64,000 bases of DNA from Erysipelotrichaceae bacterium (GTDB lineage Bacteria; Bacillota_I; Bacilli_A; Erysipelotrichales; Erysipelotrichaceae): NCBI GenBank assembly GCA_030694975.1, contig JAUYTU010000019.1, positions 62,001-126,000 of the forward strand, given 5' to 3'. A program made the position numbers and the translations under genes. Below the pieces are notes generated by a model, which was not told the DNA's origin, did no database searches, and was given only the letters and a program-made list of their open reading frames with translations. This document shows positions 1 to 64,000 of this stretch, one piece after another (the first letter of the stretch is position 1; each line of letters opens with the position of its first letter).

Positions 1-296
1 ACATCCTTTGGCAACCCATTCGCGATATCCTGACGCAGTTGGTCTATATGGAAACCGGTCAGAATATCGTTCGTGTAATGATTGATGGGGAGACGGTCGT
101 ACAAGACGGTAAGTCATTGTTGATTGATGAACAAGCCCTTATCAAAGAAGCGATGGAAATTTCAGAGAAACTTTCAGCAACGACGAAGGAAGCGTTTGTG
201 CGTCTTGAACTACAGCATCCTTATTTCAGAAAGATGTATTTAAGAGAAATTAAAAAGGATATCGGCATGAACAGATTTATCCGTCCAGTCGAGTAA
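1..296 (+). CDS. Amidohydrolase, C-terminal fragment (cut by window edge)
   Basis: The reading frame is open from base 3 and ends at TAA 294-296, so only the last ~97 residues are visible. The segment with VRVMIDGETVVQDGK is the closing beta-sandwich strand of metal-dependent amidohydrolases of the SsnA/TRZ-ATZ type, where the deaminase barrel returns to the composite domain. The metal-binding residues lie upstream of the window. It is followed after 22 bp by the DUF1116 gene and probably belongs to the same catabolic operon, so a deaminase or ring hydrolase acting on an N-heterocycle is a reasonable inference. Exact substrate cannot be read. Confidence 0.6.
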   Translation, partial: ILWQPIRDILTQLVYMETGQNIVRVMIDGETVVQDGKSLLIDEQALIKEAMEISEKLSATTKEAFVRLELQHPYFRKMYLREIKKDIGMNRFIRPVE

Positions 297-318
297 TAAT
301 AAGAAAGCAGGTGTTATT

Positions 319-1743
319 TTGAGCTCAGTTAATAATTTATTCGGATCAAAGTTGAATGTTCTCAATGTCGGACTTGAGCAGTTTTATCTGACATTGCAAC
401 AACAAAACGTGGAGTCCGGTCATGTTGAGTGGAAACCGCGTGCTCAAGGCGACCTGGAATACGTTAAGATGGTCGATGCATTGACAAGTGATCCGCGAGT
501 CGTTGAAGCCAATCAGAAGGCGTTTAATAAACTGAATGCGGCTGCGCCGGTATGGGTTGATGTCAAACCGGCGCACCAAGCCATACATTTAGACCGTTAT
601 ACACTTCTGCATGCTGGCCCACCCATTGAGTTTAAAGATATGTGTGTTCCGATGCAAGGAGCGGTATTTGCGGCACTTATGTATGAAGGATTGGCTGAAA
701 ATGATGTCCAGGCACATGAATTAGCTTTGAATCGCATTCACTTTGAACCTTGTCATCATTATGGATGTGTCGGTCCGATGACCGGCGTGATATCTTATTC
801 CATGCCGTTGCTTTGTGTGAAGAATACTGAAGAAGGAAACATGGCTTATTCAACCTTTAATGAAGGTGCCGGCGATGTCGCTCGATTTGGGGCGTATGGC
901 GAAAATACCGTTCGTCGCTTAAAGTGGATTGAAACAGTACTGGCGCCAACGATGAAGAACATCGTGGATAAAGGATCGGTTAACTTAAAAGTACTGATCT
1001 CACAAGCGTTGAACATGGGAGATGAGTTGCATATGCGCAATAACTCGTCAACTCCGATTTTTTTAAAAACGATTATGGCGGCACTGACGGAAAGTGCTGA
1101 TTCAAACTCACTTCCGGAAATAGCTCGGTTCTTAACAACCAATAACGATCAGTTTTTCCTAAACTTTGCGATGGCAGCGATGAAAGCCTCCGCTGATGCG
1201 GCAAGCCATATACCATATTCTACCATGGTTACAGCCATGGCTAGAAATGGGGTCAATATTGGTATTCGAGTCAGCGGGCTGTACGATCAATGGTTTATAG
1301 CACCAGCCGCAGATGTTGACGGACTTTATTTCCCGGGATATACCGCTGATGATGCTAATCCGGACATTGGGGACAGTGCCATCATGGAAACCGGGGGTGT
1401 GGGTGGATTTGCAATGGCAGCTGCTCCGGCCATCGTTAAACTGTTAGGCGCAGGCTCAGTGGCTGATGCACTCAACTATACCCATGAAATGTATGATATC
1501 TGCTTGGGTGAGAGTGCAATGTTCGCGATTCCGAATCTTAACTTTAGAGGATCACCATTAGGCATCAACATTGTTCGAGTCGTCGAAACCGGAACACTAC
1601 CGGTTATCAATACAGCAATTGCCAGTAAAAAAGCGGGTGGCGGGATGGTTGGGGCAGGGGTTGCCCGTACACCCATTGCTATGTTTAAAGAAGCAATTAA
1701 AACACTATATAAACAAATGGAGGAATCATATGAAAGATTTTAA
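319..1743 (+). CDS. DUF1116 family protein (AllG/YlbE-like)
   Basis: 474 residues, starting at TTG behind a weak GCAGGTG ribosome-binding site. The protein resembles the DUF1116 family, whose E. coli member YlbE (AllG) is one part of the oxamate carbamoyltransferase AllFGH acting at the end of allantoin breakdown. Recognisable features are the conserved FEPCHHYGCVGPMTGV segment around residues 147-162 and several glycine-rich stretches (GGVGGFAMAAAPAIV, GGGMVGAGVARTPIAMF). The FdrA/AllF and AllH partners are not in view and could lie upstream. Its 3' end overlaps the ring-opening hydrolase gene by 14 bp, which suggests translational coupling. A carbamoyl-transfer role is inferred from family and context only. 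Confidence 0.75.
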   Translation: MSSVNNLFGSKLNVLNVGLEQFYLTLQQQNVESGHVEWKPRAQGDLEYVKMVDALTSDPRVVEANQKAFNKLNAAAPVWVDVKPAHQAIHLDRYTLLHAGPPIEFKDMCVPMQGAVFAALMYEGLAENDVQAHELALNRIHFEPCHHYGCVGPMTGVISYSMPLLCVKNTEEGNMAYSTFNEGAGDVARFGAYGENTVRRLKWIETVLAPTMKNIVDKGSVNLKVLISQALNMGDELHMRNNSSTPIFLKTIMAALTESADSNSLPEIARFLTTNNDQFFLNFAMAAMKASADAASHIPYSTMVTAMARNGVNIGIRVSGLYDQWFIAPAADVDGLYFPGYTADDANPDIGDSAIMETGGVGGFAMAAAPAIVKLLGAGSVADALNYTHEMYDICLGESAMFAIPNLNFRGSPLGINIVRVVETGTLPVINTAIASKKAGGGMVGAGVARTPIAMFKEAIKTLYKQMEESYERF

Positions 1744-2827
1744 TGTATATCGCTTACCAATGGCAGGTCCGGATGATGTATCTCAATTAGCGAAGCTAGT
1801 CGAAGACGGCACTGTGGATCCAAAGGATATTTGTGCAATCATTGCTCAAACGGAAGGCGATGGTTATGCGCGTGGATACAGTGCGCTAAGTTTTGAGTTA
1901 ATGTTATCAGAAAAAATGAATGTTTCACGTAAGGCAGTTGCGGATCAGATTCCGATGTTGATGATTGGTCTGACCGGTGGATTGATGAGTCCGCATTATA
2001 CGGTATTTACTCGTAAAGAAGTTGAAACTGTTGAAGTTGCGGAAAAACGTTTATCCTTAGGAATTCAACTGACACGTGTATTGTTGCCTGAAGAATATGG
2101 CACACGCACACACGTGCTTTTGGTTGCGGATGCAGTCAGAAAAGCAATGGTAGAAGCGGGTATCGAAGATATCGCAGATGTTCATTGCGTTGAAGTTAAA
2201 TGTCCAAACTTAACAGCTGCTCGGGTCGCAGATGCTCAACGTCGTGGTAAGAAAGTTGTTTCCACTAATTTTGCGGATGCCGGTGCGAAGTCAAAAGGTG
2301 CATCAGCGCTTGGGGTTGCGCTTGCGTTGGGTGAAGTTAATGATGAAGATGTGACAGATGAAGCGATTTGCTCTAATTGGAATTTGTATTCGAAAGTTGC
2401 ATCGACTTCAGCAGGCAACGAACAAGTAGCAAGCAAAGTTATCGTAATGGGCAACTCAAAAACTTCGGTCAGTAAATATAAAATCGGCTCTGGTGTTATG
2501 AAAGATACGTTGGATGTGGATGGTGCGAAAGCGGCCTTTAAAACGGCAGGACTTTTGTTTGATGAAGTGATCCCACAAGATCAACGCGATCGCATTGCGA
2601 CGGTATTTATCAATGCCGGAGCGGATGCTATGGGATCAATTCGCGGTCGTCGTACAACGATGAAATCGGATTTTTTAGCCGGGTATCAAGGAATCATTGC
2701 GAAAGCGGTGGTTAATGCGATTGTTGGTTCGATGATTGGTGATACGATGATCTTGGCTTCCGCCGGATTTGAACATCAAGGGCCTTTAGGCGCAAATCTT
2801 GTGGCCGCAATCGTTAAGGCTGATTAG
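1730..2827 (+). CDS. Ring-opening amidohydrolase (cyanuric acid hydrolase/barbiturase family)
   Basis: 365 residues from the ATG behind GGAGG; a longer in-frame extension upstream would sit inside the DUF1116 gene and is rejected. The three-repeat architecture of the AtzD/TrzD/barbiturase family is readable: GLTGGLMSPHY at 80-90 in domain 1, VEVKCPNLT (Lys157) and the Ser225-Thr-Ser227 segment before KVIVMG in domain 2, and RGRRTTM plus SAGFEHQGPLGA in domain 3. These enzymes open cyanuric acid or barbiturate rings hydrolytically in the cytosol. Against the family pattern I remember, the domain-1 Lys (GKTEGNG) is Gln40 here and the domain-3 Lys (AKAEA) is Asn295, while the domain-2 Lys is kept. 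The substrate may differ from either known one. Confidence 0.85.
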   Translation: MKDFNVYRLPMAGPDDVSQLAKLVEDGTVDPKDICAIIAQTEGDGYARGYSALSFELMLSEKMNVSRKAVADQIPMLMIGLTGGLMSPHYTVFTRKEVETVEVAEKRLSLGIQLTRVLLPEEYGTRTHVLLVADAVRKAMVEAGIEDIADVHCVEVKCPNLTAARVADAQRRGKKVVSTNFADAGAKSKGASALGVALALGEVNDEDVTDEAICSNWNLYSKVASTSAGNEQVASKVIVMGNSKTSVSKYKIGSGVMKDTLDVDGAKAAFKTAGLLFDEVIPQDQRDRIATVFINAGADAMGSIRGRRTTMKSDFLAGYQGIIAKAVVNAIVGSMIGDTMILASAGFEHQGPLGANLVAAIVKAD

Positions 2828-2828
2828 T

Positions 2829-3986
2829 ATGTTGGATGTTCTTATCCGTAAGGCAAACGTTAACGGTGCGATTGTTGATATTGCGATCAAAGATGGTGTC
2901 GTTGTCGATATTGATAATCAGATCTATGGTGATGCCACAATCGTTTTTGATGCGAAAAAGCGTGTCACGATCCCTGGTTTTGTCGATTGTCACACACATT
3001 TGGATAAATGTTTATTAAATGAGCAACAACCGTATCAAGAGGGCACCGGTCCTCAAAAAGGCGCACTTACGTATGAAATGAAGAAAGGTTTCACGGTTGA
3101 AGATATTACGATACGTGCTGAGAAAATGATTATCAGAGCGATCAAAGCAGGAACGTTGCATTGGCGAACCAATGTGGATGTTGATGGCAGTGTTGGTTTG
3201 AGGGGCATTGAAGCTCTGTTAAAACTTAAAAAGAAGTATGAAAATGAACTTCATCTTCAAGTGACCGCTTTTGCTCAGGAAGGCGTTTTCTGGGATGGAC
3301 AGACGGAAGTTTTGCTTGAAGAAGCATTGAAGATGGGTGCTGATTTAGTCGGTGGTCATACCATCGCTAAAGGTGAAGGTGAGAAGCACATTGACTTCAT
3401 CTTGGACTTAGCGAAGAAGTACAATGTTGACGCTGATTTCCACTTAGATGAATCCGGTAATCGTGAACACTATCTGCTACCTTATTTGTCGAAGAAGATT
3501 ATTGAGAAAAACATGCAAGGACGGGTCAATGGGATTCATCTTTGCACGTTGAGTGCTCTGACGCCTGAAGAGTTAAATGAAGCGATTGACTACATTGAAG
3601 TTGCTCAACTGAAAGTAACGGTTGCGCCAACAGCTATTTCTACGCGAAACATTGCGCCGGTGAAAAGATTATTGAAGACTGGGTTTCCGGTGGGATTAGC
3701 CAGTGATAACATGCGCGACTTTTTCAATCCGTTGGGAAGTGGTGATGTAAAGCAAGTAGCTCTTTTACTAAGTTATTTACAACGTTTCTTCTTACAAGAA
3801 GAAGTTGATCAGATTTTTAAGATGATAACCAGCGAAGGAGCGAAGGTTCTTTCTATTAAGGATTATGGCATTAAAATCGGTGCTAAAGCCGATGTAACCG
3901 TACTTGATGCATTGACTGTCAATGAAGTCATCGCTTATCAAAACTTACCGGCATTTTTAGTTCGTGCCGGTGTGATGGTTGAGTAG
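2829..3986 (+). CDS. Cytosine deaminase-like amidohydrolase
   Basis: 385 residues, starting 1 bp after the preceding stop, so tightly coupled. Metal-dependent hydrolase of the CodA/AtzC subgroup: HTHLDK at 55-60 supplies the two first metal histidines, DFHLDE at 203-208 a further histidine and the catalytic acid region, GIHLCT (His237) the next histidine, and SDNMRDFFNPLGSGD from Asp293 the final metal aspartate and loop typical of cytosine/isocytosine deaminases. It would deaminate or dechlorinate a pyrimidine- or triazine-like ring, possibly feeding the ring-opening enzyme encoded just upstream. The true substrate is unknown. Confidence 0.85.
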   Translation: MLDVLIRKANVNGAIVDIAIKDGVVVDIDNQIYGDATIVFDAKKRVTIPGFVDCHTHLDKCLLNEQQPYQEGTGPQKGALTYEMKKGFTVEDITIRAEKMIIRAIKAGTLHWRTNVDVDGSVGLRGIEALLKLKKKYENELHLQVTAFAQEGVFWDGQTEVLLEEALKMGADLVGGHTIAKGEGEKHIDFILDLAKKYNVDADFHLDESGNREHYLLPYLSKKIIEKNMQGRVNGIHLCTLSALTPEELNEAIDYIEVAQLKVTVAPTAISTRNIAPVKRLLKTGFPVGLASDNMRDFFNPLGSGDVKQVALLLSYLQRFFLQEEVDQIFKMITSEGAKVLSIKDYGIKIGAKADVTVLDALTVNEVIAYQNLPAFLVRAGVMVE

Positions 3987-3994
3987 ATTTACTT

Positions 3995-4822
3995 ATGGAA
4001 ACGATCGAACTTGAGATAAGCGGATTTCGTCATCAGGCCTCCTTGCACCGGGCGATGGGTCATCGTGTAAATAAAACGATCGTATATTATCATGGCGGAG
4101 GGTTCATCTTTGGATCTAAAGATGACCTTCCGGTTTATGCCATCCATACACTGACAAGTGCCGGATATGATTTACTGTGCATGGAATATCCCAAAGCTCC
4201 GGAAATGTCACTATCTCAGATATGTGATTTTATTGAGCAACAATTGATGTGGTATCTTGAGAATCACAAGAATTTAGATTTGTCCAAGGATTACATCCTT
4301 TTTGGTCGATCTGCCGGAGGATACTTAGCACTATATCTTGCTAAAATCATGGTATCAAAAAAGGATAGACTACCATCTAAATTAATCATATTTTACGGTT
4401 ATGAAACCTTGAATAAACCGGAGTTTATACTTTGCAGTGATTATTATCTAAATTATCCCAAATTAACCTGGGATGATGTCAAAAGTGCAGTAGAGAAACA
4501 ACCGGTTTTTGAAACCATTGTTCAAAAGCGTTATCCGCTGTACATATATGCCAGACAGACAGGCCAATGGCTTAGTTTATTGGGGATTAATGAAATTAAA
4601 AAAAAGGAAGAAATAGGTGTGCAAGGAATAGAAATTCCTGACATTTTTTTGGCGGCTAGCTTTTATGATAAAGATGTTCGATATCAGAATTCGTTAGAAA
4701 TGAACAAAGAATATAGTAATTCCTTGCTTTTTACATCATGGTCCAATAAACATGAGTTTGATGAAGTTGAAAATAGTGAATCGGTGGAATTGTATAAAAG
4801 ACTGCTTGAATGGATTTATTGA
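3995..4822 (+). CDS. Alpha/beta hydrolase (HSL/esterase-like)
   Basis: 275 residues. HGGGFIFGS at about 33-41 is the oxyanion-hole motif of hormone-sensitive-lipase-type esterases, and GRSAGGYLALYLAK is the nucleophile elbow with the catalytic Ser in G-x-S-x-G. No signal peptide, so probably cytosolic. It follows the deaminase-like gene by 8 bp and is followed by the TRAP transporter after a 172-bp regulated gap. In the island it may hydrolyse an ester or amide formed after ring opening. The C-terminal third is less typical, and the acid/His pair cannot be assigned with certainty (a late His is in NKHEFDEVE). Confidence 0.7.
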   Translation: METIELEISGFRHQASLHRAMGHRVNKTIVYYHGGGFIFGSKDDLPVYAIHTLTSAGYDLLCMEYPKAPEMSLSQICDFIEQQLMWYLENHKNLDLSKDYILFGRSAGGYLALYLAKIMVSKKDRLPSKLIIFYGYETLNKPEFILCSDYYLNYPKLTWDDVKSAVEKQPVFETIVQKRYPLYIYARQTGQWLSLLGINEIKKKEEIGVQGIEIPDIFLAASFYDKDVRYQNSLEMNKEYSNSLLFTSWSNKHEFDEVENSESVELYKRLLEWIY

Positions 4823-4824
4823 AG

Positions 4825-4841
4825 TTATGCATATTGCATAA
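4825..4841. promoter_or_regulatory. Perfect inverted repeat, candidate operator
   Basis: TTATGCA-TAT-TGCATAA, a perfect 7-bp-arm palindrome directly after the hydrolase stop. The half site TTATGCA recurs at 4858-4864 and a related ATGCAATTGCAT palindrome sits at 4901-4912. The spacing suggests repeated sites for a dimeric regulator of the TRAP transporter genes. The regulator is not identified. Confidence 0.5.
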
Positions 4842-4896
4842 TAAACATGATGAAATTTTATGCATTTTGGTTAATGTATCCAAAAAAAGTCAATGA

Positions 4897-4912
4897 TATA
4901 ATGCAATTGCAT
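4897..4912 (+). promoter_or_regulatory. -10 element with overlapping palindrome, TRAP promoter
   Basis: TATAAT at 4897-4902 is followed immediately by the 12-bp palindrome ATGCAATTGCAT (4901-4912), placing a likely operator over the transcription start. The -35 region is poor, which fits a regulated promoter. Confidence 0.5.
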
Positions 4913-4920
4913 ATAGTAAG

Positions 4921-4934
4921 TGTAAGCGCTTTCG
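4921..4934. promoter_or_regulatory. cre box (CcpA), TRAP transporter
   Basis: TGTAAGCGCTTTCG matches the catabolite-responsive element TGWNANCGNTNWCA at 13 of 14 positions. It lies about 12-25 bp downstream of the predicted start of transcription, the typical position for CcpA repression, so glucose-type repression of the TRAP genes is inferred. Confidence 0.6.
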
Positions 4935-4994
4935 AAATTTCCTAAAGTTTAGCGGTATTTATATCACATAATCTTATAAAAGAGAGGGTAAAAA

Positions 4995-5972
4995 ATGAAA
5001 AATTTTTCCAAAATGTTAATTAGTTTAATTCTTCTAGCCTCCTTGCTGGTCGGTTGCGGAGCACCGGGCGAAGAGGGCGATCGCAGAGCTGATGTTTCCT
5101 TTGCCACCAGTGGTCAAGGCGGAACATTCTATGTAGCTGGAGCAGGTATTTCATCCTTAGTTACATCTGAAGTTGAAGGACTGACAGTCACCGCAGAAGT
5201 TACCAAAGGTGTTGTTGAAAACGTTCGTTTGATGGCTGCCGGTGAAACCGAAATGGGATTTGCTTATGGTTCGACAGCGTATAACATTCAACGCGGTTTA
5301 GCTGAGTTTGTGGATCAAAAGTATGAAGGCTTACGTGCTGTCGCTAATATTCACGATGGCGCACTCAACTTTGTAACTTTAGAAAAATACGACATCTTCA
5401 CACTCGATGATTTAGTAGGCAAAAAAGTTTCTATCGGACCTAAAGGTTCAGGGAGTGCTTCAGTAGCGACTGAGTTCTTAACTTCTGTGGGCTTATTTGA
5501 TAAGATTTCCATCGAATACTTAAGTTTCGATGATTCAGCTTCTTCCATTCGTGATGGACACATCGATGCTATGATCATTGGTGGCACTTCACCGATTCCG
5601 GCATTGATTGAACTTGAAGCTTCGCATCCGATGCGTTTAATTCCAGTTGATCAGGCACGTGTTGACAAGTTCTTAACTGATTTTCCATATCATGTATCCT
5701 ATACTGTACCGGTTGGTGTTTATACAAGCGTTACGACACCATTGTTAACTGTTGGCTATTCCGTTATCTGGGTTGCTAATGAAGATGTTCCGGAATGGGT
5801 TGTCTATGAAATGTTAAAAACAATGTTCAGCACAAGTGGCTTAGAATATTTAAAAAATGTACAGTCAGCATTCAAAGAAATGTCTCCGGGTATTGAGCGT
5901 TTCGAAAAAATCGGCTTACCTTTGCATCCTGGCGCAATTAAATTCTACAAAGAAACTGGCGATATTAAGTAG
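4995..5972 (+). CDS. TAXI-type TRAP transporter substrate-binding lipoprotein
   Basis: 325 residues with a lipoprotein signal: hydrophobic stretch 8-19 then LLVGC with Cys21, so it is tethered outside the membrane. The mature protein begins SFATSGQGGTFYVAGAGIS, the signature of TAXI family (TRAP-associated extracytoplasmic immunogenic) binding proteins, followed by the conserved GEMxFAYGST-like and KKVSIGPKGSGS segments. It captures the substrate for the fused permease encoded downstream, separated by a strong hairpin. Context with ring-opening and deaminating hydrolases suggests an N-heterocycle or its acid breakdown product as ligand. RBS AGAGAGGG precedes the ATG. Confidence 0.9.
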   Translation: MKNFSKMLISLILLASLLVGCGAPGEEGDRRADVSFATSGQGGTFYVAGAGISSLVTSEVEGLTVTAEVTKGVVENVRLMAAGETEMGFAYGSTAYNIQRGLAEFVDQKYEGLRAVANIHDGALNFVTLEKYDIFTLDDLVGKKVSIGPKGSGSASVATEFLTSVGLFDKISIEYLSFDDSASSIRDGHIDAMIIGGTSPIPALIELEASHPMRLIPVDQARVDKFLTDFPYHVSYTVPVGVYTSVTTPLLTVGYSVIWVANEDVPEWVVYEMLKTMFSTSGLEYLKNVQSAFKEMSPGIERFEKIGLPLHPGAIKFYKETGDIK

Positions 5973-5983
5973 TTAATGAATCA

Positions 5984-6012
5984 ATTTTAGTAGGGGTGAA
6001 CCCTACTAAAAT
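5984..6012 (+). terminator. Intercistronic hairpin between TRAP binding protein and permease
   Basis: A perfect 12-bp stem, ATTTTAGTAGGG with CCCTACTAAAAT around a GTGAA loop. There is no long T run, so it is more likely a partial terminator or 3'-end stabiliser that keeps binding-protein mRNA in excess over permease mRNA. Confidence 0.65.
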
Positions 6013-6047
6013 TACTTATGGTATCTTTCTAGAAGGAGGAAATTTCT

Positions 6048-7916
6048 ATGGAAGTAAAAAATAAAAAATCGCTTTTAATAAGTATATTGGCCGCCGCTTT
6101 CTCAATTATTTTTATTTATCAGGCTGCCTTCGGTTTTTGGCAAGTGCAATACACGCGTGGACTGTATATTTGGTTCGCTTTAATACTGGCTTTTTTAATC
6201 AATCCAAACAGAAAAAAAGAAGCAACTCTGACAGTGAAGATTCTGGATTATGTCATGATATTGTTATCTACAGCGACAATCGTTTATTTTGTTGTCAACT
6301 TCGATAAGTTCACGACCAATGCCGGAATTCCGTTAACAACAATTGAATTGGCGATGGGAATCCTAGCGGTTTTTCTGGTTCTTGAGGCCAGTCGTCGAAC
6401 GGTCGGAAGTGCTTTAGCTATTATTGCCCTGGTTTTCATTGCCTATACTTACTTCGGACAATACATGCCAACCGTGATTTACCATCGCGGATACAGTATT
6501 AATCGCATTATAAGTGTTATGTATGCAAGTACGGAAGGTATCTTTGGTTCGGTCGTCTATGTATTCTCCACATTTATCTTTCTGTTTGTTATTTTCGGAA
6601 GCTTTATAAAAGCATCCGGTGCCGGTGATTTCTTTGTTGAACTTTCCAAAGCTGCGGTCGGACGGTTTACCGGAGGAGCAGGGCAGACCGCCGTTGTGTC
6701 ATCATGGTTGTTAGGATCAGTCTTAGGATCTTCCACAGCCAACACGGCTATTACCGGTTCTGTTACGATTCCAATGATGTTATCTCGTGGATATAAACCG
6801 CATGTTGCGGCAGCGATTGAAGCTGTTGTTTCCATCGGCGGACAGTTTATGCCACCGGTTATGGGTGCAGCCGCATTCCTTATGGCCGCATTTGTCGGTG
6901 TACCTTATCTGACCATTGCAATGGCTGGATTATTGCCTGCGCTACTATTCTTCTTTAGTATGGTATTTATGGTGTATCTTGAAGCAAAACGTACAGGACT
7001 TAAAGGTATTCCGGTGGAAGAACTGCCGAATGCCTGGGATGTCTTTAAAAAGGGCTGGTACTTCTTACTGCCTATCGGCGTCATCATTTACTTCTTAGCT
7101 AATGGCTTCTCACCTTCGATGGCCGGCTTCTGGGCAATCGTAAGTTGCTACTTAGCTTCATTGATTAGAAAAGAAACGCGCATGTCCCTTCAAGATTTAT
7201 TCAATGCATTGGCCGATGGCGGAAAAAGCTCACTCGCTTTGGCTACGACTGCCGGCGCTGTTGGTATCTTGGTTGCTGCGATTTCATTGCCTGGCCTAGG
7301 AATGAAGTTCAGTTCAATCATTATCGAACTGGCCAATGGTAATTTACCAATCGCATTGTTATTGGTTATGGCAGCAAGCTTTGTCTTGGGTATGGGTATG
7401 AATGTATCCTCGGCTTACTTAGTTCTTGTAACTCTAGCTGCACCAGCGTTGGTTTCCATGGGAGTTCCTCTATTAACCGCTCACTTCTTCGTCTTCTGGA
7501 CCAGTCAGTTATCTGTTATCACACCGCCTGTTTGTCTGTCGGCCTATGTGGCCGCGGCTATTGCCGGTGCGGATACGTGGAAAACCGGTTGGTACTCCTT
7601 GCGAATGGGTCTGTCCATTTACTACGTACCACTAATGTTTGTCTATATTCCTTATCTGTTATGGGTTGGTGAACCAGGTCAAATCTTCTGGGCGTTTACA
7701 ACCAGTTTGGTTGGCGTTCTGGCGTTCTCAGCTGTCATGCAAGGATACCTGTTAACATTAACCAACTATCTTGACAGAGCACTGCTAATTGTCGCCTCTA
7801 TCTTACTGATCCTCTCGGGATTAACTACAGATATGATCGGCTTTGGATTGATCATATTGGTCGCTTTAATGCAAATTGCGCGCAAGAAGAAACAAGGACC
7901 ATTAGTTACTACATAA
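6048..7916 (+). CDS. TRAP transporter permease, fused small and large subunits
   Basis: 622 residues with many hydrophobic segments, preceded by AGAAGGAGG. Size and layout match the fused 4TM/12TM TRAP permeases that partner TAXI binding proteins: a DctQ-like N-terminal part to about residue 115, then the DctM-like large domain with conserved SSxTANTAITGSVTIPMML, GGQFMPPVMGAAAFLMA and TPPVCLSAYVAAAIAGAD segments. It imports the ligand using an ion gradient. It forms an operon with the binding protein and, in view of the shared island, likely serves the hydrolases upstream. Confidence 0.92.
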   Translation: MEVKNKKSLLISILAAAFSIIFIYQAAFGFWQVQYTRGLYIWFALILAFLINPNRKKEATLTVKILDYVMILLSTATIVYFVVNFDKFTTNAGIPLTTIELAMGILAVFLVLEASRRTVGSALAIIALVFIAYTYFGQYMPTVIYHRGYSINRIISVMYASTEGIFGSVVYVFSTFIFLFVIFGSFIKASGAGDFFVELSKAAVGRFTGGAGQTAVVSSWLLGSVLGSSTANTAITGSVTIPMMLSRGYKPHVAAAIEAVVSIGGQFMPPVMGAAAFLMAAFVGVPYLTIAMAGLLPALLFFFSMVFMVYLEAKRTGLKGIPVEELPNAWDVFKKGWYFLLPIGVIIYFLANGFSPSMAGFWAIVSCYLASLIRKETRMSLQDLFNALADGGKSSLALATTAGAVGILVAAISLPGLGMKFSSIIIELANGNLPIALLLVMAASFVLGMGMNVSSAYLVLVTLAAPALVSMGVPLLTAHFFVFWTSQLSVITPPVCLSAYVAAAIAGADTWKTGWYSLRMGLSIYYVPLMFVYIPYLLWVGEPGQIFWAFTTSLVGVLAFSAVMQGYLLTLTNYLDRALLIVASILLILSGLTTDMIGFGLIILVALMQIARKKKQGPLVTT

Positions 7917-7918
7917 AA

Positions 7919-7943
7919 AACGACTTACATCACGCAAGTCGTT
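7919..7943 (-). terminator. Terminator for the leftward membrane-protein pair
   Basis: Stem AACGACTT/AAGTCGTT around a 9-nt loop. Read leftward it is followed by a run of T, so it ends the minus-strand operon. The rightward reading lacks a T run but may still help the TRAP permease transcript end. Confidence 0.65.
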
Positions 7944-8610
7944 AAAATCCTCTAGTCTGCCCTCGAAAGGGGGCATTTTTATTTTCCAGATACTCATCGA
8001 TTCCCGGACCTTTCAGATTCCTCAATCGCCATAATCCATAGACATAACTTAATGTCAGTACCGCGATGGTCACAGGCAATCCCATGATTGTATTTGCCCA
8101 TACCAAGGCATCCACATTTTCCGAAGTATATAATGTTACTTGGATGAATGTTCGAATAAGGAAGAATAAAGACCACATGTAAGTGACTTCCCGATAGGCA
8201 GGTTTGATATCGTTGCGCCAAAACCAGTCCAACGTCCATCCTCTGGCTAAATGACTGGCATAAGCCGCTAGAGGTTTATCAATGATTAACGTCACAACGG
8301 TTATAATAAGCACAAACGCATTGGTTACGATTCCCGGTAGAAAGTAATTGGTCGCATTTTTAGCTAAAAACGCAAAGCCGCCTGCCAACAAGATTCCCAG
8401 TGAACCACCAATGGCATATAGTCCGGATTGTTTTCGTACCAGTCGATAAATACCGAATGTTGCGGATAAGATCAGAGCAACGATGATGGCTGTTGTCAGT
8501 CCGAACACTGAATTGACTATGACAAAAATTAGTGGAGGAATAATAGCGTCTAAGGTTTTTCCGGAAAGTACCGATGTAAGTTCTTCCAGAATTTCTTTTC
8601 CCTTATTCAT
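7942..8610 (-). CDS. Membrane protein, DUF3159-like
   Basis: 222 residues with about five to six hydrophobic helices (roughly 21-50, 65-82, 90-110, 145-165, 172-195). The sequence resembles DUF3159 proteins, with an LRxLRQxxG-like element (IYRLVRKQSGLYAIGGSLGILL) and TLDWFWRNDIKPAYREVTYMWSLFFLIRTFIQVTLY. The function of this family is unknown. Its start overlaps the stop of the upstream DUF1475-like gene by 4 bp, indicating a two-gene operon. Confidence 0.6.
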   Translation of the reverse strand: MNKGKEILEELTSVLSGKTLDAIIPPLIFVIVNSVFGLTTAIIVALILSATFGIYRLVRKQSGLYAIGGSLGILLAGGFAFLAKNATNYFLPGIVTNAFVLIITVVTLIIDKPLAAYASHLARGWTLDWFWRNDIKPAYREVTYMWSLFFLIRTFIQVTLYTSENVDALVWANTIMGLPVTIAVLTLSYVYGLWRLRNLKGPGIDEYLENKNAPFRGQTRGF

Positions 8611-8945
8611 ACTAGTTTATTTTTACGAGCACCCAAGAAAAATGTGAGCCAATCATTTTTGCTTGTTAAAAATGCGTAGAGCACATAAACAGCGCCGGTA
8701 AAGAATCCCAAGACCATCATCGCAATAATCCACAGAATTGATATTAGCAGATTGCTTTCTCTGAAGTATATCCACATGGAGAATAAGACAAATCCCGTGT
8801 AAAGATCGACTAAAGATACGATCCCCCACGGATTCGACAGAATCAATGCTCCATCCGCCCCGAAATCTCCGACTGTAAATCCATAAATCAACGCGGCTGT
8901 CATAGCCAAAACTCCAATGATAGCCATAGTTTTTCCGATTTTCAT
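8607..8945 (-). CDS. Small membrane protein, DUF1475-like
   Basis: 112 residues with a start at the ATG behind GGGAGAG; a start five codons earlier would lack a ribosome-binding site and would itself contain this one. Three hydrophobic helices are visible (about 5-22, 33-50 and 58-85). The segment SNPWGIVSLVDLYTGFVLFSMWIYFRES resembles the DUF1475 family, whose function is not known. It is the first gene of a two-gene operon with the DUF3159-like protein, downstream of an inverted-repeat promoter region. Confidence 0.6.
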   Translation of the reverse strand: MKIGKTMAIIGVLAMTAALIYGFTVGDFGADGALILSNPWGIVSLVDLYTGFVLFSMWIYFRESNLLISILWIIAMMVLGFFTGAVYVLYAFLTSKNDWLTFFLGARKNKLV

Positions 8946-8968
8946 ATATTTCTCTCCCATTTAAATTT

Positions 8969-8997
8969 TATACAATTTAATATATTTTTATTGTATA
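8969..8997. promoter_or_regulatory. Inverted repeat upstream of the DUF1475/DUF3159 pair
   Basis: TATACAAT-N13-ATTGTATA, perfect 8-bp arms, 24 bp before the leftward start codon. The arms overlap plausible -10 sequences for the leftward promoter, so it may be an operator. The sequence is very AT-rich, which raises the chance level. Confidence 0.4.
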
Positions 8998-9035
8998 CCT
9001 TTTCAAAGCGAGTTGCACTCTTTTCGCATCTGTAA

Positions 9036-9064
9036 TTGACATTGTCTGATCAAATGTTGATAAT
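9036..9064 (+). promoter_or_regulatory. Vegetative promoter of the methyltransferase gene
   Basis: TTGACA at 9036-9041, 17-bp spacer, GATAAT at 9059-9064. It places the start of transcription near 9071, just ahead of the ATG at 9090, and rules out a start codon at 9036. Confidence 0.7.
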
Positions 9065-9089
9065 GAAAACAGTGAACAGGGGGAACATT

Positions 9090-9851
9090 ATGGAACTGAA
9101 TGAACTATACGCGCAATTCAATGAAGAACTGCGATTAAATAAGAATCGGTCGAGTCGAGTTGAATTTTATACGACGCTTAATTTTATTAAAAAGTATATA
9201 AAAGCAGGCGATCGGGTGTTAGATATTGGGGCTGGAACCGGCGTGTATACAAAATTACTGGCTGATCTTGGACATCATGTCACTGCTGTTGAGCTGGCAA
9301 AACCCAATGTCATAAAAATGATGAATTCACTATATATGTTGCCGAATGTCCATATCCATGAGGGAAATGCTCTTGATTTATCGATGTGCGAAGATCAAAG
9401 TTACGATTTGGTACTTTGCTTAGGCCCGCTTTATCACTTATCCTCAGTCACAGATAAGATGAAGTGTGTTCAAGAAGCTAAAAGAGTGTGTAAAAAAGAT
9501 GGTATTATCTTCTTCGCATATATCAGTAATGATATGGTTTTCGTGACGGAGACAATGCTCTATAATTCGATGTTTCTTAACAGTGACCACTATGAGACTC
9601 CATTCAAAGTTAAGGACGGTCCGTTTTGCTTTATGACCGTCGGGCAGATGCGTCAGTTGATGAAGAAGAACGGAATTGAAAAGGTCGCTCACTTCGCGGC
9701 GGATGGGCTTTCGGAATTGTTGGAAGCTAAAATCAATGCGATGTCCGAAGATCAGTTTAGGGAGTGGTTGAATTTCCACTTTCACACATGCGAAAAATCC
9801 GAGTGTCTGGGATATAGCAATCACATCGTTTATGTGGCCAAAAATGTCTAA
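9090..9851 (+). CDS. Class I SAM-dependent methyltransferase
   Basis: 253 residues from the ATG behind CAGGGGG. The Rossmann-fold signature VLDIGAGTGVYTKLLADLGHHVTAVE (around 43-68) contains motif I (DIGAGTG) and the acidic end of strand beta-2 that binds the ribose. LVLCLGPLYHLSS is motif IV. Similar stand-alone small-molecule methyltransferases are common in Firmicutes, and the acceptor is unknown. It is a single-gene unit between its own consensus-like promoter and a bidirectional terminator. Confidence 0.85.
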   Translation: MELNELYAQFNEELRLNKNRSSRVEFYTTLNFIKKYIKAGDRVLDIGAGTGVYTKLLADLGHHVTAVELAKPNVIKMMNSLYMLPNVHIHEGNALDLSMCEDQSYDLVLCLGPLYHLSSVTDKMKCVQEAKRVCKKDGIIFFAYISNDMVFVTETMLYNSMFLNSDHYETPFKVKDGPFCFMTVGQMRQLMKKNGIEKVAHFAADGLSELLEAKINAMSEDQFREWLNFHFHTCEKSECLGYSNHIVYVAKNV

Positions 9852-9877
9852 AGGGTTGAATTAATCAACCCTTTTTC
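9851..9877. terminator. Bidirectional terminator
   Basis: AAGGGTTGA/TCAACCCTT hairpin with a 5-nt loop and a rightward run of T. It lies between the convergent methyltransferase and alcohol dehydrogenase genes and overlaps the methyltransferase stop codon. Confidence 0.8.
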
Positions 9878-11032
9878 TTATAGTGCCTGTTTCAGGATAT
9901 CCTTTAGTTCATCAAATGTGAGCTCTATCGGGTTTCCTTTCATACTGCTGGCATTCATCGATTTACTAATAATCTCCTCAAAATGCTCTTCTTTGACACC
10001 AAACTGACTCAAAGAGGCTACATCGAGATGTTTGCACAAATCTTCCAACCAAGCCACGCCATCCGATGCCTCCGCATTGGGATTCCCGGTTAGGATTTTT
10101 GCGACATCTCCATAACGTTGGACAGCCGGATTATTCGCGTCACGCGCATTGAGCACTTCAATGTTTTTGCGTGTAACAAAAGGTAATAATCGTGCACACA
10201 CAACACCGTGAGGTATAGGATACATACCGCCTAAGACCCCCGCAAAGCCATGGACAGCGCCTAACTTCGCATTGGCCAGTGCTACACCGCCAAACAGACT
10301 GGCAATCGCCATGTCCTCTCTGGCGTCGATATCATCGCCTTGATCATAGGCTTTCTTGAGGGAACGGGCGGCCCGTGTCAAACCTTCTTTCGCAAATGCA
10401 TCCGTGATCGGGTTGGCCATTTTGGAAACATAAGGTTCCAATACTTGGGTCAACGCATCCAATCCGGTACTTGCGGTCACATCTTTCGGAACACTGACGG
10501 TCAGTTGGGGATCAAGCAAAACGACATCCGGCAACATATACGGACTGCGAATGCTAACCTTCACTTTATGTTCGGCCGACAAGATAGTGGCGTTTTTGGT
10601 GGCTTCCGCACCGGTGCCCGATGTTGTCGGAACTGCGATAAACGGCAGTGATTTCTTACTTACCGCAACACCGTTTCCAATAACTTCCAAATAGTCCATG
10701 ATGTCATTGGTGTTGGTCATTAAGGCCGCAATGGTTTTACCGCTGTCCAATACACTGCCACCGCCGATCGCAATGACTACTTCGCATTGATTCTTTCGCG
10801 AAATTGCCAATATTTCATTGATGGATTCAACACTGGGTTCGCCTTTAACATTGACCGGTGTTACGATACAACTTTCATTATTCAAATACTCAATTGCTCT
10901 TTTTGTGTCATCCGAGGCCAATCGTCCTACCAGTAATACACGTTGCCCAAATGATTTGGCTAATTTACCGATTTGTTTTAATCCGTCGCGTTCAACGATG
11001 ATTCGGCTGGCCGTCATAAATTCAAATTTCAT
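9878..11032 (-). CDS. Iron-containing alcohol dehydrogenase
   Basis: 384 residues from the ATG behind AGGAGGTTTGATC; the frame is open further upstream but without a site. Family III (Fe-ADH) features are clear: the NAD-binding AIGGGSVLDSGKTIAALM, VPTTSGTGAEATKNATI, and the metal-binding region with TGLDALTQVLEPYVSK, GAVHGFAGVLGGMYPIPHGVVCARLLP. It would interconvert an alcohol and aldehyde with NAD(P)H in the cytosol. The HGFAGVLGGMYPIPHG segment has the His ligands in the usual place. A second, distinct member lies at 31446-32609, so this is one of two. Confidence 0.92.
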   Translation of the reverse strand: MKFEFMTASRIIVERDGLKQIGKLAKSFGQRVLLVGRLASDDTKRAIEYLNNESCIVTPVNVKGEPSVESINEILAISRKNQCEVVIAIGGGSVLDSGKTIAALMTNTNDIMDYLEVIGNGVAVSKKSLPFIAVPTTSGTGAEATKNATILSAEHKVKVSIRSPYMLPDVVLLDPQLTVSVPKDVTASTGLDALTQVLEPYVSKMANPITDAFAKEGLTRAARSLKKAYDQGDDIDAREDMAIASLFGGVALANAKLGAVHGFAGVLGGMYPIPHGVVCARLLPFVTRKNIEVLNARDANNPAVQRYGDVAKILTGNPNAEASDGVAWLEDLCKHLDVASLSQFGVKEEHFEEIISKSMNASSMKGNPIELTFDELKDILKQAL

Positions 11033-11101
11033 GATCAAACCTCCTGTTTTCTTAATTATAACGCAAAAAGCAATCGTTGTTATCGATATTGCTAACAAAC
11101 A

Positions 11102-11129
11102 TTGAACCTTTATCCATAGAGTGTATAAT
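11102..11129 (+). promoter_or_regulatory. Promoter of the ndk operon
   Basis: TTGAAC at 11102-11107, 16-bp spacer, TATAAT at 11124-11129, 26 bp before the ndk start, which has an AGGAGG site. Confidence 0.65.
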
Positions 11130-11155
11130 AATATCAAATACATAGGAGGTGTCTT

Positions 11156-11608
11156 ATGGCAAGTCGGACATTCATCATGTTAAAGCCGGACGCAATTGAA
11201 AAGAATTTGGAAGGTGACATTCTCGCTTTCTTTAAGGACTATGGAATTGAGGTCGTTCGTTGGGATACAGTCATTGTTGATGAGCCATTAATCATCAATC
11301 ATTATCAGGAAGTTATCGATAAGTTAAATATGCCCGATTTTCCCAATCGAATCCGTACGTATTTCGTTGGTAAAACGGTTCGTATTTTTGAAATGGAATC
11401 CAAAGAGAATAATATTGTCGCTAAAGTGCGCGAACTGGTTGGCGCAACCGATCCGTCAAAAGCGGGTTCAGATACAATCCGAGGGAAGTACAGTGATGAC
11501 TCGATGGATTTAGCCAAAGAGCAACAGCGACTCGTCCATAATCTGATCCATGCTTCGGACAGTGATGAGAACGCTCAGAAAGAAATAGATTTGTGGTTTG
11601 ATCGATGA
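11156..11608 (+). CDS. ndk: Nucleoside-diphosphate kinase
   Basis: 150 residues, close to the family norm. MLKPDAIEKN at the N-terminus, ATDPSKAGSDTIRGKYSDDS and NLIHASDSDENAQKEIDLWF at the C-terminus are hallmark NDK segments; the His in NLIHASDS is the phosphorylated residue. It transfers the gamma phosphate between nucleoside di- and triphosphates in the cytosol. The stretch between residues 40 and 75 is less conserved than in model enzymes. Its stop overlaps the start of the flavoprotein gene by 4 bp. Confidence 0.93.
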   Translation: MASRTFIMLKPDAIEKNLEGDILAFFKDYGIEVVRWDTVIVDEPLIINHYQEVIDKLNMPDFPNRIRTYFVGKTVRIFEMESKENNIVAKVRELVGATDPSKAGSDTIRGKYSDDSMDLAKEQQRLVHNLIHASDSDENAQKEIDLWFDR

Positions 11609-12651
11609 GAGATGTAATCATAATCGGAGGTGGTCCGGCCGGATCGACGCTGGCTCGACTTATCGGTAAAGACTTCAATGTTTTGTTAATTGATAAGAAG
11701 AGTAGTGATGAATCGAAGACATCTTTCAAAAAACCGTGTGGCGGACTGATTGCTCCGGATGCTCAACGGGCTTTGGCCCGGTTTCAGCTACAGATTCCCA
11801 CGGATGTACTGGCAAATCCGCAAATCTTCGCTGTAAAAACGATTGATCTTCAATCCAGACTCATCACACATTACCAACGTTTCTATCTGAATGTAAATCG
11901 ATATCGATTTGACCGTTGGTTGCAATCTCTGGTCGGTGATGCGGATATCATCGAAGATGCACGGGTGACCACTATCAAGAAATTAAACGATAACTATCAG
12001 GTTACATATGTTAAGGATGGAATTGAGCAAGTTGAACACGCAAGGATGATTGTAGGAGCTGATGGCGCAGATTCGATTGTTCGAAAAACGTTTTTCAACA
12101 GAAAAATACGACAGTACATGGCAATTCAACAGTTCTTCAATGCATCCGATATAAAACCGTTATACGCTTCGCTTTTCGATCACACGTTGACAGATAGTTA
12201 CGGTTGGGGCTTGGTTAAAGATGGCGAACTTATCTTTGGGGCAGCGCTACCCCTTCAAAACAGCCGAAAGATTTTTGAAGTATTAAAGGACCGAAGTGCC
12301 GTTCATAGCTTTGATTTCAGTAATCCTCTGAACACCGAAGCTTGTCTGGTCAATTCACCGCGATCCATTAGGGAAATTGAGTGTGGATCCGATCATGTAT
12401 TCTTGATCGGTGAAGCCGCCGGATTCATCAGTCCAAGTTCACTGGAAGGTATCAGTTATGCGATGGATAGTGCGTTGGCATTGGCGCAGGCTATGAAGAA
12501 AAAGAATGTTATTAAATATTATAAAGTAAAGTGTGGAAAAATTAAGATGAAGATACTTCTTAAGCAATTGAAAAGTATCGTACTATATACGCCGATTTTA
12601 AGAAAGTTGGTTATGTTGAGTAAATTGGATTCCATCAATCTGGTGGAATAA
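11605..12651 (+). CDS. FAD-dependent oxidoreductase, geranylgeranyl-reductase-like
   Basis: 348 residues. DVIIIGGGPAGSTLARLI at 3-20 is the dinucleotide-binding motif for FAD, KKPCGGLIAPDAQRAL is the PxxxCGGG-type loop of geranylgeranyl-reductase-like flavoproteins, GADGADSIVRK is the DG motif and FLIGEAAGFISPSSLEGISYAMDSALALAQA the GD-type FAD-ribityl motif. Relatives reduce prenyl chains or act as monooxygenases or dehydrogenases, and the substrate cannot be read here. It is coupled to ndk upstream (4-bp overlap) and followed by cvpA-like after 12 bp. Confidence 0.8.
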   Translation: MRDVIIIGGGPAGSTLARLIGKDFNVLLIDKKSSDESKTSFKKPCGGLIAPDAQRALARFQLQIPTDVLANPQIFAVKTIDLQSRLITHYQRFYLNVNRYRFDRWLQSLVGDADIIEDARVTTIKKLNDNYQVTYVKDGIEQVEHARMIVGADGADSIVRKTFFNRKIRQYMAIQQFFNASDIKPLYASLFDHTLTDSYGWGLVKDGELIFGAALPLQNSRKIFEVLKDRSAVHSFDFSNPLNTEACLVNSPRSIREIECGSDHVFLIGEAAGFISPSSLEGISYAMDSALALAQAMKKKNVIKYYKVKCGKIKMKILLKQLKSIVLYTPILRKLVMLSKLDSINLVE

Positions 12652-12663
12652 GGGGAGGAAGCC

Positions 12664-13476
12664 ATGCAAATATCAGAGTCCTACGCGACGGTTATCAATG
12701 TTACATTCATTTTTTTACTCATTGGATTTGGTATTTATGGCTATTTCAGGGGACTGTTTAAACAAGGCTTAGACCTGGTATCTATGCTTATCGTTGCTTG
12801 GTTAGCCACACTTTTGGGACCTTTATTTGCTAAGAATGTCAATCTGGTAGGTGATCTGAATGTAAGTGAAGTATCCGTGATTTCCAGTATTGTCAGAAAT
12901 GTTGTTAACAGCACGGTTTGGGTCATTGTTATTTTTATTGTATTGATGATTTTGATTGGAATCGTTCGAATCATAGCTTTTCGACACATTCAAAAACCAT
13001 GGAATGCAAATATTGATCGATTGGGCGGCGTTGCATTATCTGTCTCAGTTCCGATACTTATCGGAATACTGATCATATCCGTGCTCTCTTTACCTGTTTT
13101 TACCAACGGAAAAGAAATCATATCTTCCTCGGTGTTATCACCGTTGTCACCGATTGGTGAAAGTGTATCAAATACAATTGTAAGTAATGTTGATCCGGAC
13201 GGTCTGCTTGAAAAAATAACTGCGGGTGAAGAGTTGAATGAAGAAGATTCGGATTCACTGGTGGACATTTTGATTCGCATTGGAATTCCGGAAGAAATTG
13301 CTACGATACTGGCGAAAGCCTATACCGGCATCGAAGTGACTGCGGATGATATGAGTAAAGTAAAAACATGGATTATGTCCAAAGGTTATTCGGAAGAAGA
13401 CATTCGTAACATGTTGAAAGAAGTCGGCTTAAGTGATGATCAGATTGATGAAATCATGAATGAATATAACAACTGA
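12664..13476 (+). CDS. CvpA family membrane protein
   Basis: 270 residues. Four hydrophobic helices occupy roughly 10-30, 35-55, 75-103 and 120-142, with the CvpA-like pattern GIYGYFRGLFKQGLDLVSMLIVAWLATLLGPLF and RLGGVALSVSVPILIGILI. The C-terminal ~110 residues are soluble, acidic and helical, ending EVGLSDDQIDEIMNEYNN, and look like repeats of a short helix-turn-helix such as EEDSDSLVDILIRIGIPEEIATILAKAY. CvpA proteins are linked to colicin V export and purF expression, envelope roles not understood. Ends at a strong terminator. Confidence 0.8.
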   Translation: MQISESYATVINVTFIFLLIGFGIYGYFRGLFKQGLDLVSMLIVAWLATLLGPLFAKNVNLVGDLNVSEVSVISSIVRNVVNSTVWVIVIFIVLMILIGIVRIIAFRHIQKPWNANIDRLGGVALSVSVPILIGILIISVLSLPVFTNGKEIISSSVLSPLSPIGESVSNTIVSNVDPDGLLEKITAGEELNEEDSDSLVDILIRIGIPEEIATILAKAYTGIEVTADDMSKVKTWIMSKGYSEEDIRNMLKEVGLSDDQIDEIMNEYNN

Positions 13477-13496
13477 GGTCTTCGGACCTTTTTTTT
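13475..13496 (+). terminator. Rho-independent terminator after cvpA-like gene
   Basis: GAGGTC-TTCG-GACCTT hairpin with a UUCG tetraloop followed by an uninterrupted T run. It closes the ndk-flavoprotein-cvpA operon. Confidence 0.9.
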
Positions 13497-13547
13497 AGTA
13501 TAAATCATATGGCGACTATTTATTCAAATATTAATTATACTAATAAT

Positions 13548-13576
13548 TTGACAAATTATTAGTATTAGTATATAAT
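13548..13576 (+). promoter_or_regulatory. Perfect consensus vegetative promoter
   Basis: TTGACA at 13548-13553, exactly 17 bp, then TATAAT at 13571-13576: both hexamers and the spacing are ideal. It drives the structured, non-coding region that starts near 13583. This is the strongest-looking promoter in the window. Confidence 0.85.
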
Positions 13577-13582
13577 TTAAGA

Positions 13583-13808
13583 GTGTCACTAGTGACTGGT
13601 CAAATTCCTTCGGGTTTATATATATTAATCAGTGGTTAATTTAGAATAATTGATTAGGCTAAACGAAAGATATACCAATATATGAACTTAACTCGTTACA
13701 CACACCACAGAATAACAGTGAGCGCTTAAGCAATATTGGTCTGAAAATTAAAAAATCAGAATCCCAACCTTACCGATTTCATCAAAAAAATAACCGAAGG
13801 AATTTGAC
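13583..13808 (+). ncRNA. Candidate structured RNA, about 225 nt
   Basis: No protein is encoded in this 470-bp gap. The transcript predicted from the consensus promoter folds with a 15-bp closing helix: GTCAAATTCCTTCGG (13599-13613) pairs perfectly with CCGAAGGAATTTGAC (13794-13808). Inside it are a TAATCA/TGATTA hairpin (13625-13656), a long stem-loop built from ACCAATAT/ATATTGGT (13674-13681 with 13733-13740), CTTAA/TTAAG and CGTTaCAC/GTGAGCG, and a TCTGA/TCAGA hairpin (13740-13760). This is a multibranched fold. No terminator follows at once, so it may be a free RNA or the 5' leader of the YggT-like gene at 13947. I do not recognise the family. The remaining 13809-13946 holds a small GTACT/AGTAC hairpin at 13918-13932. 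Confidence 0.65.
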
Positions 13809-13946
13809 ATCTAGAATACACAACATGGCAGCGGGAATATAAAAGATGCTGACAATGACGTAATCCACAAACTTTCACAATGAGATTCGAATATACAGTT
13901 CTTATATTATAAAAAATGTACTGAAATAGTACGAAAGGCAGACCTT

Positions 13947-14507
13947 ATGAATAACAATCAAGAAACACGTCATACGACTACAGAAGGCAATATGGGCAGA
14001 AGAATTACATTGGTAATATTCAGTGTAATTGAAGCCCTCCTTGCTTTCAGATTTTTCTTTAAATTGATAGGTGCAAACGCAAGTAATGTGTTCGTGAACG
14101 GAATTTATTCCTTTACTCAATTCTTCGTGGGAATCTTTGAAGGAATCTTCTCAACAGCAACTACTCCAGGAGCAGAAACTGAAGCCATTTTTGAACCAGC
14201 GACGCTGATTGCAATCATCGTTGTTGCATTAATTGCTTGGGCAATTATGAAACTGATGCCGACAAGCTCGACCAGTCAAGTTCAAAGATCTCAAGTCAGC
14301 ACAGGAAATACGGAAGTTACTTCGAATGTTCCGAATCAGTATCAGAACAATCAAGTAAGAAATACGGACGCACATCAAGTCAGTCCGGAAGTCAATCCAA
14401 ACAATCCGAATCCTCAAGTCAGAAATTCGGATGGTACTTTAGTTAATCAGGAAGTCAATCCTGAAAATCCTGAAGTTAAAACGAATTATCCTAATCAAAA
14501 TCAATAA
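13947..14507 (+). CDS. YggT-like membrane protein with repeat tail
   Basis: 186 residues. Residues 11-65 (RITLVIFSVIEALLAFRFFFKLIGANASNVFV and the IYSFTQFFVGIFEGIF stretch) resemble YggT-family membrane domains, and a further helix spans about 77-97 (LIAIIVVALIAWAIMKLM). The last ~85 residues are low-complexity, Asn/Gln/Pro rich, and contain two 21-residue tandem units beginning QVRNTD and QVRNSD and ending in EVNPNNP / EVNPENP. Start chosen at ATG behind AAAGG. It lies directly downstream of the structured RNA and ends in a good terminator. Function unknown; the tail may be extracellular or cytosolic. Confidence 0.65.
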   Translation: MNNNQETRHTTTEGNMGRRITLVIFSVIEALLAFRFFFKLIGANASNVFVNGIYSFTQFFVGIFEGIFSTATTPGAETEAIFEPATLIAIIVVALIAWAIMKLMPTSSTSQVQRSQVSTGNTEVTSNVPNQYQNNQVRNTDAHQVSPEVNPNNPNPQVRNSDGTLVNQEVNPENPEVKTNYPNQNQ

Positions 14508-14591
14508 GTAATCGAATCCTCAATTTGTAGAAAATACTCGTGGAGCGGATGATAGACCGTACCGTAAAGGTATGGAATAAAAAACCTTTGG

Positions 14592-14619
14592 AAGATCGTC
14601 AAGAATGACGATCTTTTAT
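14592..14619 (+). terminator. Terminator after YggT-like gene
   Basis: AAGATCGTC/GACGATCTT hairpin with T-rich trailer. Between the stop codon at 14507 and this hairpin is about 85 bp with a smaller CCGTACC/GGTATGG hairpin near 14560. Confidence 0.8.
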
Positions 14620-14717
14620 ATAGGTTAGAGTTTATGTTGAAAAGTATAGGAAATCATTAAGTCGAATCAATTGCAATTCTTGTTCTGTTACACCATAATC
14701 AACTTGAGGTGATTGTA

Positions 14718-15359
14718 ATGGACTATACGCTTCAGCATCCGGAAATATATGAAATCATGGACTCGAAAACCAATCGGATCTTTTATGGCTGTGATCAAGA
14801 TTGGTATACGACCAAATGGCAACAATTATCAGGGTGCGGTCCGACCGTAGCAACCAACATGGTTATCTATATATTAAAGAAACAATTTACAACCCGATTA
14901 GAATATGTCCAACTGATGAGAGATGTGCGTAAGTACGTAACACCGAAAATAGGTGGAGTTAACCGAACGAGCATCTACTATCGAGGGCTTAGCCGATATT
15001 TTTCTAATAGTGATTGGTCAATGGATTTTCGTTATCTCAATGTGCCTAAAAAGTCACAACGTCCGAGTTTCGATCAGATAACCGTGTTTATCAACTACGC
15101 CTTAGAACATGACAGTCCGATTGCTTTTCTCAATCTTCACAACGGCAAAGTAAAGAATCTTGAAGCATGGCATTGGACGTTGATCATCGAAAGTCATTTG
15201 GATAATGAAAACGACCATACCATGGTCACGATTTTGGATAATGGCGAAAAGAAAACCATCGACTTAAAGCTGTGGTATGAATCCACAAACAACGATGGCG
15301 GGTTTGTATATTTTGAAAATGTACTATTAAACGAAAACACCATGAACCATCGTCTTTAA
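14718..15359 (+). CDS. Papain-like (C39-like) cysteine peptidase domain protein
   Basis: 213 residues from the ATG behind GAGGTGA; a GTG three codons earlier lies too close to the same site. The segment QLSGCGPTVATNMVIYIL has the Cys-Gly-Pro-x-x-x motif of C39/papain-fold peptidases, EAWHWTLIIES provides the catalytic His and ILDNGEKKTIDLKLWYES the Asn/Asp region. No signal peptide or transmembrane helix is seen, so it is probably cytosolic; substrate unknown. Its last 33 bp overlap the end of the convergent amidohydrolase gene. Confidence 0.6.
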   Translation: MDYTLQHPEIYEIMDSKTNRIFYGCDQDWYTTKWQQLSGCGPTVATNMVIYILKKQFTTRLEYVQLMRDVRKYVTPKIGGVNRTSIYYRGLSRYFSNSDWSMDFRYLNVPKKSQRPSFDQITVFINYALEHDSPIAFLNLHNGKVKNLEAWHWTLIIESHLDNENDHTMVTILDNGEKKTIDLKLWYESTNNDGGFVYFENVLLNENTMNHRL

Positions 15360-16910
15360 TACCTGCAATTCCTTAATCTCTTGCGTAGGAATCGTAAAGA
15401 TATCATCCGACAATACAATTAAATCCGCAAAGTGTCCGGTCATCAACCGGCCTTTTTGTTGTTCCTCAAAGCTTGCATAAGCACCTTCGACTGTGTAATT
15501 GTCTATAGCTGTAAATACATCTACTTTTTCCTTTGGATTATAACCAACAGATGGATAACTCATAAGATCTTGACGATTGACAGCACAATGGATTCCTTCG
15601 AACACATTGAAATCCTCCACCGGAGCATCACTTCCATAACTGACATGAATCCCTAGGTCTTCCATGGTCTTGAATGCATAACTGCTTGAGGCCAGTTGTT
15701 TGCCTACCCGATCTTCAACGATATGCAAATCAGCATGCAAGAAGATGGGTTGTACCAGAGCCAGTACATCAAGATCGCTCATTCGCTGAAGAATATCGTG
15801 ATCGGTAATCTGACAGTGAATGATCCCATGGCGTAGTGATTTGCCCAAATCAATCACTTTCGCATACGCATTCAACACATTCTCCATGGCTCCATCACCG
15901 ATTGCATGTGCAACCACTTGCATCCCCAGATCCGTAGCTGTTTGAACATACTCATCAATCTGTTCGGGTGTCATACAGGCAATTCCACGTGTAGATACAT
16001 CATCTGCGTACGGAGTTCTCATAAGTGCAGTACGCGCTCCTAAAGAGCCATCCGTGAATATTTTCAAAGGTCCATAACGTAAGAAATCCGTACTTTTAAA
16101 TCCCTTAGCAACGCTTGCTTTTAAGATTTCCGGAGTGTTGTAACAAATTTGATGATTGATACGAACGGTCGGTCGTTCTGAAGCATACTGAACATACGCT
16201 TGTTCGATGATTTTTGAGTTTTCATCTCCCATATGAAGATCATTGGTTGAAACCGAAGTGATACCTCGCTGGTTAGCAATCTTGGCAATCTGCTCGATCT
16301 GCTTTTTAACATCTTCAACCGTCAGACGCGGCTTTAAACATTCCAAAAGATCGATGGCATTCTCCGTAAACAGTCCATTCGGAAGACCATCTTCACCAAC
16401 CAAAATTTCACCACCTTCAACAATTCCAGATTCATTGATATTGGCTAGCTCAAGGGCTTTGCTGTTACAAACGGCAACGTGACCGCAAGCTCGTCCCAAG
16501 ACGATTGGAATATCCACAGATATTTTATCTATGTCATCTTTTGTTAACATCCGTTTCTCACCGACAAACTGATTCTGATTCCAGCCCCGACCCCACAGAT
16601 AACCGCTGTGATGCGGATGTTGACGCAAGTAATCTCTTCCCTTTTCAATCACTTCCTCAACCGAAGTACTTCCATATACATTGACCGATGCCATCGTAAC
16701 ACCGTGATAGTAAAAGTGCAGGTGACTGTCATTGAATCCGGGAACCACGGTTGAGTCCATTAAATCGATGATATCAGTACCATCTTCATACAACATCAAT
16801 ATTTTTTCACTCGAACCGGTTTTAGTTATGACTCCATCCTCAATTAAAAGAGCTTCACAAAATTTTCCTTTTTCCTGATATATTTTCCCGCTGTGCAAAA
16901 TTGTTCTCAT
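15327..16910 (-). CDS. YtcJ-like amidohydrolase
   Basis: 527 residues, start behind AGGAGTG. Amidohydrolase-3 (YtcJ/LAF3) type metal hydrolase: DSTVVPGFNDSHLHFYYHG gives the first metal-binding HxH-like motif, GSLGARTALM and QVVAHAIGDGAMENVLNAY the later His residues, IIHCQI a further His, and SYGSDAPVEDFNVFEGIHCAVNR the final Asp. The C-terminal EGAYASFEEQQKGRLMTGHFADLIVLSDDIF is the usual composite-domain return. Members act on N-acyl or amide substrates, mostly undefined. It stands alone, transcribed towards the C39-like gene. Confidence 0.88.
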   Translation of the reverse strand: MRTILHSGKIYQEKGKFCEALLIEDGVITKTGSSEKILMLYEDGTDIIDLMDSTVVPGFNDSHLHFYYHGVTMASVNVYGSTSVEEVIEKGRDYLRQHPHHSGYLWGRGWNQNQFVGEKRMLTKDDIDKISVDIPIVLGRACGHVAVCNSKALELANINESGIVEGGEILVGEDGLPNGLFTENAIDLLECLKPRLTVEDVKKQIEQIAKIANQRGITSVSTNDLHMGDENSKIIEQAYVQYASERPTVRINHQICYNTPEILKASVAKGFKSTDFLRYGPLKIFTDGSLGARTALMRTPYADDVSTRGIACMTPEQIDEYVQTATDLGMQVVAHAIGDGAMENVLNAYAKVIDLGKSLRHGIIHCQITDHDILQRMSDLDVLALVQPIFLHADLHIVEDRVGKQLASSSYAFKTMEDLGIHVSYGSDAPVEDFNVFEGIHCAVNRQDLMSYPSVGYNPKEKVDVFTAIDNYTVEGAYASFEEQQKGRLMTGHFADLIVLSDDIFTIPTQEIKELQVLKTMVHGVFV

Positions 16911-16966
16911 CGTATCACTCCTATTGTGGATAGTATATCAAAAAAAGAATCACCTGACATGATTCT

Positions 16967-17938
16967 CTATATCGTATATTGATAATTTCGTCTTATGGTT
17001 ACTTCACCACTGTTAAGCGTAACTGTTGATCCATCACTTCGAACCGCAATACACGCACCATTTTCGTCGATATCCTTGATGACAGCCAAATAGCTTTCGT
17101 TATTAACGGTAACCGTCACAGGTACATGCAAGATATTACTATATTGTTTATATCGCTTGATCAGATATGGATGATTAAGGTTCTTATACCAATAGTCAAA
17201 TCGATTTAAAAAGGCGATGATCAATTCGTTACGCGTGTTTTTACGTTGCGTGAAGTCCTCAATACTACCCGCAATTTCGACAAGGGATTCATCAAACTCT
17301 TGATTGAAAACATTAAGTCCTAAACCAACAACCATGGTCTCAACATTTCCCGAATGAATATCCACACCGGCTTCACACAAGATACCGCCAATCTTTTTTT
17401 GTTCGATCATCAGATCGTTGACCCACTTGATCCCCGGTTTTACACTGAAAGTCAGTTCAATGGCCTCAGCGCATGCGACCGCGGTAGCACTGGTGATTTT
17501 AAGAGCTTGATTGACCGGTAGTTGTGGAGTAAGAAATATTGATAAATAGATGCCTTTGCCTTTTTCGGAATGGAAACTGCGACCGTTACGTCCTTTTCCT
17601 CGAGTTTGTTCATCCGCAATCATGACCACGCCTTCTTTTATTGAATGTTGGATGGCTTTTAGATCATCGTTTGTGGATTCAGTGGTTTCCTTAACCTTTA
17701 CTGTATGATAAAAAGCTGTGACATTCTTTCGGATGTAACTTTCACCCAAGACATCACTGTTTTTAATTCGATAGCCGACTTTGGGATGAGATTCAATATC
17801 CACCCCTTGTTTGCGCAACTGGTTGATCGCTTTATTGACCGTTGTCCGTGACACATTAAGCACTTTCGCTAAGGCTTCACCCGATACAAACGTATTTTTA
17901 GCCTCGATCAGTGCTGACTTGATTTTCTCTTTTACCAT
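16967..17938 (-). CDS. birA: Biotin-protein ligase and biotin operon repressor
   Basis: 323 residues. The N-terminal ~65 residues hold a winged helix-turn-helix (SGEALAKVLNVSRTTVNKAINQLRKQGVDIESHPKVGYRI), followed by the catalytic ligase domain with GRGRNGRSFHSEKGKGIYLSIFL (biotinyl-adenylate loop) and KWVNDLMIEQKKIGGILCEA, then the C-terminal SH3-like domain. It makes biotinyl-5'-AMP and transfers biotin to AccB, encoded 480 bp away, and represses biotin-responsive promoters. A perfect BirA-type operator lies 14 bp upstream of its start, so autoregulation and linkage to the divergent fatty-acid operon are inferred. Confidence 0.95.
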   Translation of the reverse strand: MVKEKIKSALIEAKNTFVSGEALAKVLNVSRTTVNKAINQLRKQGVDIESHPKVGYRIKNSDVLGESYIRKNVTAFYHTVKVKETTESTNDDLKAIQHSIKEGVVMIADEQTRGKGRNGRSFHSEKGKGIYLSIFLTPQLPVNQALKITSATAVACAEAIELTFSVKPGIKWVNDLMIEQKKIGGILCEAGVDIHSGNVETMVVGLGLNVFNQEFDESLVEIAGSIEDFTQRKNTRNELIIAFLNRFDYWYKNLNHPYLIKRYKQYSNILHVPVTVTVNNESYLAVIKDIDENGACIAVRSDGSTVTLNSGEVTIRRNYQYTI

Positions 17939-17951
17939 AATTCCTCAACTC

Positions 17952-17985
17952 ATTGTAAACCATGTTTACGACTCAAGTTTACAAT
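17952..17985. promoter_or_regulatory. BirA operator
   Basis: ATTGTAAAC-N16-GTTTACAAT, perfect 9-bp inverted arms with the spacing typical of Gram-positive BirA sites (TTGTTAAC-N14-16-GTTAACAA type). It sits directly in front of birA and 100 bp upstream of the fatty-acid operon promoter. Confidence 0.85.
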
Positions 17986-18025
17986 AAAAAAGGCGAAAAT
18001 TCAAAGAATTCATACAAAACCAAAA

Positions 18026-18039
18026 TGAAAGCGATTACA
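18026..18039. promoter_or_regulatory. cre box upstream of FASII operon
   Basis: TGAAAGCGATTACA matches TGWNANCGNTNWCA at 14 of 14 positions. It lies about 46 bp upstream of the -35 of the acpP promoter, a position where CcpA usually activates rather than represses (as at ackA/pta). Confidence 0.6.
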
Positions 18040-18084
18040 ACAATCGTAAAGCCGGGTTTTCACAGGAATTTCACAGAAACAATA

Positions 18085-18113
18085 TTTACTTTGATATTCA
18101 AAGTGGTTATACT
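18085..18113 (+). promoter_or_regulatory. FASII operon promoter with FabT-like operator
   Basis: TTTACT at 18085-18090, 17 bp, TATACT at 18108-18113. The perfect palindrome ACTTTGATATTCAAAGT (18088-18104) fills the spacer and matches the streptococcal FabT box pattern (ANTTTGATTATCAAATT) in its core TTTGA-TCAAA. A MarR/FabT-type repressor bound here would block RNA polymerase. No fabT gene is adjacent. Confidence 0.7.
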
Positions 18114-18150
18114 TGCCCATATGCTTAAACGAGCATTTGGAGGTATAAAC

Positions 18151-18381
18151 ATGTTTGAAGAGATTAAAAAAGTATTAGTTGACGCCATCAATGTGGATGA
18201 ATCATTGATCACACTTAACGCAAAATTAAAAGAAGATTTAGGGATCGATTCCTTATCCGCCGTTGAACTGGCACTTGAACTTGAATCCGCATTTGACGTA
18301 AGAATCGAAGATGCTGAGCTTGTCAAATTGCTCACCGTTCAAGACATCGTCGATACAATCAGCGCGAAAAAAGCGGCTTAA
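18151..18381 (+). CDS. acpP: Acyl carrier protein
   Basis: 76 residues from the ATG behind GGAGG. GIDSLSAVELALELE holds the DSL motif with Ser34, which carries 4'-phosphopantetheine. The protein is acidic and four-helical like all type II ACPs, and shuttles acyl chains among the enzymes encoded by the following 12 genes. First gene of the operon, followed by a hairpin that may set its expression above the rest. Confidence 0.95.
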   Translation: MFEEIKKVLVDAINVDESLITLNAKLKEDLGIDSLSAVELALELESAFDVRIEDAELVKLLTVQDIVDTISAKKAA

Positions 18382-18405
18382 GCCAGGGGTTGCCTTGGCT
18401 TTTTT
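18380..18405 (+). terminator. Partial terminator between acpP and accB
   Basis: AAGCCA-GG / CC-T-TGGCTT stem with a single bulge and a TTTTT run, immediately after the acpP stop and before the accB RBS. Probably leaky, so that ACP mRNA is in excess. Confidence 0.65.
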
Positions 18406-18417
18406 CAAAGGAGTACT

Positions 18418-18837
18418 ATGAAAATTGAAAATATCGAGCAAATCATTAAGCTATTCGAGCGTTCCACCGTTTCTAAGATGGAAATCGAGTCCGGTGATTT
18501 AAAAATCAAACTGGAAAAAGATTCCGGCGAAACCGGGAACTATGTACGGATACCCAATGTATCATCCCCAACATTGGTCGTTGAACCTGACTCCGACACC
18601 CTAGTCAAAGCGCCGCTGGTCGGAACTTTTTACGGTGCGGTCAATCCCCAATCTGCGCCGTTTGTTCAAATCGGTGAGTTTGTTTCCGCGGGAACCGTGC
18701 TTTGTCTGATCGAAGCAATGAAAGTCATGAATGAAATCAAAGCACCGGTCGAGGGTGTGGTTTTGGAAATCCTTGGACGCAACGGCGAAATGGTCGCCTA
18801 TGATCAACCGCTGATACGCTTGGGTGAGTCGACATGA
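18418..18837 (+). CDS. accB: Biotin carboxyl carrier protein of acetyl-CoA carboxylase
   Basis: 139 residues. The C-terminal biotinyl domain carries EAMKVMNEIKAP with the biotinylated Lys102 in the invariant MKM-like context, here MKV. APLVGTFYGAVNPQSAPFVQIGEFV is the usual BCCP thumb region. The N-terminal 60 residues are a variable acidic linker. It is the substrate of BirA encoded divergently upstream and of AccC, whose gene overlaps by 4 bp. Confidence 0.95.
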   Translation: MKIENIEQIIKLFERSTVSKMEIESGDLKIKLEKDSGETGNYVRIPNVSSPTLVVEPDSDTLVKAPLVGTFYGAVNPQSAPFVQIGEFVSAGTVLCLIEAMKVMNEIKAPVEGVVLEILGRNGEMVAYDQPLIRLGEST

Positions 18838-20201
18838 TTAAGAAGATTCTCATCGCCAATCGCGGTGAAATCGCCGTTCGCATTATTCGCAGTTGTAAAG
18901 ACATGGGCATTGAAACGGTTGCGGTATATTCAACGGCTGATGCCGACGCTTTGCACGTTCAACTGGCGGATGAAGCGGTTTGTATCGGAGCTCCTTCCGC
19001 AAAAGACAGTTACCTCAACACCAACAATGTTTTGAGTGCGGCACTCTTAACCGGAAGCGATGCCATTCATCCGGGATTCGGGTTTCTATCGGAAAACGCA
19101 GCCTTCGCCCGTTTGGTCGAAGATTGCGGATTGATCTTTATCGGACCCAACAGTGATGTCATTGAACTGATGGGCAATAAGATCAATGCCCGTCGTAAGA
19201 TGATCGAAGCGGGTGTTCCGGTCATTCCGGGATCGATTGGCGCAATTGAAAGTATCGATGAAGGAATAAATATAGCGAAAAGTATCGGTTATCCGCTGAT
19301 GATCAAGGCGGCAGCCGGTGGCGGGGGACGCGGAATCCGGATCGTCCTAGATGATTCGCAGTTTCGCGCTGTATTTGATACTTTGCGTCAAGAAGCAAAG
19401 AACAATTTCGGTGACGACACGGTTTACATAGAAAAGCTGTTTGTTGATCCTAAACATATTGAAGTACAAATCTTAGCGGATAAACATGGCACGGTGCTGC
19501 ACTTGTTTGAACGGGACTGCTCGTTTCAACGCCGCCATCAAAAGGTCATCGAAGAAGCTCCTTGCCACATGTTATCCAATGAACAACGCATTAAAATCTG
19601 TGAAGACGCTGTTAAAGTCGCTCAGGCTGTTGGTTATGACAGTGTCGGAACCGTTGAATTCTTATTTGACCAACACCAAAATCACTATTTTATGGAAATG
19701 AACACACGCATCCAAGTGGAGCACCCGATTACCGAAATGATTACCGGTGTCGACTTGATTCGTAACATGATTCGCAGTGCGGAGAATGTCAAACTACCAA
19801 TGTCTCAGGAAGACATCGTCATTCGCGGTCATGCGATTGAATGTCGGATCAATGCGGAAGATATGCGCAGAGATTTCGCTCCCAGTGGCGGTAAGATCGA
19901 TTTCTATCATCCACCCGGCGGAAAAGATGTTCGTATCGACTCTGCAATTTATAACGGTTATGTGATTCCGCCGTTTTATGATTCAATGATCATGAAACTC
20001 ATTACGTATGGAGATACGCGGTTGGCTGCGATCAAAAAAATGCGCAGTGCTCTAGAAGAACTGATTATTGACGGAGTAACGACCAACATTGAGTTTCACT
20101 ATATGACCATGCATCATAGCACCTTCATCGAAGGTAAGTATACGACCGGATTTGCCCAAGAGTGGATAAAGGAGTTGAAAGAACGTGAATCATTTATTTA
20201 A
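18834..20201 (+). CDS. accC: Biotin carboxylase, acetyl-CoA carboxylase subunit
   Basis: 455 residues, full length. IKKILIANRGEIAVRIIRSCKDMGIETVAVYS is the biotin-carboxylase N-domain start, KAAAGGGGRGIRIV the glycine-rich ATP-grasp loop, and MEMNTRIQVEHPITEMITGVDL the catalytic segment with the conserved Glu, Asn and Arg. It carboxylates biotin on AccB using ATP and bicarbonate. Overlaps accB and accD (16 bp) at its ends. Confidence 0.96.
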   Translation: MIKKILIANRGEIAVRIIRSCKDMGIETVAVYSTADADALHVQLADEAVCIGAPSAKDSYLNTNNVLSAALLTGSDAIHPGFGFLSENAAFARLVEDCGLIFIGPNSDVIELMGNKINARRKMIEAGVPVIPGSIGAIESIDEGINIAKSIGYPLMIKAAAGGGGRGIRIVLDDSQFRAVFDTLRQEAKNNFGDDTVYIEKLFVDPKHIEVQILADKHGTVLHLFERDCSFQRRHQKVIEEAPCHMLSNEQRIKICEDAVKVAQAVGYDSVGTVEFLFDQHQNHYFMEMNTRIQVEHPITEMITGVDLIRNMIRSAENVKLPMSQEDIVIRGHAIECRINAEDMRRDFAPSGGKIDFYHPPGGKDVRIDSAIYNGYVIPPFYDSMIMKLITYGDTRLAAIKKMRSALEELIIDGVTTNIEFHYMTMHHSTFIEGKYTTGFAQEWIKELKERESFI

Positions 20202-21060
20202 AAAACGCAAGGAACAACTCGGCTTCTTTCAAGGTCTTTTGTCAAAACCGAAATCTGTTAATATTCCACGAGAATTTAACGAATCCGCGATCATGGTATG
20301 TGATTCGTGTGGCGGGGCAAGCAGTAAGAAAGATATGGCAAGCAATCTCTTTGTCTGTCCATCATGCAACTATCATTTAAAGCTGACACCGCAACAACGT
20401 CTGTATCAACTCATTGATGAGAACAGTTTTCGCGAAACCAATCGTAAAATGAGCAGCACATCGGTTGCGCTTTTTCCGGGTTATTTAGATAAGTACAATA
20501 AGAACGTTGAAAATACCGGTAACCTGGAGGCTGTGGTGTGCGGTGTCGCTACGATTGGCGGTAATAAAACGGCGATTGCTATTCTTGATGCTCACTTTAT
20601 GATGGGATCGATGGGTTCCGTGGTCGGTGAGAAGATTACCCGACTCATTGAACTTGCGGATCGCAAGAAACTGCCATTAATCATTTTCTCAGCTTCAGGG
20701 GGTGCCCGTATGCAAGAGGGAATCAACTCACTGATGCAAATGGCCAAAACCAGTGCGGCGTTGGCACACTTTGGGGACAATGGCGGATTTTATATCTCCG
20801 TACTCACACATCCGACCACTGGCGGTGTATCTGCTAGTTTTGCGATGCTGGGTGATATAATCCTTGCGGAACCGGGAGCATTAATTGGCTTTGCGGGTCG
20901 GCGAGTCATCGAAAAAACCGTCAACGAAAAACTTCCGGACAATTTCCAAACGGCGGAGTTTATTAAGGAAAAGGGATTTGTGGATCGTATCGTTGCCCGT
21001 AAGCAATTGCGAAACACCTTGATTACACTGCTTGAATATCATAAGGAGGCATCGATATGA
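20185..21060 (+). CDS. accD: Acetyl-CoA carboxylase carboxyltransferase subunit beta
   Basis: 291 residues from a GTG start behind AAGGAG, overlapping accC by 16 bp. The zinc ribbon CDSCGG...CPSCNYH (near residues 34-56) is typical of bacterial AccD, followed by the crotonase-type carboxyltransferase domain with SASGGARMQEGINSLMQMAKTSAAL and TTGGVSASFAMLGD. It forms the carboxyltransferase with AccA, overlapping downstream by 4 bp. Confidence 0.95.
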   Translation: MNHLFKKRKEQLGFFQGLLSKPKSVNIPREFNESAIMVCDSCGGASSKKDMASNLFVCPSCNYHLKLTPQQRLYQLIDENSFRETNRKMSSTSVALFPGYLDKYNKNVENTGNLEAVVCGVATIGGNKTAIAILDAHFMMGSMGSVVGEKITRLIELADRKKLPLIIFSASGGARMQEGINSLMQMAKTSAALAHFGDNGGFYISVLTHPTTGGVSASFAMLGDIILAEPGALIGFAGRRVIEKTVNEKLPDNFQTAEFIKEKGFVDRIVARKQLRNTLITLLEYHKEASI

Positions 21061-21854
21061 GCCATTTAACCGCTTGGGATCGTATATGCATTGCCCGCAG
21101 TCAGAACCGCCCGAAAAGCAGAGATATTTTGCCAAAGCTTTTTGAGGATATCATTGAACTTTACGGGGATCGCTGTTATGGGGATGATGCGGCGTTGATT
21201 GGTGCGATCGGTCGCTTCGAGGGAATGCCAGTCACGATTTTGGCGCAGAGCAAAGGTCGTGATTTACAAGAAAATCTGGCGTGCAACTTTGGCATGATGA
21301 ATCCTGAAGGATATCGTAAGGCCATGCGCTTAGCGAAGCAAGCCGAGAAATTTCATCGTCCGATCATTACCATCATTGATACGGCCGGCGCATTTCCGGG
21401 CAAAGGTGCGGAAGAACGCGGGCAAGCCGAAGCGATTGCTTCCAGTTTAAAAATGTTTGCGACGATTCAAACGCCGGTCCTTGCGATCGTGCTTTCCGAA
21501 GGGGGCAGTGGCGGGGCGTTGGCACTGAGCGTTGCGGATCGGATCTATATGATGGAAAATGCCGTGTATTCTATTTTGTCGTGCGAAGGGTTTGCAAGTA
21601 TTTTATGGAAAGATGAAACCCGTGCCAAAGAAGCAGCGGAACTGATGGAGTGTACGTCCATCGACTTAGCGAAAAAGGGAATTATTGATGGAATCATCAC
21701 GGAACCGGAGGGCGGCTTTGATCATCAGAGCGATGAAGTGTACGGTCAAATTCGTTCCATCATTCGCCGCGAGTTGAATATATTAACGAAAATACGCGTG
21801 AAGAATCTGGTGCAACAGCGCTATGAAAAGTTTCGCGCCATGGGAAATGTATGA
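21057..21854 (+). CDS. accA: Acetyl-CoA carboxylase carboxyltransferase subunit alpha
   Basis: 265 residues. DTAGAFPGKGAEERGQAEAIASSLKMF and LSEGGSGGALALSVADRIYMMENAVYSILSCEGFASILWKD are diagnostic AccA motifs; they place the malonyl-CoA oxyanion loops. The N-terminal helical segment of longer AccA proteins (about 319 residues in E. coli) is reduced, as in other Firmicutes. Cytosolic partner of AccD. Confidence 0.95.
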   Translation: MSHLTAWDRICIARSQNRPKSRDILPKLFEDIIELYGDRCYGDDAALIGAIGRFEGMPVTILAQSKGRDLQENLACNFGMMNPEGYRKAMRLAKQAEKFHRPIITIIDTAGAFPGKGAEERGQAEAIASSLKMFATIQTPVLAIVLSEGGSGGALALSVADRIYMMENAVYSILSCEGFASILWKDETRAKEAAELMECTSIDLAKKGIIDGIITEPEGGFDHQSDEVYGQIRSIIRRELNILTKIRVKNLVQQRYEKFRAMGNV

Positions 21855-22825
21855 ATAAATATGTAAAAATTAAGGGTATGGGTTATGCTACGGCGCAACG
21901 CCGCGTTGACAATAATGATTTCACTTGGTTGGATACCAGTGATGAGTGGATTACATCGCGTACCGGCATTAACAGTCGCTACGTAACGGAGACGGAGAAC
22001 ACGTCTGACCTGGCCTTTCGAGCCGCATTATTGGCAATAAAAGACGCCAATATTGACAAGCGTGATATCGACACGATCATCGTCGCTACCTTTACACCGG
22101 ATATGTTAACGCCCAGTGTAGCATCCATTTTACAGGCAAAACTGGGATTAAACGATTGTCCGATCATGGCATTTGACTTAAACTCCGCCTGTACCGGATT
22201 TGTGATGGCTTTTCAAACGGTCAGTGCTTTCATTGAGACCGGACGTACAAAGACGGCGTTGATTGTCGGAGCTGAAACCTTAAGTAAAGTCATGGATTGG
22301 CGGGATCGGGGTACGTGTGTGTTGTTTGGGGATGGTGCAGGAGCGTTTGTCTGTACCAATCAAGGAAATGAAAGTGTTGTTGCTCATTTTGCGAACAGTC
22401 GCGGCGATTTGGAAGATGTATTGAGTGCTGAGGGATTGAAACTTCAGGATATATCCGATGCGCAGCCGTTAACCAGTGGCACACTGAAAATGCAGGGCCA
22501 AGCCGTCTTTCGATTTGCAGTGGATGCAATCAGTGATGGCATCCGTCAAGTCATCGAACATTCGAAAATATCTTTGGATCAGATCGATTATATTATCCCG
22601 CATCAGGCGAATTTGCGTATCATTGCGCATGTCGCTTCGAAGATGAAAATTCCCCAAGAGAAGTTCATTACCAATCTGGAAAGATTTGGTAATACTTCCG
22701 CAGCTTCTATTCCGATTGCGATGGCAGAAGCGAAGGCAAATGGTATACTTAAAGAAGGACAAAGAATCATTATGGTCGGATTTGGGGCGGGTTTAACCTG
22801 GGCCGCATCCACCGTAGAACTGTAA
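21851..22825 (+). CDS. fabH: Beta-ketoacyl-ACP synthase III
   Basis: 324 residues. Catalytic triad visible as Cys114 in NSACTGFVMA, His in IIPHQANLRII and Asn in FGNTSAASIPIAM. It condenses acetyl-CoA (or a branched primer) with malonyl-ACP to start chain synthesis. The primer preference cannot be read. Overlaps accA by 4 bp and is followed by fabK after 10 bp with an AAGGAG site. Confidence 0.95.
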   Translation: MNKYVKIKGMGYATAQRRVDNNDFTWLDTSDEWITSRTGINSRYVTETENTSDLAFRAALLAIKDANIDKRDIDTIIVATFTPDMLTPSVASILQAKLGLNDCPIMAFDLNSACTGFVMAFQTVSAFIETGRTKTALIVGAETLSKVMDWRDRGTCVLFGDGAGAFVCTNQGNESVVAHFANSRGDLEDVLSAEGLKLQDISDAQPLTSGTLKMQGQAVFRFAVDAISDGIRQVIEHSKISLDQIDYIIPHQANLRIIAHVASKMKIPQEKFITNLERFGNTSAASIPIAMAEAKANGILKEGQRIIMVGFGAGLTWAASTVEL

Positions 22826-22835
22826 AGGAGCGACT

Positions 22836-23777
22836 ATGCTATTAAATGAAATTTTGAAAATAAAGTACCCCATCGTTCAAGGGGCGATGGCCAATATAGC
22901 GACCGCAGAGTTTGCGTCGGCAGTTTCTAATGCCGGTGCTTTGGGCGTGATTGCGACCGGAGCGATGAATCCTCAACAAGTGGAAGAAGCGGTTGCGCGT
23001 TGTCGCAGTCTGACAGACAAACCATTTGGAGTCAATGTCATGATGATGAATCATCACAGTCCTGAGATCTTTGAAGTGCTCTATCGGTTGAAACCGGCCG
23101 TCGTTACCACCGGAGCCGGAAATCCGGGTCCCTATATGGCAAAACTGAAGGAAGCAGGGATTTTTGTGATTCCGGTGGTTCCGACAGTTTCTCTGGCCAT
23201 CCGTATGCAACAGGCCGGTGCGGATATGGTCATTGTTGAAGGTACGGAAGCCGGCGGTCATGTCGGCGAAATGACGACGATGGCGTTGGTTCCTCAAGCG
23301 GTGGACAGTCTCAATATTCCGGTCATAGCTGCCGGAGGCATTGGGGATGGACGCGGATTTGCTTCAGCACTCATGTTAGGTGCGATCGGCGTTCAGATGG
23401 GTACGTTGCTGCTTGCCAGTGAAGAATGTCCGATCCATGAGAATTATAAAAATGCTGTACTTAAGGCTAAGGATAGCGATACCGTTGTTACGGGCAGAAG
23501 TGTTTCGGCGCCGGTGCGGATCATGCGCAATCCGATGTCTCAGGAGTATTTGCGTTTGGAAAAAGAAGGCGCAACCAAAGATGAACTTGAAAAACTCACG
23601 TTGGGTTCATTGCGTAAAGCAGTGTTTGACGGGGATGTCAAAAACGGTTCTGTCATGATGGGGCAGATTGCCGGGATGATCAAGGAGGTCAGACCGTTAA
23701 AACAAATATTTGAAGATATTATCTTGGATGCCAAGCAACAGCTTCCCAAACTCCAAGGAAAGTTGGATCAGTTATGA
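22836..23777 (+). CDS. fabK: FMN-dependent enoyl-ACP reductase II
   Basis: 313 residues. TIM-barrel FMN enzyme of the FabK type: PIVQGAMANIATAEFASAVSNAGALGVIATG at the start, VEGTEAGGHVGEMTTMALVPQ (with the conserved catalytic-site His), and PVIAAGGIGDGRGFASALMLGAIGVQMGTLLLASEECPIHENYK. It reduces trans-2-enoyl-ACP with NAD(P)H and is insensitive to triclosan-like FabI inhibitors. No fabI is present in the operon, so this is likely the only enoyl reductase here. Confidence 0.93.
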   Translation: MLLNEILKIKYPIVQGAMANIATAEFASAVSNAGALGVIATGAMNPQQVEEAVARCRSLTDKPFGVNVMMMNHHSPEIFEVLYRLKPAVVTTGAGNPGPYMAKLKEAGIFVIPVVPTVSLAIRMQQAGADMVIVEGTEAGGHVGEMTTMALVPQAVDSLNIPVIAAGGIGDGRGFASALMLGAIGVQMGTLLLASEECPIHENYKNAVLKAKDSDTVVTGRSVSAPVRIMRNPMSQEYLRLEKEGATKDELEKLTLGSLRKAVFDGDVKNGSVMMGQIAGMIKEVRPLKQIFEDIILDAKQQLPKLQGKLDQL

Positions 23778-24838
23778 AATCAGTACAATTAGGAAATCTG
23801 ACTCTGGATATTCCCATCATTCAAGGGGGTATGGGTATCGGAGTTTCACTGGGAAATCTGGCGGGTCATGTGATGAAAGAAGGCGGAATGGGTGTTATTT
23901 CGGCGGCTCAACCGGGCTTTGATAATCCCAACTTTGCCAGAAATCCGTTTGAATCAAATATTGAGGCACTAAGAAATGAAATTAAAAAGGCAAGAGATAT
24001 TGCCAAGGGTAAAGGACTGTTAGGTGTTAATATCATGGTTGCGGGAGAGCGTTATGATGAATATGCCAAAGCCATTGCGCATTTGGATATTGATGCGATT
24101 ATTTCCGGAGCCGGACTTCCGCTTAATTTGCCGGAAATGGTCGAAGGATCAAAAGCTTTGATAGCCCCAATCGTTTCCAGCGGTAAAGCCGCCTCTCTTT
24201 TATGCAAACGTTGGATCAGTCGTTATAACCGTTTGCCGGATTTCATCGTCATTGAAGGTCCGTTGGCCGGAGGTCATTTAGGATTCTCTTGGGATCAAAT
24301 CCGAAACAATCAGTTACCGGATTTGAAAGTGATTTTGGCGGATGTCATCGAGCAGATGAAGGCATTTGGTAAGAAAGTACCACTGTTTGCGGCGGGGGGC
24401 ATATATACCGGCAAGGACATTGCGGAAGTGATGGACTTGGGTGCGGATGGTGTACAAATGGGGACGCGGTTTATTGCGACCCATGAGTGTGATGCTCACC
24501 AGAACTTTAAGCAAGTCTTGTTGGATGCCAAAGCAGAAGATATTGATTATGTGATCAGTCCTTCCGGATTTCCGGGCAGAGGGATTCAAAATACGTTTAT
24601 TAAGAAGCTAACTGCGGAAGGGAAGATTGCGGTCCGACGTTGTGTCAATTGCTTGAAGCCGTGTAATCCAGCCAATACGCCCTATTGCATCACCGACGCT
24701 TTGATTGAAGCGGTTAAGGGAAATGTTGAGGAGGGTTTGGTATTTACCGGTTCCAATGGCTATCGCCTTGATAAGCTTACAAGTGTTCACGAACTTATGG
24801 ATGAATTAATTGAAGAGGCGAAGAGGTGTCTAAAATGA
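23774..24838 (+). CDS. Second FMN oxidoreductase, nitronate monooxygenase-like, in FASII operon
   Basis: 354 residues, a paralogue of FabK starting 4 bp inside its end. IPIIQGGMGIGVSLGNLAGHVMKEGGMGVISAA, VIEGPLAGGHLGF and PLFAAGGIYTGKDIAEVMDLGADGVQMGTRFIATHECDAHQNFK match the NPD/NMO family. A C-terminal segment RRCVNCLKPCNPANTPYCITDAL has four cysteines and could bind metal or a cluster; FabK proteins lack this. Its placement between fabK and fabD suggests a lipid-related role, for example in unsaturated-chain metabolism, but the reaction is not known. Confidence 0.85.
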   Translation: MKSVQLGNLTLDIPIIQGGMGIGVSLGNLAGHVMKEGGMGVISAAQPGFDNPNFARNPFESNIEALRNEIKKARDIAKGKGLLGVNIMVAGERYDEYAKAIAHLDIDAIISGAGLPLNLPEMVEGSKALIAPIVSSGKAASLLCKRWISRYNRLPDFIVIEGPLAGGHLGFSWDQIRNNQLPDLKVILADVIEQMKAFGKKVPLFAAGGIYTGKDIAEVMDLGADGVQMGTRFIATHECDAHQNFKQVLLDAKAEDIDYVISPSGFPGRGIQNTFIKKLTAEGKIAVRRCVNCLKPCNPANTPYCITDALIEAVKGNVEEGLVFTGSNGYRLDKLTSVHELMDELIEEAKRCLK

Positions 24839-25755
24839 AAATAGCCTTTCTGTTTGCCGGTCAAGGCGTTCAAAAAGTTGGAATGGGTGCGGATGTTTAT
24901 CTGAAGTTTCCAGCTTCAAGAAAAGTATATGATGCGGTAGATTTGGATTTTGACTTAAAGAAACTGTGTTTCGATGGTCCGCAGGATCAACTCAATGATA
25001 CCAACTTTACGCAGAGCTGTTTGTTGGTGACATCCCTAGCCATTGCTCATGCGGCAGTATCTGAGGGTATCATTCCCAGCGCTGTTGCAGGGTTGAGTCT
25101 GGGTGAGTACTCGGCACTGACATTTGCAAAGGCGTTCACTTTGAGCGATGCGGTGAATCTGGTTCGCAAGCGCGGGCAGATTATGGCATCTGCATTACCT
25201 ATTGGCACATCTTCGATGGCAGCGGTTCTTTCCGATGATATCGCTCTGATTGAGTCGGTGTGTAAAGATGAAGAAGTCAGAGCTCTAGGCGTCTGTGATG
25301 TTGCCAATAAGAACAGTGTCAATCAAACGGTCATCAGTGGTAATATCGAAGCACTTGCCAAAGCAACAGAACTTTTAATTGCCAGGGGAGTGCGACGAGT
25401 GATGCCACTCAATGTTTCAGGAGCGTTTCACAGCTCACTTCTAATAGAAGCATCCAAAGAATTAAATGTACTACTAAACAAAGTACCGATTGAAACACCT
25501 TTAATCGATGTCTATTTCAACATTTCCGGACAACCGGAGTCGGATATCATCTCCGCGTTAACCCGTCAAATTCACAGTACCGTGCAATTTGTGTCGACCA
25601 TTGAGAATATGGTTAAAGACGGTGTGGATACCTTTGTGGAGATCGGTCCGGGGACGGTGTTGTCGGGATTCGTGAAGAAAATCGCCCCACAAGTGAAGGT
25701 GTTTGCGATTGAGGATGAAGCGTCAATCGTGAAGCTGAAAGGAGAACTTCGATGA
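24835..25755 (+). CDS. fabD: Malonyl-CoA:ACP transacylase
   Basis: 306 residues from the ATG 8 nt after GAGG; an upstream GTG three codons earlier lies on the site itself. FLFAGQGVQKVGMG, GLSLGEYSALTFA (nucleophile Ser in GxSxG), and the late AFHSSLL His region define a FabD acyltransferase. It loads malonyl groups onto ACP. ATGA overlap with the preceding gene. Confidence 0.94.
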   Translation: MKIAFLFAGQGVQKVGMGADVYLKFPASRKVYDAVDLDFDLKKLCFDGPQDQLNDTNFTQSCLLVTSLAIAHAAVSEGIIPSAVAGLSLGEYSALTFAKAFTLSDAVNLVRKRGQIMASALPIGTSSMAAVLSDDIALIESVCKDEEVRALGVCDVANKNSVNQTVISGNIEALAKATELLIARGVRRVMPLNVSGAFHSSLLIEASKELNVLLNKVPIETPLIDVYFNISGQPESDIISALTRQIHSTVQFVSTIENMVKDGVDTFVEIGPGTVLSGFVKKIAPQVKVFAIEDEASIVKLKGELR

Positions 25756-26489
25756 GTAATTTGACAGTATTGGTGACCGGAGGAGCTTCGGGAATCGGAA
25801 AGGCTTGCGCACTCACTTTTGCTCAAGCAGGCTATAATGTCGTGGTTAATTACGGGCATTCTGAGCAGGCGGCGATAGACGTAACGAAACAATGCAGTGA
25901 ACTTGGCGTAGAGGCATTTGCGGTTAAGGCGGATGTATCAAAAAAGGACGAAGTAGATGCTATGGTCGATCTGACATTGAAAACGTTTGGTTCGATTGAT
26001 GTTTTGATCAATAATTCAGGCATTACGAAGGATAACTTATTATTACGTATGACCAGTGAAGATTTCTCGGATGTTCTCGATGTTAACCTATTAGGAACGT
26101 TTCACTGCATCAAATCGGTCGTTAAACCGATGATGAAAGCTCGTAAAGGCAAAATCATCAATATGGCATCCGTCATCGGACAAATTGGCAATGTCGGTCA
26201 AGCCAATTATGCGGCGTCGAAAGGCGGTATCATCGCTCTGACCAAAAGTGTAGCGCGGGAGTTGGCGTCGCGCAATGTAACATGCAATGCCATCGCTCCG
26301 GGGTTTATTCAAACCAAAATGACCGATGTGCTGAGTGATGAAGTTAAGAGTGGAATATTAGGGCAAGTGCCGTTGGCTCGTTTGGGCCAACCGGAAGAGG
26401 TAGCGAAGGTTGCTTTGTTTTTGGCAAGCGATGCCGCGAACTATATTACCGGTCAAGTCATCAATGTTGATGGCGGAATGGTTATGTGA
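25752..26489 (+). CDS. fabG: 3-oxoacyl-ACP reductase
   Basis: 245 residues. Short-chain dehydrogenase with GGASGIGKACA (NADPH site), NNSGITKDNLLLRM, and the Ser-Tyr-Lys centre in NMASVIGQIGNVGQANYAASKGG. It ends with ITGQVINVDGGMVM, the family C-terminus. It reduces beta-ketoacyl-ACP. Overlaps fabD by 4 bp. Confidence 0.95.
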   Translation: MSNLTVLVTGGASGIGKACALTFAQAGYNVVVNYGHSEQAAIDVTKQCSELGVEAFAVKADVSKKDEVDAMVDLTLKTFGSIDVLINNSGITKDNLLLRMTSEDFSDVLDVNLLGTFHCIKSVVKPMMKARKGKIINMASVIGQIGNVGQANYAASKGGIIALTKSVARELASRNVTCNAIAPGFIQTKMTDVLSDEVKSGILGQVPLARLGQPEEVAKVALFLASDAANYITGQVINVDGGMVM

Positions 26490-26498
26490 GGTAAAATG

Positions 26499-27734
26499 AT
26501 GCGTAGAGTTGTAATTACCGGTATGGGAGCCGTAACTCCCATCGGCAACACAGTCGAACAAATGTGGAACAGTGTACAAGAGGGTAAGTGTGGTATTGAT
26601 TCAATCACCGCCTTTGATACAAGTGAATATCGCGTCAAATTGGCCGCGCAGGTCAAGGATTTGGATGTCGAACAATATTTCACCAAGCGTGATGTGAAGT
26701 TCAATGATCGTTTTACGGTGTTTGCACGAGTCGCTGCGAAACAGGCGATCGCTGATTCGCTGCTTGATCTTGAAGCGATTGATCGCAATCAACTCGGTGT
26801 GATTGTCGGATCAGGTATCGGTGGATTGGCTTCCATTGAAAATGCGAAGGATAATCTTAATGATAAAGGACCAACCCGAATTTCACCGTTTTTCATTCCG
26901 ATGACCTTGATTAATCTGGCGGCCGGATCTGTGGCGATTGACGCAGGAGCGAATGGCCATTGTTCGTCGATTGTTACGGCTTGTGCCGCCGGAACCGATG
27001 CGATTGGAGTCGCCTTTCAAAAAATTCGTGATGGCTATGCGACGTGGATGATTGCGGGTGGCAGTGAAGCCTCGATTACACCGTTGGGTGTTGCGGGATT
27101 TATGGTCATGCGTGCCTTGCATGAGGGCGATGACCCTCATCATGCTTCGATTCCGTTTGATGAGAATCGTTCGGGTTTTGTCATGGGTGAGGGTTCGGCG
27201 ATCGTAGTTCTCGAAGAATTATCTTCAGCGTTAGCTCGCAATGCAAAGATTTATGGTGAAATCGTGGGCTACGGTACGACGTGTGATGCTAATCATATTA
27301 CGGCTCCACTCGAAGATGGTTCGATGGGTGCGATGGCGATGACGTTGGCGATTAAGGATGCCAACCTATTACCAAGTCAAGTCGATTATATCAATGCTCA
27401 TGGTACCAGTACGCCGTTGAATGACAAGACTGAAACCCTTGCGGTTAAGCGGGCGTTTGGTGATCATGCTCAACAACTATGGATGAGTTCGACTAAAGCC
27501 ATGACGGGGCATATGTTAGGGGCTTCCGGAGCGGTGGAGGCGATTATTTCTATCAAAGCTTTACAAGAAGGATTTATTCCGGCAACGATCAACTTGGTCA
27601 ATCAAGATCCGCTCTGTGATTTGGATGTGGTGGCCAATGTTGGCAGGAAGAAGGATATTCACTATGCTATGTCAAATTCATTGGGATTTGGCGGGCATAA
27701 TGCGTCCATCGTTTTGAAGAAATGGGAGGGTTAA
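26499..27734 (+). CDS. fabF: Beta-ketoacyl-ACP synthase II
   Basis: 411 residues. Two tandem ATGs exist; the second is 7 nt from GAGG and gives the usual MRRVVITGMGAVTP start, the first only 4 nt. VTACAAGTDAIG contains the catalytic Cys, INAHGTSTPLND and TGHMLGASGAVEAI the two active-site His. It elongates acyl-ACP with malonyl-ACP. Single condensing enzyme for elongation in this operon. Confidence 0.95.
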   Translation: MRRVVITGMGAVTPIGNTVEQMWNSVQEGKCGIDSITAFDTSEYRVKLAAQVKDLDVEQYFTKRDVKFNDRFTVFARVAAKQAIADSLLDLEAIDRNQLGVIVGSGIGGLASIENAKDNLNDKGPTRISPFFIPMTLINLAAGSVAIDAGANGHCSSIVTACAAGTDAIGVAFQKIRDGYATWMIAGGSEASITPLGVAGFMVMRALHEGDDPHHASIPFDENRSGFVMGEGSAIVVLEELSSALARNAKIYGEIVGYGTTCDANHITAPLEDGSMGAMAMTLAIKDANLLPSQVDYINAHGTSTPLNDKTETLAVKRAFGDHAQQLWMSSTKAMTGHMLGASGAVEAIISIKALQEGFIPATINLVNQDPLCDLDVVANVGRKKDIHYAMSNSLGFGGHNASIVLKKWEG

Positions 27735-27737
27735 ATC

Positions 27738-28166
27738 ATGCTTTATAATTCCGATCAGATTCAACAAATCATTCCCCATCGCTATCCGTTTCTGTTGGTC
27801 GATCAGATTCTTTCGATTGAAGATCAGAAAATCGTGGGAATCAAGGCGGTATCAGCCAATGAGATGCACTTTCTGGGTCACTTTCCGCAGAAGCATGTGA
27901 TGCCCGGGGTATTGATTATGGAAGCTTTGGCTCAAACCGGAGCGGTCCTGCTTTTATCACAAGAACCATTCAAAGGAAAACTCGCTTACTTTGCGGGGAT
28001 GGATAAAGTCCGTTTCAAACGTCAGGTCGTTCCGGGGGATGTCCTGCGTCTTGAGGTTGAGTTAGTCCAACAGCGCGGTGCGATTGGGTTTGCCAGTGCG
28101 AAGGCTTACGTGGGGGATCAGTTGGCAGCCAGTGGTGAACTGATGTTTGCTGTCGATTTGTCATGA
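27738..28166 (+). CDS. fabZ: 3-hydroxyacyl-ACP dehydratase
   Basis: 142 residues. [13 protein letters not shown] and [25 protein letters not shown] hold the catalytic His and Glu of the hot-dog-fold FabZ. It dehydrates beta-hydroxyacyl-ACP. Only one dehydratase gene is seen, and it overlaps plsC by 4 bp. Confidence 0.95.
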
Positions 28167-28837
28167 CGCTTTTCAATTGGTTTTTGGGAGTGTTGTTATT
28201 GATTCCGGCTCAAATCATGGGTCATGTCTTAAAGAATAAGGACTTTTCTACGAAGTATGATTGGTTACATCGTTGGTGTGTCTTTTTTATCAAGGCAAAT
28301 AAAATCTCTTTCAAAGTAGAAGGTGAACAACATCTTTCTCAAGATACGGTATTTTATGCATGCAATCACCAAAGTTTCATCGATCCAATCCTGATTACAG
28401 CTGCGATTCCATATCCGATGACCTATATCTCCAAAGCTGAGAACAATAAATTGCCGGTCGTGCGTTTGTGGGCGAAGAACATTGAGATGATCGCCTTTGA
28501 TCGTGCGGATTTCAATGAGAATGTGGCGATGTTGCGATCGGCGGCGAGAAAGTTACAAGAGGGAAGAAGCATTCTGATCTTCCCAGAAGGAACGCGCTCT
28601 AAAACCGATCAACTGTTACCGTTTAAGGTTGGTGCACTGTTGCCGGCAACGTTAGCAAAAGTGCCGATCGTTCCGGTAGCTCTGATTAATGCGAATTTAT
28701 TGAATCAACGAACAAAGATTAAGAAGGAAGTTATTGTTTCCATTGGAGAACCCATTCTTCCTTCTCAGTACAAAGGTTTATCTCATCAGCAGTTAAGTGA
28801 TCTGGTTTTCGATAAAATAAGCGCACTTAGAAAGTAG
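28163..28837 (+). CDS. plsC: 1-acyl-sn-glycerol-3-phosphate acyltransferase
   Basis: 224 residues. An N-terminal hydrophobic helix, then NHQSFIDP (the HX4D catalytic motif) and [23 protein letters not shown] (acyl acceptor motif) identify the PlsC family. It adds the second acyl chain to make phosphatidate at the membrane. Last gene of the FASII operon, linking chain synthesis to phospholipid assembly. Confidence 0.92.
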
Positions 28838-28873
28838 AAAAGTCGAGAGTTAAGTTTAAATTCAAAAACAACG

Positions 28874-28900
28874 AAAACCGAGAAATCATCTCGGTTTTTG
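28874..28900 (+). terminator. Terminator of the FASII operon
   Basis: AAAACCGAGA/TCTCGGTTTT hairpin with 5-nt loop and T run. It ends an operon of 13 genes. Confidence 0.9.
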
Positions 28901-28930
28901 TATATCTAAAAAATATTTACATTTATATAA

Positions 28931-28967
28931 TATATACCTTGACAGACGAGGTATATACTGATATTAT
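28931..28967 (+). promoter_or_regulatory. padR promoter with perfect operator
   Basis: TTGACA at 28939-28944, 17 bp, TATTAT at 28962-28967. The palindrome TATATACCT-N9-AGGTATATA (28931-28957) overlaps the -35 and spacer, as expected for autorepression by a PadR dimer. Confidence 0.8.
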
Positions 28968-28989
28968 GATATTGCAAAGGAGGGATGAC

Positions 28990-29310
28990 ATGAATATTAC
29001 ATCCGATATCCTGCGAGGACATACGGAGACCATCATCCTGAAACATCTGTTAGAAAAAGACAGCTATGGATATGAGATCAACAAGACCATCCAGGAAAAG
29101 ACGAATTATCTCTACGAACTTAAAGAAGCTACTTTGTATTCAGCCTTTCGACGGTTGGAAGCTGCCGGTCACATTGTCTCCTATTGGGGAGATGAAACGA
29201 CTGGTGCGCGCCGTCGCTATTATTCAATCACCAACGATGGACGAAAGTTCTATCACCAATCCAAACAAGAATGGGAAGAGGCGAAACTTTTCATTGATTC
29301 ACTGATTTAG
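28990..29310 (+). CDS. PadR family transcriptional regulator
   Basis: 106 residues from the ATG behind AAAGGAGGG. Winged-helix PadR protein: IILKHLLEKDSYGYEINKTIQEKTNYLYELKEATLYSAFRRLEAAGHIVSYWGDETTGARRRYYSITNDGRKFY is the classical PadR DNA-binding domain of the short subfamily 2. It probably represses its own operon, encoding the next two envelope proteins, in response to an envelope or drug signal. Operator is at 28931-28957. Confidence 0.9.
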   Translation: MNITSDILRGHTETIILKHLLEKDSYGYEINKTIQEKTNYLYELKEATLYSAFRRLEAAGHIVSYWGDETTGARRRYYSITNDGRKFYHQSKQEWEEAKLFIDSLI

Positions 29311-29324
29311 GGAGGATAAAAATC

Positions 29325-29981
29325 ATGATCGCAAAAATTAGAAATTACATTCAACGGGCATTTGAAGATGTACCTAAAACCAAGAAGTCGACTGAGTTGC
29401 AAGAAGAACTGATCAGCAATCTGGTCGAGAAGTTTAATGATCAGTTAAGATTAGGAAAAACAGAAGAAGAAGCGTATCAGAACGTTATCGCCGGTATCGG
29501 TGATTTAAGTGAATTGACCGAAGGGTTGCGTGAACGTCACGTTCTATCCGCAATTACGCCGGCGGACCGTAAGAGAAGCGCAATGTTAACGGCTATCGCC
29601 GTCGGATTATTCATTATCAGTCCGATGATGGTCGTCATATTCTCTGAATTTGGCTTAGAAACAGTTGGCATCAGCATGATGTTTACCAGCATAGCCATCG
29701 GTGTAGGTCTGTTGATTTACAATGGTGCGTCGAAGCCGAAGTACATCCGAGAAGAAGAGACGTTGGTGGAAGAATTTAAAGAATGGAAATCAAAGAATAC
29801 AAAGAATCGTGCATTATATGGAGCGTTGGGAGCTGCTTACTGGCTGATCGTGGTCGCAACTTACTTATACATCAGCTTCAACTATGCATCCTTCCATTAT
29901 TCCTGGATTATATTTATTATTGCTGCCGCAGTCTATAACATTATCAAAGCTCTGTATTTGATGGGACAAAAAGATGAGTAG
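29325..29981 (+). CDS. Permease-prefix (DUF1700-like) membrane protein
   Basis: 218 residues. The first ~75 residues are charged and helical with the pattern of permease prefix/HAAS domains (IQRAFEDVPKTKKSTELQEELISNLVEKFNDQLRLGKTEEEAYQNVIAGIGDLSEL); four transmembrane helices follow (about 83-105, 110-131, 155-178, 183-205). Such proteins sit between PadR regulators and DUF4097 proteins and are thought to belong to membrane-stress responses. Overlaps the next gene by 8 bp. Confidence 0.8.
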   Translation: MIAKIRNYIQRAFEDVPKTKKSTELQEELISNLVEKFNDQLRLGKTEEEAYQNVIAGIGDLSELTEGLRERHVLSAITPADRKRSAMLTAIAVGLFIISPMMVVIFSEFGLETVGISMMFTSIAIGVGLLIYNGASKPKYIREEETLVEEFKEWKSKNTKNRALYGALGAAYWLIVVATYLYISFNYASFHYSWIIFIIAAAVYNIIKALYLMGQKDE

Positions 29982-30882
29982 ACGTACCGTAGCATTATTG
30001 ACCGCCGCCGTCTGGACATTCGTTCTAGCCGGTGCGCTGGCCATCTTCTTCATCTTCGCACAGGGCAGCAATCCATTTTCAAACTTCAACCCTGTTAAAG
30101 GGGATATGAGACAATTACAACAACAAACCGTTAACGACGATGTGACCTCGATTTCTATTGAGTGGATCGCCGGAGGCGTTCATGTTAAGAAAGCGACCGA
30201 TGGGAAGTTTCAATTAGTTGAGAAGTCGCAGTTTGATCTGGATAAGAAACAGTGGGCCGCAGTAACCGTGAATAACGGGCGACTCACGATCAAAAGCCGC
30301 ATCAAATCCATCTGGAATATCTTTACCTTCTTTACACCAAGCAGTTATCTAGAATTGTACTTACCAGAAAAACTTTATGACGAATTTGTTATGCAATCCA
30401 CTTCCGGTGAATATATCATTGAAGATTTACAAGCAAAATCGTTGAACTTAGAAGCAACTTCCGGAAACTTCGACATCTTGCGTACGACAACGGAGAAGAT
30501 GGTTATTGAAGTGACGAGTGGAGACTTGGATATCGATCAATCGACAACAGACTCTTTGCAATTGAAACTGACTTCCGGCGATGCATCGTATAACGGTGTG
30601 GTTCGTGACTCTTGGAAAGCGGAAATGACCAGCGGACGCATTCTTGCGAATTTGTTAGAGGTTGCTCCAGGGGATGTTGATGTTGAAATGACGTCCGGTT
30701 TAATCGAAATGACCTTTGTTAAAGAAGCGGACTTTGAAGTTCGTGTAGAGAAGACTTCGGGATTGTTTAATGCCAACTGGCCTAATGCAAATTCGAGTTC
30801 ACCCTACAGATATCAGACGGGTCGCGATGATTACAATGTATCCATGACTAGCGGTATTGTTACGTTCAATGTTCAACCTTAG
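29974..30882 (+). CDS. DUF4097 beta-helix-like protein
   Basis: 302 residues: N-terminal transmembrane anchor (residues 7-31), then an extracytoplasmic region made of repeated TSGxxxI/L units (MQSTSGEYIIEDLQAKSLNLEATSGNF and later copies) characteristic of DUF4097, a right-handed parallel beta-strand repeat domain. Role unknown, likely at the outer face of the membrane. Third gene of the PadR operon, closed by a terminator. Confidence 0.85.
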   Translation: MSRRTVALLTAAVWTFVLAGALAIFFIFAQGSNPFSNFNPVKGDMRQLQQQTVNDDVTSISIEWIAGGVHVKKATDGKFQLVEKSQFDLDKKQWAAVTVNNGRLTIKSRIKSIWNIFTFFTPSSYLELYLPEKLYDEFVMQSTSGEYIIEDLQAKSLNLEATSGNFDILRTTTEKMVIEVTSGDLDIDQSTTDSLQLKLTSGDASYNGVVRDSWKAEMTSGRILANLLEVAPGDVDVEMTSGLIEMTFVKEADFEVRVEKTSGLFNANWPNANSSSPYRYQTGRDDYNVSMTSGIVTFNVQP

Positions 30883-30903
30883 GCACAGAAATGTGCCTTT
30901 TAT
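30881..30903 (+). terminator. Terminator of the PadR operon
   Basis: AGGCACA-GAAA-TGTGCCT hairpin and T run. Confidence 0.8.
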
Positions 30904-30933
30904 GTTAAAATAAAGGTATAACCGAGGTGCTCT

Positions 30934-31425
30934 ATGAAACAAATACATTTATCTGAACTCAATGTCTCATCATTTTCCTTATTTAACTATCAGTGGTGTC
31001 TTATTGGTGTGGCTAAACATAAGGTTAATGCTATGACGGCCAGTTGGGGATCCATCGGAACACTATGGAATCGACCGATCGCAACGATTTACGTGCGGCC
31101 GACCCGCTATACGCATGAATTAATTGAAAAAGACGATCACTTTACGCTGTCCTTCTTCTCCCAACAGCATCGACCGGTATTGAACTATATTGGATCAATC
31201 AGTGGTCGTGATCGTGATAAACTTAAGGAAAGCGGCATACCGTATCGTATTGAAAACGATGCACTTTACTTTGAACAAGCTGAATTGATTATTAAGTGTA
31301 AGAAAATCATGATGCAACCGCTGGATGAGAAGAACATTGATGACGATATCAAACGAAAAATGTATCCCAATGGGGATATTCATACCATGATTATCGGTGA
31401 AGTCGAAGAAGTCTGGATCAAATAA
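30934..31425 (+). CDS. Flavin reductase family protein
   Basis: 163 residues. N-terminal LNVSSFSLFNYQWCLIGVAKHKVNAMTASWGSIGTLWNRPIATIYVRPTRYTHELIEKDDHFTLSFF is the FMN-binding split-barrel of flavin reductase-like proteins. Such proteins bind FMN and reduce small electron acceptors or supply reduced flavin. No partner oxygenase is encoded nearby. Monocistronic with a convergent terminator. Confidence 0.85.
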   Translation: MKQIHLSELNVSSFSLFNYQWCLIGVAKHKVNAMTASWGSIGTLWNRPIATIYVRPTRYTHELIEKDDHFTLSFFSQQHRPVLNYIGSISGRDRDKLKESGIPYRIENDALYFEQAELIIKCKKIMMQPLDEKNIDDDIKRKMYPNGDIHTMIIGEVEEVWIK

Positions 31426-31451
31426 AAATAAGCGGGGCGACCCGCTTATTT
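31426..31451. terminator. Bidirectional terminator
   Basis: AAATAAGCGGG-GCGA-CCCGCTTATTT hairpin between the flavin reductase gene and the convergent alcohol dehydrogenase. Confidence 0.85.
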
Positions 31452-32609
31452 ACATAATTGATAGATTTGGATGACATCTTCCTTGGTCATCGGTACATAT
31501 GAATGTTTTAATGCGCCATATTTCACAGCTTTTTCGGCCATAAGTTCAAACTTTTCTTCATCGACACCCACATCACTTAATTTCATCGGAATTCCTAAGG
31601 AAGTAAAGAACTGCTCAGTAGCTTCAATCGTCTTTTTAGCAATGTCCATTTTATCAAGTTGTTCTGAAATCTTGAATACGTTGACACCCATGGATACAAA
31701 GCGGTCGACGGATTGTTCATTCAAAATGTGTTTCATCCAAGCCGGAATAATTATAGCTAATCCGACGCCGTGGGTTAAATCGTAGTAAGCACTGAGTTCA
31801 TGCTCGATGGAATGCACGTTCCAAGCTCCGGATTTGCCATTTCCTGTCAATCCGTTAAGAGCTAATGAACTTGCCCACGCCAGATTGGCACGAGCCGCAT
31901 AGTTCTCCGGTTCTTTCAACGCGATTGGAGCATATTTGATGACGGTAAGCATGACAGCTTCTGACATCTTATCTTGAATAAAGGCGTCTTCACCTTTTTT
32001 AAAATAACTCTCCAACACATGGGAGAAGGTGTCCGCCGCTCCTGCCGCTGTTTGCATCGGTGGTAATGAGTACAAATACGTCGGATCGATAAACGTTGCT
32101 TGAGGCAGGGTTGTCGGAGCTCCCATACCCAACTTTAACTGTTTTTCCTTGTTAGATATAACGGATCCGCGATTCATTTCCGAGCCGGTACCTGCCATGG
32201 TCAGAATGGTTACGATCGGTAGGGCTTGGGTAATTTTACGAGAATCCACTACCAAATCCCACGGATCTCCTTCGTAATAAAACGCAGCTGCCACCGCTTT
32301 GGTACAGTCAATAACACTGCCACCGCCAACCGCTAAGATAACATCGATGGCATGCTTGCGACATAACTCAACCCCGCGGTTGACCGAATCTAAACTTGGA
32401 TTGGGTTCAATATTCGCAAACTCAACAACATTGAACTTCTCCGATAACAAACTCATTACCTTATCATAGATTCCATTTTTCTTAATACTTCCGCCACCAT
32501 AGGCGAATAAAACATTTTTACCATACTTACCCAGTGTTGCAGGTAAATTTTTGATTTCTCCCTTACCGAAAAAAATCTCGGTATATACATGAAATTTAAA
32601 GTTGTCCAT
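31446..32609 (-). CDS. Iron-containing alcohol dehydrogenase (butanol-dehydrogenase-like)
   Basis: 387 residues. MDNFKFHVYTEIFFGKGEIKNLP at the start and AVGGGSVIDCTKAVAAAFYYEGDPWDLV identify the YqhD/BDH branch of Fe-ADHs; TMAGTGSEMNRGSVISN is the coenzyme loop and HVLESYF, HSIEHELSAYYDLTHGVGLAIIIPAWMKH hold the metal-binding His. It reduces aldehydes with NADPH or oxidises alcohols. Distinct from the first Fe-ADH at 9878-11032. Confidence 0.93.
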   Translation of the reverse strand: MDNFKFHVYTEIFFGKGEIKNLPATLGKYGKNVLFAYGGGSIKKNGIYDKVMSLLSEKFNVVEFANIEPNPSLDSVNRGVELCRKHAIDVILAVGGGSVIDCTKAVAAAFYYEGDPWDLVVDSRKITQALPIVTILTMAGTGSEMNRGSVISNKEKQLKLGMGAPTTLPQATFIDPTYLYSLPPMQTAAGAADTFSHVLESYFKKGEDAFIQDKMSEAVMLTVIKYAPIALKEPENYAARANLAWASSLALNGLTGNGKSGAWNVHSIEHELSAYYDLTHGVGLAIIIPAWMKHILNEQSVDRFVSMGVNVFKISEQLDKMDIAKKTIEATEQFFTSLGIPMKLSDVGVDEEKFELMAEKAVKYGALKHSYVPMTKEDVIQIYQLCK

Positions 32610-32819
32610 AAAAAAATCCTCCTACTTACATTCTACATCATTTGCCTGTGGATTCAACGTTAAGGCAACGATTGGTACAATGATGGGTAAATTAAAGGAA
32701 AATGCATCCTCGTTAATCGAACTAGTGAATGAATTGCGACCACTGATGGTATGCATATTCATTTGTTTGCATACAAAATTTGTGAATTGTGACATAATGA
32801 AGTTAATGGAGGAGATCAA

Positions 32820-33425
32820 ATGAAGAGAAAATTGTCGCTTTATAGCATGATTAAGATATTAATAATCGTTGCTGTGGCAGTATTTGTTGGGGTTTTTACA
32901 ATGAACTTATTTAATATCAAACTCGTAAGAGATTCTGAAATTGGAGTTTCTGGAGTTCTGACTGAAATCAAACAGATATCACAGTTGGATACAGTTGAAA
33001 TGTACTTCAATGAAATTTTGGATTACAGAGAGGCTATTAAAATCAATGATATTCAAATACCGTTTACGGAGAAGTCATTTATATTTGTGGTGAAGGCTAA
33101 AGTTCAAGCAGGTATTGATTTGGCTTCACTTTCAGAAGAAGATATAAGAATCGAAGATAAGAAAATTACATTGACCTTAAACAAAGCAAAAATTACTTCA
33201 AAAGAAATCTTGGAGTATAGTGCATATGATGAGAAAGATGGATTGTTCAATCGTGTAAACAATGACGACACCCTTAAGACTTTAAATGAATTTCGCGTTC
33301 GACTGGATAAACAAGCAATCGATAGCGGTATTCTGACAAAAGCTGAAGATAACGCTAAACTTGTGTTAAGCAGCATCTTGCGCCTAATGGGCTTTGAAGA
33401 GATTGTCATAAATTTCAGTGATTAG
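32820..33425 (+). CDS. DUF4230 family membrane-anchored protein
   Basis: 201 residues from the ATG behind GGAGGAG. One N-terminal helix (12-34) then the DUF4230 domain with QISQLDTVEMYFNEILDYREA and FIFVVKAKVQAGIDLASLSEEDIRIEDKKITLTLNKAKI. The family is widespread and unassigned; topology suggests an anchor with the domain outside. Followed by a good terminator. No clear consensus promoter is seen in the 210 bp upstream. Confidence 0.75.
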   Translation: MKRKLSLYSMIKILIIVAVAVFVGVFTMNLFNIKLVRDSEIGVSGVLTEIKQISQLDTVEMYFNEILDYREAIKINDIQIPFTEKSFIFVVKAKVQAGIDLASLSEEDIRIEDKKITLTLNKAKITSKEILEYSAYDEKDGLFNRVNNDDTLKTLNEFRVRLDKQAIDSGILTKAEDNAKLVLSSILRLMGFEEIVINFSD

Positions 33426-33436
33426 TTAAGCATTTG

Positions 33437-33460
33437 AGCCTTACTTATAAGGCTTTTTTT
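33437..33460 (+). terminator. Terminator of DUF4230 gene
   Basis: AGCCTTA/TAAGGCT hairpin, CTTA loop, then T run. Confidence 0.88.
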
Positions 33461-33533
33461 GTGTTTTTTTACTTTGCCTAAAATATGCTAAAAGGTAGTA
33501 TTTATTATTCAGAAAATTTATGTTAAGATAAAA

Positions 33534-33539
33534 AAAACA
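33534..33539 (+). promoter_or_regulatory. Extended -10 element for the structured RNA
   Basis: TGTTAAGAT is an extended -10 (TGN + TAAGAT) with a weak -35 (TTTATT at 33511-33516, 17-bp spacer). It would start transcription near 33545. Confidence 0.4.
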
Positions 33540-33544
33540 AATAG

Positions 33545-33704
33545 ACGACTATATTTATTCGTCAGGTGCGGAATAGACAAGACTTAGTCCCTATTCCTCA
33601 AGGTCTTTAAAGGCACGAATTATTCTGTCTGACCTTGGCATATTATATGCAACCATTAGTTTTCGGGTGATTGTTTCAATCATCAGTTAACTGATGGTTT
33701 TTTT
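33545..33704 (+). ncRNA. Candidate structured RNA with built-in terminator
   Basis: This gap of 367 bp (33426-33792) contains no protein gene. It folds into a GACG/CGTC hairpin (33544-33563), a GGAATAG/CTATTCC stem enclosing GAC-TTA-GTC (33570-33597), a CAAGGTC/GACCTTG stem (33599-33637), a GCATAT palindrome, and a two-tier terminator: AACCATTAGTT/AACTGATGGTT (33651-33661 with 33689-33699) around GGTGATTG/CAATCATC, then a T run to 33704. It may be a small RNA, or the attenuating leader of the RNase H gene at 33793. The rest, 33705-33792, shows only an RBS-like AGGAGG at 33709 and nothing else I recognise. Confidence 0.55.
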
Positions 33705-33792
33705 GTTAGGAGGACCCAATGGAAATCAAATAAAGAACAATTGAATCTGCAAACTCTAGGCTCTATTAAATTCAAATGAAAGGAAAATTAAA

Positions 33793-34287
33793 ATGAAACT
33801 AGACGGGTTAAACACACGACCTATGGTCAAAAAAAATGAAAGACCGATCAAGATTTATGTTGATGGCAGCTATAATCCATTAACAAATGTCATTGGGTGT
33901 GCATTTGCACTATTTGACGAAACCAGTAAACGACCGTATCGTGTCGCTTTTGGAAAGAAATTGAAATCACAAGTTAACTATGGTTCAAGTATTGCTGAAA
34001 TGATTGCCGTAATGACCGCAATTAAGGCGGCTTGCTCACTTTGTTATTCCCATATCATCATTTGCCACGATTGGGATGGCGTTGCACATTTTTCTAAATG
34101 TGAAAACATAAAGAGTCGACACAAAACATGTCCAAAATTTGGTGAGTATGCAAAGTATGTTGATAAAGCAAGAAAAAGTATCAACATTGAGTTTGTGCAA
34201 GTCAAGGCACACTCGGATGATGAACTCAACTGCCTTGTTGATCAAATGGCTAAATCTCGAGCAATCGCTTATTCTTCAGTATCGTAA
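33793..34287 (+). CDS. Ribonuclease H-like protein
   Basis: 164 residues. Active-site pattern of RNase HI: Asp in IYVDGSYNP, Glu in SIAEMIAVMTAIKAA, Asp in IIICHDWDGV and the late Asp in AHSDDELNCLVDQMAKSRA. An N-terminal basic stretch precedes it. It hydrolyses RNA in RNA/DNA hybrids in type I RNases H, but its divergence means another RNase H-fold nuclease role is possible. It lies just after the structured element. Confidence 0.75.
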   Translation: MKLDGLNTRPMVKKNERPIKIYVDGSYNPLTNVIGCAFALFDETSKRPYRVAFGKKLKSQVNYGSSIAEMIAVMTAIKAACSLCYSHIIICHDWDGVAHFSKCENIKSRHKTCPKFGEYAKYVDKARKSINIEFVQVKAHSDDELNCLVDQMAKSRAIAYSSVS

Positions 34288-34377
34288 ATCAACAAACTGA
34301 AGCTATGCAATAATACGGATGTGAGTTTCATTGTATAATGTTGAGTAAGATACATAGGAGCAAAAGGGGAGATAGAA

Positions 34378-35433
34378 ATGCTAATAGATAAAATTGAAAG
34401 ATTATTAAACAAGCAGTCAAAGAAACTAAAAACCTTACAGTTTAGCATGAAGGTACCAAAGCTTAACTTAAACTATGAGTACTCATCAACAGTTGCTGAG
34501 CAGAAATTTCATAGTGCCAGTGTCGGCAAACTTATGACCACGGTTTTGATATTTAAGGCGGTTGAGGAAAAGCGGTTCTCCCTTGATTCAAAAGTTGAAG
34601 ACTATCTTGACTCAAGTGTTCTAGATCATCTGTGCGTCTATCAAGAAGTTGACTATCGAAATCTTGTTACCATAAGACATTTGCTCGGACATACCTCGGG
34701 CATTAATGATTACTTTGAAAGCAAGACCATTGATGGATCCGTATTTATGGATGAGATAATAAAACAACCGGATAAATTCTGGAAACCACTTGATCTGATT
34801 CGCTTTACTCAAGAGAAGCAGAAGTGTATTTCGATTCCAGGTGAGAAATTTCTTTATTCGGATACCGGCTTTATCTTGTTAGGCTTGATTATCGAAAAAG
34901 TATTCGACCAGCCATTCCATAAAGTACTTGAAGACCTTATTTTAATTCCTTGTGAAATGAAGAATACCGGATTGTGCTTCTATAGCGATGGATTTAACCC
35001 AACTGAACTTGCGCCACTTATTCTAAATGAAGTTGACATTCGCAGCTTTAAAAGTTTGAGCTGTGACTTTTCCGGTGGCGGACTGTGGACGACAACCGCA
35101 GATCTGCAAAAATTTCTTCAACAATTGCATGACTTTCAATTGATCAGTGAAGTTTCGGTTAACTCCATGGCCACATTCAACCAGAAGTTCCGACAGGGAA
35201 TTATGTATGGATTGGGAATGATGCAACTGCGATTTGAACAGTTCTTCTTTCTATTAAAATCACTGCCTCGCTTACAAGGTCATTTAGGTGTTACCGGGGT
35301 ACACGCCTGGGTAGATCCTATTTCTCATGCTACCTATGTGATGAATGTCGGTAGTATTCAAGACATGGCTCGCAGCTTTCAATTACTTATTCAAATCGTT
35401 CAAATGGTTGAAAAGGAGTCAAAGAAAGTTTAA
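34378..35433 (+). CDS. Serine hydrolase, class C beta-lactamase fold
   Basis: 351 residues behind GGGAGA. Ser48-Val-Gly-Lys51 in FHSASVGKLMTTVLIF is the SxxK catalytic pair, and YSDTGFILLGLIIEK gives the YxN-type motif (here Y-S-D). HLLGHTSGINDYFESK is typical of the family, which includes esterases, D-aminopeptidases and beta-lactamase-like proteins. No signal peptide is seen, so it is probably cytosolic or surface-leaky, and not a resistance determinant on this evidence. Confidence 0.8.
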   Translation: MLIDKIERLLNKQSKKLKTLQFSMKVPKLNLNYEYSSTVAEQKFHSASVGKLMTTVLIFKAVEEKRFSLDSKVEDYLDSSVLDHLCVYQEVDYRNLVTIRHLLGHTSGINDYFESKTIDGSVFMDEIIKQPDKFWKPLDLIRFTQEKQKCISIPGEKFLYSDTGFILLGLIIEKVFDQPFHKVLEDLILIPCEMKNTGLCFYSDGFNPTELAPLILNEVDIRSFKSLSCDFSGGGLWTTTADLQKFLQQLHDFQLISEVSVNSMATFNQKFRQGIMYGLGMMQLRFEQFFFLLKSLPRLQGHLGVTGVHAWVDPISHATYVMNVGSIQDMARSFQLLIQIVQMVEKESKKV

Positions 35434-35489
35434 TAACTAGTACCGAAATTTAAGCAATTTTTGATGTTATAATCGGATAGAGGGATCTT

Positions 35490-36101
35490 ATGTCACCACT
35501 TATCATTTTATATCTGATCAGTTGGTCAATGCTTATGATAACCGTCCTGTGCAAGCAATCACAGGTTCTTTACCGATGGATAAAAATCATCACAGCCATA
35601 CTATTTGTAATGATTGGAACCATGAATGAGAACCGGATGATTCTGGCTCCTTTGATATTATTCTTCGTTGGTGATGTATTTCTGGCATTTGCCAATGGCG
35701 GAAAGGTCAAGCGCTGGTTGATAGGGGGTCTGATCTTTTTCTGGATGGGACATATCGGTTTAATCTTCTGTATGATTACACAGAGATTTCATTATTTAAC
35801 CCTGGTTTTCAGTCTTATTCCCGTTGTCATGATGCTACTCATTCGAAAAGTATTCTCTAAAATTGATTTTCGAGGACTGTTTCTTATACTTACCACATAC
35901 GCATATACCTTGGGAATCCTAGGGTCTTTGGCAATACTCAACTTTACGCTTCTACCAATACTTGCCTGGGGAATCATGATCTTCATCCTCAGCGACATCT
36001 GCCTGATTTTCTGGTACTTCTATCCTCAATGTCCAAGAATCGTCAAATTAATCAACGTAATTACCTATTTTGGATCCGTATTACTGATTGCACTGTCCTG
36101 A
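35490..36101 (+). CDS. YhhN/TMEM86-like lysoplasmalogenase family membrane protein
   Basis: 203 residues, almost entirely hydrophobic helices (about eight). FFVGDVFLAFANGGKVKRWLIGGLIFFWMGHIGLIFCMI has the conserved GDVxLA and GHxxYI-like motifs of the family, whose mammalian members hydrolyse lysoplasmalogen. A bacterial substrate is likely an ether or lyso-phospholipid, by inference. Confidence 0.75.
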   Translation: MSPLIILYLISWSMLMITVLCKQSQVLYRWIKIITAILFVMIGTMNENRMILAPLILFFVGDVFLAFANGGKVKRWLIGGLIFFWMGHIGLIFCMITQRFHYLTLVFSLIPVVMMLLIRKVFSKIDFRGLFLILTTYAYTLGILGSLAILNFTLLPILAWGIMIFILSDICLIFWYFYPQCPRIVKLINVITYFGSVLLIALS

Positions 36102-36103
36102 CC

Positions 36104-36149
36104 TTGCATTGTCCGCATTTTTTTCGTATAATAGTTGCGCACGCAACTA
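36104..36149 (+). promoter_or_regulatory. marR-ABC promoter with perfect operator
   Basis: TTGCAT at 36104-36109, 17 bp, TATAAT at 36127-36132, followed at once by TAGTTGCG-CA-CGCAACTA (36132-36149), a perfect 8-bp-arm palindrome over the transcription start. This suits autorepression by the MarR protein encoded 12 bp downstream. Confidence 0.82.
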
Positions 36150-36160
36150 ATGGAGGTCCT

Positions 36161-36598
36161 ATGTTACCAATTATCAAAAACATCAGTATTATCGAACGAT
36201 GCAACATACTATTCAGAAATGAAGCTTTCAGAAAATTTGATTTAAGTGGCTATCAATACAGTTATCTGATTGAAATATGTCGAAATCCGGGCATCTCTCA
36301 AGAACAGCTAACCAAAAACATGCACATTGACAAAAGTAATGTGGGTCGGGGATTGACATCGCTTTTGGAAAAAGATTACATCACGCGTCATACCAACCCA
36401 AGCGATAATCGCTATATACTGCTTTATCCCACCCAGAAAGCAACGTTGATTTACGATGAGCTACGCGAAATCATCATTCGCGAACGTACTTTTCTGATGG
36501 ATGAGTTTAGTGAAGAAGAAGAAAAACAACTTGTTGCTCTGCTTGAGAAACTGAAGAACAGAGCGCTGTTATTAAAAGAGTGGGGAGAAAATTTATGA
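36161..36598 (+). CDS. MarR family transcriptional regulator
   Basis: 145 residues from the ATG behind GGAGG. Winged-helix MarR protein: LIEICRNPGISQEQLTKNMHIDKSNVGRGLTSLLEKDYITRHTNPSDNRYILLYPTQKA with the DxRxxxxxLT-type wing. It likely represses the ABC exporter operon (genes overlapping by 4 bp) until an inhibitory compound binds, acting at the palindrome over the start site. Confidence 0.9.
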   Translation: MLPIIKNISIIERCNILFRNEAFRKFDLSGYQYSYLIEICRNPGISQEQLTKNMHIDKSNVGRGLTSLLEKDYITRHTNPSDNRYILLYPTQKATLIYDELREIIIRERTFLMDEFSEEEEKQLVALLEKLKNRALLLKEWGENL

Positions 36599-38313
36599 GG
36601 ATCGTATTGTCCTATTTAAATCCCTATAAATATAAGTTGATCGTCAATCTGCTCGTAAAAAGTGGAGCAACCTTAATGGAACTGTTTTTACCATGGTTAC
36701 TCGCCTATGTCATCGATACCATCATACCGCGGGAAGATGTTAGCGCTGTTATTTTCTTCGGTGTTCTGATGCTCATCAGTTCGGCCTTGGCATTTATTGG
36801 AAATGTTGTCGCCAATCGAATGGCCGCACGCATAGCGAGCGATGCCATCAAAACACTGCGCGATGACGGATACACCAAAATCATGAACTTCTCTAATCGC
36901 ACCGTCGATGAGTTTAAGATACCTTCATTGGTATCACGAATGACCACCGACACTTATCATATATACCGAATGTTCAACGTCGTACAGCGCATCGGCGTAC
37001 GCGCACCCATTTTATTAATCGGAAGTGTTTTTCTGATGATCATGATCGATTTGAACCTAGCCTTAGTACTCATCGCCTTAATGCCCCTGATCGTCGCTGT
37101 TATTTACTTTATCTCACGACGCGGCGTTCCATATTACAGCCAACTGCAAAAAGAGTTGGACAGTCTGATTCGAATCGTACGCGAAAACATCGCTGGCATC
37201 CGGGTCATTAAAGCATTGGCAAAAGAAAAAGATGAACAAGCGAAATTTGAGCAAGTCAATCTTGCGGTAAGTAAGAAAGAGCGCTCCGCTGGGTATGTCG
37301 TATCGATGCTCAACCCCATGATGAACCTGCTTCTTAATATGGGATTGATTATGATACTTTACTTCGGTGCGATCCGCGTCAGTCAAGGACTCAGCCAGAC
37401 CGGCAGTATCATTGCCTTTCTAACCTACTTTACGTTGATACTCATGTCCTTTATGGCACTCAACCGCATATTCTTAATGTACTCACGAGCCAACGCCTCC
37501 GCCCTTCGGATTGTGGAGATACTAAACAGAGAAGATGCTTTTGAAGTTATTGATGATCAATCACCGTACACAGAGATGCACTTAGAATTTCGAAATGTCG
37601 ACTTCTCTTACAATAAAACAAAAAATCACTTAGAAAACATCTCTTTTCAAATTCGACGCAATGAGACCTTTGGTATTATCGGTTCGACCGGAAGCGGAAA
37701 ATCAACGATTGCACAACTGCTCTTGCGATTCTACGATGTAGATAGAGGTCAGATTCTGATTAACGGAAAAGATATAAAATCGTATGACTTGAAAGAGTTG
37801 CGATCGATGTTTGGGGTCGTTCTTCAAAATGACGTGCTCTTCTCATCCACGGTATCCGACAATATCCGTTTTGGACGACATGTTGAAGATGAATCGCTGA
37901 TGGATGCGGCTGATATGGCACAAGCCACCGAATTCATCGATAAACTCCAAGATAAATATCAGCAGGAAGTTCTGCGTGGCGGAGCCAATTTCTCGGGCGG
38001 ACAACGCCAACGTATGCTCATTGCCCGAGCCTTGGCGGATCATCCGGAAGTTTTGATATTTGATGATGCATCCAGCGCTCTTGATTATAAAACAGACGCG
38101 ACATTACGCAATCGCTTACGCAAAAGCGGCATGTCTACCGTCATATTAATTGCCCAACGCGTATCAACGGTGTTAAATGCGGATAATATCATGGTTTTAG
38201 AAGAGGGACAAATCGTCGGCTTAGGAACCCATGAACTACTTGTTCGCGACTGCGATGTCTATCGCGAACTGGTCGAGTTGCAGTTAGGAGGTAAGGAATA
38301 TGTCAATGCCTAG
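36595..38313 (+). CDS. ABC exporter subunit with degenerate ATPase site
   Basis: 572 residues from the ATG behind GGGAG, overlapping marR by 4 bp. N-terminal six-helix exporter domain and C-terminal ATPase: Walker A GSTGSGKST near 363, signature FSGGQRQRM, Walker B VLIFDDASSALD, where the usual catalytic Glu is Asp, and LIAQRVSTV, where the H-loop His is Gln. It is therefore the half with the non-catalytic nucleotide site in a heterodimeric exporter (LmrCD/BmrCD/TM287-288 type). Likely exports drugs or lipids. Confidence 0.9.
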   Translation: MRIVLSYLNPYKYKLIVNLLVKSGATLMELFLPWLLAYVIDTIIPREDVSAVIFFGVLMLISSALAFIGNVVANRMAARIASDAIKTLRDDGYTKIMNFSNRTVDEFKIPSLVSRMTTDTYHIYRMFNVVQRIGVRAPILLIGSVFLMIMIDLNLALVLIALMPLIVAVIYFISRRGVPYYSQLQKELDSLIRIVRENIAGIRVIKALAKEKDEQAKFEQVNLAVSKKERSAGYVVSMLNPMMNLLLNMGLIMILYFGAIRVSQGLSQTGSIIAFLTYFTLILMSFMALNRIFLMYSRANASALRIVEILNREDAFEVIDDQSPYTEMHLEFRNVDFSYNKTKNHLENISFQIRRNETFGIIGSTGSGKSTIAQLLLRFYDVDRGQILINGKDIKSYDLKELRSMFGVVLQNDVLFSSTVSDNIRFGRHVEDESLMDAADMAQATEFIDKLQDKYQQEVLRGGANFSGGQRQRMLIARALADHPEVLIFDDASSALDYKTDATLRNRLRKSGMSTVILIAQRVSTVLNADNIMVLEEGQIVGLGTHELLVRDCDVYRELVELQLGGKEYVNA

Positions 38314-40090
38314 AGGCGGTGGCGGTCCGATTAGCGATGCTACGGACAAACCGCAAAACACAAAAGCGACACTGATGAAATTGATGAAGTATATCAAAGC
38401 TCAGCGCTGGCTGTTTGGATTGGCAATATTGCTCTCCATAATGGCCAATGCCCTTCAATTGATCGGCCCGTTTTTGACCGGTCAAATCATCGATTACATT
38501 CGATTGGGCGATTTCGTTGTTACCTGGCCCAAAATCCAACAAGTATTACTGTTGATGATCATCTTCTACGCTTTCTCAGCCGCAATGCTCTATGCCTTGC
38601 AAGTTCTGATGATTTATATATCCCAGCGCATCGTTGTCAGTATGCGCAAGGACTTATTTGAAAAATTCACCTCACTGCCGGTAAGTTACTTCGACCGACA
38701 CCAAATTGGCGATATGCTCAGTCGGATGTCCTATGATATTGACACCATCAATACATCCATGTCGTCCGATGTGGTTCAACTTTTCGGAAGTATCATTACA
38801 GTCGTCGGAGCGTTTGGCATGATGGCCTTTATCTCACCGCTGTTATTACTAATCTTTATCGTAACGATACCGGCATCCATCTTCACCACTCGGTATTTAG
38901 CCAAAAAGACACGACCTCTGTTTCGAATTCGTTCGCGAAAACTGGGTGATATGAATGGTTTTATCGAAGAAACGATTTCCGGTCAGAAAACCGTGAAAGC
39001 GTACAGCCAACAGGATAAGATGATTGAGGAATTTAAGGCAAAAAATCTCGATGCTTCAGAAGCTTATTATAAGGCGGACTACTACGGAAGTATGACCGGT
39101 CCGGCCATATCACTTATTAACAATATTTCAATGGCTTTGATCAGCTTGTTTGGATCATTGCTCTACTTATTTAAATACATTACCTTAGGAAACATCTCAT
39201 CTTTCTTACTCTACTCACGCAAATTCTCAGGTCCGATCAATGAAGCCGCCAACATCGTTGCGGAACTACAATCAACCTTAGCAGCTTCTGAGCGGGTCTT
39301 TCGAGTGTTGGAAAGTGAGAACGAGACCGAAGATTTGGTTACACAATTGTACCCGAAAACCGATACCGGCGAAGTTATTTTCGAACATGTCAACTTTGGT
39401 TATGTTAACGATATCCCGGTCATTAAGGACTTAAATCTGCATGTCAAGCCAGGCAGTGTCGTCGCTATCGTCGGTCAGACCGGCGCAGGCAAAACGACGA
39501 TGATCAATTTACTGATGCGCTTCTACGATGTGGACAGCGGGCGGATTTTGATTGACGGCATCGATATACACACGACCAAACGCAAAGACTTGCGCGAGCA
39601 GTTTGCAATGGTCCTTCAGGATTCGTGGTTGTTCTACGGATCGATTTACGAAAACATATCCTATGGACATCCCGATGCAACTCTCGAAGATGTCATTCGC
39701 ATTGCCAAAGAAGTGAATATTCACCATTTTATTGAGCGATTACCGTTGGGTTATGATACCATTATTACAGATGACGGCATCAATATTTCCAAAGGTCAAA
39801 AACAGTTGATTACCATTGGTCGGGCGATGCTTCAAGATCGCAAGATGATCATTCTTGATGAAGCTACCAGCAATGTGGATACGCGCACGGAAATGAAAAT
39901 TCAAAAGGCGATGCGCAAGCTGATGCAAGGGAAGACCTGCTTTGTGATTGCCCATCGATTGAGTACCATTAAAAATGCGGATGTGATTTTGGTGGTTGAT
40001 GATGGTAACATTGTTGAAAAGGGAACCCATGAGTCACTGATGGAAGAAAAAGGCTTTTATTATCAAATGTTCATGTCTCAATTTGAGTAG
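38300..40090 (+). CDS. ABC exporter subunit with canonical ATPase site
   Basis: 596 residues, starting 14 bp before the previous stop behind AGGAGG. Six-helix domain and ATPase with Walker A GQTGAGKTTM, Walker B MIILDEATSNVD (Glu kept) and H-loop VIAHRLSTI, but an altered signature ISKGQKQL. Paired with the previous subunit, its Walker sites and the partner's FSGGQ form the consensus site, and the ISKGQ/Asp/Gln set forms the degenerate one. Longer N-terminus, rich in Gly, is typical of the larger half. Confidence 0.93.
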   Translation: MSMPRGGGGPISDATDKPQNTKATLMKLMKYIKAQRWLFGLAILLSIMANALQLIGPFLTGQIIDYIRLGDFVVTWPKIQQVLLLMIIFYAFSAAMLYALQVLMIYISQRIVVSMRKDLFEKFTSLPVSYFDRHQIGDMLSRMSYDIDTINTSMSSDVVQLFGSIITVVGAFGMMAFISPLLLLIFIVTIPASIFTTRYLAKKTRPLFRIRSRKLGDMNGFIEETISGQKTVKAYSQQDKMIEEFKAKNLDASEAYYKADYYGSMTGPAISLINNISMALISLFGSLLYLFKYITLGNISSFLLYSRKFSGPINEAANIVAELQSTLAASERVFRVLESENETEDLVTQLYPKTDTGEVIFEHVNFGYVNDIPVIKDLNLHVKPGSVVAIVGQTGAGKTTMINLLMRFYDVDSGRILIDGIDIHTTKRKDLREQFAMVLQDSWLFYGSIYENISYGHPDATLEDVIRIAKEVNIHHFIERLPLGYDTIITDDGINISKGQKQLITIGRAMLQDRKMIILDEATSNVDTRTEMKIQKAMRKLMQGKTCFVIAHRLSTIKNADVILVVDDGNIVEKGTHESLMEEKGFYYQMFMSQFE

Positions 40091-40102
40091 AAAGAGGAAC
40101 GT

Positions 40103-40185
40103 ATGACATTATCACTCGTATTGGTAATTGCGTAGTGGTTGTTTTCTTACTATTTGTCGCTGTAGCACTGATTTCAAGGCGATAA
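40103..40185 (+). pseudogene. Frameshifted mini membrane-peptide gene
   Basis: An ATG behind AGAGGAACGT opens MTLSLVLVIA then stops at 40133-40135. A -1 frame from 40132 continues VVVVFLLFVAVALISRR to TAA at 40183-40185. Joined by one base, this would be a ~27-residue single-helix peptide with a positively charged end. Either a lost small gene, a sequencing error, or a chance hydrophobic ORF. It lies between the exporter and the VOC protein. Confidence 0.3.
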
Positions 40186-40187
40186 TT

Positions 40188-40535
40188 ATGGACGTAGCTT
40201 CAGTCATTCATTTTTACGGAACCAAAGATCTGGTGAAGTGCCATGATTTTTATGTAAGCAAACTCGGATTTTCACTCTTTAAAGATCAAGGGATTTGCCA
40301 TATCTATCAACTGACAGCCACTTCTTACATAGGATTTTGCGAGCATATACCTATTCTGTGTGAAGAGCCCAGTCCCATCATTACGTTGATAGTACTCGAT
40401 GTGTGGATGGTTTATCACGCATGGAAATTTTGGATGACAATCGAGGAGCCAACGATTTCGAAAGAATTTCAAATTGAGCATTTCTTCGCTCAAGATCCCA
40501 ATGGTTATACCTTGGAAGTGCAACGATTTTTGTAA
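40188..40535 (+). CDS. VOC (glyoxalase/bleomycin-resistance) family protein
   Basis: 115 residues from the ATG behind AAGGCGA. Residues 1-60 (VIHFYGTKDLVKCHDFYVSKLGFSLFKDQGICHIYQL) and the end FFAQDPNGYTLEVQRFL are the VOC pattern; the DPNGYTLEVQ ending contributes the metal Glu in related proteins. It may bind a small drug or act as a dioxygenase-type or isomerase-type metalloenzyme; ligand unknown. Downstream of the exporter operon. Confidence 0.75.
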   Translation: MDVASVIHFYGTKDLVKCHDFYVSKLGFSLFKDQGICHIYQLTATSYIGFCEHIPILCEEPSPIITLIVLDVWMVYHAWKFWMTIEEPTISKEFQIEHFFAQDPNGYTLEVQRFL

Positions 40536-40540
40536 ATTTA

Positions 40541-40569
40541 TTGTCAAAAATGATAATTTTCGGTATAGT
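40541..40569 (+). promoter_or_regulatory. Promoter of the DUF1287 gene
   Basis: TTGTCA at 40541-40546, 17 bp, TATAGT at 40564-40569. The start codon is only 7 nt after the -10, so the mRNA may have little or no leader. Confidence 0.65.
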
Positions 40570-40576
40570 AAGAAGT

Positions 40577-41575
40577 ATGAAAAAACGTATCAATCAAAAA
40601 CTGCGCAGAAGGAATTTAACGGTGTTGGCCATGTTGGTCTGGACCCTAGCTTTTGGCATTTTTTATTTTGCTATGATGATTCCGAAGTGGGTTGAACAAA
40701 GCAAGTTGAAAGATCACCGAATGATTGTCTTGTCTCAGCACTTTATAAATAACGTACCGGATTATTTGCGTCATCCGTGGCATCGATATGATTTTGATCA
40801 AGGGGACGTCGTACTTTATAACAATGGACAATTTGGGATTCTGTTGGACGGACACAAAAGCAATTTAAGTGAAGTATTGAATCTGGAGTTTAACGAAATG
40901 GACAAAGGTTTGTATCCGAATTTCCGTTATGTATTGACACAGGGTACACAGTGGCAGGATTTACACGATGTATTGCCACAGCGCAGTTACAAAGCGGAGC
41001 ATTTTGGCATCAAGGAAACTGTATCAAGAGCTGATTACAACGATGACGGTATTCCGGATGCGCTGAATTTTGTATTAGGAGCCCGCGAAGGAGCGTATAG
41101 TTTAAGAACTTACGTCGATAAGTTCTATTGGAACTATTACCCACCGGAGGGGGAAGGTGTGTGTACCGACGTTATTTGGATGGCTTACAAAGAAGCAGGA
41201 TATGTCTTGAGACAAATGGTCAATAGAGATATTGCCGAAAATATAAGTGACTACTGGCGAATTACCTCTCCGGATGCAGCCATCGATTTTAGAAGGGTGA
41301 ACAACCTTTATATTTATCTTCGTCGAAACGCCATCGAGCTGACACCGGATTTAACACAAGTCGAACAGTGGCAGCCGGGGGATATCGTGGTTTTTTGGGG
41401 AAACCATATCGGAATTGTTTCGGATAAGCGTGATCGCTATGGATTGCCTCTGCTAATTCATCATGGTGGCGGACCGGGACGTGAGGAGTCAGCCATGCAC
41501 AAACAACCGATTTTAGGCCATTTCCGCTTTGATGCCACAAGACTTGGCCAAGAAGATTTGATTCCTTGGCAATGA
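40577..41575 (+). CDS. DUF1287 family protein with N-terminal anchor
   Basis: 332 residues from the ATG; a start 12 codons earlier would lie in the -35 element. One N-terminal helix (about 16-36) then an extracytoplasmic DUF1287 domain with GVCTDVIWMAYKEAGY, RRVNNLYIYLRRNA and QPGDIVVFWGNHIGIVSDK...LLIHHGGG. The Cys-His pattern makes it an NlpC/P60-like cysteine hydrolase relative. The N-terminal ~150 residues form an extra domain. Function untested, but peptidoglycan or peptide hydrolysis at the surface is plausible. An EF-hand-like DYNDDGIPD loop lies upstream of the core. Confidence 0.8.
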   Translation: MKKRINQKLRRRNLTVLAMLVWTLAFGIFYFAMMIPKWVEQSKLKDHRMIVLSQHFINNVPDYLRHPWHRYDFDQGDVVLYNNGQFGILLDGHKSNLSEVLNLEFNEMDKGLYPNFRYVLTQGTQWQDLHDVLPQRSYKAEHFGIKETVSRADYNDDGIPDALNFVLGAREGAYSLRTYVDKFYWNYYPPEGEGVCTDVIWMAYKEAGYVLRQMVNRDIAENISDYWRITSPDAAIDFRRVNNLYIYLRRNAIELTPDLTQVEQWQPGDIVVFWGNHIGIVSDKRDRYGLPLLIHHGGGPGREESAMHKQPILGHFRFDATRLGQEDLIPWQ

Positions 41576-41616
41576 AACAAGACCAGTAATATTCAAGGTT
41601 GTTTCAGAATTTTCTT
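41573..41616 (+). terminator. Weak terminator after DUF1287 gene
   Basis: TGAAACAA/TTGTTTCA stem with a long loop, then a T-rich stretch. Modest strength. Confidence 0.5.
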
Positions 41617-41640
41617 AATGCGACAGATTTCTTCCTCGTG

Positions 41641-41790
41641 TATAATATAAATGTTGAGTCAGAATTTCCTTGGGCCAATACCGAAATCATCTTGTTGATT
41701 TCAACCGGGAAATTCAATGATTGAACTTCCTTAGCATTTGTTTCTTATCCTTTCTTAAAAGTTGTGTGCCCGCGCATGCAACTTTTTACT
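41641..41790 (+). ncRNA. Candidate leader RNA with terminator upstream of AEC carrier
   Basis: TATAAT at 41641-41646 (weak -35, GCGACA with 15-bp spacer) would start near 41653. The RNA forms GAATTTCC/GGAAATTC (41662-41669 with 41708-41715) enclosing GAAATCA/TGATTTC (41683-41702), an alternative TTCAA-TGA-TTGAA hairpin (41713-41725), and a strong terminator, AAAAGTTG... with ...CAACTTTT (41757-41786). The AEC gene begins 41 bp later. The layout is that of a riboswitch-type attenuator or a stand-alone small RNA; I do not recognise a class. Confidence 0.5.
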
Positions 41791-41830
41791 TGATGTGTTA
41801 AAATAATAACATTGAAATCAGGAGAATACG

Positions 41831-42751
41831 ATGGAACTGGGATTTATATTGTTTTGGCAAATTGCCTTAATGTTCGTGATGATGATGATGGGTTATGGTA
41901 TGTATAAAGTAAAACGGATCTCATCTTTGGGAAGTAAAGAGATGGGAGCTGTTTTGTTGTATGTGGTCACGCCGATTATTATTATGCGGGCTTATACCGT
42001 TGAATATACCCAACAACGTGCGTTTAATATGTTAATTGCGTTGGCATTGGCTTTCTTTTCCGTAATGATTGCTATCATCTTATCTAAGCTGATTTACAAA
42101 CATGAGAGAATTGAGAATTTCTCTTCAACTTATTCCAATGCCGGATTTATGGGGATTCCCTTAGTGCAGGCAACCTTTGGGACGGAGGCTGTATTTTACT
42201 TATCCGCTTATTTGGCTGTAATGGTCTTAATCCAATGGACATTGGGAATTGTTGTGATTACCGGAGATAAATCGCATGCCTCCTTTAAACGAATAATTAC
42301 GAATCCGGTCATCTTGGGAATCTTGGGTGGTCTGGCTATCTTCTTTATGCAACTGACATTGCCCAAATTTGTATTGGATGTGTTCAGCATCATTTCCGGA
42401 TTGAATTCGCCGTTGGCTATGATCATTTTAGGTGTTTACTTGGCACAGATTCGATTAATAAGTTTAATTAACAGTTGGAAGATTGTCAGTGTGTCATTTG
42501 TGCGAATGATGTTCATTCCGGTGATCGTTGGCGGATTGATGGTATTTGTAAGCAATGAGTTCTACATGATTAAAATGGTAACATTGATTGCGGTAAGTGC
42601 ACCGGTCGGATTTAGCGTAGCAATACTAGCGCAACAGTTTGACAAGGACTATTCTCAAGCTGTGCGATATGTTTGTCATTCGACGCTTTTTTCCATCGTA
42701 ACGATGCCGGTCATGGTTATCATGATGGATATAATTTGGAGGATGTTCTGA
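41831..42751 (+). CDS. AEC (auxin efflux carrier) family transporter
   Basis: 306 residues with about ten hydrophobic helices. SSTYSNAGFMGIPLVQATFGTEAVFYLSAYLAVMVLIQWTLGI is the conserved first inverted repeat with the crossover (SNxGFMGIP). AEC carriers move organic acids such as malate out of or into bacteria. It ends in TGATG with the HAD gene, a coupled pair. The upstream terminator-bearing leader suggests regulated expression. Confidence 0.88.
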   Translation: MELGFILFWQIALMFVMMMMGYGMYKVKRISSLGSKEMGAVLLYVVTPIIIMRAYTVEYTQQRAFNMLIALALAFFSVMIAIILSKLIYKHERIENFSSTYSNAGFMGIPLVQATFGTEAVFYLSAYLAVMVLIQWTLGIVVITGDKSHASFKRIITNPVILGILGGLAIFFMQLTLPKFVLDVFSIISGLNSPLAMIILGVYLAQIRLISLINSWKIVSVSFVRMMFIPVIVGGLMVFVSNEFYMIKMVTLIAVSAPVGFSVAILAQQFDKDYSQAVRYVCHSTLFSIVTMPVMVIMMDIIWRMF

Positions 42752-43557
42752 TGGATATTCGATTGGTAATGTGCGATTTGGATGGAACGTTGTTGACAGA
42801 GGATAAGAAAATTACATTGGTATCCCGGGAAACGATTGCACGACTGAAACAGAAGGGGATTGTCTTTGGGATTGCGACCGGACGTCCAACGGAGTCCGTT
42901 CTTCGAACATTAATGACAGAACAGATTTTGCCTTATGTTGACGTCGTTGTAACGAACAATGGTGTAACATGGTTGGACCGATCTGACAATGTCGAGTCTG
43001 AAACGTACACATTAAAAATGAGTAGTGCAATTGAAATCTTCTCAAAGCTAAGTCATTTGGATGTGAGTTATGCCATTTATGACGAGCGATATCTTTATAC
43101 CAATAAAATCAATGACGGAATTGCGCGTTTGCTTGGGTTTCATCAGCTTGAACCTTACATTTGTGCCATAACCGAAATTAAGAAAGATCGTATTCATAAG
43201 TTTATTCTGTCGATCGATGCGGCTGATATGCCAACGCTTGAATCATTAGCAAAAACGTTCCCAACGCAGGAGTATCACGGTTTTATGACACAGACCGACT
43301 TATATGAATTTGTGGATCTACGGGTTTCCAAGGCGTTGGCGATTGATCGTTATACAAAGAAGCATGGATATGGACTTGAACAAGTCATGGCCTTTGGGGA
43401 TACAAGCAATGATATTGCGATGTTAAGGGATGTCGGATTGGGAATTTGTATGGCGAATGGAACTGATGATGCAAGAGCTGTATCTAAAGACTTTGCTTTA
43501 AGTAACGAAGAAGACGGGGTTGCCCGGTATTTGCTTGAATATTTTGACATACATTGA
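42751..43557 (+). CDS. Cof-type HAD-IIB phosphatase
   Basis: 268 residues, ATG overlapping the carrier's stop. CDLDGTLLTEDKKI is motif I (DxDGT), a C2B cap follows, and QVMAFGDTSNDIAMLRDVGLGICMANGTDDARAVSKDFALSNEEDGVARYL is motif III-IV. Cof family members dephosphorylate sugar phosphates or FMN-like compounds; substrate not readable. Ends at a terminator. Confidence 0.92.
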   Translation: MDIRLVMCDLDGTLLTEDKKITLVSRETIARLKQKGIVFGIATGRPTESVLRTLMTEQILPYVDVVVTNNGVTWLDRSDNVESETYTLKMSSAIEIFSKLSHLDVSYAIYDERYLYTNKINDGIARLLGFHQLEPYICAITEIKKDRIHKFILSIDAADMPTLESLAKTFPTQEYHGFMTQTDLYEFVDLRVSKALAIDRYTKKHGYGLEQVMAFGDTSNDIAMLRDVGLGICMANGTDDARAVSKDFALSNEEDGVARYLLEYFDIH

Positions 43558-43576
43558 CGGTACGACCGTCTTTTTT
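43556..43576 (+). terminator. Terminator of AEC-HAD operon
   Basis: GACGGT-ACG-ACCGTC then T6, overlapping the HAD stop codon. Confidence 0.8.
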
Positions 43577-43648
43577 ATTAAATTCACCTTACATTTAATT
43601 ATTAAATAAATAAAATTAATATAATAGTTAAATATATTAATATATCTA

Positions 43649-43676
43649 TTGACATATAGAAAAAATGAGTTAAACT
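43649..43676 (+). promoter_or_regulatory. Promoter of the DUF2089/mini-protein operon
   Basis: TTGACA at 43649-43654, 16 bp, TAAACT at 43671-43676. Confidence 0.65.
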
Positions 43677-43693
43677 ATAGGTGAGGTGAAGGT

Positions 43694-43972
43694 ATGGCAA
43701 GCAAAATCAAGATTATGATTCAGACGGAAGACACCAATATTAACCTTCCATCCATTGGATTCGGGGTTGCACTCACGTTTATGCGCTTCGGTCTATGGAC
43801 TACAAAATTTGTAAAAAACATGGATGAAAAAACACAGCGATATTTGAAGGAGAATAAATCAACAATCATCAAGATGATGAAAGAAATATTCGCAGAGCTC
43901 AAAACGATGGAGCCATTCACGCTGGTTGAAGTTAAGTCCGAAGATGCTTATGTATTGATTGACATCCGATAG
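43694..43972 (+). CDS. Small protein sharing a domain with the YvlB-like protein
   Basis: 92 residues behind GAGGTGAAGG. It opens SKIKIMIQTEDTNINLPSIGFGVALTFMRFGL and ends PFTLVEVKSEDAYVLIDIR. Both ends resemble the second half of the last protein of this operon (RKMLRVTVDSAKGDVVRINVPTSLVKAGL ... GEIVNVESAEGDVVKIFID), so I infer one domain in two copies. I do not recognise a known function. First gene of a five-gene unit. Confidence 0.65.
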   Translation: MASKIKIMIQTEDTNINLPSIGFGVALTFMRFGLWTTKFVKNMDEKTQRYLKENKSTIIKMMKEIFAELKTMEPFTLVEVKSEDAYVLIDIR

Positions 43973-43983
43973 GAGGAATAAAT

Positions 43984-44343
43984 ATGAAAAAAGAAGTATT
44001 TGGAACTTGTCCCGTTTGTGGCGGATCCCTGTTATGCACAAAGCTTTCGTGCCATACATGCAATACCGAAATTACCGGTGAGTTTGCATTGTCTCGTTTC
44101 AGTTATCTGTCAAAAGAAGAGTTGTATTTTGTAGAAACGTTTGTCCGTGTCCAAGGCAATATCAAAGAGATGGAACGTGAATTAGAAATCTCGTATCCGA
44201 CGGTTAAGAAGAATTTGGATTCTATCATTGCGAAAATGGGGTTTAGCGTATCAAGACCGAAGGTCAATGAAGACGAAGTCCTGGCAAAGATTAAGTCCGG
44301 TGAAATGACAGTCGAAGAAGCTTTGGCTTTCATTAAGAAATAA
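43984..44343 (+). CDS. DUF2089 zinc-ribbon regulator-like protein
   Basis: 119 residues. Two Cys pairs at the N-terminus (CPVCGGSLLCTKLSCHTCNTEITGEF) form a zinc ribbon, followed by YFVETFVRVQGNIKEMERELEISYPTVKKNLDSIIAKMG, a helix-turn-helix-like DUF2089 segment, and a SHOCT-like tail (DEVLAKIKSGEMTVEEALAFIKK). It could be the DNA-binding regulator of the operon, by inference. Starts 11 bp after the first gene. Confidence 0.8.
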   Translation: MKKEVFGTCPVCGGSLLCTKLSCHTCNTEITGEFALSRFSYLSKEELYFVETFVRVQGNIKEMERELEISYPTVKKNLDSIIAKMGFSVSRPKVNEDEVLAKIKSGEMTVEEALAFIKK

Positions 44344-44361
44344 GGAAATGAGGTGAGGAAA

Positions 44362-44502
44362 ATGAAAAAGCGGAACTTTTCCAACATCATCTACAGGTTA
44401 CTGCCCCATTTATCATTGTTTGAAGATGGTTCAGTGATCAATGACCGCTATGTTACGTATCAGTGCACACTGAATGAAGTCGTTAACCGACTAAGTCAGT
44501 AA
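44362..44502 (+). CDS. 46-residue mini-protein A
   Basis: 46 residues behind GAGGTGAGG. Core: PHLSLFEDGSVINDRYV then YQCTLNEVVNRLSQ, with a basic N-terminus (MKKRNF) and hydrophobic middle. It matches the next gene product position by position (EDGS.I.DRYV.YQCTL..VV.RLS), so it is a genuine translated gene and a tandem duplicate. No family known to me. The strong coding-like conservation, good RBS and operon position support it. Confidence 0.8.
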   Translation: MKKRNFSNIIYRLLPHLSLFEDGSVINDRYVTYQCTLNEVVNRLSQ

Positions 44503-44518
44503 ACAAGAGGTGAAAGTT

Positions 44519-44659
44519 ATGTTAAAAAAGAAATTATCAAGATTCATATTCGTCATGTTCCCCCATCTGCTCATTATTGAAGATGGTTCGATCATTAGTG
44601 ACCGATATGTTAATTACCAATGTACCCTGACCGATGTGGTCGATCGTTTAAGCAAATAA
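44519..44659 (+). CDS. 46-residue mini-protein B, paralogue of A
   Basis: 46 residues behind AAGAGGTG, same length as mini-protein A. Core: PHLLIIEDGSIISDRYV then YQCTLTDVVDRLSK. Differences from A are mostly conservative, and a basic N-terminus (MLKKKLSR) and Pro-His are kept. Synonymous drift in the shared part suggests an older duplication under selection. Function unknown. Confidence 0.8.
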   Translation: MLKKKLSRFIFVMFPHLLIIEDGSIISDRYVNYQCTLTDVVDRLSK

Positions 44660-44682
44660 TATAAAGGAAAAAGGAGAAAAAC

Positions 44683-45072
44683 ATGAACTCAAAAGAACAA
44701 ATTTTACAAATGGTTAAAGAAGGCACGATAACTGTTGAAGATGGTATCAAATTATTAGAAGCGCTAGGTACACAAGGTGCTCAAACGCATTCGGTTCAGC
44801 CGGTGATAAACGTGAATCCGGCGGGTGGCAGAAAAATGTTGAGAGTCACCGTGGATAGTGCTAAAGGCGATGTTGTTCGAATCAATGTTCCGACATCGTT
44901 GGTCAAAGCCGGTCTCAACTTGTCCAATCAATTGAAAATCGACGGTAATCCCGTAGATATGAAGGGTGTCGATGTTGATATGATCATGGCGGCCATCGAA
45001 GAAGGCGCGACCGGTGAAATCGTCAATGTTGAATCCGCCGAAGGCGATGTCGTAAAAATCTTCATAGACTAA
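44683..45072 (+). CDS. SHOCT-like domain protein (YvlB-like)
   Basis: 129 residues. An N-terminal SHOCT-like helical hairpin (KEQILQMVKEGTITVEDGIKLLEAL) is followed by a low-complexity link and a C-terminal domain RKMLRVTVDSAKGDVVRINVPTSLV ending VVKIFID. Similar fused proteins occur beside DUF2089 and DUF4097 proteins of the YvlAB type, linked to envelope stress. The C-terminal domain resembles the first gene of this operon. Confidence 0.75.
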   Translation: MNSKEQILQMVKEGTITVEDGIKLLEALGTQGAQTHSVQPVINVNPAGGRKMLRVTVDSAKGDVVRINVPTSLVKAGLNLSNQLKIDGNPVDMKGVDVDMIMAAIEEGATGEIVNVESAEGDVVKIFID

Positions 45073-45076
45073 AGAA

Positions 45077-45101
45077 AGAAGGCAAGTTAGCCTTCTTTTT
45101 C
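45077..45101. terminator. Bidirectional terminator
   Basis: AGAAGGC-AAGTTA-GCCTTCT with T run; it separates the mini-protein operon from convergent ohrR and overlaps its last codons. Confidence 0.8.
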
Positions 45102-45545
45102 TTCGTCATTATTTACAACAATGTCCATATCGATGAAATCGTATAACAAGTTATATAACTGACCGAGTTTTTCTTTCGGTAAGGTCAGACAAACACCAAT
45201 CTGAGCGGGAACACCCTTGGTTTTTTCTTCCAATTCCTTACCCTTTTGGGTCAGTGAAATCAGAACATTTCGCTCATCAGTCTTGCTGCGCTTGCGCTCA
45301 ATCAGGCCGGCGGTTTGTAACTTCTTCAAGAGCGGTGTCAATGTACCGGAGTCTAAAATGAGTTTTTCGCCGATGTCATTAACATATTGCTCATCTTGTT
45401 CCCAAAGTACCAGTAATACCAAATATTGCGTATAAGTGATGCCTAGTGGGTCAAGCAGGGGTTTATACAGACGTATGATTTTACGTGAAGCCGCATACAA
45501 AGGAAAACATAGCTGGCTTTTAAGTTTTAATTGATCGTAGGACAT
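45087..45545 (-). CDS. ohrR: OhrR-type MarR family redox repressor
   Basis: 152 residues. QLCFPLYAASRKIIRLYKPLLDPLGITYTQYLVLLVLWEQ is the OhrR N-terminus with the peroxide-sensing Cys13, followed by the winged helix LILDSGTLTPLLKKLQTAGLIERKRSKTDERNVLISLTQKG. It represses organic-peroxide defence genes until its Cys is oxidised. It is encoded right after a glutathione-peroxidase-like gene, not ohr. An OhrR-like box lies at 46095-46106. Confidence 0.9.
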   Translation of the reverse strand: MSYDQLKLKSQLCFPLYAASRKIIRLYKPLLDPLGITYTQYLVLLVLWEQDEQYVNDIGEKLILDSGTLTPLLKKLQTAGLIERKRSKTDERNVLISLTQKGKELEEKTKGVPAQIGVCLTLPKEKLGQLYNLLYDFIDMDIVVNNDEEKEG

Positions 45546-46079
45546 TTATAATACCCTTTCTATGGCCGAAGCCAGATCTTCCGGTTTTACGGTTGGGGCG
45601 AAGCGCTCCACAACTTCACCGTTTCGATTGATTAAGAATTTAGTGAAATTCCATTTTATTTCGCCTTCATTGGAAGGTTTGGTCAGATCCAGTAATTTGT
45701 TAATAATTCCTTTTTCTTTTTTCTCAACATCTTCATTGTTCATCACTGATTTCAAATATTTATATAACGGATGAGCTGTATCACCATTTATATCGATTTT
45801 TGCGAATGTTTTAAACGTTGTTCCGTAATTGAGTTGGCAGAAACTGGATAGCTGTTCATCACTGCCGGGAGCCTGATTCATAAACTGATTGCACGGAAAA
45901 TCAAGAATCTCAAATCCTTTGGAGTTGTACGTTTCATATAATTTTTCAAGACCGGCATACTGAGGTGTTAAACCGCATTTGGTTGCGGTATTTACGATCA
46001 GTAAAACCTCTCCTTGATAATCACCAAGCGAAACTTCTTTTTGAAATGCATCTTTGACTGAATATTGATAAATGCTCAT
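45546..46079 (-). CDS. Glutathione peroxidase-like thiol peroxidase
   Basis: 177 residues. TATKCGLTPQYAGLEKLYETYNSKGFEILDFPCNQFMNQAPG contains the peroxidatic Cys35 (Cys, not selenocysteine) and the Cys in FPCNQF; IKWNFTKFLINRNGEV the Trp-Asn. It reduces hydroperoxides, probably with thioredoxin. The stop is adjacent to the ohrR start, and the OhrR box in the leader suggests control by it. A ~20-residue insertion precedes the WNF segment. Confidence 0.9.
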   Translation of the reverse strand: MSIYQYSVKDAFQKEVSLGDYQGEVLLIVNTATKCGLTPQYAGLEKLYETYNSKGFEILDFPCNQFMNQAPGSDEQLSSFCQLNYGTTFKTFAKIDINGDTAHPLYKYLKSVMNNEDVEKKEKGIINKLLDLTKPSNEGEIKWNFTKFLINRNGEVVERFAPTVKPEDLASAIERVL

Positions 46080-46094
46080 AGTCTACCTTCTTTC

Positions 46095-46106
46095 ACAATT
46101 AAATTG
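46095..46106. promoter_or_regulatory. OhrR operator-like box
   Basis: ACAATTAAATTG, identical to the 12-bp core of the B. subtilis ohrA operator (TACAATTAAATTGTA). It lies between the gpx promoter and the gpx start. Confidence 0.75.
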
Positions 46107-46122
46107 CATAAAATATAATAAC

Positions 46123-46151
46123 ATTCTATATCGATTAACACGCAATGTCAA
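46123..46151 (-). promoter_or_regulatory. gpx-ohrR promoter
   Basis: Leftward TTGACA (46146-46151), 17 bp, TAGAAT (46123-46128). The sequence ACACGCAATGT sits at its -35/spacer (46138-46148). Confidence 0.7.
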
Positions 46152-46223
46152 TCATTAAACTCTAATCGTTTCAAATTGAATTTTCTGCTATGTAATTTTC
46201 ATCTTTATATCAAAATAATGTGA

Positions 46224-46252
46224 TTGAACTATCAATACATTGCGTGTATACT
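46224..46252 (+). promoter_or_regulatory. Promoter of the diguanylate cyclase gene
   Basis: TTGAAC (46224-46229), 17 bp, TATACT (46247-46252). The spacer contains ACATTGCGTGT (46237-46247), the inverse of the sequence at 46138-46148. Confidence 0.65.
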
Positions 46253-46295
46253 AAAAAAGACGATTTATTAACACACATAATTAACGGAGGTTACT

Positions 46296-47378
46296 GTGGC
46301 ACTCTCACTCTTTCAGAACTTTAGCATCTTGGTTGCGATTATCAGCATCTCTTTGGAGTTTGTTCGTTCTAGTAAAGTTCAGTACAATTCAATTATCATG
46401 CGACGACTTGTTTTGGGTACCGTCGGTGGATTAGTTGGAATTCTGCTTCTGATGTCAACCGTACCATTCAATGCAGATAAGTCGATTATTTTCGATTTCC
46501 GTTATGTAGTGATGTACTTATCCGCCATGTATGGTGGTTTTATTTCTTCGATCATAACTTCAGTCATTATTGCTTTCTATCGAATCATCGTAACAGGCGC
46601 AAATCCGAATGCCATCATTGTCAGTACGTCAATTTTGATTTGTGGGTTTCTGTTAGGAGCGCTTTCTCACTTAAGGGCAACCCGTGGTCAGAAGTTTATA
46701 ATCATGAATACGGTTGTAGCGCTTTGCATCATGGTTGCCTTGTATCTGATCTCAGATGATTTCAATTTATTCATTGCAAACGCATTCCTTTTTACCAGTA
46801 GTACAATCTTCACTTCGTACTTTATTTGTCGATACATTCAGTTCTCCATTGCAACGATCCGAAATTATTGGCAATTGAAAATCGATGCTACGACCGATCA
46901 TCTGACGGAACTGGCGAATCTTCGCGAATTTGAAAATCGCTTTGAACAATTGTTTGAGGAATGTCAGAGCAATCAACTACCGATTTCCTTTCTGATGTTG
47001 GATTTGGATCATTTCAAATTGATCAACGATACTTACGGTCATCAAAAAGGGGATGAGGTTCTGAGTGAACTCGCTCAGATCCTTATTAAATCTTGTCGGG
47101 GTCATGATTTGGTAGCGCGAATCGGTGGAGAAGAGTTTGCGATTGTCTTACCGCGCTGCCCCAGAGAAACCGCATTGGCGATCGGACGGCGTATCCGAAA
47201 ACAAATCGAAGAATTCTCCTTCTGTAAGGATACTCATGGAATCCGGATGACTGTTTCTATCGGGGTTTCCTCATTTCCGAAGGATGCCAGTGATTCTGTT
47301 AAACTCATGGCAATGGCGGATAAGGCTTTGTACAAAGCAAAATCCGCAGGCAGAAATGCTGTGATGGTTGAGCAATAA
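46296..47378 (+). CDS. Membrane GGDEF diguanylate cyclase
   Basis: 360 residues from a GTG behind GGAGG. N-terminal membrane half of about six helices with the 5TMR/LYT-type pattern (VMYLSAMYGGFISSIITSVIIAFYRI), then a GGDEF domain from ~200: DHLTELANLREF..., LDLDHFKLINDTYGH, RIGGEEFAIVLP (GGEEF active site). It makes cyclic di-GMP at the membrane in response to an unknown ligand. A c-di-GMP-binding receptor is not visible here. Confidence 0.92.
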   Translation: MALSLFQNFSILVAIISISLEFVRSSKVQYNSIIMRRLVLGTVGGLVGILLLMSTVPFNADKSIIFDFRYVVMYLSAMYGGFISSIITSVIIAFYRIIVTGANPNAIIVSTSILICGFLLGALSHLRATRGQKFIIMNTVVALCIMVALYLISDDFNLFIANAFLFTSSTIFTSYFICRYIQFSIATIRNYWQLKIDATTDHLTELANLREFENRFEQLFEECQSNQLPISFLMLDLDHFKLINDTYGHQKGDEVLSELAQILIKSCRGHDLVARIGGEEFAIVLPRCPRETALAIGRRIRKQIEEFSFCKDTHGIRMTVSIGVSSFPKDASDSVKLMAMADKALYKAKSAGRNAVMVEQ

Positions 47379-47379
47379 A

Positions 47380-47401
47380 AAATCAGTCCGAAGACTGATT
47401 T
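47380..47401. terminator. Bidirectional terminator
   Basis: AAATCAGTC-CGAA-GACTGATTT between the cyclase and the convergent glycosyltransferase. Confidence 0.75.
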
Positions 47402-48561
47402 TATTTTACCCAAACGGCGGAACCGATTTTTAGTTTTTTCTGATTTTCTTTGATCACGATGCGATATTCAAACATCAATGCATCAAAGATCGACAGCCAG
47501 CTTCTGTCCTTGGCGAAATTCCGGCCGCCAATACGCATGAACTCTCTTAGTTCAGGGCGGTCCATGACTTTTAACATCAAAGCAGTCAGTAAGTGAGAGT
47601 ATTTTGCGTCAAACGAGATTCCGTTGTCATAGTTCTTAATCAACTCGCCAACACCGCCCTCGTTTGATCCAATCACACAAAGTCCGGATGCCATGGCTTC
47701 CAATACGACATTGCCCAATGTTTCACTTGAAGATGGAAATACAAAGACATCGGCACTGGCATAGGTTCTTGTCAGTGCTTCACCGGTCAAAAAGCCAGTA
47801 AATATGGTATCTGATGGAAGATGTTTTTTACAATGGTCCATTAACGGTCCATCGCCGACCATGACCAATTGAACCTGATCGGGATAAAACTTCTTTATTG
47901 CACTATAAGAATTGATCAGCACGGAGAGATTCTTTTCGGCTGAGATCCGACCGACATAGAGAAATACGATTTTCCCTTCAGCATTCCATTCTTTACGCAA
48001 CTGATGATCGCGGTTTTTGGGATGAAATTTCTTTGTATCGATACCTCGGGTAAACAACCGGGTATGAGCGATGCCGTTACGATTTAAATACTGTATAGCA
48101 TCGTGCGAAGGGACAAGTACACGCTTGGTTCTTTTGTGAAAATACTGGAAATAGGATAAAACCAAGGGTTTGAGAAATGACAGTTTGACGTATTGAGTGT
48201 AGTTTGCGATGTGAGTCGTATAACTGGAAACGACCGGAATACCTAATAGTTTTCCGGCAATGATACCCGCATTTCCCATTGGATATTCGCTCATAACGTG
48301 AATGACATCGGGGCGGAAATCTCTTAGAATATTGGTGATTTTAACGATGTTTGGAAACGAAATCCGACAGTCCATGTAAAACCACAAAGGGATGCTTGAG
48401 GAATGATGAAAATGCTCATCATCCGTTTCATTGGCGTATTTCGGTAAGAAAACCTGATATTCAACGCCATGGTTTTTAAAGTATTCGATCATTCGTTCAA
48501 CCGTGTTAGACACACCGTTGATTTGTGGTTTATAGGTATCCGTGAACAGTGCTATTTTCAT
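47401..48561 (-). CDS. GT4 family glycosyltransferase
   Basis: 386 residues behind AAGGAGG. GT-B fold GT4: N-terminal IALFTDTYKPQINGVSNTVERMIEY and the C-terminal donor site with YVGRISAEKNLSVLINS and PSSSETLGNVVLEAMASGLCVIGSNEGGVGELI, the E-x7-E motif. It resembles diacylglycerol glucosyl- or mannosyltransferases that make membrane glycolipids, inferred from family and from the neighbouring phospholipase C-like gene. Overlaps that gene by 32 bp. Confidence 0.88.
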   Translation of the reverse strand: MKIALFTDTYKPQINGVSNTVERMIEYFKNHGVEYQVFLPKYANETDDEHFHHSSSIPLWFYMDCRISFPNIVKITNILRDFRPDVIHVMSEYPMGNAGIIAGKLLGIPVVSSYTTHIANYTQYVKLSFLKPLVLSYFQYFHKRTKRVLVPSHDAIQYLNRNGIAHTRLFTRGIDTKKFHPKNRDHQLRKEWNAEGKIVFLYVGRISAEKNLSVLINSYSAIKKFYPDQVQLVMVGDGPLMDHCKKHLPSDTIFTGFLTGEALTRTYASADVFVFPSSSETLGNVVLEAMASGLCVIGSNEGGVGELIKNYDNGISFDAKYSHLLTALMLKVMDRPELREFMRIGGRNFAKDRSWLSIFDALMFEYRIVIKENQKKLKIGSAVWVK

Positions 48562-49150
48562 GTTCTGCCTCCTTGATAAGATTGCTTAAATAGATGCTTT
48601 GATTAATGTTAGGACTGTACTGAAGGTTGAGTGTCAGATTTTCAATCAGCCAGTCAATGGCACGTAAGGAGTAGCCGATGTCTTTGATAAAATCGTGAGA
48701 TTTACGATCATAATCTTTACGCATCCGCGTAATCATGGAAGTCATTGACATATCTAAGGAGTGATCATTTTGAAATTGATCCACTTCATTTGAATGTCTT
48801 TTCCAAAGCCAATACGCGTGAAGCTCCATTTCGTATACGAAGTGATCGGTATACCTTCGGTAGTCAGATTCATTGATATGGTAGTAACAGAAGTAATCGC
48901 ACAAATAGTGACACACTTCCCCAAGTTTCACGGAGAAGGTCAGAATATCCAGATTCTCATGTTGAATTGCGTCGTACAATGCACAGGTCTTATAGATGGT
49001 ATTCTCCAATGTGTGCGGAATAGCGAGTCCATTGGACTTGATGTCAGGTTTAACATTTCCATAGATAAAGTGATACTTAGCGATCGGGAAGGCTGCTGAG
49101 TATTTCTCGTACAACGTGCTAGCAATCGAAACGTGAGTTAGAAAGTGCAT
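48530..49150 (-). CDS. Zinc-dependent phospholipase C-like protein
   Basis: 206 residues from the ATG behind GAGG; an ATG four codons earlier overlaps the site. Scattered His/Asp in HFLTHVSIA, YGNVKPDI and LGEVCHYLCDYFCYYHIN are the metal-site pattern of the zinc-dependent phospholipase C/S1-P1 type fold. No signal peptide is present, so it may be cytosolic and act on lipid headgroups. Adjacent to the glycolipid-type glycosyltransferase. Confidence 0.7.
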   Translation of the reverse strand: MHFLTHVSIASTLYEKYSAAFPIAKYHFIYGNVKPDIKSNGLAIPHTLENTIYKTCALYDAIQHENLDILTFSVKLGEVCHYLCDYFCYYHINESDYRRYTDHFVYEMELHAYWLWKRHSNEVDQFQNDHSLDMSMTSMITRMRKDYDRKSHDFIKDIGYSLRAIDWLIENLTLNLQYSPNINQSIYLSNLIKEAEHENSTVHGYL

Positions 49151-49237
49151 GACATACCTCATCTTTCACAATCATTTTAATTGTGATTCGAAAAGCGACG
49201 TTCAATTTGAGGTTAATTTACCGTTAAAAAAATGGCC

Positions 49238-49909
49238 TTAGCCATTCTTTCTACACATATTCACAAAATACTCAAACAAATCATTCTGAACCATCCGTTC
49301 CGGATGCCATTGTACCGCGAAGAGGTTTTTACTTTCGATGGCCTCAATGACTCCATCCGTTGAAACTGCACTTACAGTAAGTCCATCCGCCAAGCGATCG
49401 ATCGCTTGGTGATGGTAAGTGTTCACCTCGATACTATGCCCAAACAACTCGTAAAGGAAGTTTTCCCTGTTGATTGAAACGTTGTGCCCTCGATTTCTGA
49501 TTTTGTTCTTCGAACTTAGCGTATGATCTATATCTACTGAAGTCAAATCTTGAATCAATGTTCCACCCATAGCAACATTGATGATTTGCAATCCTCGGCA
49601 TATCCCAAAAAGTGGAATGCCTTTTTCTTTAGCGATTGCGATGACATCGAGGTCGAGCTGATCGATTTCCGATTCGATGGGATCACTTCCGAGGTTCGAT
49701 TGATGATATAATTTCGGATCAACATCCATTCCACCGGGAATACAGATGCCGGAAACAGATGAGAGAAGAGTAGACAATTCCTCTTTGGATTGAGGCAAAA
49801 CAAGCAGACACACAGCTCCGGCATTTTTTAATGCATCCACATAATCTTGATTAACACTATAACGCTGTTGAGTCACTCGGGCCGTAATGGCGATGATCGG
49901 TTTATTCAT
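49238..49909 (-). CDS. Class I glutamine amidotransferase-like hydrolase (peptidase C26, PuuD-like)
   Basis: 223 residues from the ATG within the last codons of the preceding gene (8-bp overlap, no own RBS, so coupled). GICRGLQIINVAMGGTLIQDL holds the nucleophile Cys, and FAVQWHPE the catalytic His and Glu. The family hydrolyses gamma-glutamyl bonds (gamma-glutamyl-GABA in PuuD). No polyamine pathway genes are nearby, so the substrate is open. Confidence 0.85.
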   Translation of the reverse strand: MNKPIIAITARVTQQRYSVNQDYVDALKNAGAVCLLVLPQSKEELSTLLSSVSGICIPGGMDVDPKLYHQSNLGSDPIESEIDQLDLDVIAIAKEKGIPLFGICRGLQIINVAMGGTLIQDLTSVDIDHTLSSKNKIRNRGHNVSINRENFLYELFGHSIEVNTYHHQAIDRLADGLTVSAVSTDGVIEAIESKNLFAVQWHPERMVQNDLFEYFVNMCRKNG

Positions 49910-51341
49910 AGCCAAACAGAGTGAGGTTTTCCATGCCAAAGATACTGTAAGGCACATAAAAATTGATACTTCCAGATGGATTGTCTTCGGAAGGTATTTT
50001 TAAGGAGAAGTTAATGCCTGAATGATAAAGTGTGAAGTTTGCGGAGTCAAGTATAGTTTCTTTGTCATAGGACGAATAGCCTGGATAAGTATCCAACAAT
50101 TGAGCCCAAAGTACATCGCGATAGTAAAAACCTTCAACAAAGAGGTCTTCAAGAGTTAAAACTTCTCCCTCAGCATCATAAGTGATAGATAGTTCTCGAT
50201 AGATAATCGGATCCGTATAGATTGAATAATACATACTCAAACTTAGATACTCACCAATGATATCCGCATTGATATTGCCATAAGCATTTTCAAAATCAAA
50301 CGTATCCACGTTTTCATCAATCATTTCTTGAATCAAAGGCAGTAATTTCGGCAGCTTGTCCAAATAGAACTGTGGGACATCCGCGGATATAAATTCAGAA
50401 ATGTAGATTTCAATACTTCGATAGATCACTGTCTCATCTTTTTCACGTGTCATATTTTCGGACAAATCCAAAAACTCTGCCTGACGGATGGGTTGCTCAT
50501 AAATGTTCTGATCGGATCTGAAGCGTTCGGTAAACGCTATATTAGGGACAAGCTTGCTGAAGTTGACGCTCAGTTGAATCGTCTGAAACTGACTGTTGAA
50601 TTCAGGATTTCGATAATCGAAAATAAAGTTAATGCCGGAATTGGTTAAGTAGAACGCTTGGTTACCTTTGATTCCTTTAAAAGGCGCAACCAAATCGATC
50701 GGATACCGATCCCAGACAAGGACATCAGTTGAGTCCATGCTTTTCTTAATAATTATACTTAGCGGATCGCTCAATGCTTGTTTGGTATTCGCATCATTGG
50801 TCAATAAGTCACTGACCGTCAGCTGTTTACCGGTGGTTAAGTCATAATTCAAGGAATCAGTGACGGTAACATGTTCGGAAGAACCTTTTAAGTTAAAGGT
50901 GTAGTAACCTGTAAAAACGATTGATAAAACGTTATTGAAATTATAGGTAACATAGGAATATACATTGTAATTCAAGGCGATGTTTTCGGCAGGAATTCTG
51001 GTGTAAATTCCGCGATAGGGAGGCAGATTTTCTGAATTCCTATAGCTTTTAAGACCATCGATTTTATCAGAGATTTCCTGATTGATTTTATTTTCAATTA
51101 CTTTATTCTTTAATCCCCGGATTTCAAGCTCGGGCGTGAGCTCACCGCCTAAATTGATGATATCAATCGGATTAACATAGACATATGGAATATCGACAGG
51201 AGAAGCAATGCTCTTGCCCTGTGGGTCTTTGAAAAGCTCTTCTTTATTGGGCTCAGGTTTGGGATCTGGATCGGGAACCATTGGTTCTGCACAACCCACA
51301 AGCATAAGCGCTATAATCAGGATTTTAGCGAACTTTAACAT
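49902..51341 (-). CDS. RsiV/DUF3298-like lipoprotein B
   Basis: 479 residues. Lipobox LMLVGC with Cys17, a proline-rich link (PDPDPKPEPN), then two tandem domains resembling DUF4163/DUF3298: the first from ~55 to 270 with SLNYDLTTGKQLTVSDLLTND, the second from ~310 with YRELSITYDAEGEVLTLEDLFVEGFYYRDVLWAQLLDTYPGY and the aromatic ending. RsiV-type domains bind lysozyme in other Firmicutes. It is a paralogue of the protein encoded at 52334-53818 and overlaps the PstS-like gene by 17 bp. Confidence 0.75.
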   Translation of the reverse strand: MLKFAKILIIALMLVGCAEPMVPDPDPKPEPNKEELFKDPQGKSIASPVDIPYVYVNPIDIINLGGELTPELEIRGLKNKVIENKINQEISDKIDGLKSYRNSENLPPYRGIYTRIPAENIALNYNVYSYVTYNFNNVLSIVFTGYYTFNLKGSSEHVTVTDSLNYDLTTGKQLTVSDLLTNDANTKQALSDPLSIIIKKSMDSTDVLVWDRYPIDLVAPFKGIKGNQAFYLTNSGINFIFDYRNPEFNSQFQTIQLSVNFSKLVPNIAFTERFRSDQNIYEQPIRQAEFLDLSENMTREKDETVIYRSIEIYISEFISADVPQFYLDKLPKLLPLIQEMIDENVDTFDFENAYGNINADIIGEYLSLSMYYSIYTDPIIYRELSITYDAEGEVLTLEDLFVEGFYYRDVLWAQLLDTYPGYSSYDKETILDSANFTLYHSGINFSLKIPSEDNPSGSINFYVPYSIFGMENLTLFGYE

Positions 51342-52188
51342 AACCGGAATCCTCAGCTAACTGTTGGCCAGCATCTGACAAGATCCAGTCGACAACTTTA
51401 CGAACCGAGCTGTCAGCCGCTTCGCTCTTTCTGAAAACCGCATAATAACTCGTAACGATCGGATATTGTTTTGAAGCGATGGTTGAATTATCCGGATAAA
51501 CATTATCGACTTTCATCAGACGAATATTTTCATTGCCCCACATATCCACAACAAAGTAGTAGTAGGAATATCCCAATGCATCCGGTTGATTCTCATAAGT
51601 GGCGACCGCCTCAATCAACATGCCCATATCCGCGACGACCCATTCAGTCGGCGGTGTCATGGGTGTCAGACCTTTCATAACCAAATCCAGAAAGCCGGTT
51701 TGACTTCCGGAATTGATCGGACGTTGGAAGGCGACGATCGGTAAATCCGGTCCGCCGACATCTTTCCAGTTCGTAATTGTTCCGGAGTAGATATCTTGAA
51801 TTTGCTTAAGGGTAAGACTTTCTACCGGATTGTTTTTGTGAGTTAAAAAAACAAAAGCTTCACTGACGATGGGCACGATCTCCAACTCAACTCCAGAATC
51901 TTGAGCATACTTCAACTCATCCACCGAAGGATAGGTAACAAAGATTAGATCCGTCTTCTTGTCAATCAGATTCACATACGCACTGTGCGTTTTGGTGTGT
52001 AAGATATACGGACGTACTTGTTCAATGGTTTGACCGGTTAACTTAGCACAAATCGCTTCTGATAAGGGAATGGTAACCGTTGATCCATCAATGCGAGGAT
52101 AGGTTTCCATGGTAAAAGTCGGCTGCACGACCGTTTTCTGACAACCAAGTAATAAGAATAGTACAAAAAGAATTAGATATTTTTTCAT
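51325..52188 (-). CDS. PstS-like substrate-binding lipoprotein
   Basis: 287 residues from the ATG after a GGGGGCC site. Lipobox FLLLGC, Cys16. IDGSTVTIPLSEAICAKLTGQ, FLTHKNNPVESLTLKQIQDIYSGTITNWKDVGG, and QRPINSGSQTGFLDLVMKG are the PstS/PBP-like domain features, and GYSYYYFVVDMW resembles the lid strand. It would bind phosphate or another oxyanion, but no Pst permease genes are nearby, so a sensing role is possible. Confidence 0.82.
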   Translation of the reverse strand: MKKYLILFVLFLLLGCQKTVVQPTFTMETYPRIDGSTVTIPLSEAICAKLTGQTIEQVRPYILHTKTHSAYVNLIDKKTDLIFVTYPSVDELKYAQDSGVELEIVPIVSEAFVFLTHKNNPVESLTLKQIQDIYSGTITNWKDVGGPDLPIVAFQRPINSGSQTGFLDLVMKGLTPMTPPTEWVVADMGMLIEAVATYENQPDALGYSYYYFVVDMWGNENIRLMKVDNVYPDNSTIASKQYPIVTSYYAVFRKSEAADSSVRKVVDWILSDAGQQLAEDSGYVKVR

Positions 52189-52219
52189 TATAGGCCCCCA
52201 ATGACATACTGTCACATGT

Positions 52220-52248
52220 ATTATATCAGTACACCCAAACACAATCAA
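52220..52248 (-). promoter_or_regulatory. Promoter of the PstS-like operon
   Basis: Leftward TTGATT (52243-52248), 17 bp, TATAAT (52220-52225). A TGACA-TAC-TGTCA repeat lies at 52202-52214, between -10 and start codon. Confidence 0.7.
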
Positions 52249-52280
52249 TGTTTGAAAAATCACAAAAACGATTAGAAAAC

Positions 52281-52316
52281 AAAAAAAGCCGCATCATTCA
52301 ATTGGTGTGATACGGC
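52281..52316 (-). terminator. Terminator of RsiV-like lipoprotein A gene
   Basis: Leftward GCCGTATCA with TGATGCGGC stem and a T run. Confidence 0.75.
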
Positions 52317-52333
52317 CGTAAGATAGTTCAAAG

Positions 52334-53818
52334 TTACTGGGACAAAGCCAAATTTTCAATGCCAATGTCATAGTAATACCAGGAACCACTGAAGTACGCT
52401 CCAGGCACATCTTTACTTTTAAGCAATGATGAGTGAAGTTTGATCCTAGGTCCCGACAACGAGAATTGAAGAGAGTCAAGCAGCTCCTGTTGACTGTATT
52501 TTTCGAAGTTCTCAAAATTTTTCATCCGATCGATCAGCAGTTCTTCATATGGAAATCCTGCCACAAATAAACTTCCAAGGGTAACAGGTTCACCTTGTTT
52601 GTTGTAAACATGATAAACATTGTCATAGATGTAATCGGTACCTTGGATCGATGTAATCAGTTCTAATCCCCACTCCACACTAATATAATTGCCAAAGGCG
52701 TTAACAGACTTGGTTATGGTTGCTTTCGTTAGCTGACTTGGTTCTGAGTATGAATCGATCATTGTCTTAACCTTCTGTGTCAACATTGGAAGTTCATCAT
52801 CAATCGTATCAGGAAGAACTCTTTTATATGACTCAGGAATTTCGATGGTTTCTGAGACAAGAAAAATATCAATATCTTTATAATTCTGAAGAAAAGTTTC
52901 TTCTGATTCTGAAGAATCAGAATCATTGGTCAATGTTAGCAACCGCCCTTCCCAAGGTGGATTTTCAAAAATTGTAGTTTCAGTTTTGAAACGTTCACTA
53001 ATCGCCAACTCCTCAGAAATCTTATAGAAAGGAATATGAAAAACTAAGGGATTATTACCGGTCTTAAACTCTGGGTGCCTGTCGTCAAAAATGAAGTTAA
53101 TACCATCGAGGCCGATATAAAAGAGTTGGTTGCCTTTAATCCCAGAGAAAGCACTGTTCAGTTGGTAACTAAAAGGTTTCTCATCCTCCCACTCATTCGA
53201 AAGGTATGGCCAAAAGTGAGTCGTTGTCTTATCGTCATCCGACAACTGCTCAACTAATAAATCGTTGAACGTTTTTTGCACATCAGCACCATTAACCAAC
53301 AAATCACTGACAGTCAGTTGATTACCGGTGGTTAAGTCAAAATTCAATGCGTCCGCAATATAAACGATCTCCATTCTCCCCTCATTATCAAAAGTATATT
53401 TACCCCAGAAGTATAAGGAGTAAATGTTGTTGAAAGAAAACCTCCAATGAGAATAATAATAGTGATCTACCAACGTTAGTTTACTCATATCTAAATCAAG
53501 TAAAGCCGGGTAAGGCGGTAGATTCACTGGATTGGTATAACTTTCAAACTTCTCTCGCATATCCTCAATATCTTTTATGACTCTAGCCTCAATCGTTGTG
53601 TCTTTTAACGCCATTCCAGGAGGTGTGACGATCGGAACTAACACTAAAAAAGAAAAATCAAGTGGAGCGTTCACGATGCTGCCTTGAGGCGCTTTGAACG
53701 TCTCATCCTCCTCTGAACGCGGATTTGGTTCCAGCTGCTTGGTGCAACCCGCAATCAATAACAATACTAAAAACAACCGAACGAGTTTAGTCATTTGACA
53801 TTTTTTTATGATGATCAT
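52334..53818 (-). CDS. RsiV/DUF3298-like lipoprotein A
   Basis: 494 residues, ATG behind GGGGGGCC; an in-frame ATG eight codons later is an alternative. Lipobox LLLIAGC, Cys25. Tandem domains like those of lipoprotein B: ALNFDLTTGNQLTVSDLLVNGADVQKTFNDLL, IKGNQLFYIGLDGINFIFDDRHPEF and a second copy with HVYNKQGEPVTLGSLFVAGFPYEELLIDRMKNFENFEKYSQQELLDSLQFSLSGPRI. Its own promoter and terminator flank it. Confidence 0.75.
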   Translation of the reverse strand: MIIIKKCQMTKLVRLFLVLLLIAGCTKQLEPNPRSEEDETFKAPQGSIVNAPLDFSFLVLVPIVTPPGMALKDTTIEARVIKDIEDMREKFESYTNPVNLPPYPALLDLDMSKLTLVDHYYYSHWRFSFNNIYSLYFWGKYTFDNEGRMEIVYIADALNFDLTTGNQLTVSDLLVNGADVQKTFNDLLVEQLSDDDKTTTHFWPYLSNEWEDEKPFSYQLNSAFSGIKGNQLFYIGLDGINFIFDDRHPEFKTGNNPLVFHIPFYKISEELAISERFKTETTIFENPPWEGRLLTLTNDSDSSESEETFLQNYKDIDIFLVSETIEIPESYKRVLPDTIDDELPMLTQKVKTMIDSYSEPSQLTKATITKSVNAFGNYISVEWGLELITSIQGTDYIYDNVYHVYNKQGEPVTLGSLFVAGFPYEELLIDRMKNFENFEKYSQQELLDSLQFSLSGPRIKLHSSLLKSKDVPGAYFSGSWYYYDIGIENLALSQ

Positions 53819-53847
53819 ATTGGCCCCCCATAGGGTTCTTTACTTGC

Positions 53848-53876
53848 ATTATAACAAAGGGAAAGACTTCGTTCAA
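53848..53876 (-). promoter_or_regulatory. Promoter of lipoprotein A gene
   Basis: Leftward TTGAAC (53871-53876), 17 bp, TATAAT (53848-53853). Confidence 0.75.
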
Positions 53877-53902
53877 TCACAAAATATGAACGCAAACATG
53901 AT

Positions 53903-53931
53903 TTGAGGTACTACAACAAGAGTGATATAAT
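53903..53931 (+). promoter_or_regulatory. Promoter of the CPBP protease gene
   Basis: TTGAGG (53903-53908), 17 bp, TATAAT (53926-53931); divergent from the previous promoter. Confidence 0.65.
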
Positions 53932-53951
53932 AGATATACATGGGGGAAAAC

Positions 53952-54881
53952 ATGAAAAAAAGATATAAATGTAAGCAATGTTATTCTATCAACATCGATG
54001 CCTATGACCACTGTGTTTCTTGCGGATCATCTTTAAAACATCCGAAGTCCACACTTTTCCGCGTCGTTTTTCAAGTGTTCGGTCTGATGGCCTTCTATTT
54101 GGGATTGCAAGGGTTTTTAAGTCTTTTGGTTTCGATTCCGGTATTATTTAAAAATTTAGACAGTGTTGAAGTTATTGACGGATTTGCGATTTTTAACCAC
54201 TTTTCCGATGCTTTGTTAACTTCTATCATTCTTTCCGCACTTATTTTCATCGGAGTCATCGGGGTTTACTACTACCGTAAACGTCATATCGTTCGACCGC
54301 CATATCGCTTTGATCGTTTGAATGGATATCAGATTACGATAAGTCTGATTATGGGTGTCGGCTGTGTCTTTCTCTCGCAGTTGATTATTTCAATCAGTGA
54401 GTCGATTGGTATCCTCAATTTCGACAATCTTGAAACCTATGAACAACTGATTTCATCCATTATAGGTCAAAGTCCGACGTGGTTGATTTTACTGACGATT
54501 GGAATCGTCGCCCCGATCGCCGAAGAACAGCTCTTTCGCGGCTTAATTTTCCATATGTTCAACCGTCATATGAATGTTAAGATTGCACTGATTGTCCAAG
54601 GGTTGTTATTCGGGGCATTTCATATGAACTTAGTACAAGGCGTGTATGCCTCGGTGTTGGGAATCGTTTTAGGGATTACCTACCTTCTAACGGGAAGTTT
54701 ATGGATCCCAATTATCATACATATCGTTAACAATTCAGTTGCACTTTTGCTTCCGGAAGTATGGATGAGCGATCCGCTGATTTCGATCGGATTGATGAGT
54801 CTTTTGCTTTTAGTGCCGTTGGGATTGTGGTTGTTATACAGAAAAAATTCCGGAAAATATATACTTAATCTGAATACTTGA
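53952..54881 (+). CDS. CPBP-type intramembrane protease with zinc ribbon
   Basis: 309 residues from the ATG behind GGGGGA. An N-terminal zinc ribbon (YKCKQCYSINIDAYDHCVSCGSSL) is followed by about seven to eight helices with the CPBP (Abi) motifs EEQLFRGLIFHMF, GLLFGAFHMNLVQ and HIVNNSVA, the metal-binding Glu and His. It may cut membrane or prenylated proteins; bacteriocin self-immunity is known for relatives, but no bacteriocin gene is seen here. Confidence 0.88.
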   Translation: MKKRYKCKQCYSINIDAYDHCVSCGSSLKHPKSTLFRVVFQVFGLMAFYLGLQGFLSLLVSIPVLFKNLDSVEVIDGFAIFNHFSDALLTSIILSALIFIGVIGVYYYRKRHIVRPPYRFDRLNGYQITISLIMGVGCVFLSQLIISISESIGILNFDNLETYEQLISSIIGQSPTWLILLTIGIVAPIAEEQLFRGLIFHMFNRHMNVKIALIVQGLLFGAFHMNLVQGVYASVLGIVLGITYLLTGSLWIPIIIHIVNNSVALLLPEVWMSDPLISIGLMSLLLLVPLGLWLLYRKNSGKYILNLNT

Positions 54882-54954
54882 TTCTGTTGAAAATGTCGAA
54901 AATTGTCGGAATCGGGTACGGATGTTTCAGTAGAAAACGTTTGCAATACGCGAG

Positions 54955-54973
54955 TATAATGAAAGCGTATACA
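54955..54973 (+). promoter_or_regulatory. dhaK -10 with overlapping cre box
   Basis: TATAAT (54955-54960) overlaps TGAAAGCGTATACA (54960-54973), a cre match of 13/14. The position over the start site favours CcpA repression. Confidence 0.6.
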
Positions 54974-55002
54974 AATATGCCTTAGGGCAAGAAGGAGGGC
55001 TT

Positions 55003-55995
55003 ATGAAAAAGATTTTGAATAGACCAGAAGATGTAGTTGAAGAAATGGTTTCCGGTTTAGTCGATGCCCACGATGATGTTGTTTACCGCGTCGGTGATAC
55101 CCGGGTCGTTGCTCGTAAGTACGAAGGCAAGGGTAAAGTTGGATTAATCTCCGGTGGTGGCAGTGGTCACGAACCTTCACACGCCGGATTTGTAGGTAAA
55201 GGCATGTTAAGTGCAGCCGTCTGCGGCGATGTTTTCACATCTCCGACTCCTGATCAAGTATACGAAGCCATCAAAGCAGCCGATAAGGGTGCTGGCGTAT
55301 TCATGGTTGTCAAAAACTACACCGGTGACGTAATGAACTTTGAAATGGCTAAAGAAATGGCCGAAAGTATGGATGAAATCAAAGTTGAAACGATCATTAC
55401 CAATGATGATATCGCAGTTGAAAACTCCACTTGGACTGAAGGCCGTCGCGGCGTAGCCGGAACTGTCTTTGTCCACAAAATTTTAGGTGCTATGGCAGAA
55501 CGCGGATCTTCTTTAGAAGAAATCAAAGCTGAAGCTGATGTTTTGATTACCGAAATGGCTACCTTAGGCTTGGCATTGACTCCGGCAATCGTTCCTCAAG
55601 CAGGAAAACCGGGCTTTACCTTGGCTGATGATGAAATCGAATTCGGTCTGGGGATCCATGGCGAACCGGGCTATCGTAAGAGCAAATTACGCCCGTCCAC
55701 AGAACTAGCCAAAGAATTCTATGACAAGATCAAAGCATTCTTGAAATTGACCGAAGCAGACAAAGTTGCGATTTTAGTCAATGGTTTGGGTGGCACACCG
55801 CAAATGGAACAATATGTGTTCACACATGATGTACTGAATCTGTTTAAGAAAGACGGTATTGAAGTAGCTAAGAAGTTTGTTGGCGATTACATGACCTCTA
55901 TCGAAATGCAAGGCATTTCACTCTCCGTTCTGCGTTTGAAAAACCCATTGTGGTTGGAATTGCTCAACGACGAAGCTAAGACTATTGCCTGGTAG
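55003..55995 (+). CDS. dhaK: Dihydroxyacetone kinase subunit DhaK
   Basis: 330 residues behind AAGGAGGG. GLISGGGSGHEPSHAGFVGKGMLSAAVCGDVFTSP is the DhaK signature, and ELGLGIHGEPGYRK (here FGLGIHGEPGYRK) has the His that binds dihydroxyacetone covalently. DhaK takes phosphate from DhaL-ADP, recharged by DhaM in PTS-type systems, giving dihydroxyacetone phosphate. DhaM is not encoded here and may be elsewhere. Confidence 0.95.
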   Translation: MKKILNRPEDVVEEMVSGLVDAHDDVVYRVGDTRVVARKYEGKGKVGLISGGGSGHEPSHAGFVGKGMLSAAVCGDVFTSPTPDQVYEAIKAADKGAGVFMVVKNYTGDVMNFEMAKEMAESMDEIKVETIITNDDIAVENSTWTEGRRGVAGTVFVHKILGAMAERGSSLEEIKAEADVLITEMATLGLALTPAIVPQAGKPGFTLADDEIEFGLGIHGEPGYRKSKLRPSTELAKEFYDKIKAFLKLTEADKVAILVNGLGGTPQMEQYVFTHDVLNLFKKDGIEVAKKFVGDYMTSIEMQGISLSVLRLKNPLWLELLNDEAKTIAW

Positions 55996-55999
55996 ATGT

Positions 56000-56587
56000 A
56001 TGAATCACGGAGGGCTTGTAGTTTGGCTAAAGGCTTGGGCTGACCAAGTCAATTCAGAGAAAGATTTCATCAGTGATTTAGATAATGCGATCGGTGATGG
56101 CGATCACGGTTTCAATATGAGCAAAGGCTTAACCGCTTATTTGGATGCCCGAGCAGTAAAACCGGCAGAAACGATCAGTGATGAATTTAAAATGTTAGGA
56201 ATGACGATGCTTAGTAAAGTCGGTGGCGCATCCGGTCCGTTGTTTGGTTCAGCTTTCTTGTCAATGTCGAAAGACACGGCCGGAATCGATGAATTATCCG
56301 TGGATGATGTGGCCAAAATGTTGTCTAACGCTTTAGAAGCCATCCAAAAAAGAGGAAAAGCAGCTGTAGGTGAAAAGACGATGATTGATGTCTGGCATCC
56401 GGCGATTGAGTTATTAAAAAAGAATGAACTGACCCAAGAAGCGATTGATGGATTAGTCAATGCCACCATCCCGATGATGGCAACCAAAGGACGCGCTGCT
56501 TACTTAGGCGAACGTTCCATCGGACACATCGACCCCGGCAGTTATTCTTCCGGATTGATGTTAAAACACTTATTAACTGTACTATGA
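56000..56587 (+). CDS. dhaL: Dihydroxyacetone kinase subunit DhaL
   Basis: 195 residues. The start is uncertain: ATG at 56000 has a poor RBS, but a TTG further upstream inside dhaK is less likely. LDNAIGDGDHGFNMSKG gives the Mg-ADP Asp cluster, and GGASGPLFGSAF, GEKTMIDVWHPAIE and AAYLGERSIGHIDPGSYSSGLML are classical. ADP remains bound and is rephosphorylated by DhaM. Ends at a terminator. Confidence 0.92.
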   Translation: MNHGGLVVWLKAWADQVNSEKDFISDLDNAIGDGDHGFNMSKGLTAYLDARAVKPAETISDEFKMLGMTMLSKVGGASGPLFGSAFLSMSKDTAGIDELSVDDVAKMLSNALEAIQKRGKAAVGEKTMIDVWHPAIELLKKNELTQEAIDGLVNATIPMMATKGRAAYLGERSIGHIDPGSYSSGLMLKHLLTVL

Positions 56588-56591
56588 TTTG

Positions 56592-56616
56592 AGCCGGTCA
56601 CATGACCGGCTTTTTA
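56592..56616 (+). terminator. Terminator of dhaKL
   Basis: AGCCGGTC-ACAT-GACCGGCT then T run. Confidence 0.88.
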
Positions 56617-56622
56617 ATTGTT

Positions 56623-56650
56623 TTAACAAACTTAAAAACCTTGGTATAAT
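56623..56650 (+). promoter_or_regulatory. Promoter of two-component operon
   Basis: TTAACA (56623-56628), 16 bp, TATAAT (56645-56650). Confidence 0.6.
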
Positions 56651-56679
56651 AAAGAAGAATTTAGAAATGCGGGATGAAG

Positions 56680-58260
56680 ATGAATAAGAAATACACCATG
56701 ATCATCGTGGATGATGAGGAAGAAGTAAAAAATCGGATCGTATCCAAGATTCCGGTTGATTTCGGATTTGAAATCGTCGGACTGGCGTCCAATGGTTACG
56801 ACGCTTTAGAACTGATCGAACGCGTCCGACCCAATGTCGTGATTACGGACATACGGATGCCTTTCATCGATGGAATTCAACTGTCCAAAATCATCCGACG
56901 TGAGTATCCGAAAACGAAAATCGCCTTTATCTCCGGATATGATGAGTTTTCCTATGCCAAAGAGGCCATTGAACTCGATGTCATCAGTTATTTGTCCAAG
57001 CCGATTACCGAAAAGGAAGTACTGAGTTTTCTGACAAAACTCAAAAGCAAGCTTGATGAAGAGTTTCAGACACTGTTCAATCAGGAGCGCTTAGATAAAA
57101 TGTATCAATCAAATCTACCGGCACTTATTGAAAATCAGTTCAACTCACTATTGCACCTTACAACCATAACAGAATCGGATTTGAACCGCTTCAAAGTGTT
57201 CAACATCGATCTATCGGTCGGAATTTTCCTATTGGGCATCATCGAAATCGATCACGACGCCGATTTTTCCAAAATCGAACAACTACGAATCTTTCTTCTC
57301 AATGTGCTAAAAGAAAAATTCTCCGATTGTCTGGATATGCATTACTTTAACACTGGTTATGGATTGGTATTCATCATCAACCATCAGGAAATTGATATGG
57401 AAGAGGTTGAATCCTGCTTATACGAAATTGTTTTGACTAAAAAGGAATTCTCAGATATAAAAATAAAAATCGGTGTTTCCGATGTTTTCGATGATTTCAA
57501 AAACTTTACCAAATACATCAATCAAGCAAAGAAAGCTCTGTCCTACAGCAATTATCTCAACATGGGAACGGTGATATATTATAAAGATATCTCATCCAAA
57601 AAAAGCATGCATTTACAACTTTCACGCGAAGAGATCAACGAAATCAGCCATGTCATTAAGTTTGGCTCAGAAAAAGAAATACACGATCTCTTTAATAATC
57701 TGATCAAAGATAATTCGTTGCATCAGGAATATCTGTTGAACAAGCAATACTACATCGTGAACTTAACGCATATTTTTATCGAATTTGCCAACAGTCTTCA
57801 TGTGGAAATTCAAGCGATGGTCGAGGGTGACATTGTCGAAAAACTTTCGGGATACCACCATCTTTCCGACATGTTCTCATTTCTGGAAAAGCTGGTTTTT
57901 GATATTCGTGAAGCAAACATTGAAACATCAAAAACGCGGGCAAACGATATCCTGGAGGAAGCCATTTTCTACCTGAATAACAACTTCGCCGATACCAACA
58001 TCAGCATGGATTCATTGTGTGAAAAGCTGGGCGTAAGCATATCCTATTTATCCACAATGTTTAAAAAAGTTCTGGACACATCCTTTGGAAAGTATTTAAT
58101 TGGTTTGCGCATGGAGAAAGCGAAGGAACTGCTCCGCTTTTCAAATATGAAAATCTATGAAATCGCGACCAGTGTCGGATATAACGACGTCTACTATTTC
58201 AGTTACAGTTTCAAGAAATATACCGGGCAGTCACCGAAGGAGTATCGCAATGATAAATAG
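56680..58260 (+). CDS. AraC-type response regulator (YesN-like)
   Basis: 526 residues from the second of two close ATGs, 5 nt after GGGA. Receiver domain at 1-120 with Asp57 (VVITDIRMPFIDG), and Lys in SYLSKPIT. A helical linker leads to a C-terminal AraC domain (from ~425): MDSLCEKLGVSISYLSTMFKKVLDTSFGKYLIGLRMEKAKELL and YEIATSVGYNDVYYFSYSFKKYTGQSPKEYR. It pairs with the YesM-type kinase that overlaps by 11 bp, and likely activates the sugar transporter promoter at 61051-61074. Confidence 0.95.
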   Translation: MNKKYTMIIVDDEEEVKNRIVSKIPVDFGFEIVGLASNGYDALELIERVRPNVVITDIRMPFIDGIQLSKIIRREYPKTKIAFISGYDEFSYAKEAIELDVISYLSKPITEKEVLSFLTKLKSKLDEEFQTLFNQERLDKMYQSNLPALIENQFNSLLHLTTITESDLNRFKVFNIDLSVGIFLLGIIEIDHDADFSKIEQLRIFLLNVLKEKFSDCLDMHYFNTGYGLVFIINHQEIDMEEVESCLYEIVLTKKEFSDIKIKIGVSDVFDDFKNFTKYINQAKKALSYSNYLNMGTVIYYKDISSKKSMHLQLSREEINEISHVIKFGSEKEIHDLFNNLIKDNSLHQEYLLNKQYYIVNLTHIFIEFANSLHVEIQAMVEGDIVEKLSGYHHLSDMFSFLEKLVFDIREANIETSKTRANDILEEAIFYLNNNFADTNISMDSLCEKLGVSISYLSTMFKKVLDTSFGKYLIGLRMEKAKELLRFSNMKIYEIATSVGYNDVYYFSYSFKKYTGQSPKEYRNDK

Positions 58261-59980
58261 ATTTAAAGATTTATCGATCGGTCGCGCAATTTTCCTTGTA
58301 ACGACCACGATCGTCGGAATTATCATGCTGTTATCAACGACACTGACCTATCAGTTGATTTTTGCTCGTACCGACGAATTGATTGAGAGCACTTCCAAAG
58401 AAATCAACAAGCAAGTCGTCATGAACTATGAAAACTATTTGAGTAATGTGATCGACACATCCAACTCTTTACAGAAATATATTCTGGAACTGACCAAGGC
58501 TTCGGAAATGACCAACCTTGAAAATCTGTTTATTGCTACACTGAACATTGAGCGAAATATTGAAAATATTGCACTTTTCGATTTAAGCGGTCGTCCCATC
58601 GTTACCAGCACAAAGGAAGATATCACCAATGATATCATCGGCCGATCCTGGTTTATCGAAGCACGCAACAACGTCGACATCCATCATTTCAGTTCCTCTC
58701 ACATCGAAGATGTCGTTATAGACGGTACAACCGAAGTGTTTTCGGTATCGAGAAGCATTTACTATTATGATGAAGGTGTGCAGAAAGAGGGCGTTCTGCT
58801 CATTGATATCGATACCAGCAACCTCAAAGCGCTAGCAGCTCAAACCAACCTGGGAAACCAGGGCCACATTATCATCACCAATCAAGGAAACGAATTGATC
58901 TACTCCTCCATGCCCAAATGCACTTCGGATGTTTGTGAGAGTGCGCGAATTGCGAATGATATCGTGCTTGGCGGTAAATTGGTAACACTTGATAATACGG
59001 CGATGTTTGTGAATGTCAATACGATCAAATATACCCGTTGGAACATTGCAACGTTTATTAACGTTAACGACATTACCAATTCGAAAACCGATACACTTTA
59101 TCGAATTGTTCTAATATTCCTAGGTACGTTGATTGCCATTGCAATTTCATCCGCAGTGTTCTCCATGCGCATTTCAAAACCGATGAATAAGTTAAAGGAA
59201 CATATCCATCTGATTCAGGAAGGTGATTTTGATACGATGGTCCAAGTTGAGGGTCAGCGCGAGGTTGTTGTTTTGGCAGAGGCATTCAACTCAATGAGCA
59301 ACCGCATCAAAGAGCTGATGCAACGCGTATTGAAAGAACAAGTCGAGAAACGCAAAACGCATTTTGTGGCATTGCAAAATCAGATTAATCCGCATTTTTT
59401 GTACAACACTCTGGACTCCATCGTCTGGTTGAGTGAGAACAATCGGAATAAGGATGTTGAGAAAGCGATCATCGCTCTGTCGAAATTCTTCCGTATGAGC
59501 ATATCCGATCAAATGAGTACCGTTCAGTTAAAAGATGAAGTGGAGCATGTGCGCAACTATCTGCTGATTCAACAAATCCGCTATCAACACTCCTTTAAGT
59601 TTGAGTTTGATATCGACAAGGAAATTGAGCATAATTATGTATTAAAGCTTTCTTTGCAGCCCTTAGTTGAAAATGCCATCATTCACGGTATCCGACCGGA
59701 AGAATCCTTTACCAAGATTTTGATTCGTGGCTATCAGAAGGATGGCTTTACGTTTATCGAAGTTTACAATGAGGGTTACGGTATGACTCAGCAGCGCATT
59801 GATGACATTCATTCAATGATTCGCGGTGAAAAAGAGTCTGAAAGTATGGGGTTGAAGAATGTGTATCAGCGATTACGCTTGTACTATGGTTTGAGTGCAG
59901 ACTTGTTTATTGAAAGTGAATTGGATGAGTTTACCAAAGTAACGATGAAAATACCCATCGGACAGGAGGCGCAATTATGA
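58250..59980 (+). CDS. YesM-type sensor histidine kinase
   Basis: 576 residues from the ATG behind GAAGGAG; longer in-frame extension overlaps the regulator and is rejected. Two helices (about 12-35 and 285-307) flank an extracytoplasmic Cache-like domain with ENIALFDLSGRPIVTSTKE; HAMP at ~310-365; His_kinase region with QNQINPHFLYNTLDSIVWL (His382, probable phosphoacceptor) and ATPase box LSLQPLVENAIIHGIRPEE. It probably reads the MglB-like lipoprotein encoded next. Confidence 0.95.
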   Translation: MINRFKDLSIGRAIFLVTTTIVGIIMLLSTTLTYQLIFARTDELIESTSKEINKQVVMNYENYLSNVIDTSNSLQKYILELTKASEMTNLENLFIATLNIERNIENIALFDLSGRPIVTSTKEDITNDIIGRSWFIEARNNVDIHHFSSSHIEDVVIDGTTEVFSVSRSIYYYDEGVQKEGVLLIDIDTSNLKALAAQTNLGNQGHIIITNQGNELIYSSMPKCTSDVCESARIANDIVLGGKLVTLDNTAMFVNVNTIKYTRWNIATFINVNDITNSKTDTLYRIVLIFLGTLIAIAISSAVFSMRISKPMNKLKEHIHLIQEGDFDTMVQVEGQREVVVLAEAFNSMSNRIKELMQRVLKEQVEKRKTHFVALQNQINPHFLYNTLDSIVWLSENNRNKDVEKAIIALSKFFRMSISDQMSTVQLKDEVEHVRNYLLIQQIRYQHSFKFEFDIDKEIEHNYVLKLSLQPLVENAIIHGIRPEESFTKILIRGYQKDGFTFIEVYNEGYGMTQQRIDDIHSMIRGEKESESMGLKNVYQRLRLYYGLSADLFIESELDEFTKVTMKIPIGQEAQL

Positions 59981-60981
59981 AAAAATTAGGAATACTATTG
60001 TTTGCTTTCGTCTTATTGGGATGTGAGGTTAAGAAAACGGAGATTCCTCTGTTGATTTATGATATGCAAGATGCCTACATGTTTGATTTTGAGAAAAAAA
60101 TTCAAGAAGCGACCAATGGATTCTTTGATTTGGTGACTGTCGACGGACAGAACTCGCAAATCATCCAAAATGAAGATATTGATAAGTGGATTAATGCGAA
60201 GGTTCCTTTGTTGATTGTTAATCCGGTCGATCGACTGAGCGTGTATTCAATCATTGAAAAAGCGAAGAAAAGCGGAACGAAGATCATTTTCTTTAACCGC
60301 GAACCCTTAGCGCAAGATATGGATCTGTATGATTCAGTATATTATGTGGGTGCCGATGCGGCAGAATCTGCGAAGATTCAGGCTCAAATCATTATGGAAT
60401 TGTTTGGTAATAATCCGCAGCTCAATGCGTTTGATAAAAACGGTGATGGTGTGATTCAGGCTGTGATCCTTAAAGGCGAACAAGGGCATCAGGATGCGGA
60501 GGCACGCACGAAAGTTGTTGTTGAAACGTTAACGGGGGCCGGCTATAAAGTTGAAGTGTTGGATATCAGTATTGCCAATTTTGATCGTCAAACCGCAAAA
60601 ACAGCGATGGACGGACTAATCACATCTCATGGTAAGAACATCGAAGTCGTCATTTCGAATAATGATGCAATGGCTTTAGGAGCGATTGAAGCATTGACCG
60701 ATAAAGGTTACTTTATGGATACCAACAAAGACGGCAAAATTGACCGTGCCTCTGAAGTGTGGATTCCGGTGGTCGGAATTGACGGATTGGATATTGCGAT
60801 GGAACAAATTGAGTCTGGCTTTTTGTATGGTACCGTGTTTAACGATTCGCAAAATATGGCAGAAGCCATCGTTGAGTTGGCTAATCTTTTAATCAAAGGA
60901 GAAGATGTGTCCGATTTAAGCTTTACAATTACCAACGGGAAGTACATTTGGATTAATTATAAGAAGATTACCAACCAATGA
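59977..60981 (+). CDS. MglB-like galactose/glucose-binding lipoprotein, sensor-linked
   Basis: 334 residues, 4-bp overlap with the kinase. Lipobox VLLGC, Cys16. DKNGDGVIQAVILKGEQGHQDAEARTKVVV is nearly the calcium-loop and following strand of E. coli MglB, and NNDAMALGAIEAL and VVGIDGLDIAMEQIESG are other binding-protein motifs. A second EF-hand-like DTNKDGKIDRA lies at ~248. Being co-transcribed with the kinase, and separate from the transporter's ChvE protein, it likely presents sugar to the kinase. Confidence 0.9.
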   Translation: MKKLGILLFAFVLLGCEVKKTEIPLLIYDMQDAYMFDFEKKIQEATNGFFDLVTVDGQNSQIIQNEDIDKWINAKVPLLIVNPVDRLSVYSIIEKAKKSGTKIIFFNREPLAQDMDLYDSVYYVGADAAESAKIQAQIIMELFGNNPQLNAFDKNGDGVIQAVILKGEQGHQDAEARTKVVVETLTGAGYKVEVLDISIANFDRQTAKTAMDGLITSHGKNIEVVISNNDAMALGAIEALTDKGYFMDTNKDGKIDRASEVWIPVVGIDGLDIAMEQIESGFLYGTVFNDSQNMAEAIVELANLLIKGEDVSDLSFTITNGKYIWINYKKITNQ

Positions 60982-61002
60982 TAATAATGATTATTCATTG
61001 GT
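60974..61002 (+). terminator. Hairpin after MglB-like gene
   Basis: ACCAATGA/TCATTGGT stem overlapping the stop codon; few T follow, so weak. Confidence 0.4.
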
Positions 61003-61050
61003 GTGCTTTGTGTAAGATATCATAAAAAATATGACGATTTCTTAATTTTA

Positions 61051-61074
61051 TGTAAGCGGTTACTGTCCTATACT
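61051..61074 (+). promoter_or_regulatory. Sugar transporter promoter with cre box
   Basis: TGTAAGCGGTTACT (61051-61064), 13/14 to the cre consensus, just upstream of TATACT (61069-61074). The -35 is poor, consistent with activation by the AraC-type regulator and CcpA repression. Confidence 0.6.
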
Positions 61075-61106
61075 AAGATTAGCATAACATGCAAAAGGAG
61101 AGAAAC

Positions 61107-62201
61107 ATGAAGAAATTGTTCGTTACAATGATCGCATTACTGCTTTCAGTGATGGCGTTGACCGCTTGTGCTCCGGCGAAAGCTACCGTAGATATCGGTA
61201 TCGTATTGCCGACACGCGATGAGCCGCGCTGGATTCAAGATGAAACCCGCTTTAAAGACGCTCTGGAAGACAGCGGTTACTCCGTTGAAATTCTGTTTAG
61301 CCAAGGTTCAACTGCAACCGAATTGGCAAACGTCGAAACCTTATTAGCTAAAGGAATCAAAGTTTTGATTATTACCGCTCAGGATGGCGATGCTGCCGGT
61401 GCTGCTGTAGAAAAAGCAAAAGCTGAAGGCGTTACCGTTATCGCTTATGACCGTTTGATCACCAATACGGCTGCCGTCGACTACTACGTTACTTTCGACA
61501 GTATCGCTGTTGGTGAAGCACAAGGGAAGTTCTTAGTTGATAAGGCTACTGGAACCGGCAATCCGTTATACTTATATGCCGGTGCTGCTTCTGATAATAA
61601 TGCATTCTTGTTCTTCGAAGGTGCTTGGAAAGTATTGCAACCGAAAGTTGCTGATGGCACATTCGTTATCAAGAACTCCTCAAAAGCTGTTGAACTGCAA
61701 GGCACATTGGCTTTGACAAGAACTCAAATGGCTGACATTCTTGGACAAGTTACCACCAACTGGGATTTCAACACAGCGAAAAACTTGGCTGAAACTCACT
61801 TGACAGCAGCTACTGATGCTGACAAAGGCGATGTATTTATTTTGGCACCGAATGACGGTACCGCTCGCGCAATTGCTGATGCATTTGCTGCAGATGCTGC
61901 TGTTACCAGTTATTTAGTTACCGGTCAAGATGCTGAAAAAGCTTCTGTTCAGTACATTATTGACAGTAAACAATCGATGACCGTATTTAAAGATGTCCGT
62001 ACATTGGTTGCTGATGCAATCAAGATGGCTGTCGATGTTTTGGATGGTAAAACTCCGGTTACTACAGGTGCATATGATAATGGAAACAAAGATGTTCCTG
62101 CGAAACAAACCGCTGTTGTCGTTGTTCATAAGGACAATGTAAAAGCTGCATTGATTGACTCCGGTTATTATGCGGCTAGCGACTTCACATTCCCGAACTA
62201 G
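61107..62201 (+). CDS. chvE: ChvE-like multiple-sugar-binding lipoprotein
   Basis: 364 residues from the ATG behind AAGGAG. Lipobox LTAC, Cys21. VDIGIVLPTRDEPRW, LIITAQDGDAAG, APNDGTARAIADAF and VTGQDAEKASVQYIIDSKQSMTVFKDVRTL are the conserved segments of ChvE/xylose-type binding proteins. It delivers aldoses to the GguA/GguB transporter encoded downstream. A strong hairpin separates it from the ATPase gene. Confidence 0.9.
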   Translation: MKKLFVTMIALLLSVMALTACAPAKATVDIGIVLPTRDEPRWIQDETRFKDALEDSGYSVEILFSQGSTATELANVETLLAKGIKVLIITAQDGDAAGAAVEKAKAEGVTVIAYDRLITNTAAVDYYVTFDSIAVGEAQGKFLVDKATGTGNPLYLYAGAASDNNAFLFFEGAWKVLQPKVADGTFVIKNSSKAVELQGTLALTRTQMADILGQVTTNWDFNTAKNLAETHLTAATDADKGDVFILAPNDGTARAIADAFAADAAVTSYLVTGQDAEKASVQYIIDSKQSMTVFKDVRTLVADAIKMAVDVLDGKTPVTTGAYDNGNKDVPAKQTAVVVVHKDNVKAALIDSGYYAASDFTFPN

Positions 62202-62219
62202 TCTACGATTTGATTTGTT

Positions 62220-62246
62220 GCAGTGGCGGGGGTTCCCCGTCACTGC
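62220..62246 (+). terminator. Intercistronic hairpin chvE-gguA
   Basis: GCAGTG-G-CGGGG-GTT-CCCCG-T-CACTGC: 11 bp of stem with one G-T pair and GTT loop, most stable hairpin of the region, followed by a short T run. A partial terminator or stabiliser that keeps binding-protein mRNA in excess. Confidence 0.75.
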
Positions 62247-62271
62247 TTTCTTAAAAGAAGGGATCGATACA

Positions 62272-63789
62272 ATGAGCAATATTCTTGAAATGCGTAACAT
62301 TACCAAGGATTTCCCCGGTGTCCGAGCGCTTGATGATGTTAATTTCTCGGTCAAAGATGGTGAAATTCATTGTCTGGTTGGTGAAAACGGTGCCGGTAAA
62401 AGCACGCTGATGAAGATTCTAAGCGGTGTATATAAAAAAGGTGAGTATCAGGGTGATATCGTTTTAAGCGGCGAGGTTATGAATTTTCATGGAATTCGCG
62501 ATAGCGAGCGAATGGGTATCGGTATCATCCATCAGGAACTCGCTCTCATTCCAGAATTATCTGTCTATGAAAACATGTATTTAGGCCACGAAATCAAGCG
62601 TGGGTCTTTTATTGATTGGAATGAAACCATTACGCAAAGTGTGGAGTTTCTTAAAAAGGTAAACCTTGTGGTTGAGCCAGAGGAGAAAATCAAAAACCTG
62701 GGTGTCGGTAAGCAACAGTTAGTTGAAATTGCCAAAGCATTAAGTAAGGATTTGAAACTATTGATCCTCGATGAGCCCACAGCTGCGCTTAATGAGGAGG
62801 AAAGCGATAACTTACTCAAACTGTTGAAAGAGTTAAAAAGTCATGGTGTTACTTCGATCATGATTTCCCATAAACTTAAAGAAGTCATATCGATCGCGGA
62901 TACGGTCACGGTCTTGCGCGATGGTAAGACGATCTGTTCATTATCGAAAGAGAGAAATGAGATCAATACGCAGGTCATAATTAAGAACATGGTCGGCCGT
63001 GAAATCAATGATGTATTTCCGAAACGTCCTGTTAAGGAAATTGGCAGTATAGCTCTTGACGTAAAAAATCTGAAGTCTTACAGCCGTGAGTTGGGCAGAG
63101 ACATTATCAAGGACGCATCCTTCTATGTCAGAAAAGGTGAAGTCGTGGGTGTTGCCGGATTAATGGGAGCCGGAAGAACGGAATTGGCTTTAAGTCTGTT
63201 TGGCAATCCGTTGCACTATGTTGTTAGTGGTGATGTTTCAATGGAAGGACAGAAAGTTCAGCTTTCTTCGCCCAAATCAGCAATTAAAGTGGGGTTGGCT
63301 TATGTTACTGAAGATCGCAAAGGGAACGGGTTGATTTTGATTCAAGACATCAAGCAGAATATTACCTTAGCTAATTTGATGGAAATTTCGCGAAATACGA
63401 TCATCGATCAAAATCTGGAAATCAATGTGGCAAACGAATATAAGCAGTCGATCAATATCAAGACGCCGACTGTCGAGCAGAAAGTTCAAAATCTTAGCGG
63501 GGGCAATCAACAGAAAGTTTCGTTGAGTAAGTGGTTATTCACACTTCCGAAGGTGTTGATCTTGGATGAGCCGACGCGAGGAATCGATGTCGGAGCAAAA
63601 TTCGAAATATATACCATTATTAATACCTTGGTTTCAAATGGTTTAAGTATTATTCTGATTTCTTCGGAACTTCCAGAAGTCATGGGCATGAGTGATCGTA
63701 TCTACGTGATGAATCAAGGGCGGATTGCTGGGGAAGTGGATGCGAAAACTGCATCTGCCGAAAAAATCATGGAATTAGCAACGGATTAG
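62272..63789 (+). CDS. gguA: Sugar ABC transporter ATPase, GguA/MglA-like
   Basis: 505 residues, two fused ATPase domains typical of sugar importers. Domain 1: Walker A GENGAGKST (37-45), signature LGVGKQQLVEIAKAL, Walker B LLILDEPTAALN. Domain 2: GLMGAGRTEL in the altered Walker A, LSGGNQQKVSLSKWL signature and VLILDEPTRGIDVGAK. It powers uptake of sugars delivered by ChvE. Start chosen behind AAGGGA. Confidence 0.93.
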   Translation: MSNILEMRNITKDFPGVRALDDVNFSVKDGEIHCLVGENGAGKSTLMKILSGVYKKGEYQGDIVLSGEVMNFHGIRDSERMGIGIIHQELALIPELSVYENMYLGHEIKRGSFIDWNETITQSVEFLKKVNLVVEPEEKIKNLGVGKQQLVEIAKALSKDLKLLILDEPTAALNEEESDNLLKLLKELKSHGVTSIMISHKLKEVISIADTVTVLRDGKTICSLSKERNEINTQVIIKNMVGREINDVFPKRPVKEIGSIALDVKNLKSYSRELGRDIIKDASFYVRKGEVVGVAGLMGAGRTELALSLFGNPLHYVVSGDVSMEGQKVQLSSPKSAIKVGLAYVTEDRKGNGLILIQDIKQNITLANLMEISRNTIIDQNLEINVANEYKQSINIKTPTVEQKVQNLSGGNQQKVSLSKWLFTLPKVLILDEPTRGIDVGAKFEIYTIINTLVSNGLSIILISSELPEVMGMSDRIYVMNQGRIAGEVDAKTASAEKIMELATD

Positions 63790-63802
63790 GGAGGGTGAAG
63801 AT

Positions 63803-64000
63803 ATGAACAAAATTAAAAACTATTTCAGTGAATTAAGCATATTGCTAAAACTCAACGTCCGGGAATACGGTATGTTTATCGCCCTTGCGGTCATCATGCT
63901 TATATTCTCGTATTATTCGGGTGGATTGTTTGTCAGTCCAAGAAACCTGTCGAACTTACTGAACCAAACCGGATATATTGCGGTATTGGCCGTGGGTATG
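63803..64000 (+). CDS. gguB: Sugar ABC transporter permease, GguB-like (cut by window end)
   Basis: First 66 residues, starting behind GGGAGGG 13 bp after the ATPase stop. REYGMFIALAVIMLIFSYYSGGLFVSPRNLSNLLNQTGYIAVLAVGM is the N-terminal part of the RbsC/MglC/GguB permease family. Called GguB from its ChvE-GguA context. Confidence 0.85.
   Translation, partial: MNKIKNYFSELSILLKLNVREYGMFIALAVIMLIFSYYSGGLFVSPRNLSNLLNQTGYIAVLAVGM

Follow-up and report, generated by a model that had tools for sequence, protein, structure and literature searches.

Two adjacent genes of 46 codons each, located in a 64,000-nucleotide stretch of DNA from an Erysipelotrichaceae bacterium (the whole of which is referred to here as the window), appear to represent an undescribed family of small paralogous proteins that so far is found only in a few Erysipelotrichaceae bacteria. 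The two encoded proteins (hereafter mini 1 and mini 2, or the minis) are an accessory, optional part of a compact, co-directional five-gene unit whose order is 92-aa gene, DUF2089, mini 1, mini 2, and 129-aa gene. The best reading, to which a probability of roughly 40% is assigned, regards the minis as small proteins accessory to a DUF2089/SHOCT-like module, which they would tune by binding its regulator or its partner. The observations on which this reading draws are coding conservation, fixed linkage, optional presence, a recurrent slot for small genes, and common phased sites upstream. The features of the locus are as follows.

43594..43641, no strand assigned: candidate operator of DUF2089, made up of ATYRAT half-sites spaced by 21 bp (43594, 43615, and 43636)
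43649..43676, + strand: promoter-like site (TTGACA, 16 nt, TAAACT), a consensus match only, conserved in genera g1 and g59
43694..43972, + strand: 92-aa protein, probably related by profile comparison to the C-terminal domain found in the 129-aa protein
43984..44343, + strand: DUF2089 regulator with zinc ribbon (PF22747) and HTH (PF09862) by Pfam
44362..44502, + strand: mini 1, 46 aa, ATG start, ORF with Shine-Dalgarno sequence
44519..44659, + strand: mini 2, 46 aa, ATG start, ORF with Shine-Dalgarno sequence
44683..45072, + strand: 129-aa protein with an N-terminal SHOCT-like_DUF2089-C domain (PF22746) by Pfam and profile comparison
45075..45098, no strand assigned (the scan lists the - strand): terminator-like inverted repeat that has T-runs and separates the unit from a convergent MarR gene

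The five-gene unit described in the first-pass annotation of this DNA is real; a TTGACA -35-like site lies upstream of it and the inverted repeat with T-runs past its last gene. That annotation placed the minis between DUF2089 and a "YvlB-like" protein; the former neighbor was identified correctly (PF22747 at 46.3 bits and PF09862 at 78.9 bits, both above cut-off), whereas the latter carries PF22746 (38.3 bits against a cut-off of 27) and has no match to DUF4097 (Toastrack) in Pfam. Judged by this domain content, the unit is therefore a DUF2089/SHOCT-like module, which is a known kind of operon, rather than a YvlAB system. Operons of DUF2089 (zinc ribbon-HTH-SHOCT-like) were described in 2024 among Toastrack/PSP-like and envelope-stress contexts (PMC11237479). 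Like those, the unit examined here is a small operon that combines a DUF2089 regulator with SHOCT-like partners, and PF09862, PF22747, and PF22746 are all encountered in it; unlike those, it includes two added 46-aa proteins, and no Toastrack, PspC, or LiaI-LiaF-TM partner was detected with Pfam within the five genes. A DUF4097 gene (29974-30882) is located ~13 kb upstream of the five genes, where a 218-aa membrane protein of HAAS-type appearance (no Pfam match) precedes the Toastrack DUF4097 protein (E 1e-29; 29325-30882 for the two). An ABC exporter pair (36580-40090) is found ~4 kb upstream, beside its own MarR gene; it is also present in G258 and absent in g59. As regards LiaX/YvlB, the 129-aa protein matches positions 1-39 of the LiaX model with its SHOCT-like region, at a score far below cut-off (E 7e-4), but it comprises 129 residues as compared to the 512 positions of that model and is without a DUF4097 match, and none of the neighboring genes that were examined is a LiaFSR gene.

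The first and last proteins of the operon were also said to share a domain, and profile comparison upholds this, although the relationship is significant only when diverse sequences are used. Comparison by hhalign of 15 and 14 fairly close sequences found no relation, whereas broader sets from across the class, 46 proteins for the upstream and 72 for the downstream gene, matched with a probability of 95.5% (P 1.4e-8) over the downstream C-terminal domain. Further, the N-terminal SHOCT-like part of the downstream proteins matched the N-terminal part of upstream proteins from other families (84.7%, P 7e-6). The 92-aa protein in this lineage is without that N-terminal part, and searches of Pfam, NCBIfam, and PHROGs with it returned nothing significant.

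The two mini genes are of the same length, as noted in the first-pass annotation, are separated by a spacer of 16 nt, and show identities of 57% at the protein level and 62% at the DNA level. When mini 1 was used as a query against its own genome, mini 2 was the sole match (E 6e-14). The motif EDGS.I.DRYV.YQCTL..VV.RLS makes up a C-terminal half that is common to both, while the N-terminal halves are divergent; six residues (S7, L17, D22, G23, Y30, and Y33) are invariant in 13 of 13 aligned mini sequences. Within the genus (this genome versus G258 and G259), orthologues of mini 1 have a dN/dS of 0.12-0.15 and those of mini 2 of ~0.03, and dN between mini 1 and mini 2 in this genome is 0.32 with synonymous sites saturated. 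Both genes are under purifying selection, as had been proposed, and this selection, together with the ribosome-binding sites, suggests that both are translated. Among paralogues in g1, dN is 0.10-0.15 for residues 21-46 versus 0.59-0.70 for residues 1-20; in g59, it is the C-terminal half of mini 2 that has diverged. Mini 2 has a hydrophobic N-terminal half (GRAVY +1.16) with a lysine cluster ahead of it, and the N-terminal half of mini 1 is not hydrophobic (GRAVY 0.01); no segment of transmembrane length is predicted in either. The charge of the minis is +1.6 in this genome and negative in G266, and tryptophan is absent. AlphaFold models of both are of low confidence (pLDDT 58.8 and 54.9).

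When 273 genomes of the family were searched with a profile, the pair was recovered in seven genomes from two genera, g1 (this genome, G257, G258, and G259) and g59 (G264, G266, and G267), such that homologues exist in six genomes besides the one first annotated. The linkage with DUF2089 and SHOCT-like genes is conserved: in all seven, the pair lies between DUF2089 and the 129-aa gene, with copy 2 only just begun in G257, where the contig stops 43 bp past mini 1. This contig end is shared by two contigs of one MAG (L032 and L033), both of which stop 43 nt past the last codon of mini 1 and which differ by one base in mini 1; they probably represent variants of the strain, which would have interrupted the assembly at this point. 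The flanks of the unit differ between the genera, with a HAD hydrolase and MarR/GPx in g1 and genes of fatty-acid synthesis and biotin ligase as well as an M48 protease in g59. Additionally, G260, which is placed in g1, encodes the 92-aa, DUF2089, and 128-aa genes with a 9-nt gap and no minis. Since the operon thus occurs within the genus even where the pair is missing, the pair is an accessory part of it.

Wider searches did not extend this distribution. No further pair was found in 316 genomes of the order, where the only two extra matches were rejected as chance since they fall inside a 410-residue YD-repeat-like protein, nor in 395 genomes sampled evenly across the class, where weak HMM matches (E 0.001-0.01) were likewise rejected as short fragments, several with in-frame stops. 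A pattern scan of 84,980 GTDB species genomes, made with strict peptide patterns that would miss distant relatives, added no lineage to those already found; its matches were to Erysipelotrichaceae bacterium UBA2227 (two contigs), HGW-Firmicutes-19, HGW-Firmicutes-10, UBA6182, Erysipelotrichia CROMO_A_155, and Erysipelothrix sp. CROMO_A_142. No relatives were found among plasmids, phages, or IMG/VR viral contigs. The view that the minis form a new small family is in keeping with the lack of any significant match in Pfam, NCBIfam, PHROG, and PDB. In particular, PF22746 was not matched by any of 12 members, and comparison of the minis to SHOCT-like domains with hhalign was not significant (P 0.014, probability 3%).

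The history of the operon in the two genera is less straightforward. DUF2089 (43984-44343; loci L060, L061, L064, and L079) is ~95% identical between g1 and g59, though the two are widely separated by FabF (63-64%) and trigger factor (52-54%), and the DUF2089 of G260, from within g1, is just 75% identical. It was considered whether the five-gene block had moved horizontally between the two genera, as these identities would favor; against this, synonymous sites are saturated, the ratio of between-genus to within-genus divergence of the operon genes is roughly equal to that of FabF, and the trigger-factor tree does not fix the order of g1, g59, and G260. Transfer, replacement in G260, and strong constraint are all possible accounts of the DUF2089 history.

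The position occupied by the minis was surveyed in 72 DUF2089 to SHOCT-like operons from genomes of the family and the class. The gap between the two genes is at most 58 nt in 50 of these operons and 112-340 nt in the other 22. For gaps of more than 100 nt, ORFs that were 34 aa or longer and had a strong Shine-Dalgarno sequence were counted, with the expectation derived from dinucleotide shuffles; such a small ORF was present in 20 of the 22 gapped operons (0.82 expected), and in 14 of 16 (about 0.26 expected) once the six operons of the mini family were set aside. The 72 loci are not independent, and the number of lineages (about five) therefore carries more weight than the number of loci. 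The ORFs that fill this slot are of about five unlike kinds: the 46-aa pair described here; a 39-aa ORF in g57 (L071, L072, and L073); nine Tyr/Lys/Glu-rich and barely alignable ORFs of 34-38 aa in family f14 (L156, L162, L165, L179, L180, L184, L189, L194, and L215); a 61-aa stand-alone SHOCT-like protein at L144 (PF22746, E 1.2e-8) with the same domain as the partner gene; and ORFs of 44-45 aa in g119 (L145, L146, and L149), where two of the three satisfy the Shine-Dalgarno test only in a less strict form. The optional nature of the pair and the filling of its slot by dissimilar small ORFs in other lineages both go beyond what the first-pass annotation had described. That the slot is a general site in this bacterial class for unrelated, lineage-specific regulatory micro-proteins with fast turnover, each tuning a regulator that acts through ATYRAT sites phased by 21 bp on its own operon and on a drug-type exporter, is a broader proposition and a doubtful one.

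The phased sites in question were detected by scanning 140 nt of sequence ahead of the first gene for ATYRAT matched at no fewer than five of six positions. Pairs of sites spaced by 21 bp numbered 67 versus 6.7 in 19 Erysipelotrichaceae operons and 68 versus 8.8 in 28 operons from other families, such that z is about 18 in each of these two separate sets (47 operons together); side peaks of spacing occur at 9, 12, 30, 33, and 42 bp. AT-rich control stretches, from the final set of which operon upstream regions were excluded, hold 0.30 pairs per 140 nt compared to about 2.9 upstream of the operons. Chains of ATYRAT at 21 bp also occur in coding DNA (seven within the window at a loose threshold), 21 being a multiple of 3, and only non-coding arrays are therefore taken as candidate operators. 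The pattern suggests that DUF2089 binds the phased ATYRAT sites, which would make the arrays its candidate operator. The best match in this genome outside the operon is a phased run in the region (G000:C4:46630-46677) upstream of a TIGR00900/Mef-type MFS gene, and this Mef-like exporter is the predicted outside target. The MFS gene is preceded by 21-bp phasing in four genomes (this genome, G259, G261, and G252, the protein of the last being 47% identical), and the DUF2089 operon of G260 is immediately followed by an MFS gene that belongs to the same broad type (21% identity, E 8e-16). L232, around 1480-1530, is among the places where phased sites were noted.

In the reading in which the minis tune the module, their expression, binding, and effect might be envisaged as follows. 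The minis would be made together with the DUF2089 regulator and would bind either it or its SHOCT-like partner. The C-terminal half that they have in common could be the contact surface of both, and the divergent N-terminal halves could give each copy a separate role, for example in membrane contact. By tuning assembly of the regulator on the phased operator, the minis would influence control of their own operon and of the exporter, and fast turnover of such tuning partners might underlie the recurrence of unlike small ORFs in the slot. The fixed place of the pair in two genera, purifying selection, the excess in the slot, and the phased upstream sites were counted in favor of tuning, as was the filler at L144, which is itself SHOCT-like. 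Counted against it are the lack of significant SHOCT-like similarity of the minis, their low-confidence models, and the fact that G260 manages without the pair; moreover, a contact surface common to both minis fails in g59 because the C-terminal half of mini 2 has diverged there. Absence from G260 was also counted in favor of a protein function apart from DUF2089, with the minis residing in the operon for co-expression only. This is considered unlikely, as the pair keeps its slot in two genera despite different flanks and other small ORFs recur at that position. It is rather unlikely, too, that the minis are envelope effectors, that is, small peripheral membrane proteins made on the command of DUF2089 that act at the membrane during stress and have no regulatory role. 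The hydrophobic N-terminal half of mini 2 with lysines in front of it and the link to membrane stress proposed for DUF2089/SHOCT operons (PMC11237479) would suit such a role, but a segment of transmembrane length is not predicted, mini 1 is not hydrophobic in this region, and it is the C-terminal half that is better conserved in g1.

Serious consideration was given to a leaderless two-peptide bacteriocin, of which enterocin DD14 and L50, tandem paralogues with a DUF2089 gene in their clusters, are examples. DUF2089 proteins are encoded in leaderless bacteriocin clusters, those for enterocin DD14, bawcin, and thucin among them (PMC7332713, PMC10707071, PMC9484092), and the size and tandem paralogy of the minis fit. 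This reading nevertheless fails on charge, export genes, and type of DUF2089, and is regarded as very improbable. The charge is low or negative and tryptophan is missing; ABC/HlyD export or PH-domain genes are not beside the unit in g59 (L036, L037, and L038); and the DUF2089 proteins of the bacteriocin clusters are 89-98 aa in length, which is the size of a short type without zinc ribbon that is encoded elsewhere in this genome. Nor do the strict conservation across species, with acidic and tyrosine positions strongly conserved, the chromosomal location outside the plasmids and phages searched, and the lack of similarity to any solved protein favor a bacteriocin. Equally improbable is that the minis are translated leader peptides that matter by coupling the translation of the 129-aa gene or controlling its mRNA rather than as proteins: the tight packing and strong ribosome-binding sites would agree with it, but conservation is at the level of amino acids with synonymous sites saturated in g1-g59 comparisons, and operons such as that of G260 manage without the minis.

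In the literature searched, DUF2089 is named in no title or abstract and is mentioned in running text only, COG3877 and PF09862 are not mentioned, and nothing on the mini family, the slot pattern, or the phased sites came up, although absence there is no proof of absence. DUF2089 proteins are widespread and essentially unstudied. The conserved family of accessory micro-proteins, the recurrent slot, and the predicted operator with one outside target supply testable handles and, if the proposed reading is true, the function of a large orphan family of regulators would become directly testable. A second, short DUF2089 without zinc ribbon is encoded at L085:2541-2855 on the - strand (G000, contig 30), and also at L086 and L087; it is followed by small membrane-like proteins and flanked by genes like those of ribosomal proteins L1 and L10.
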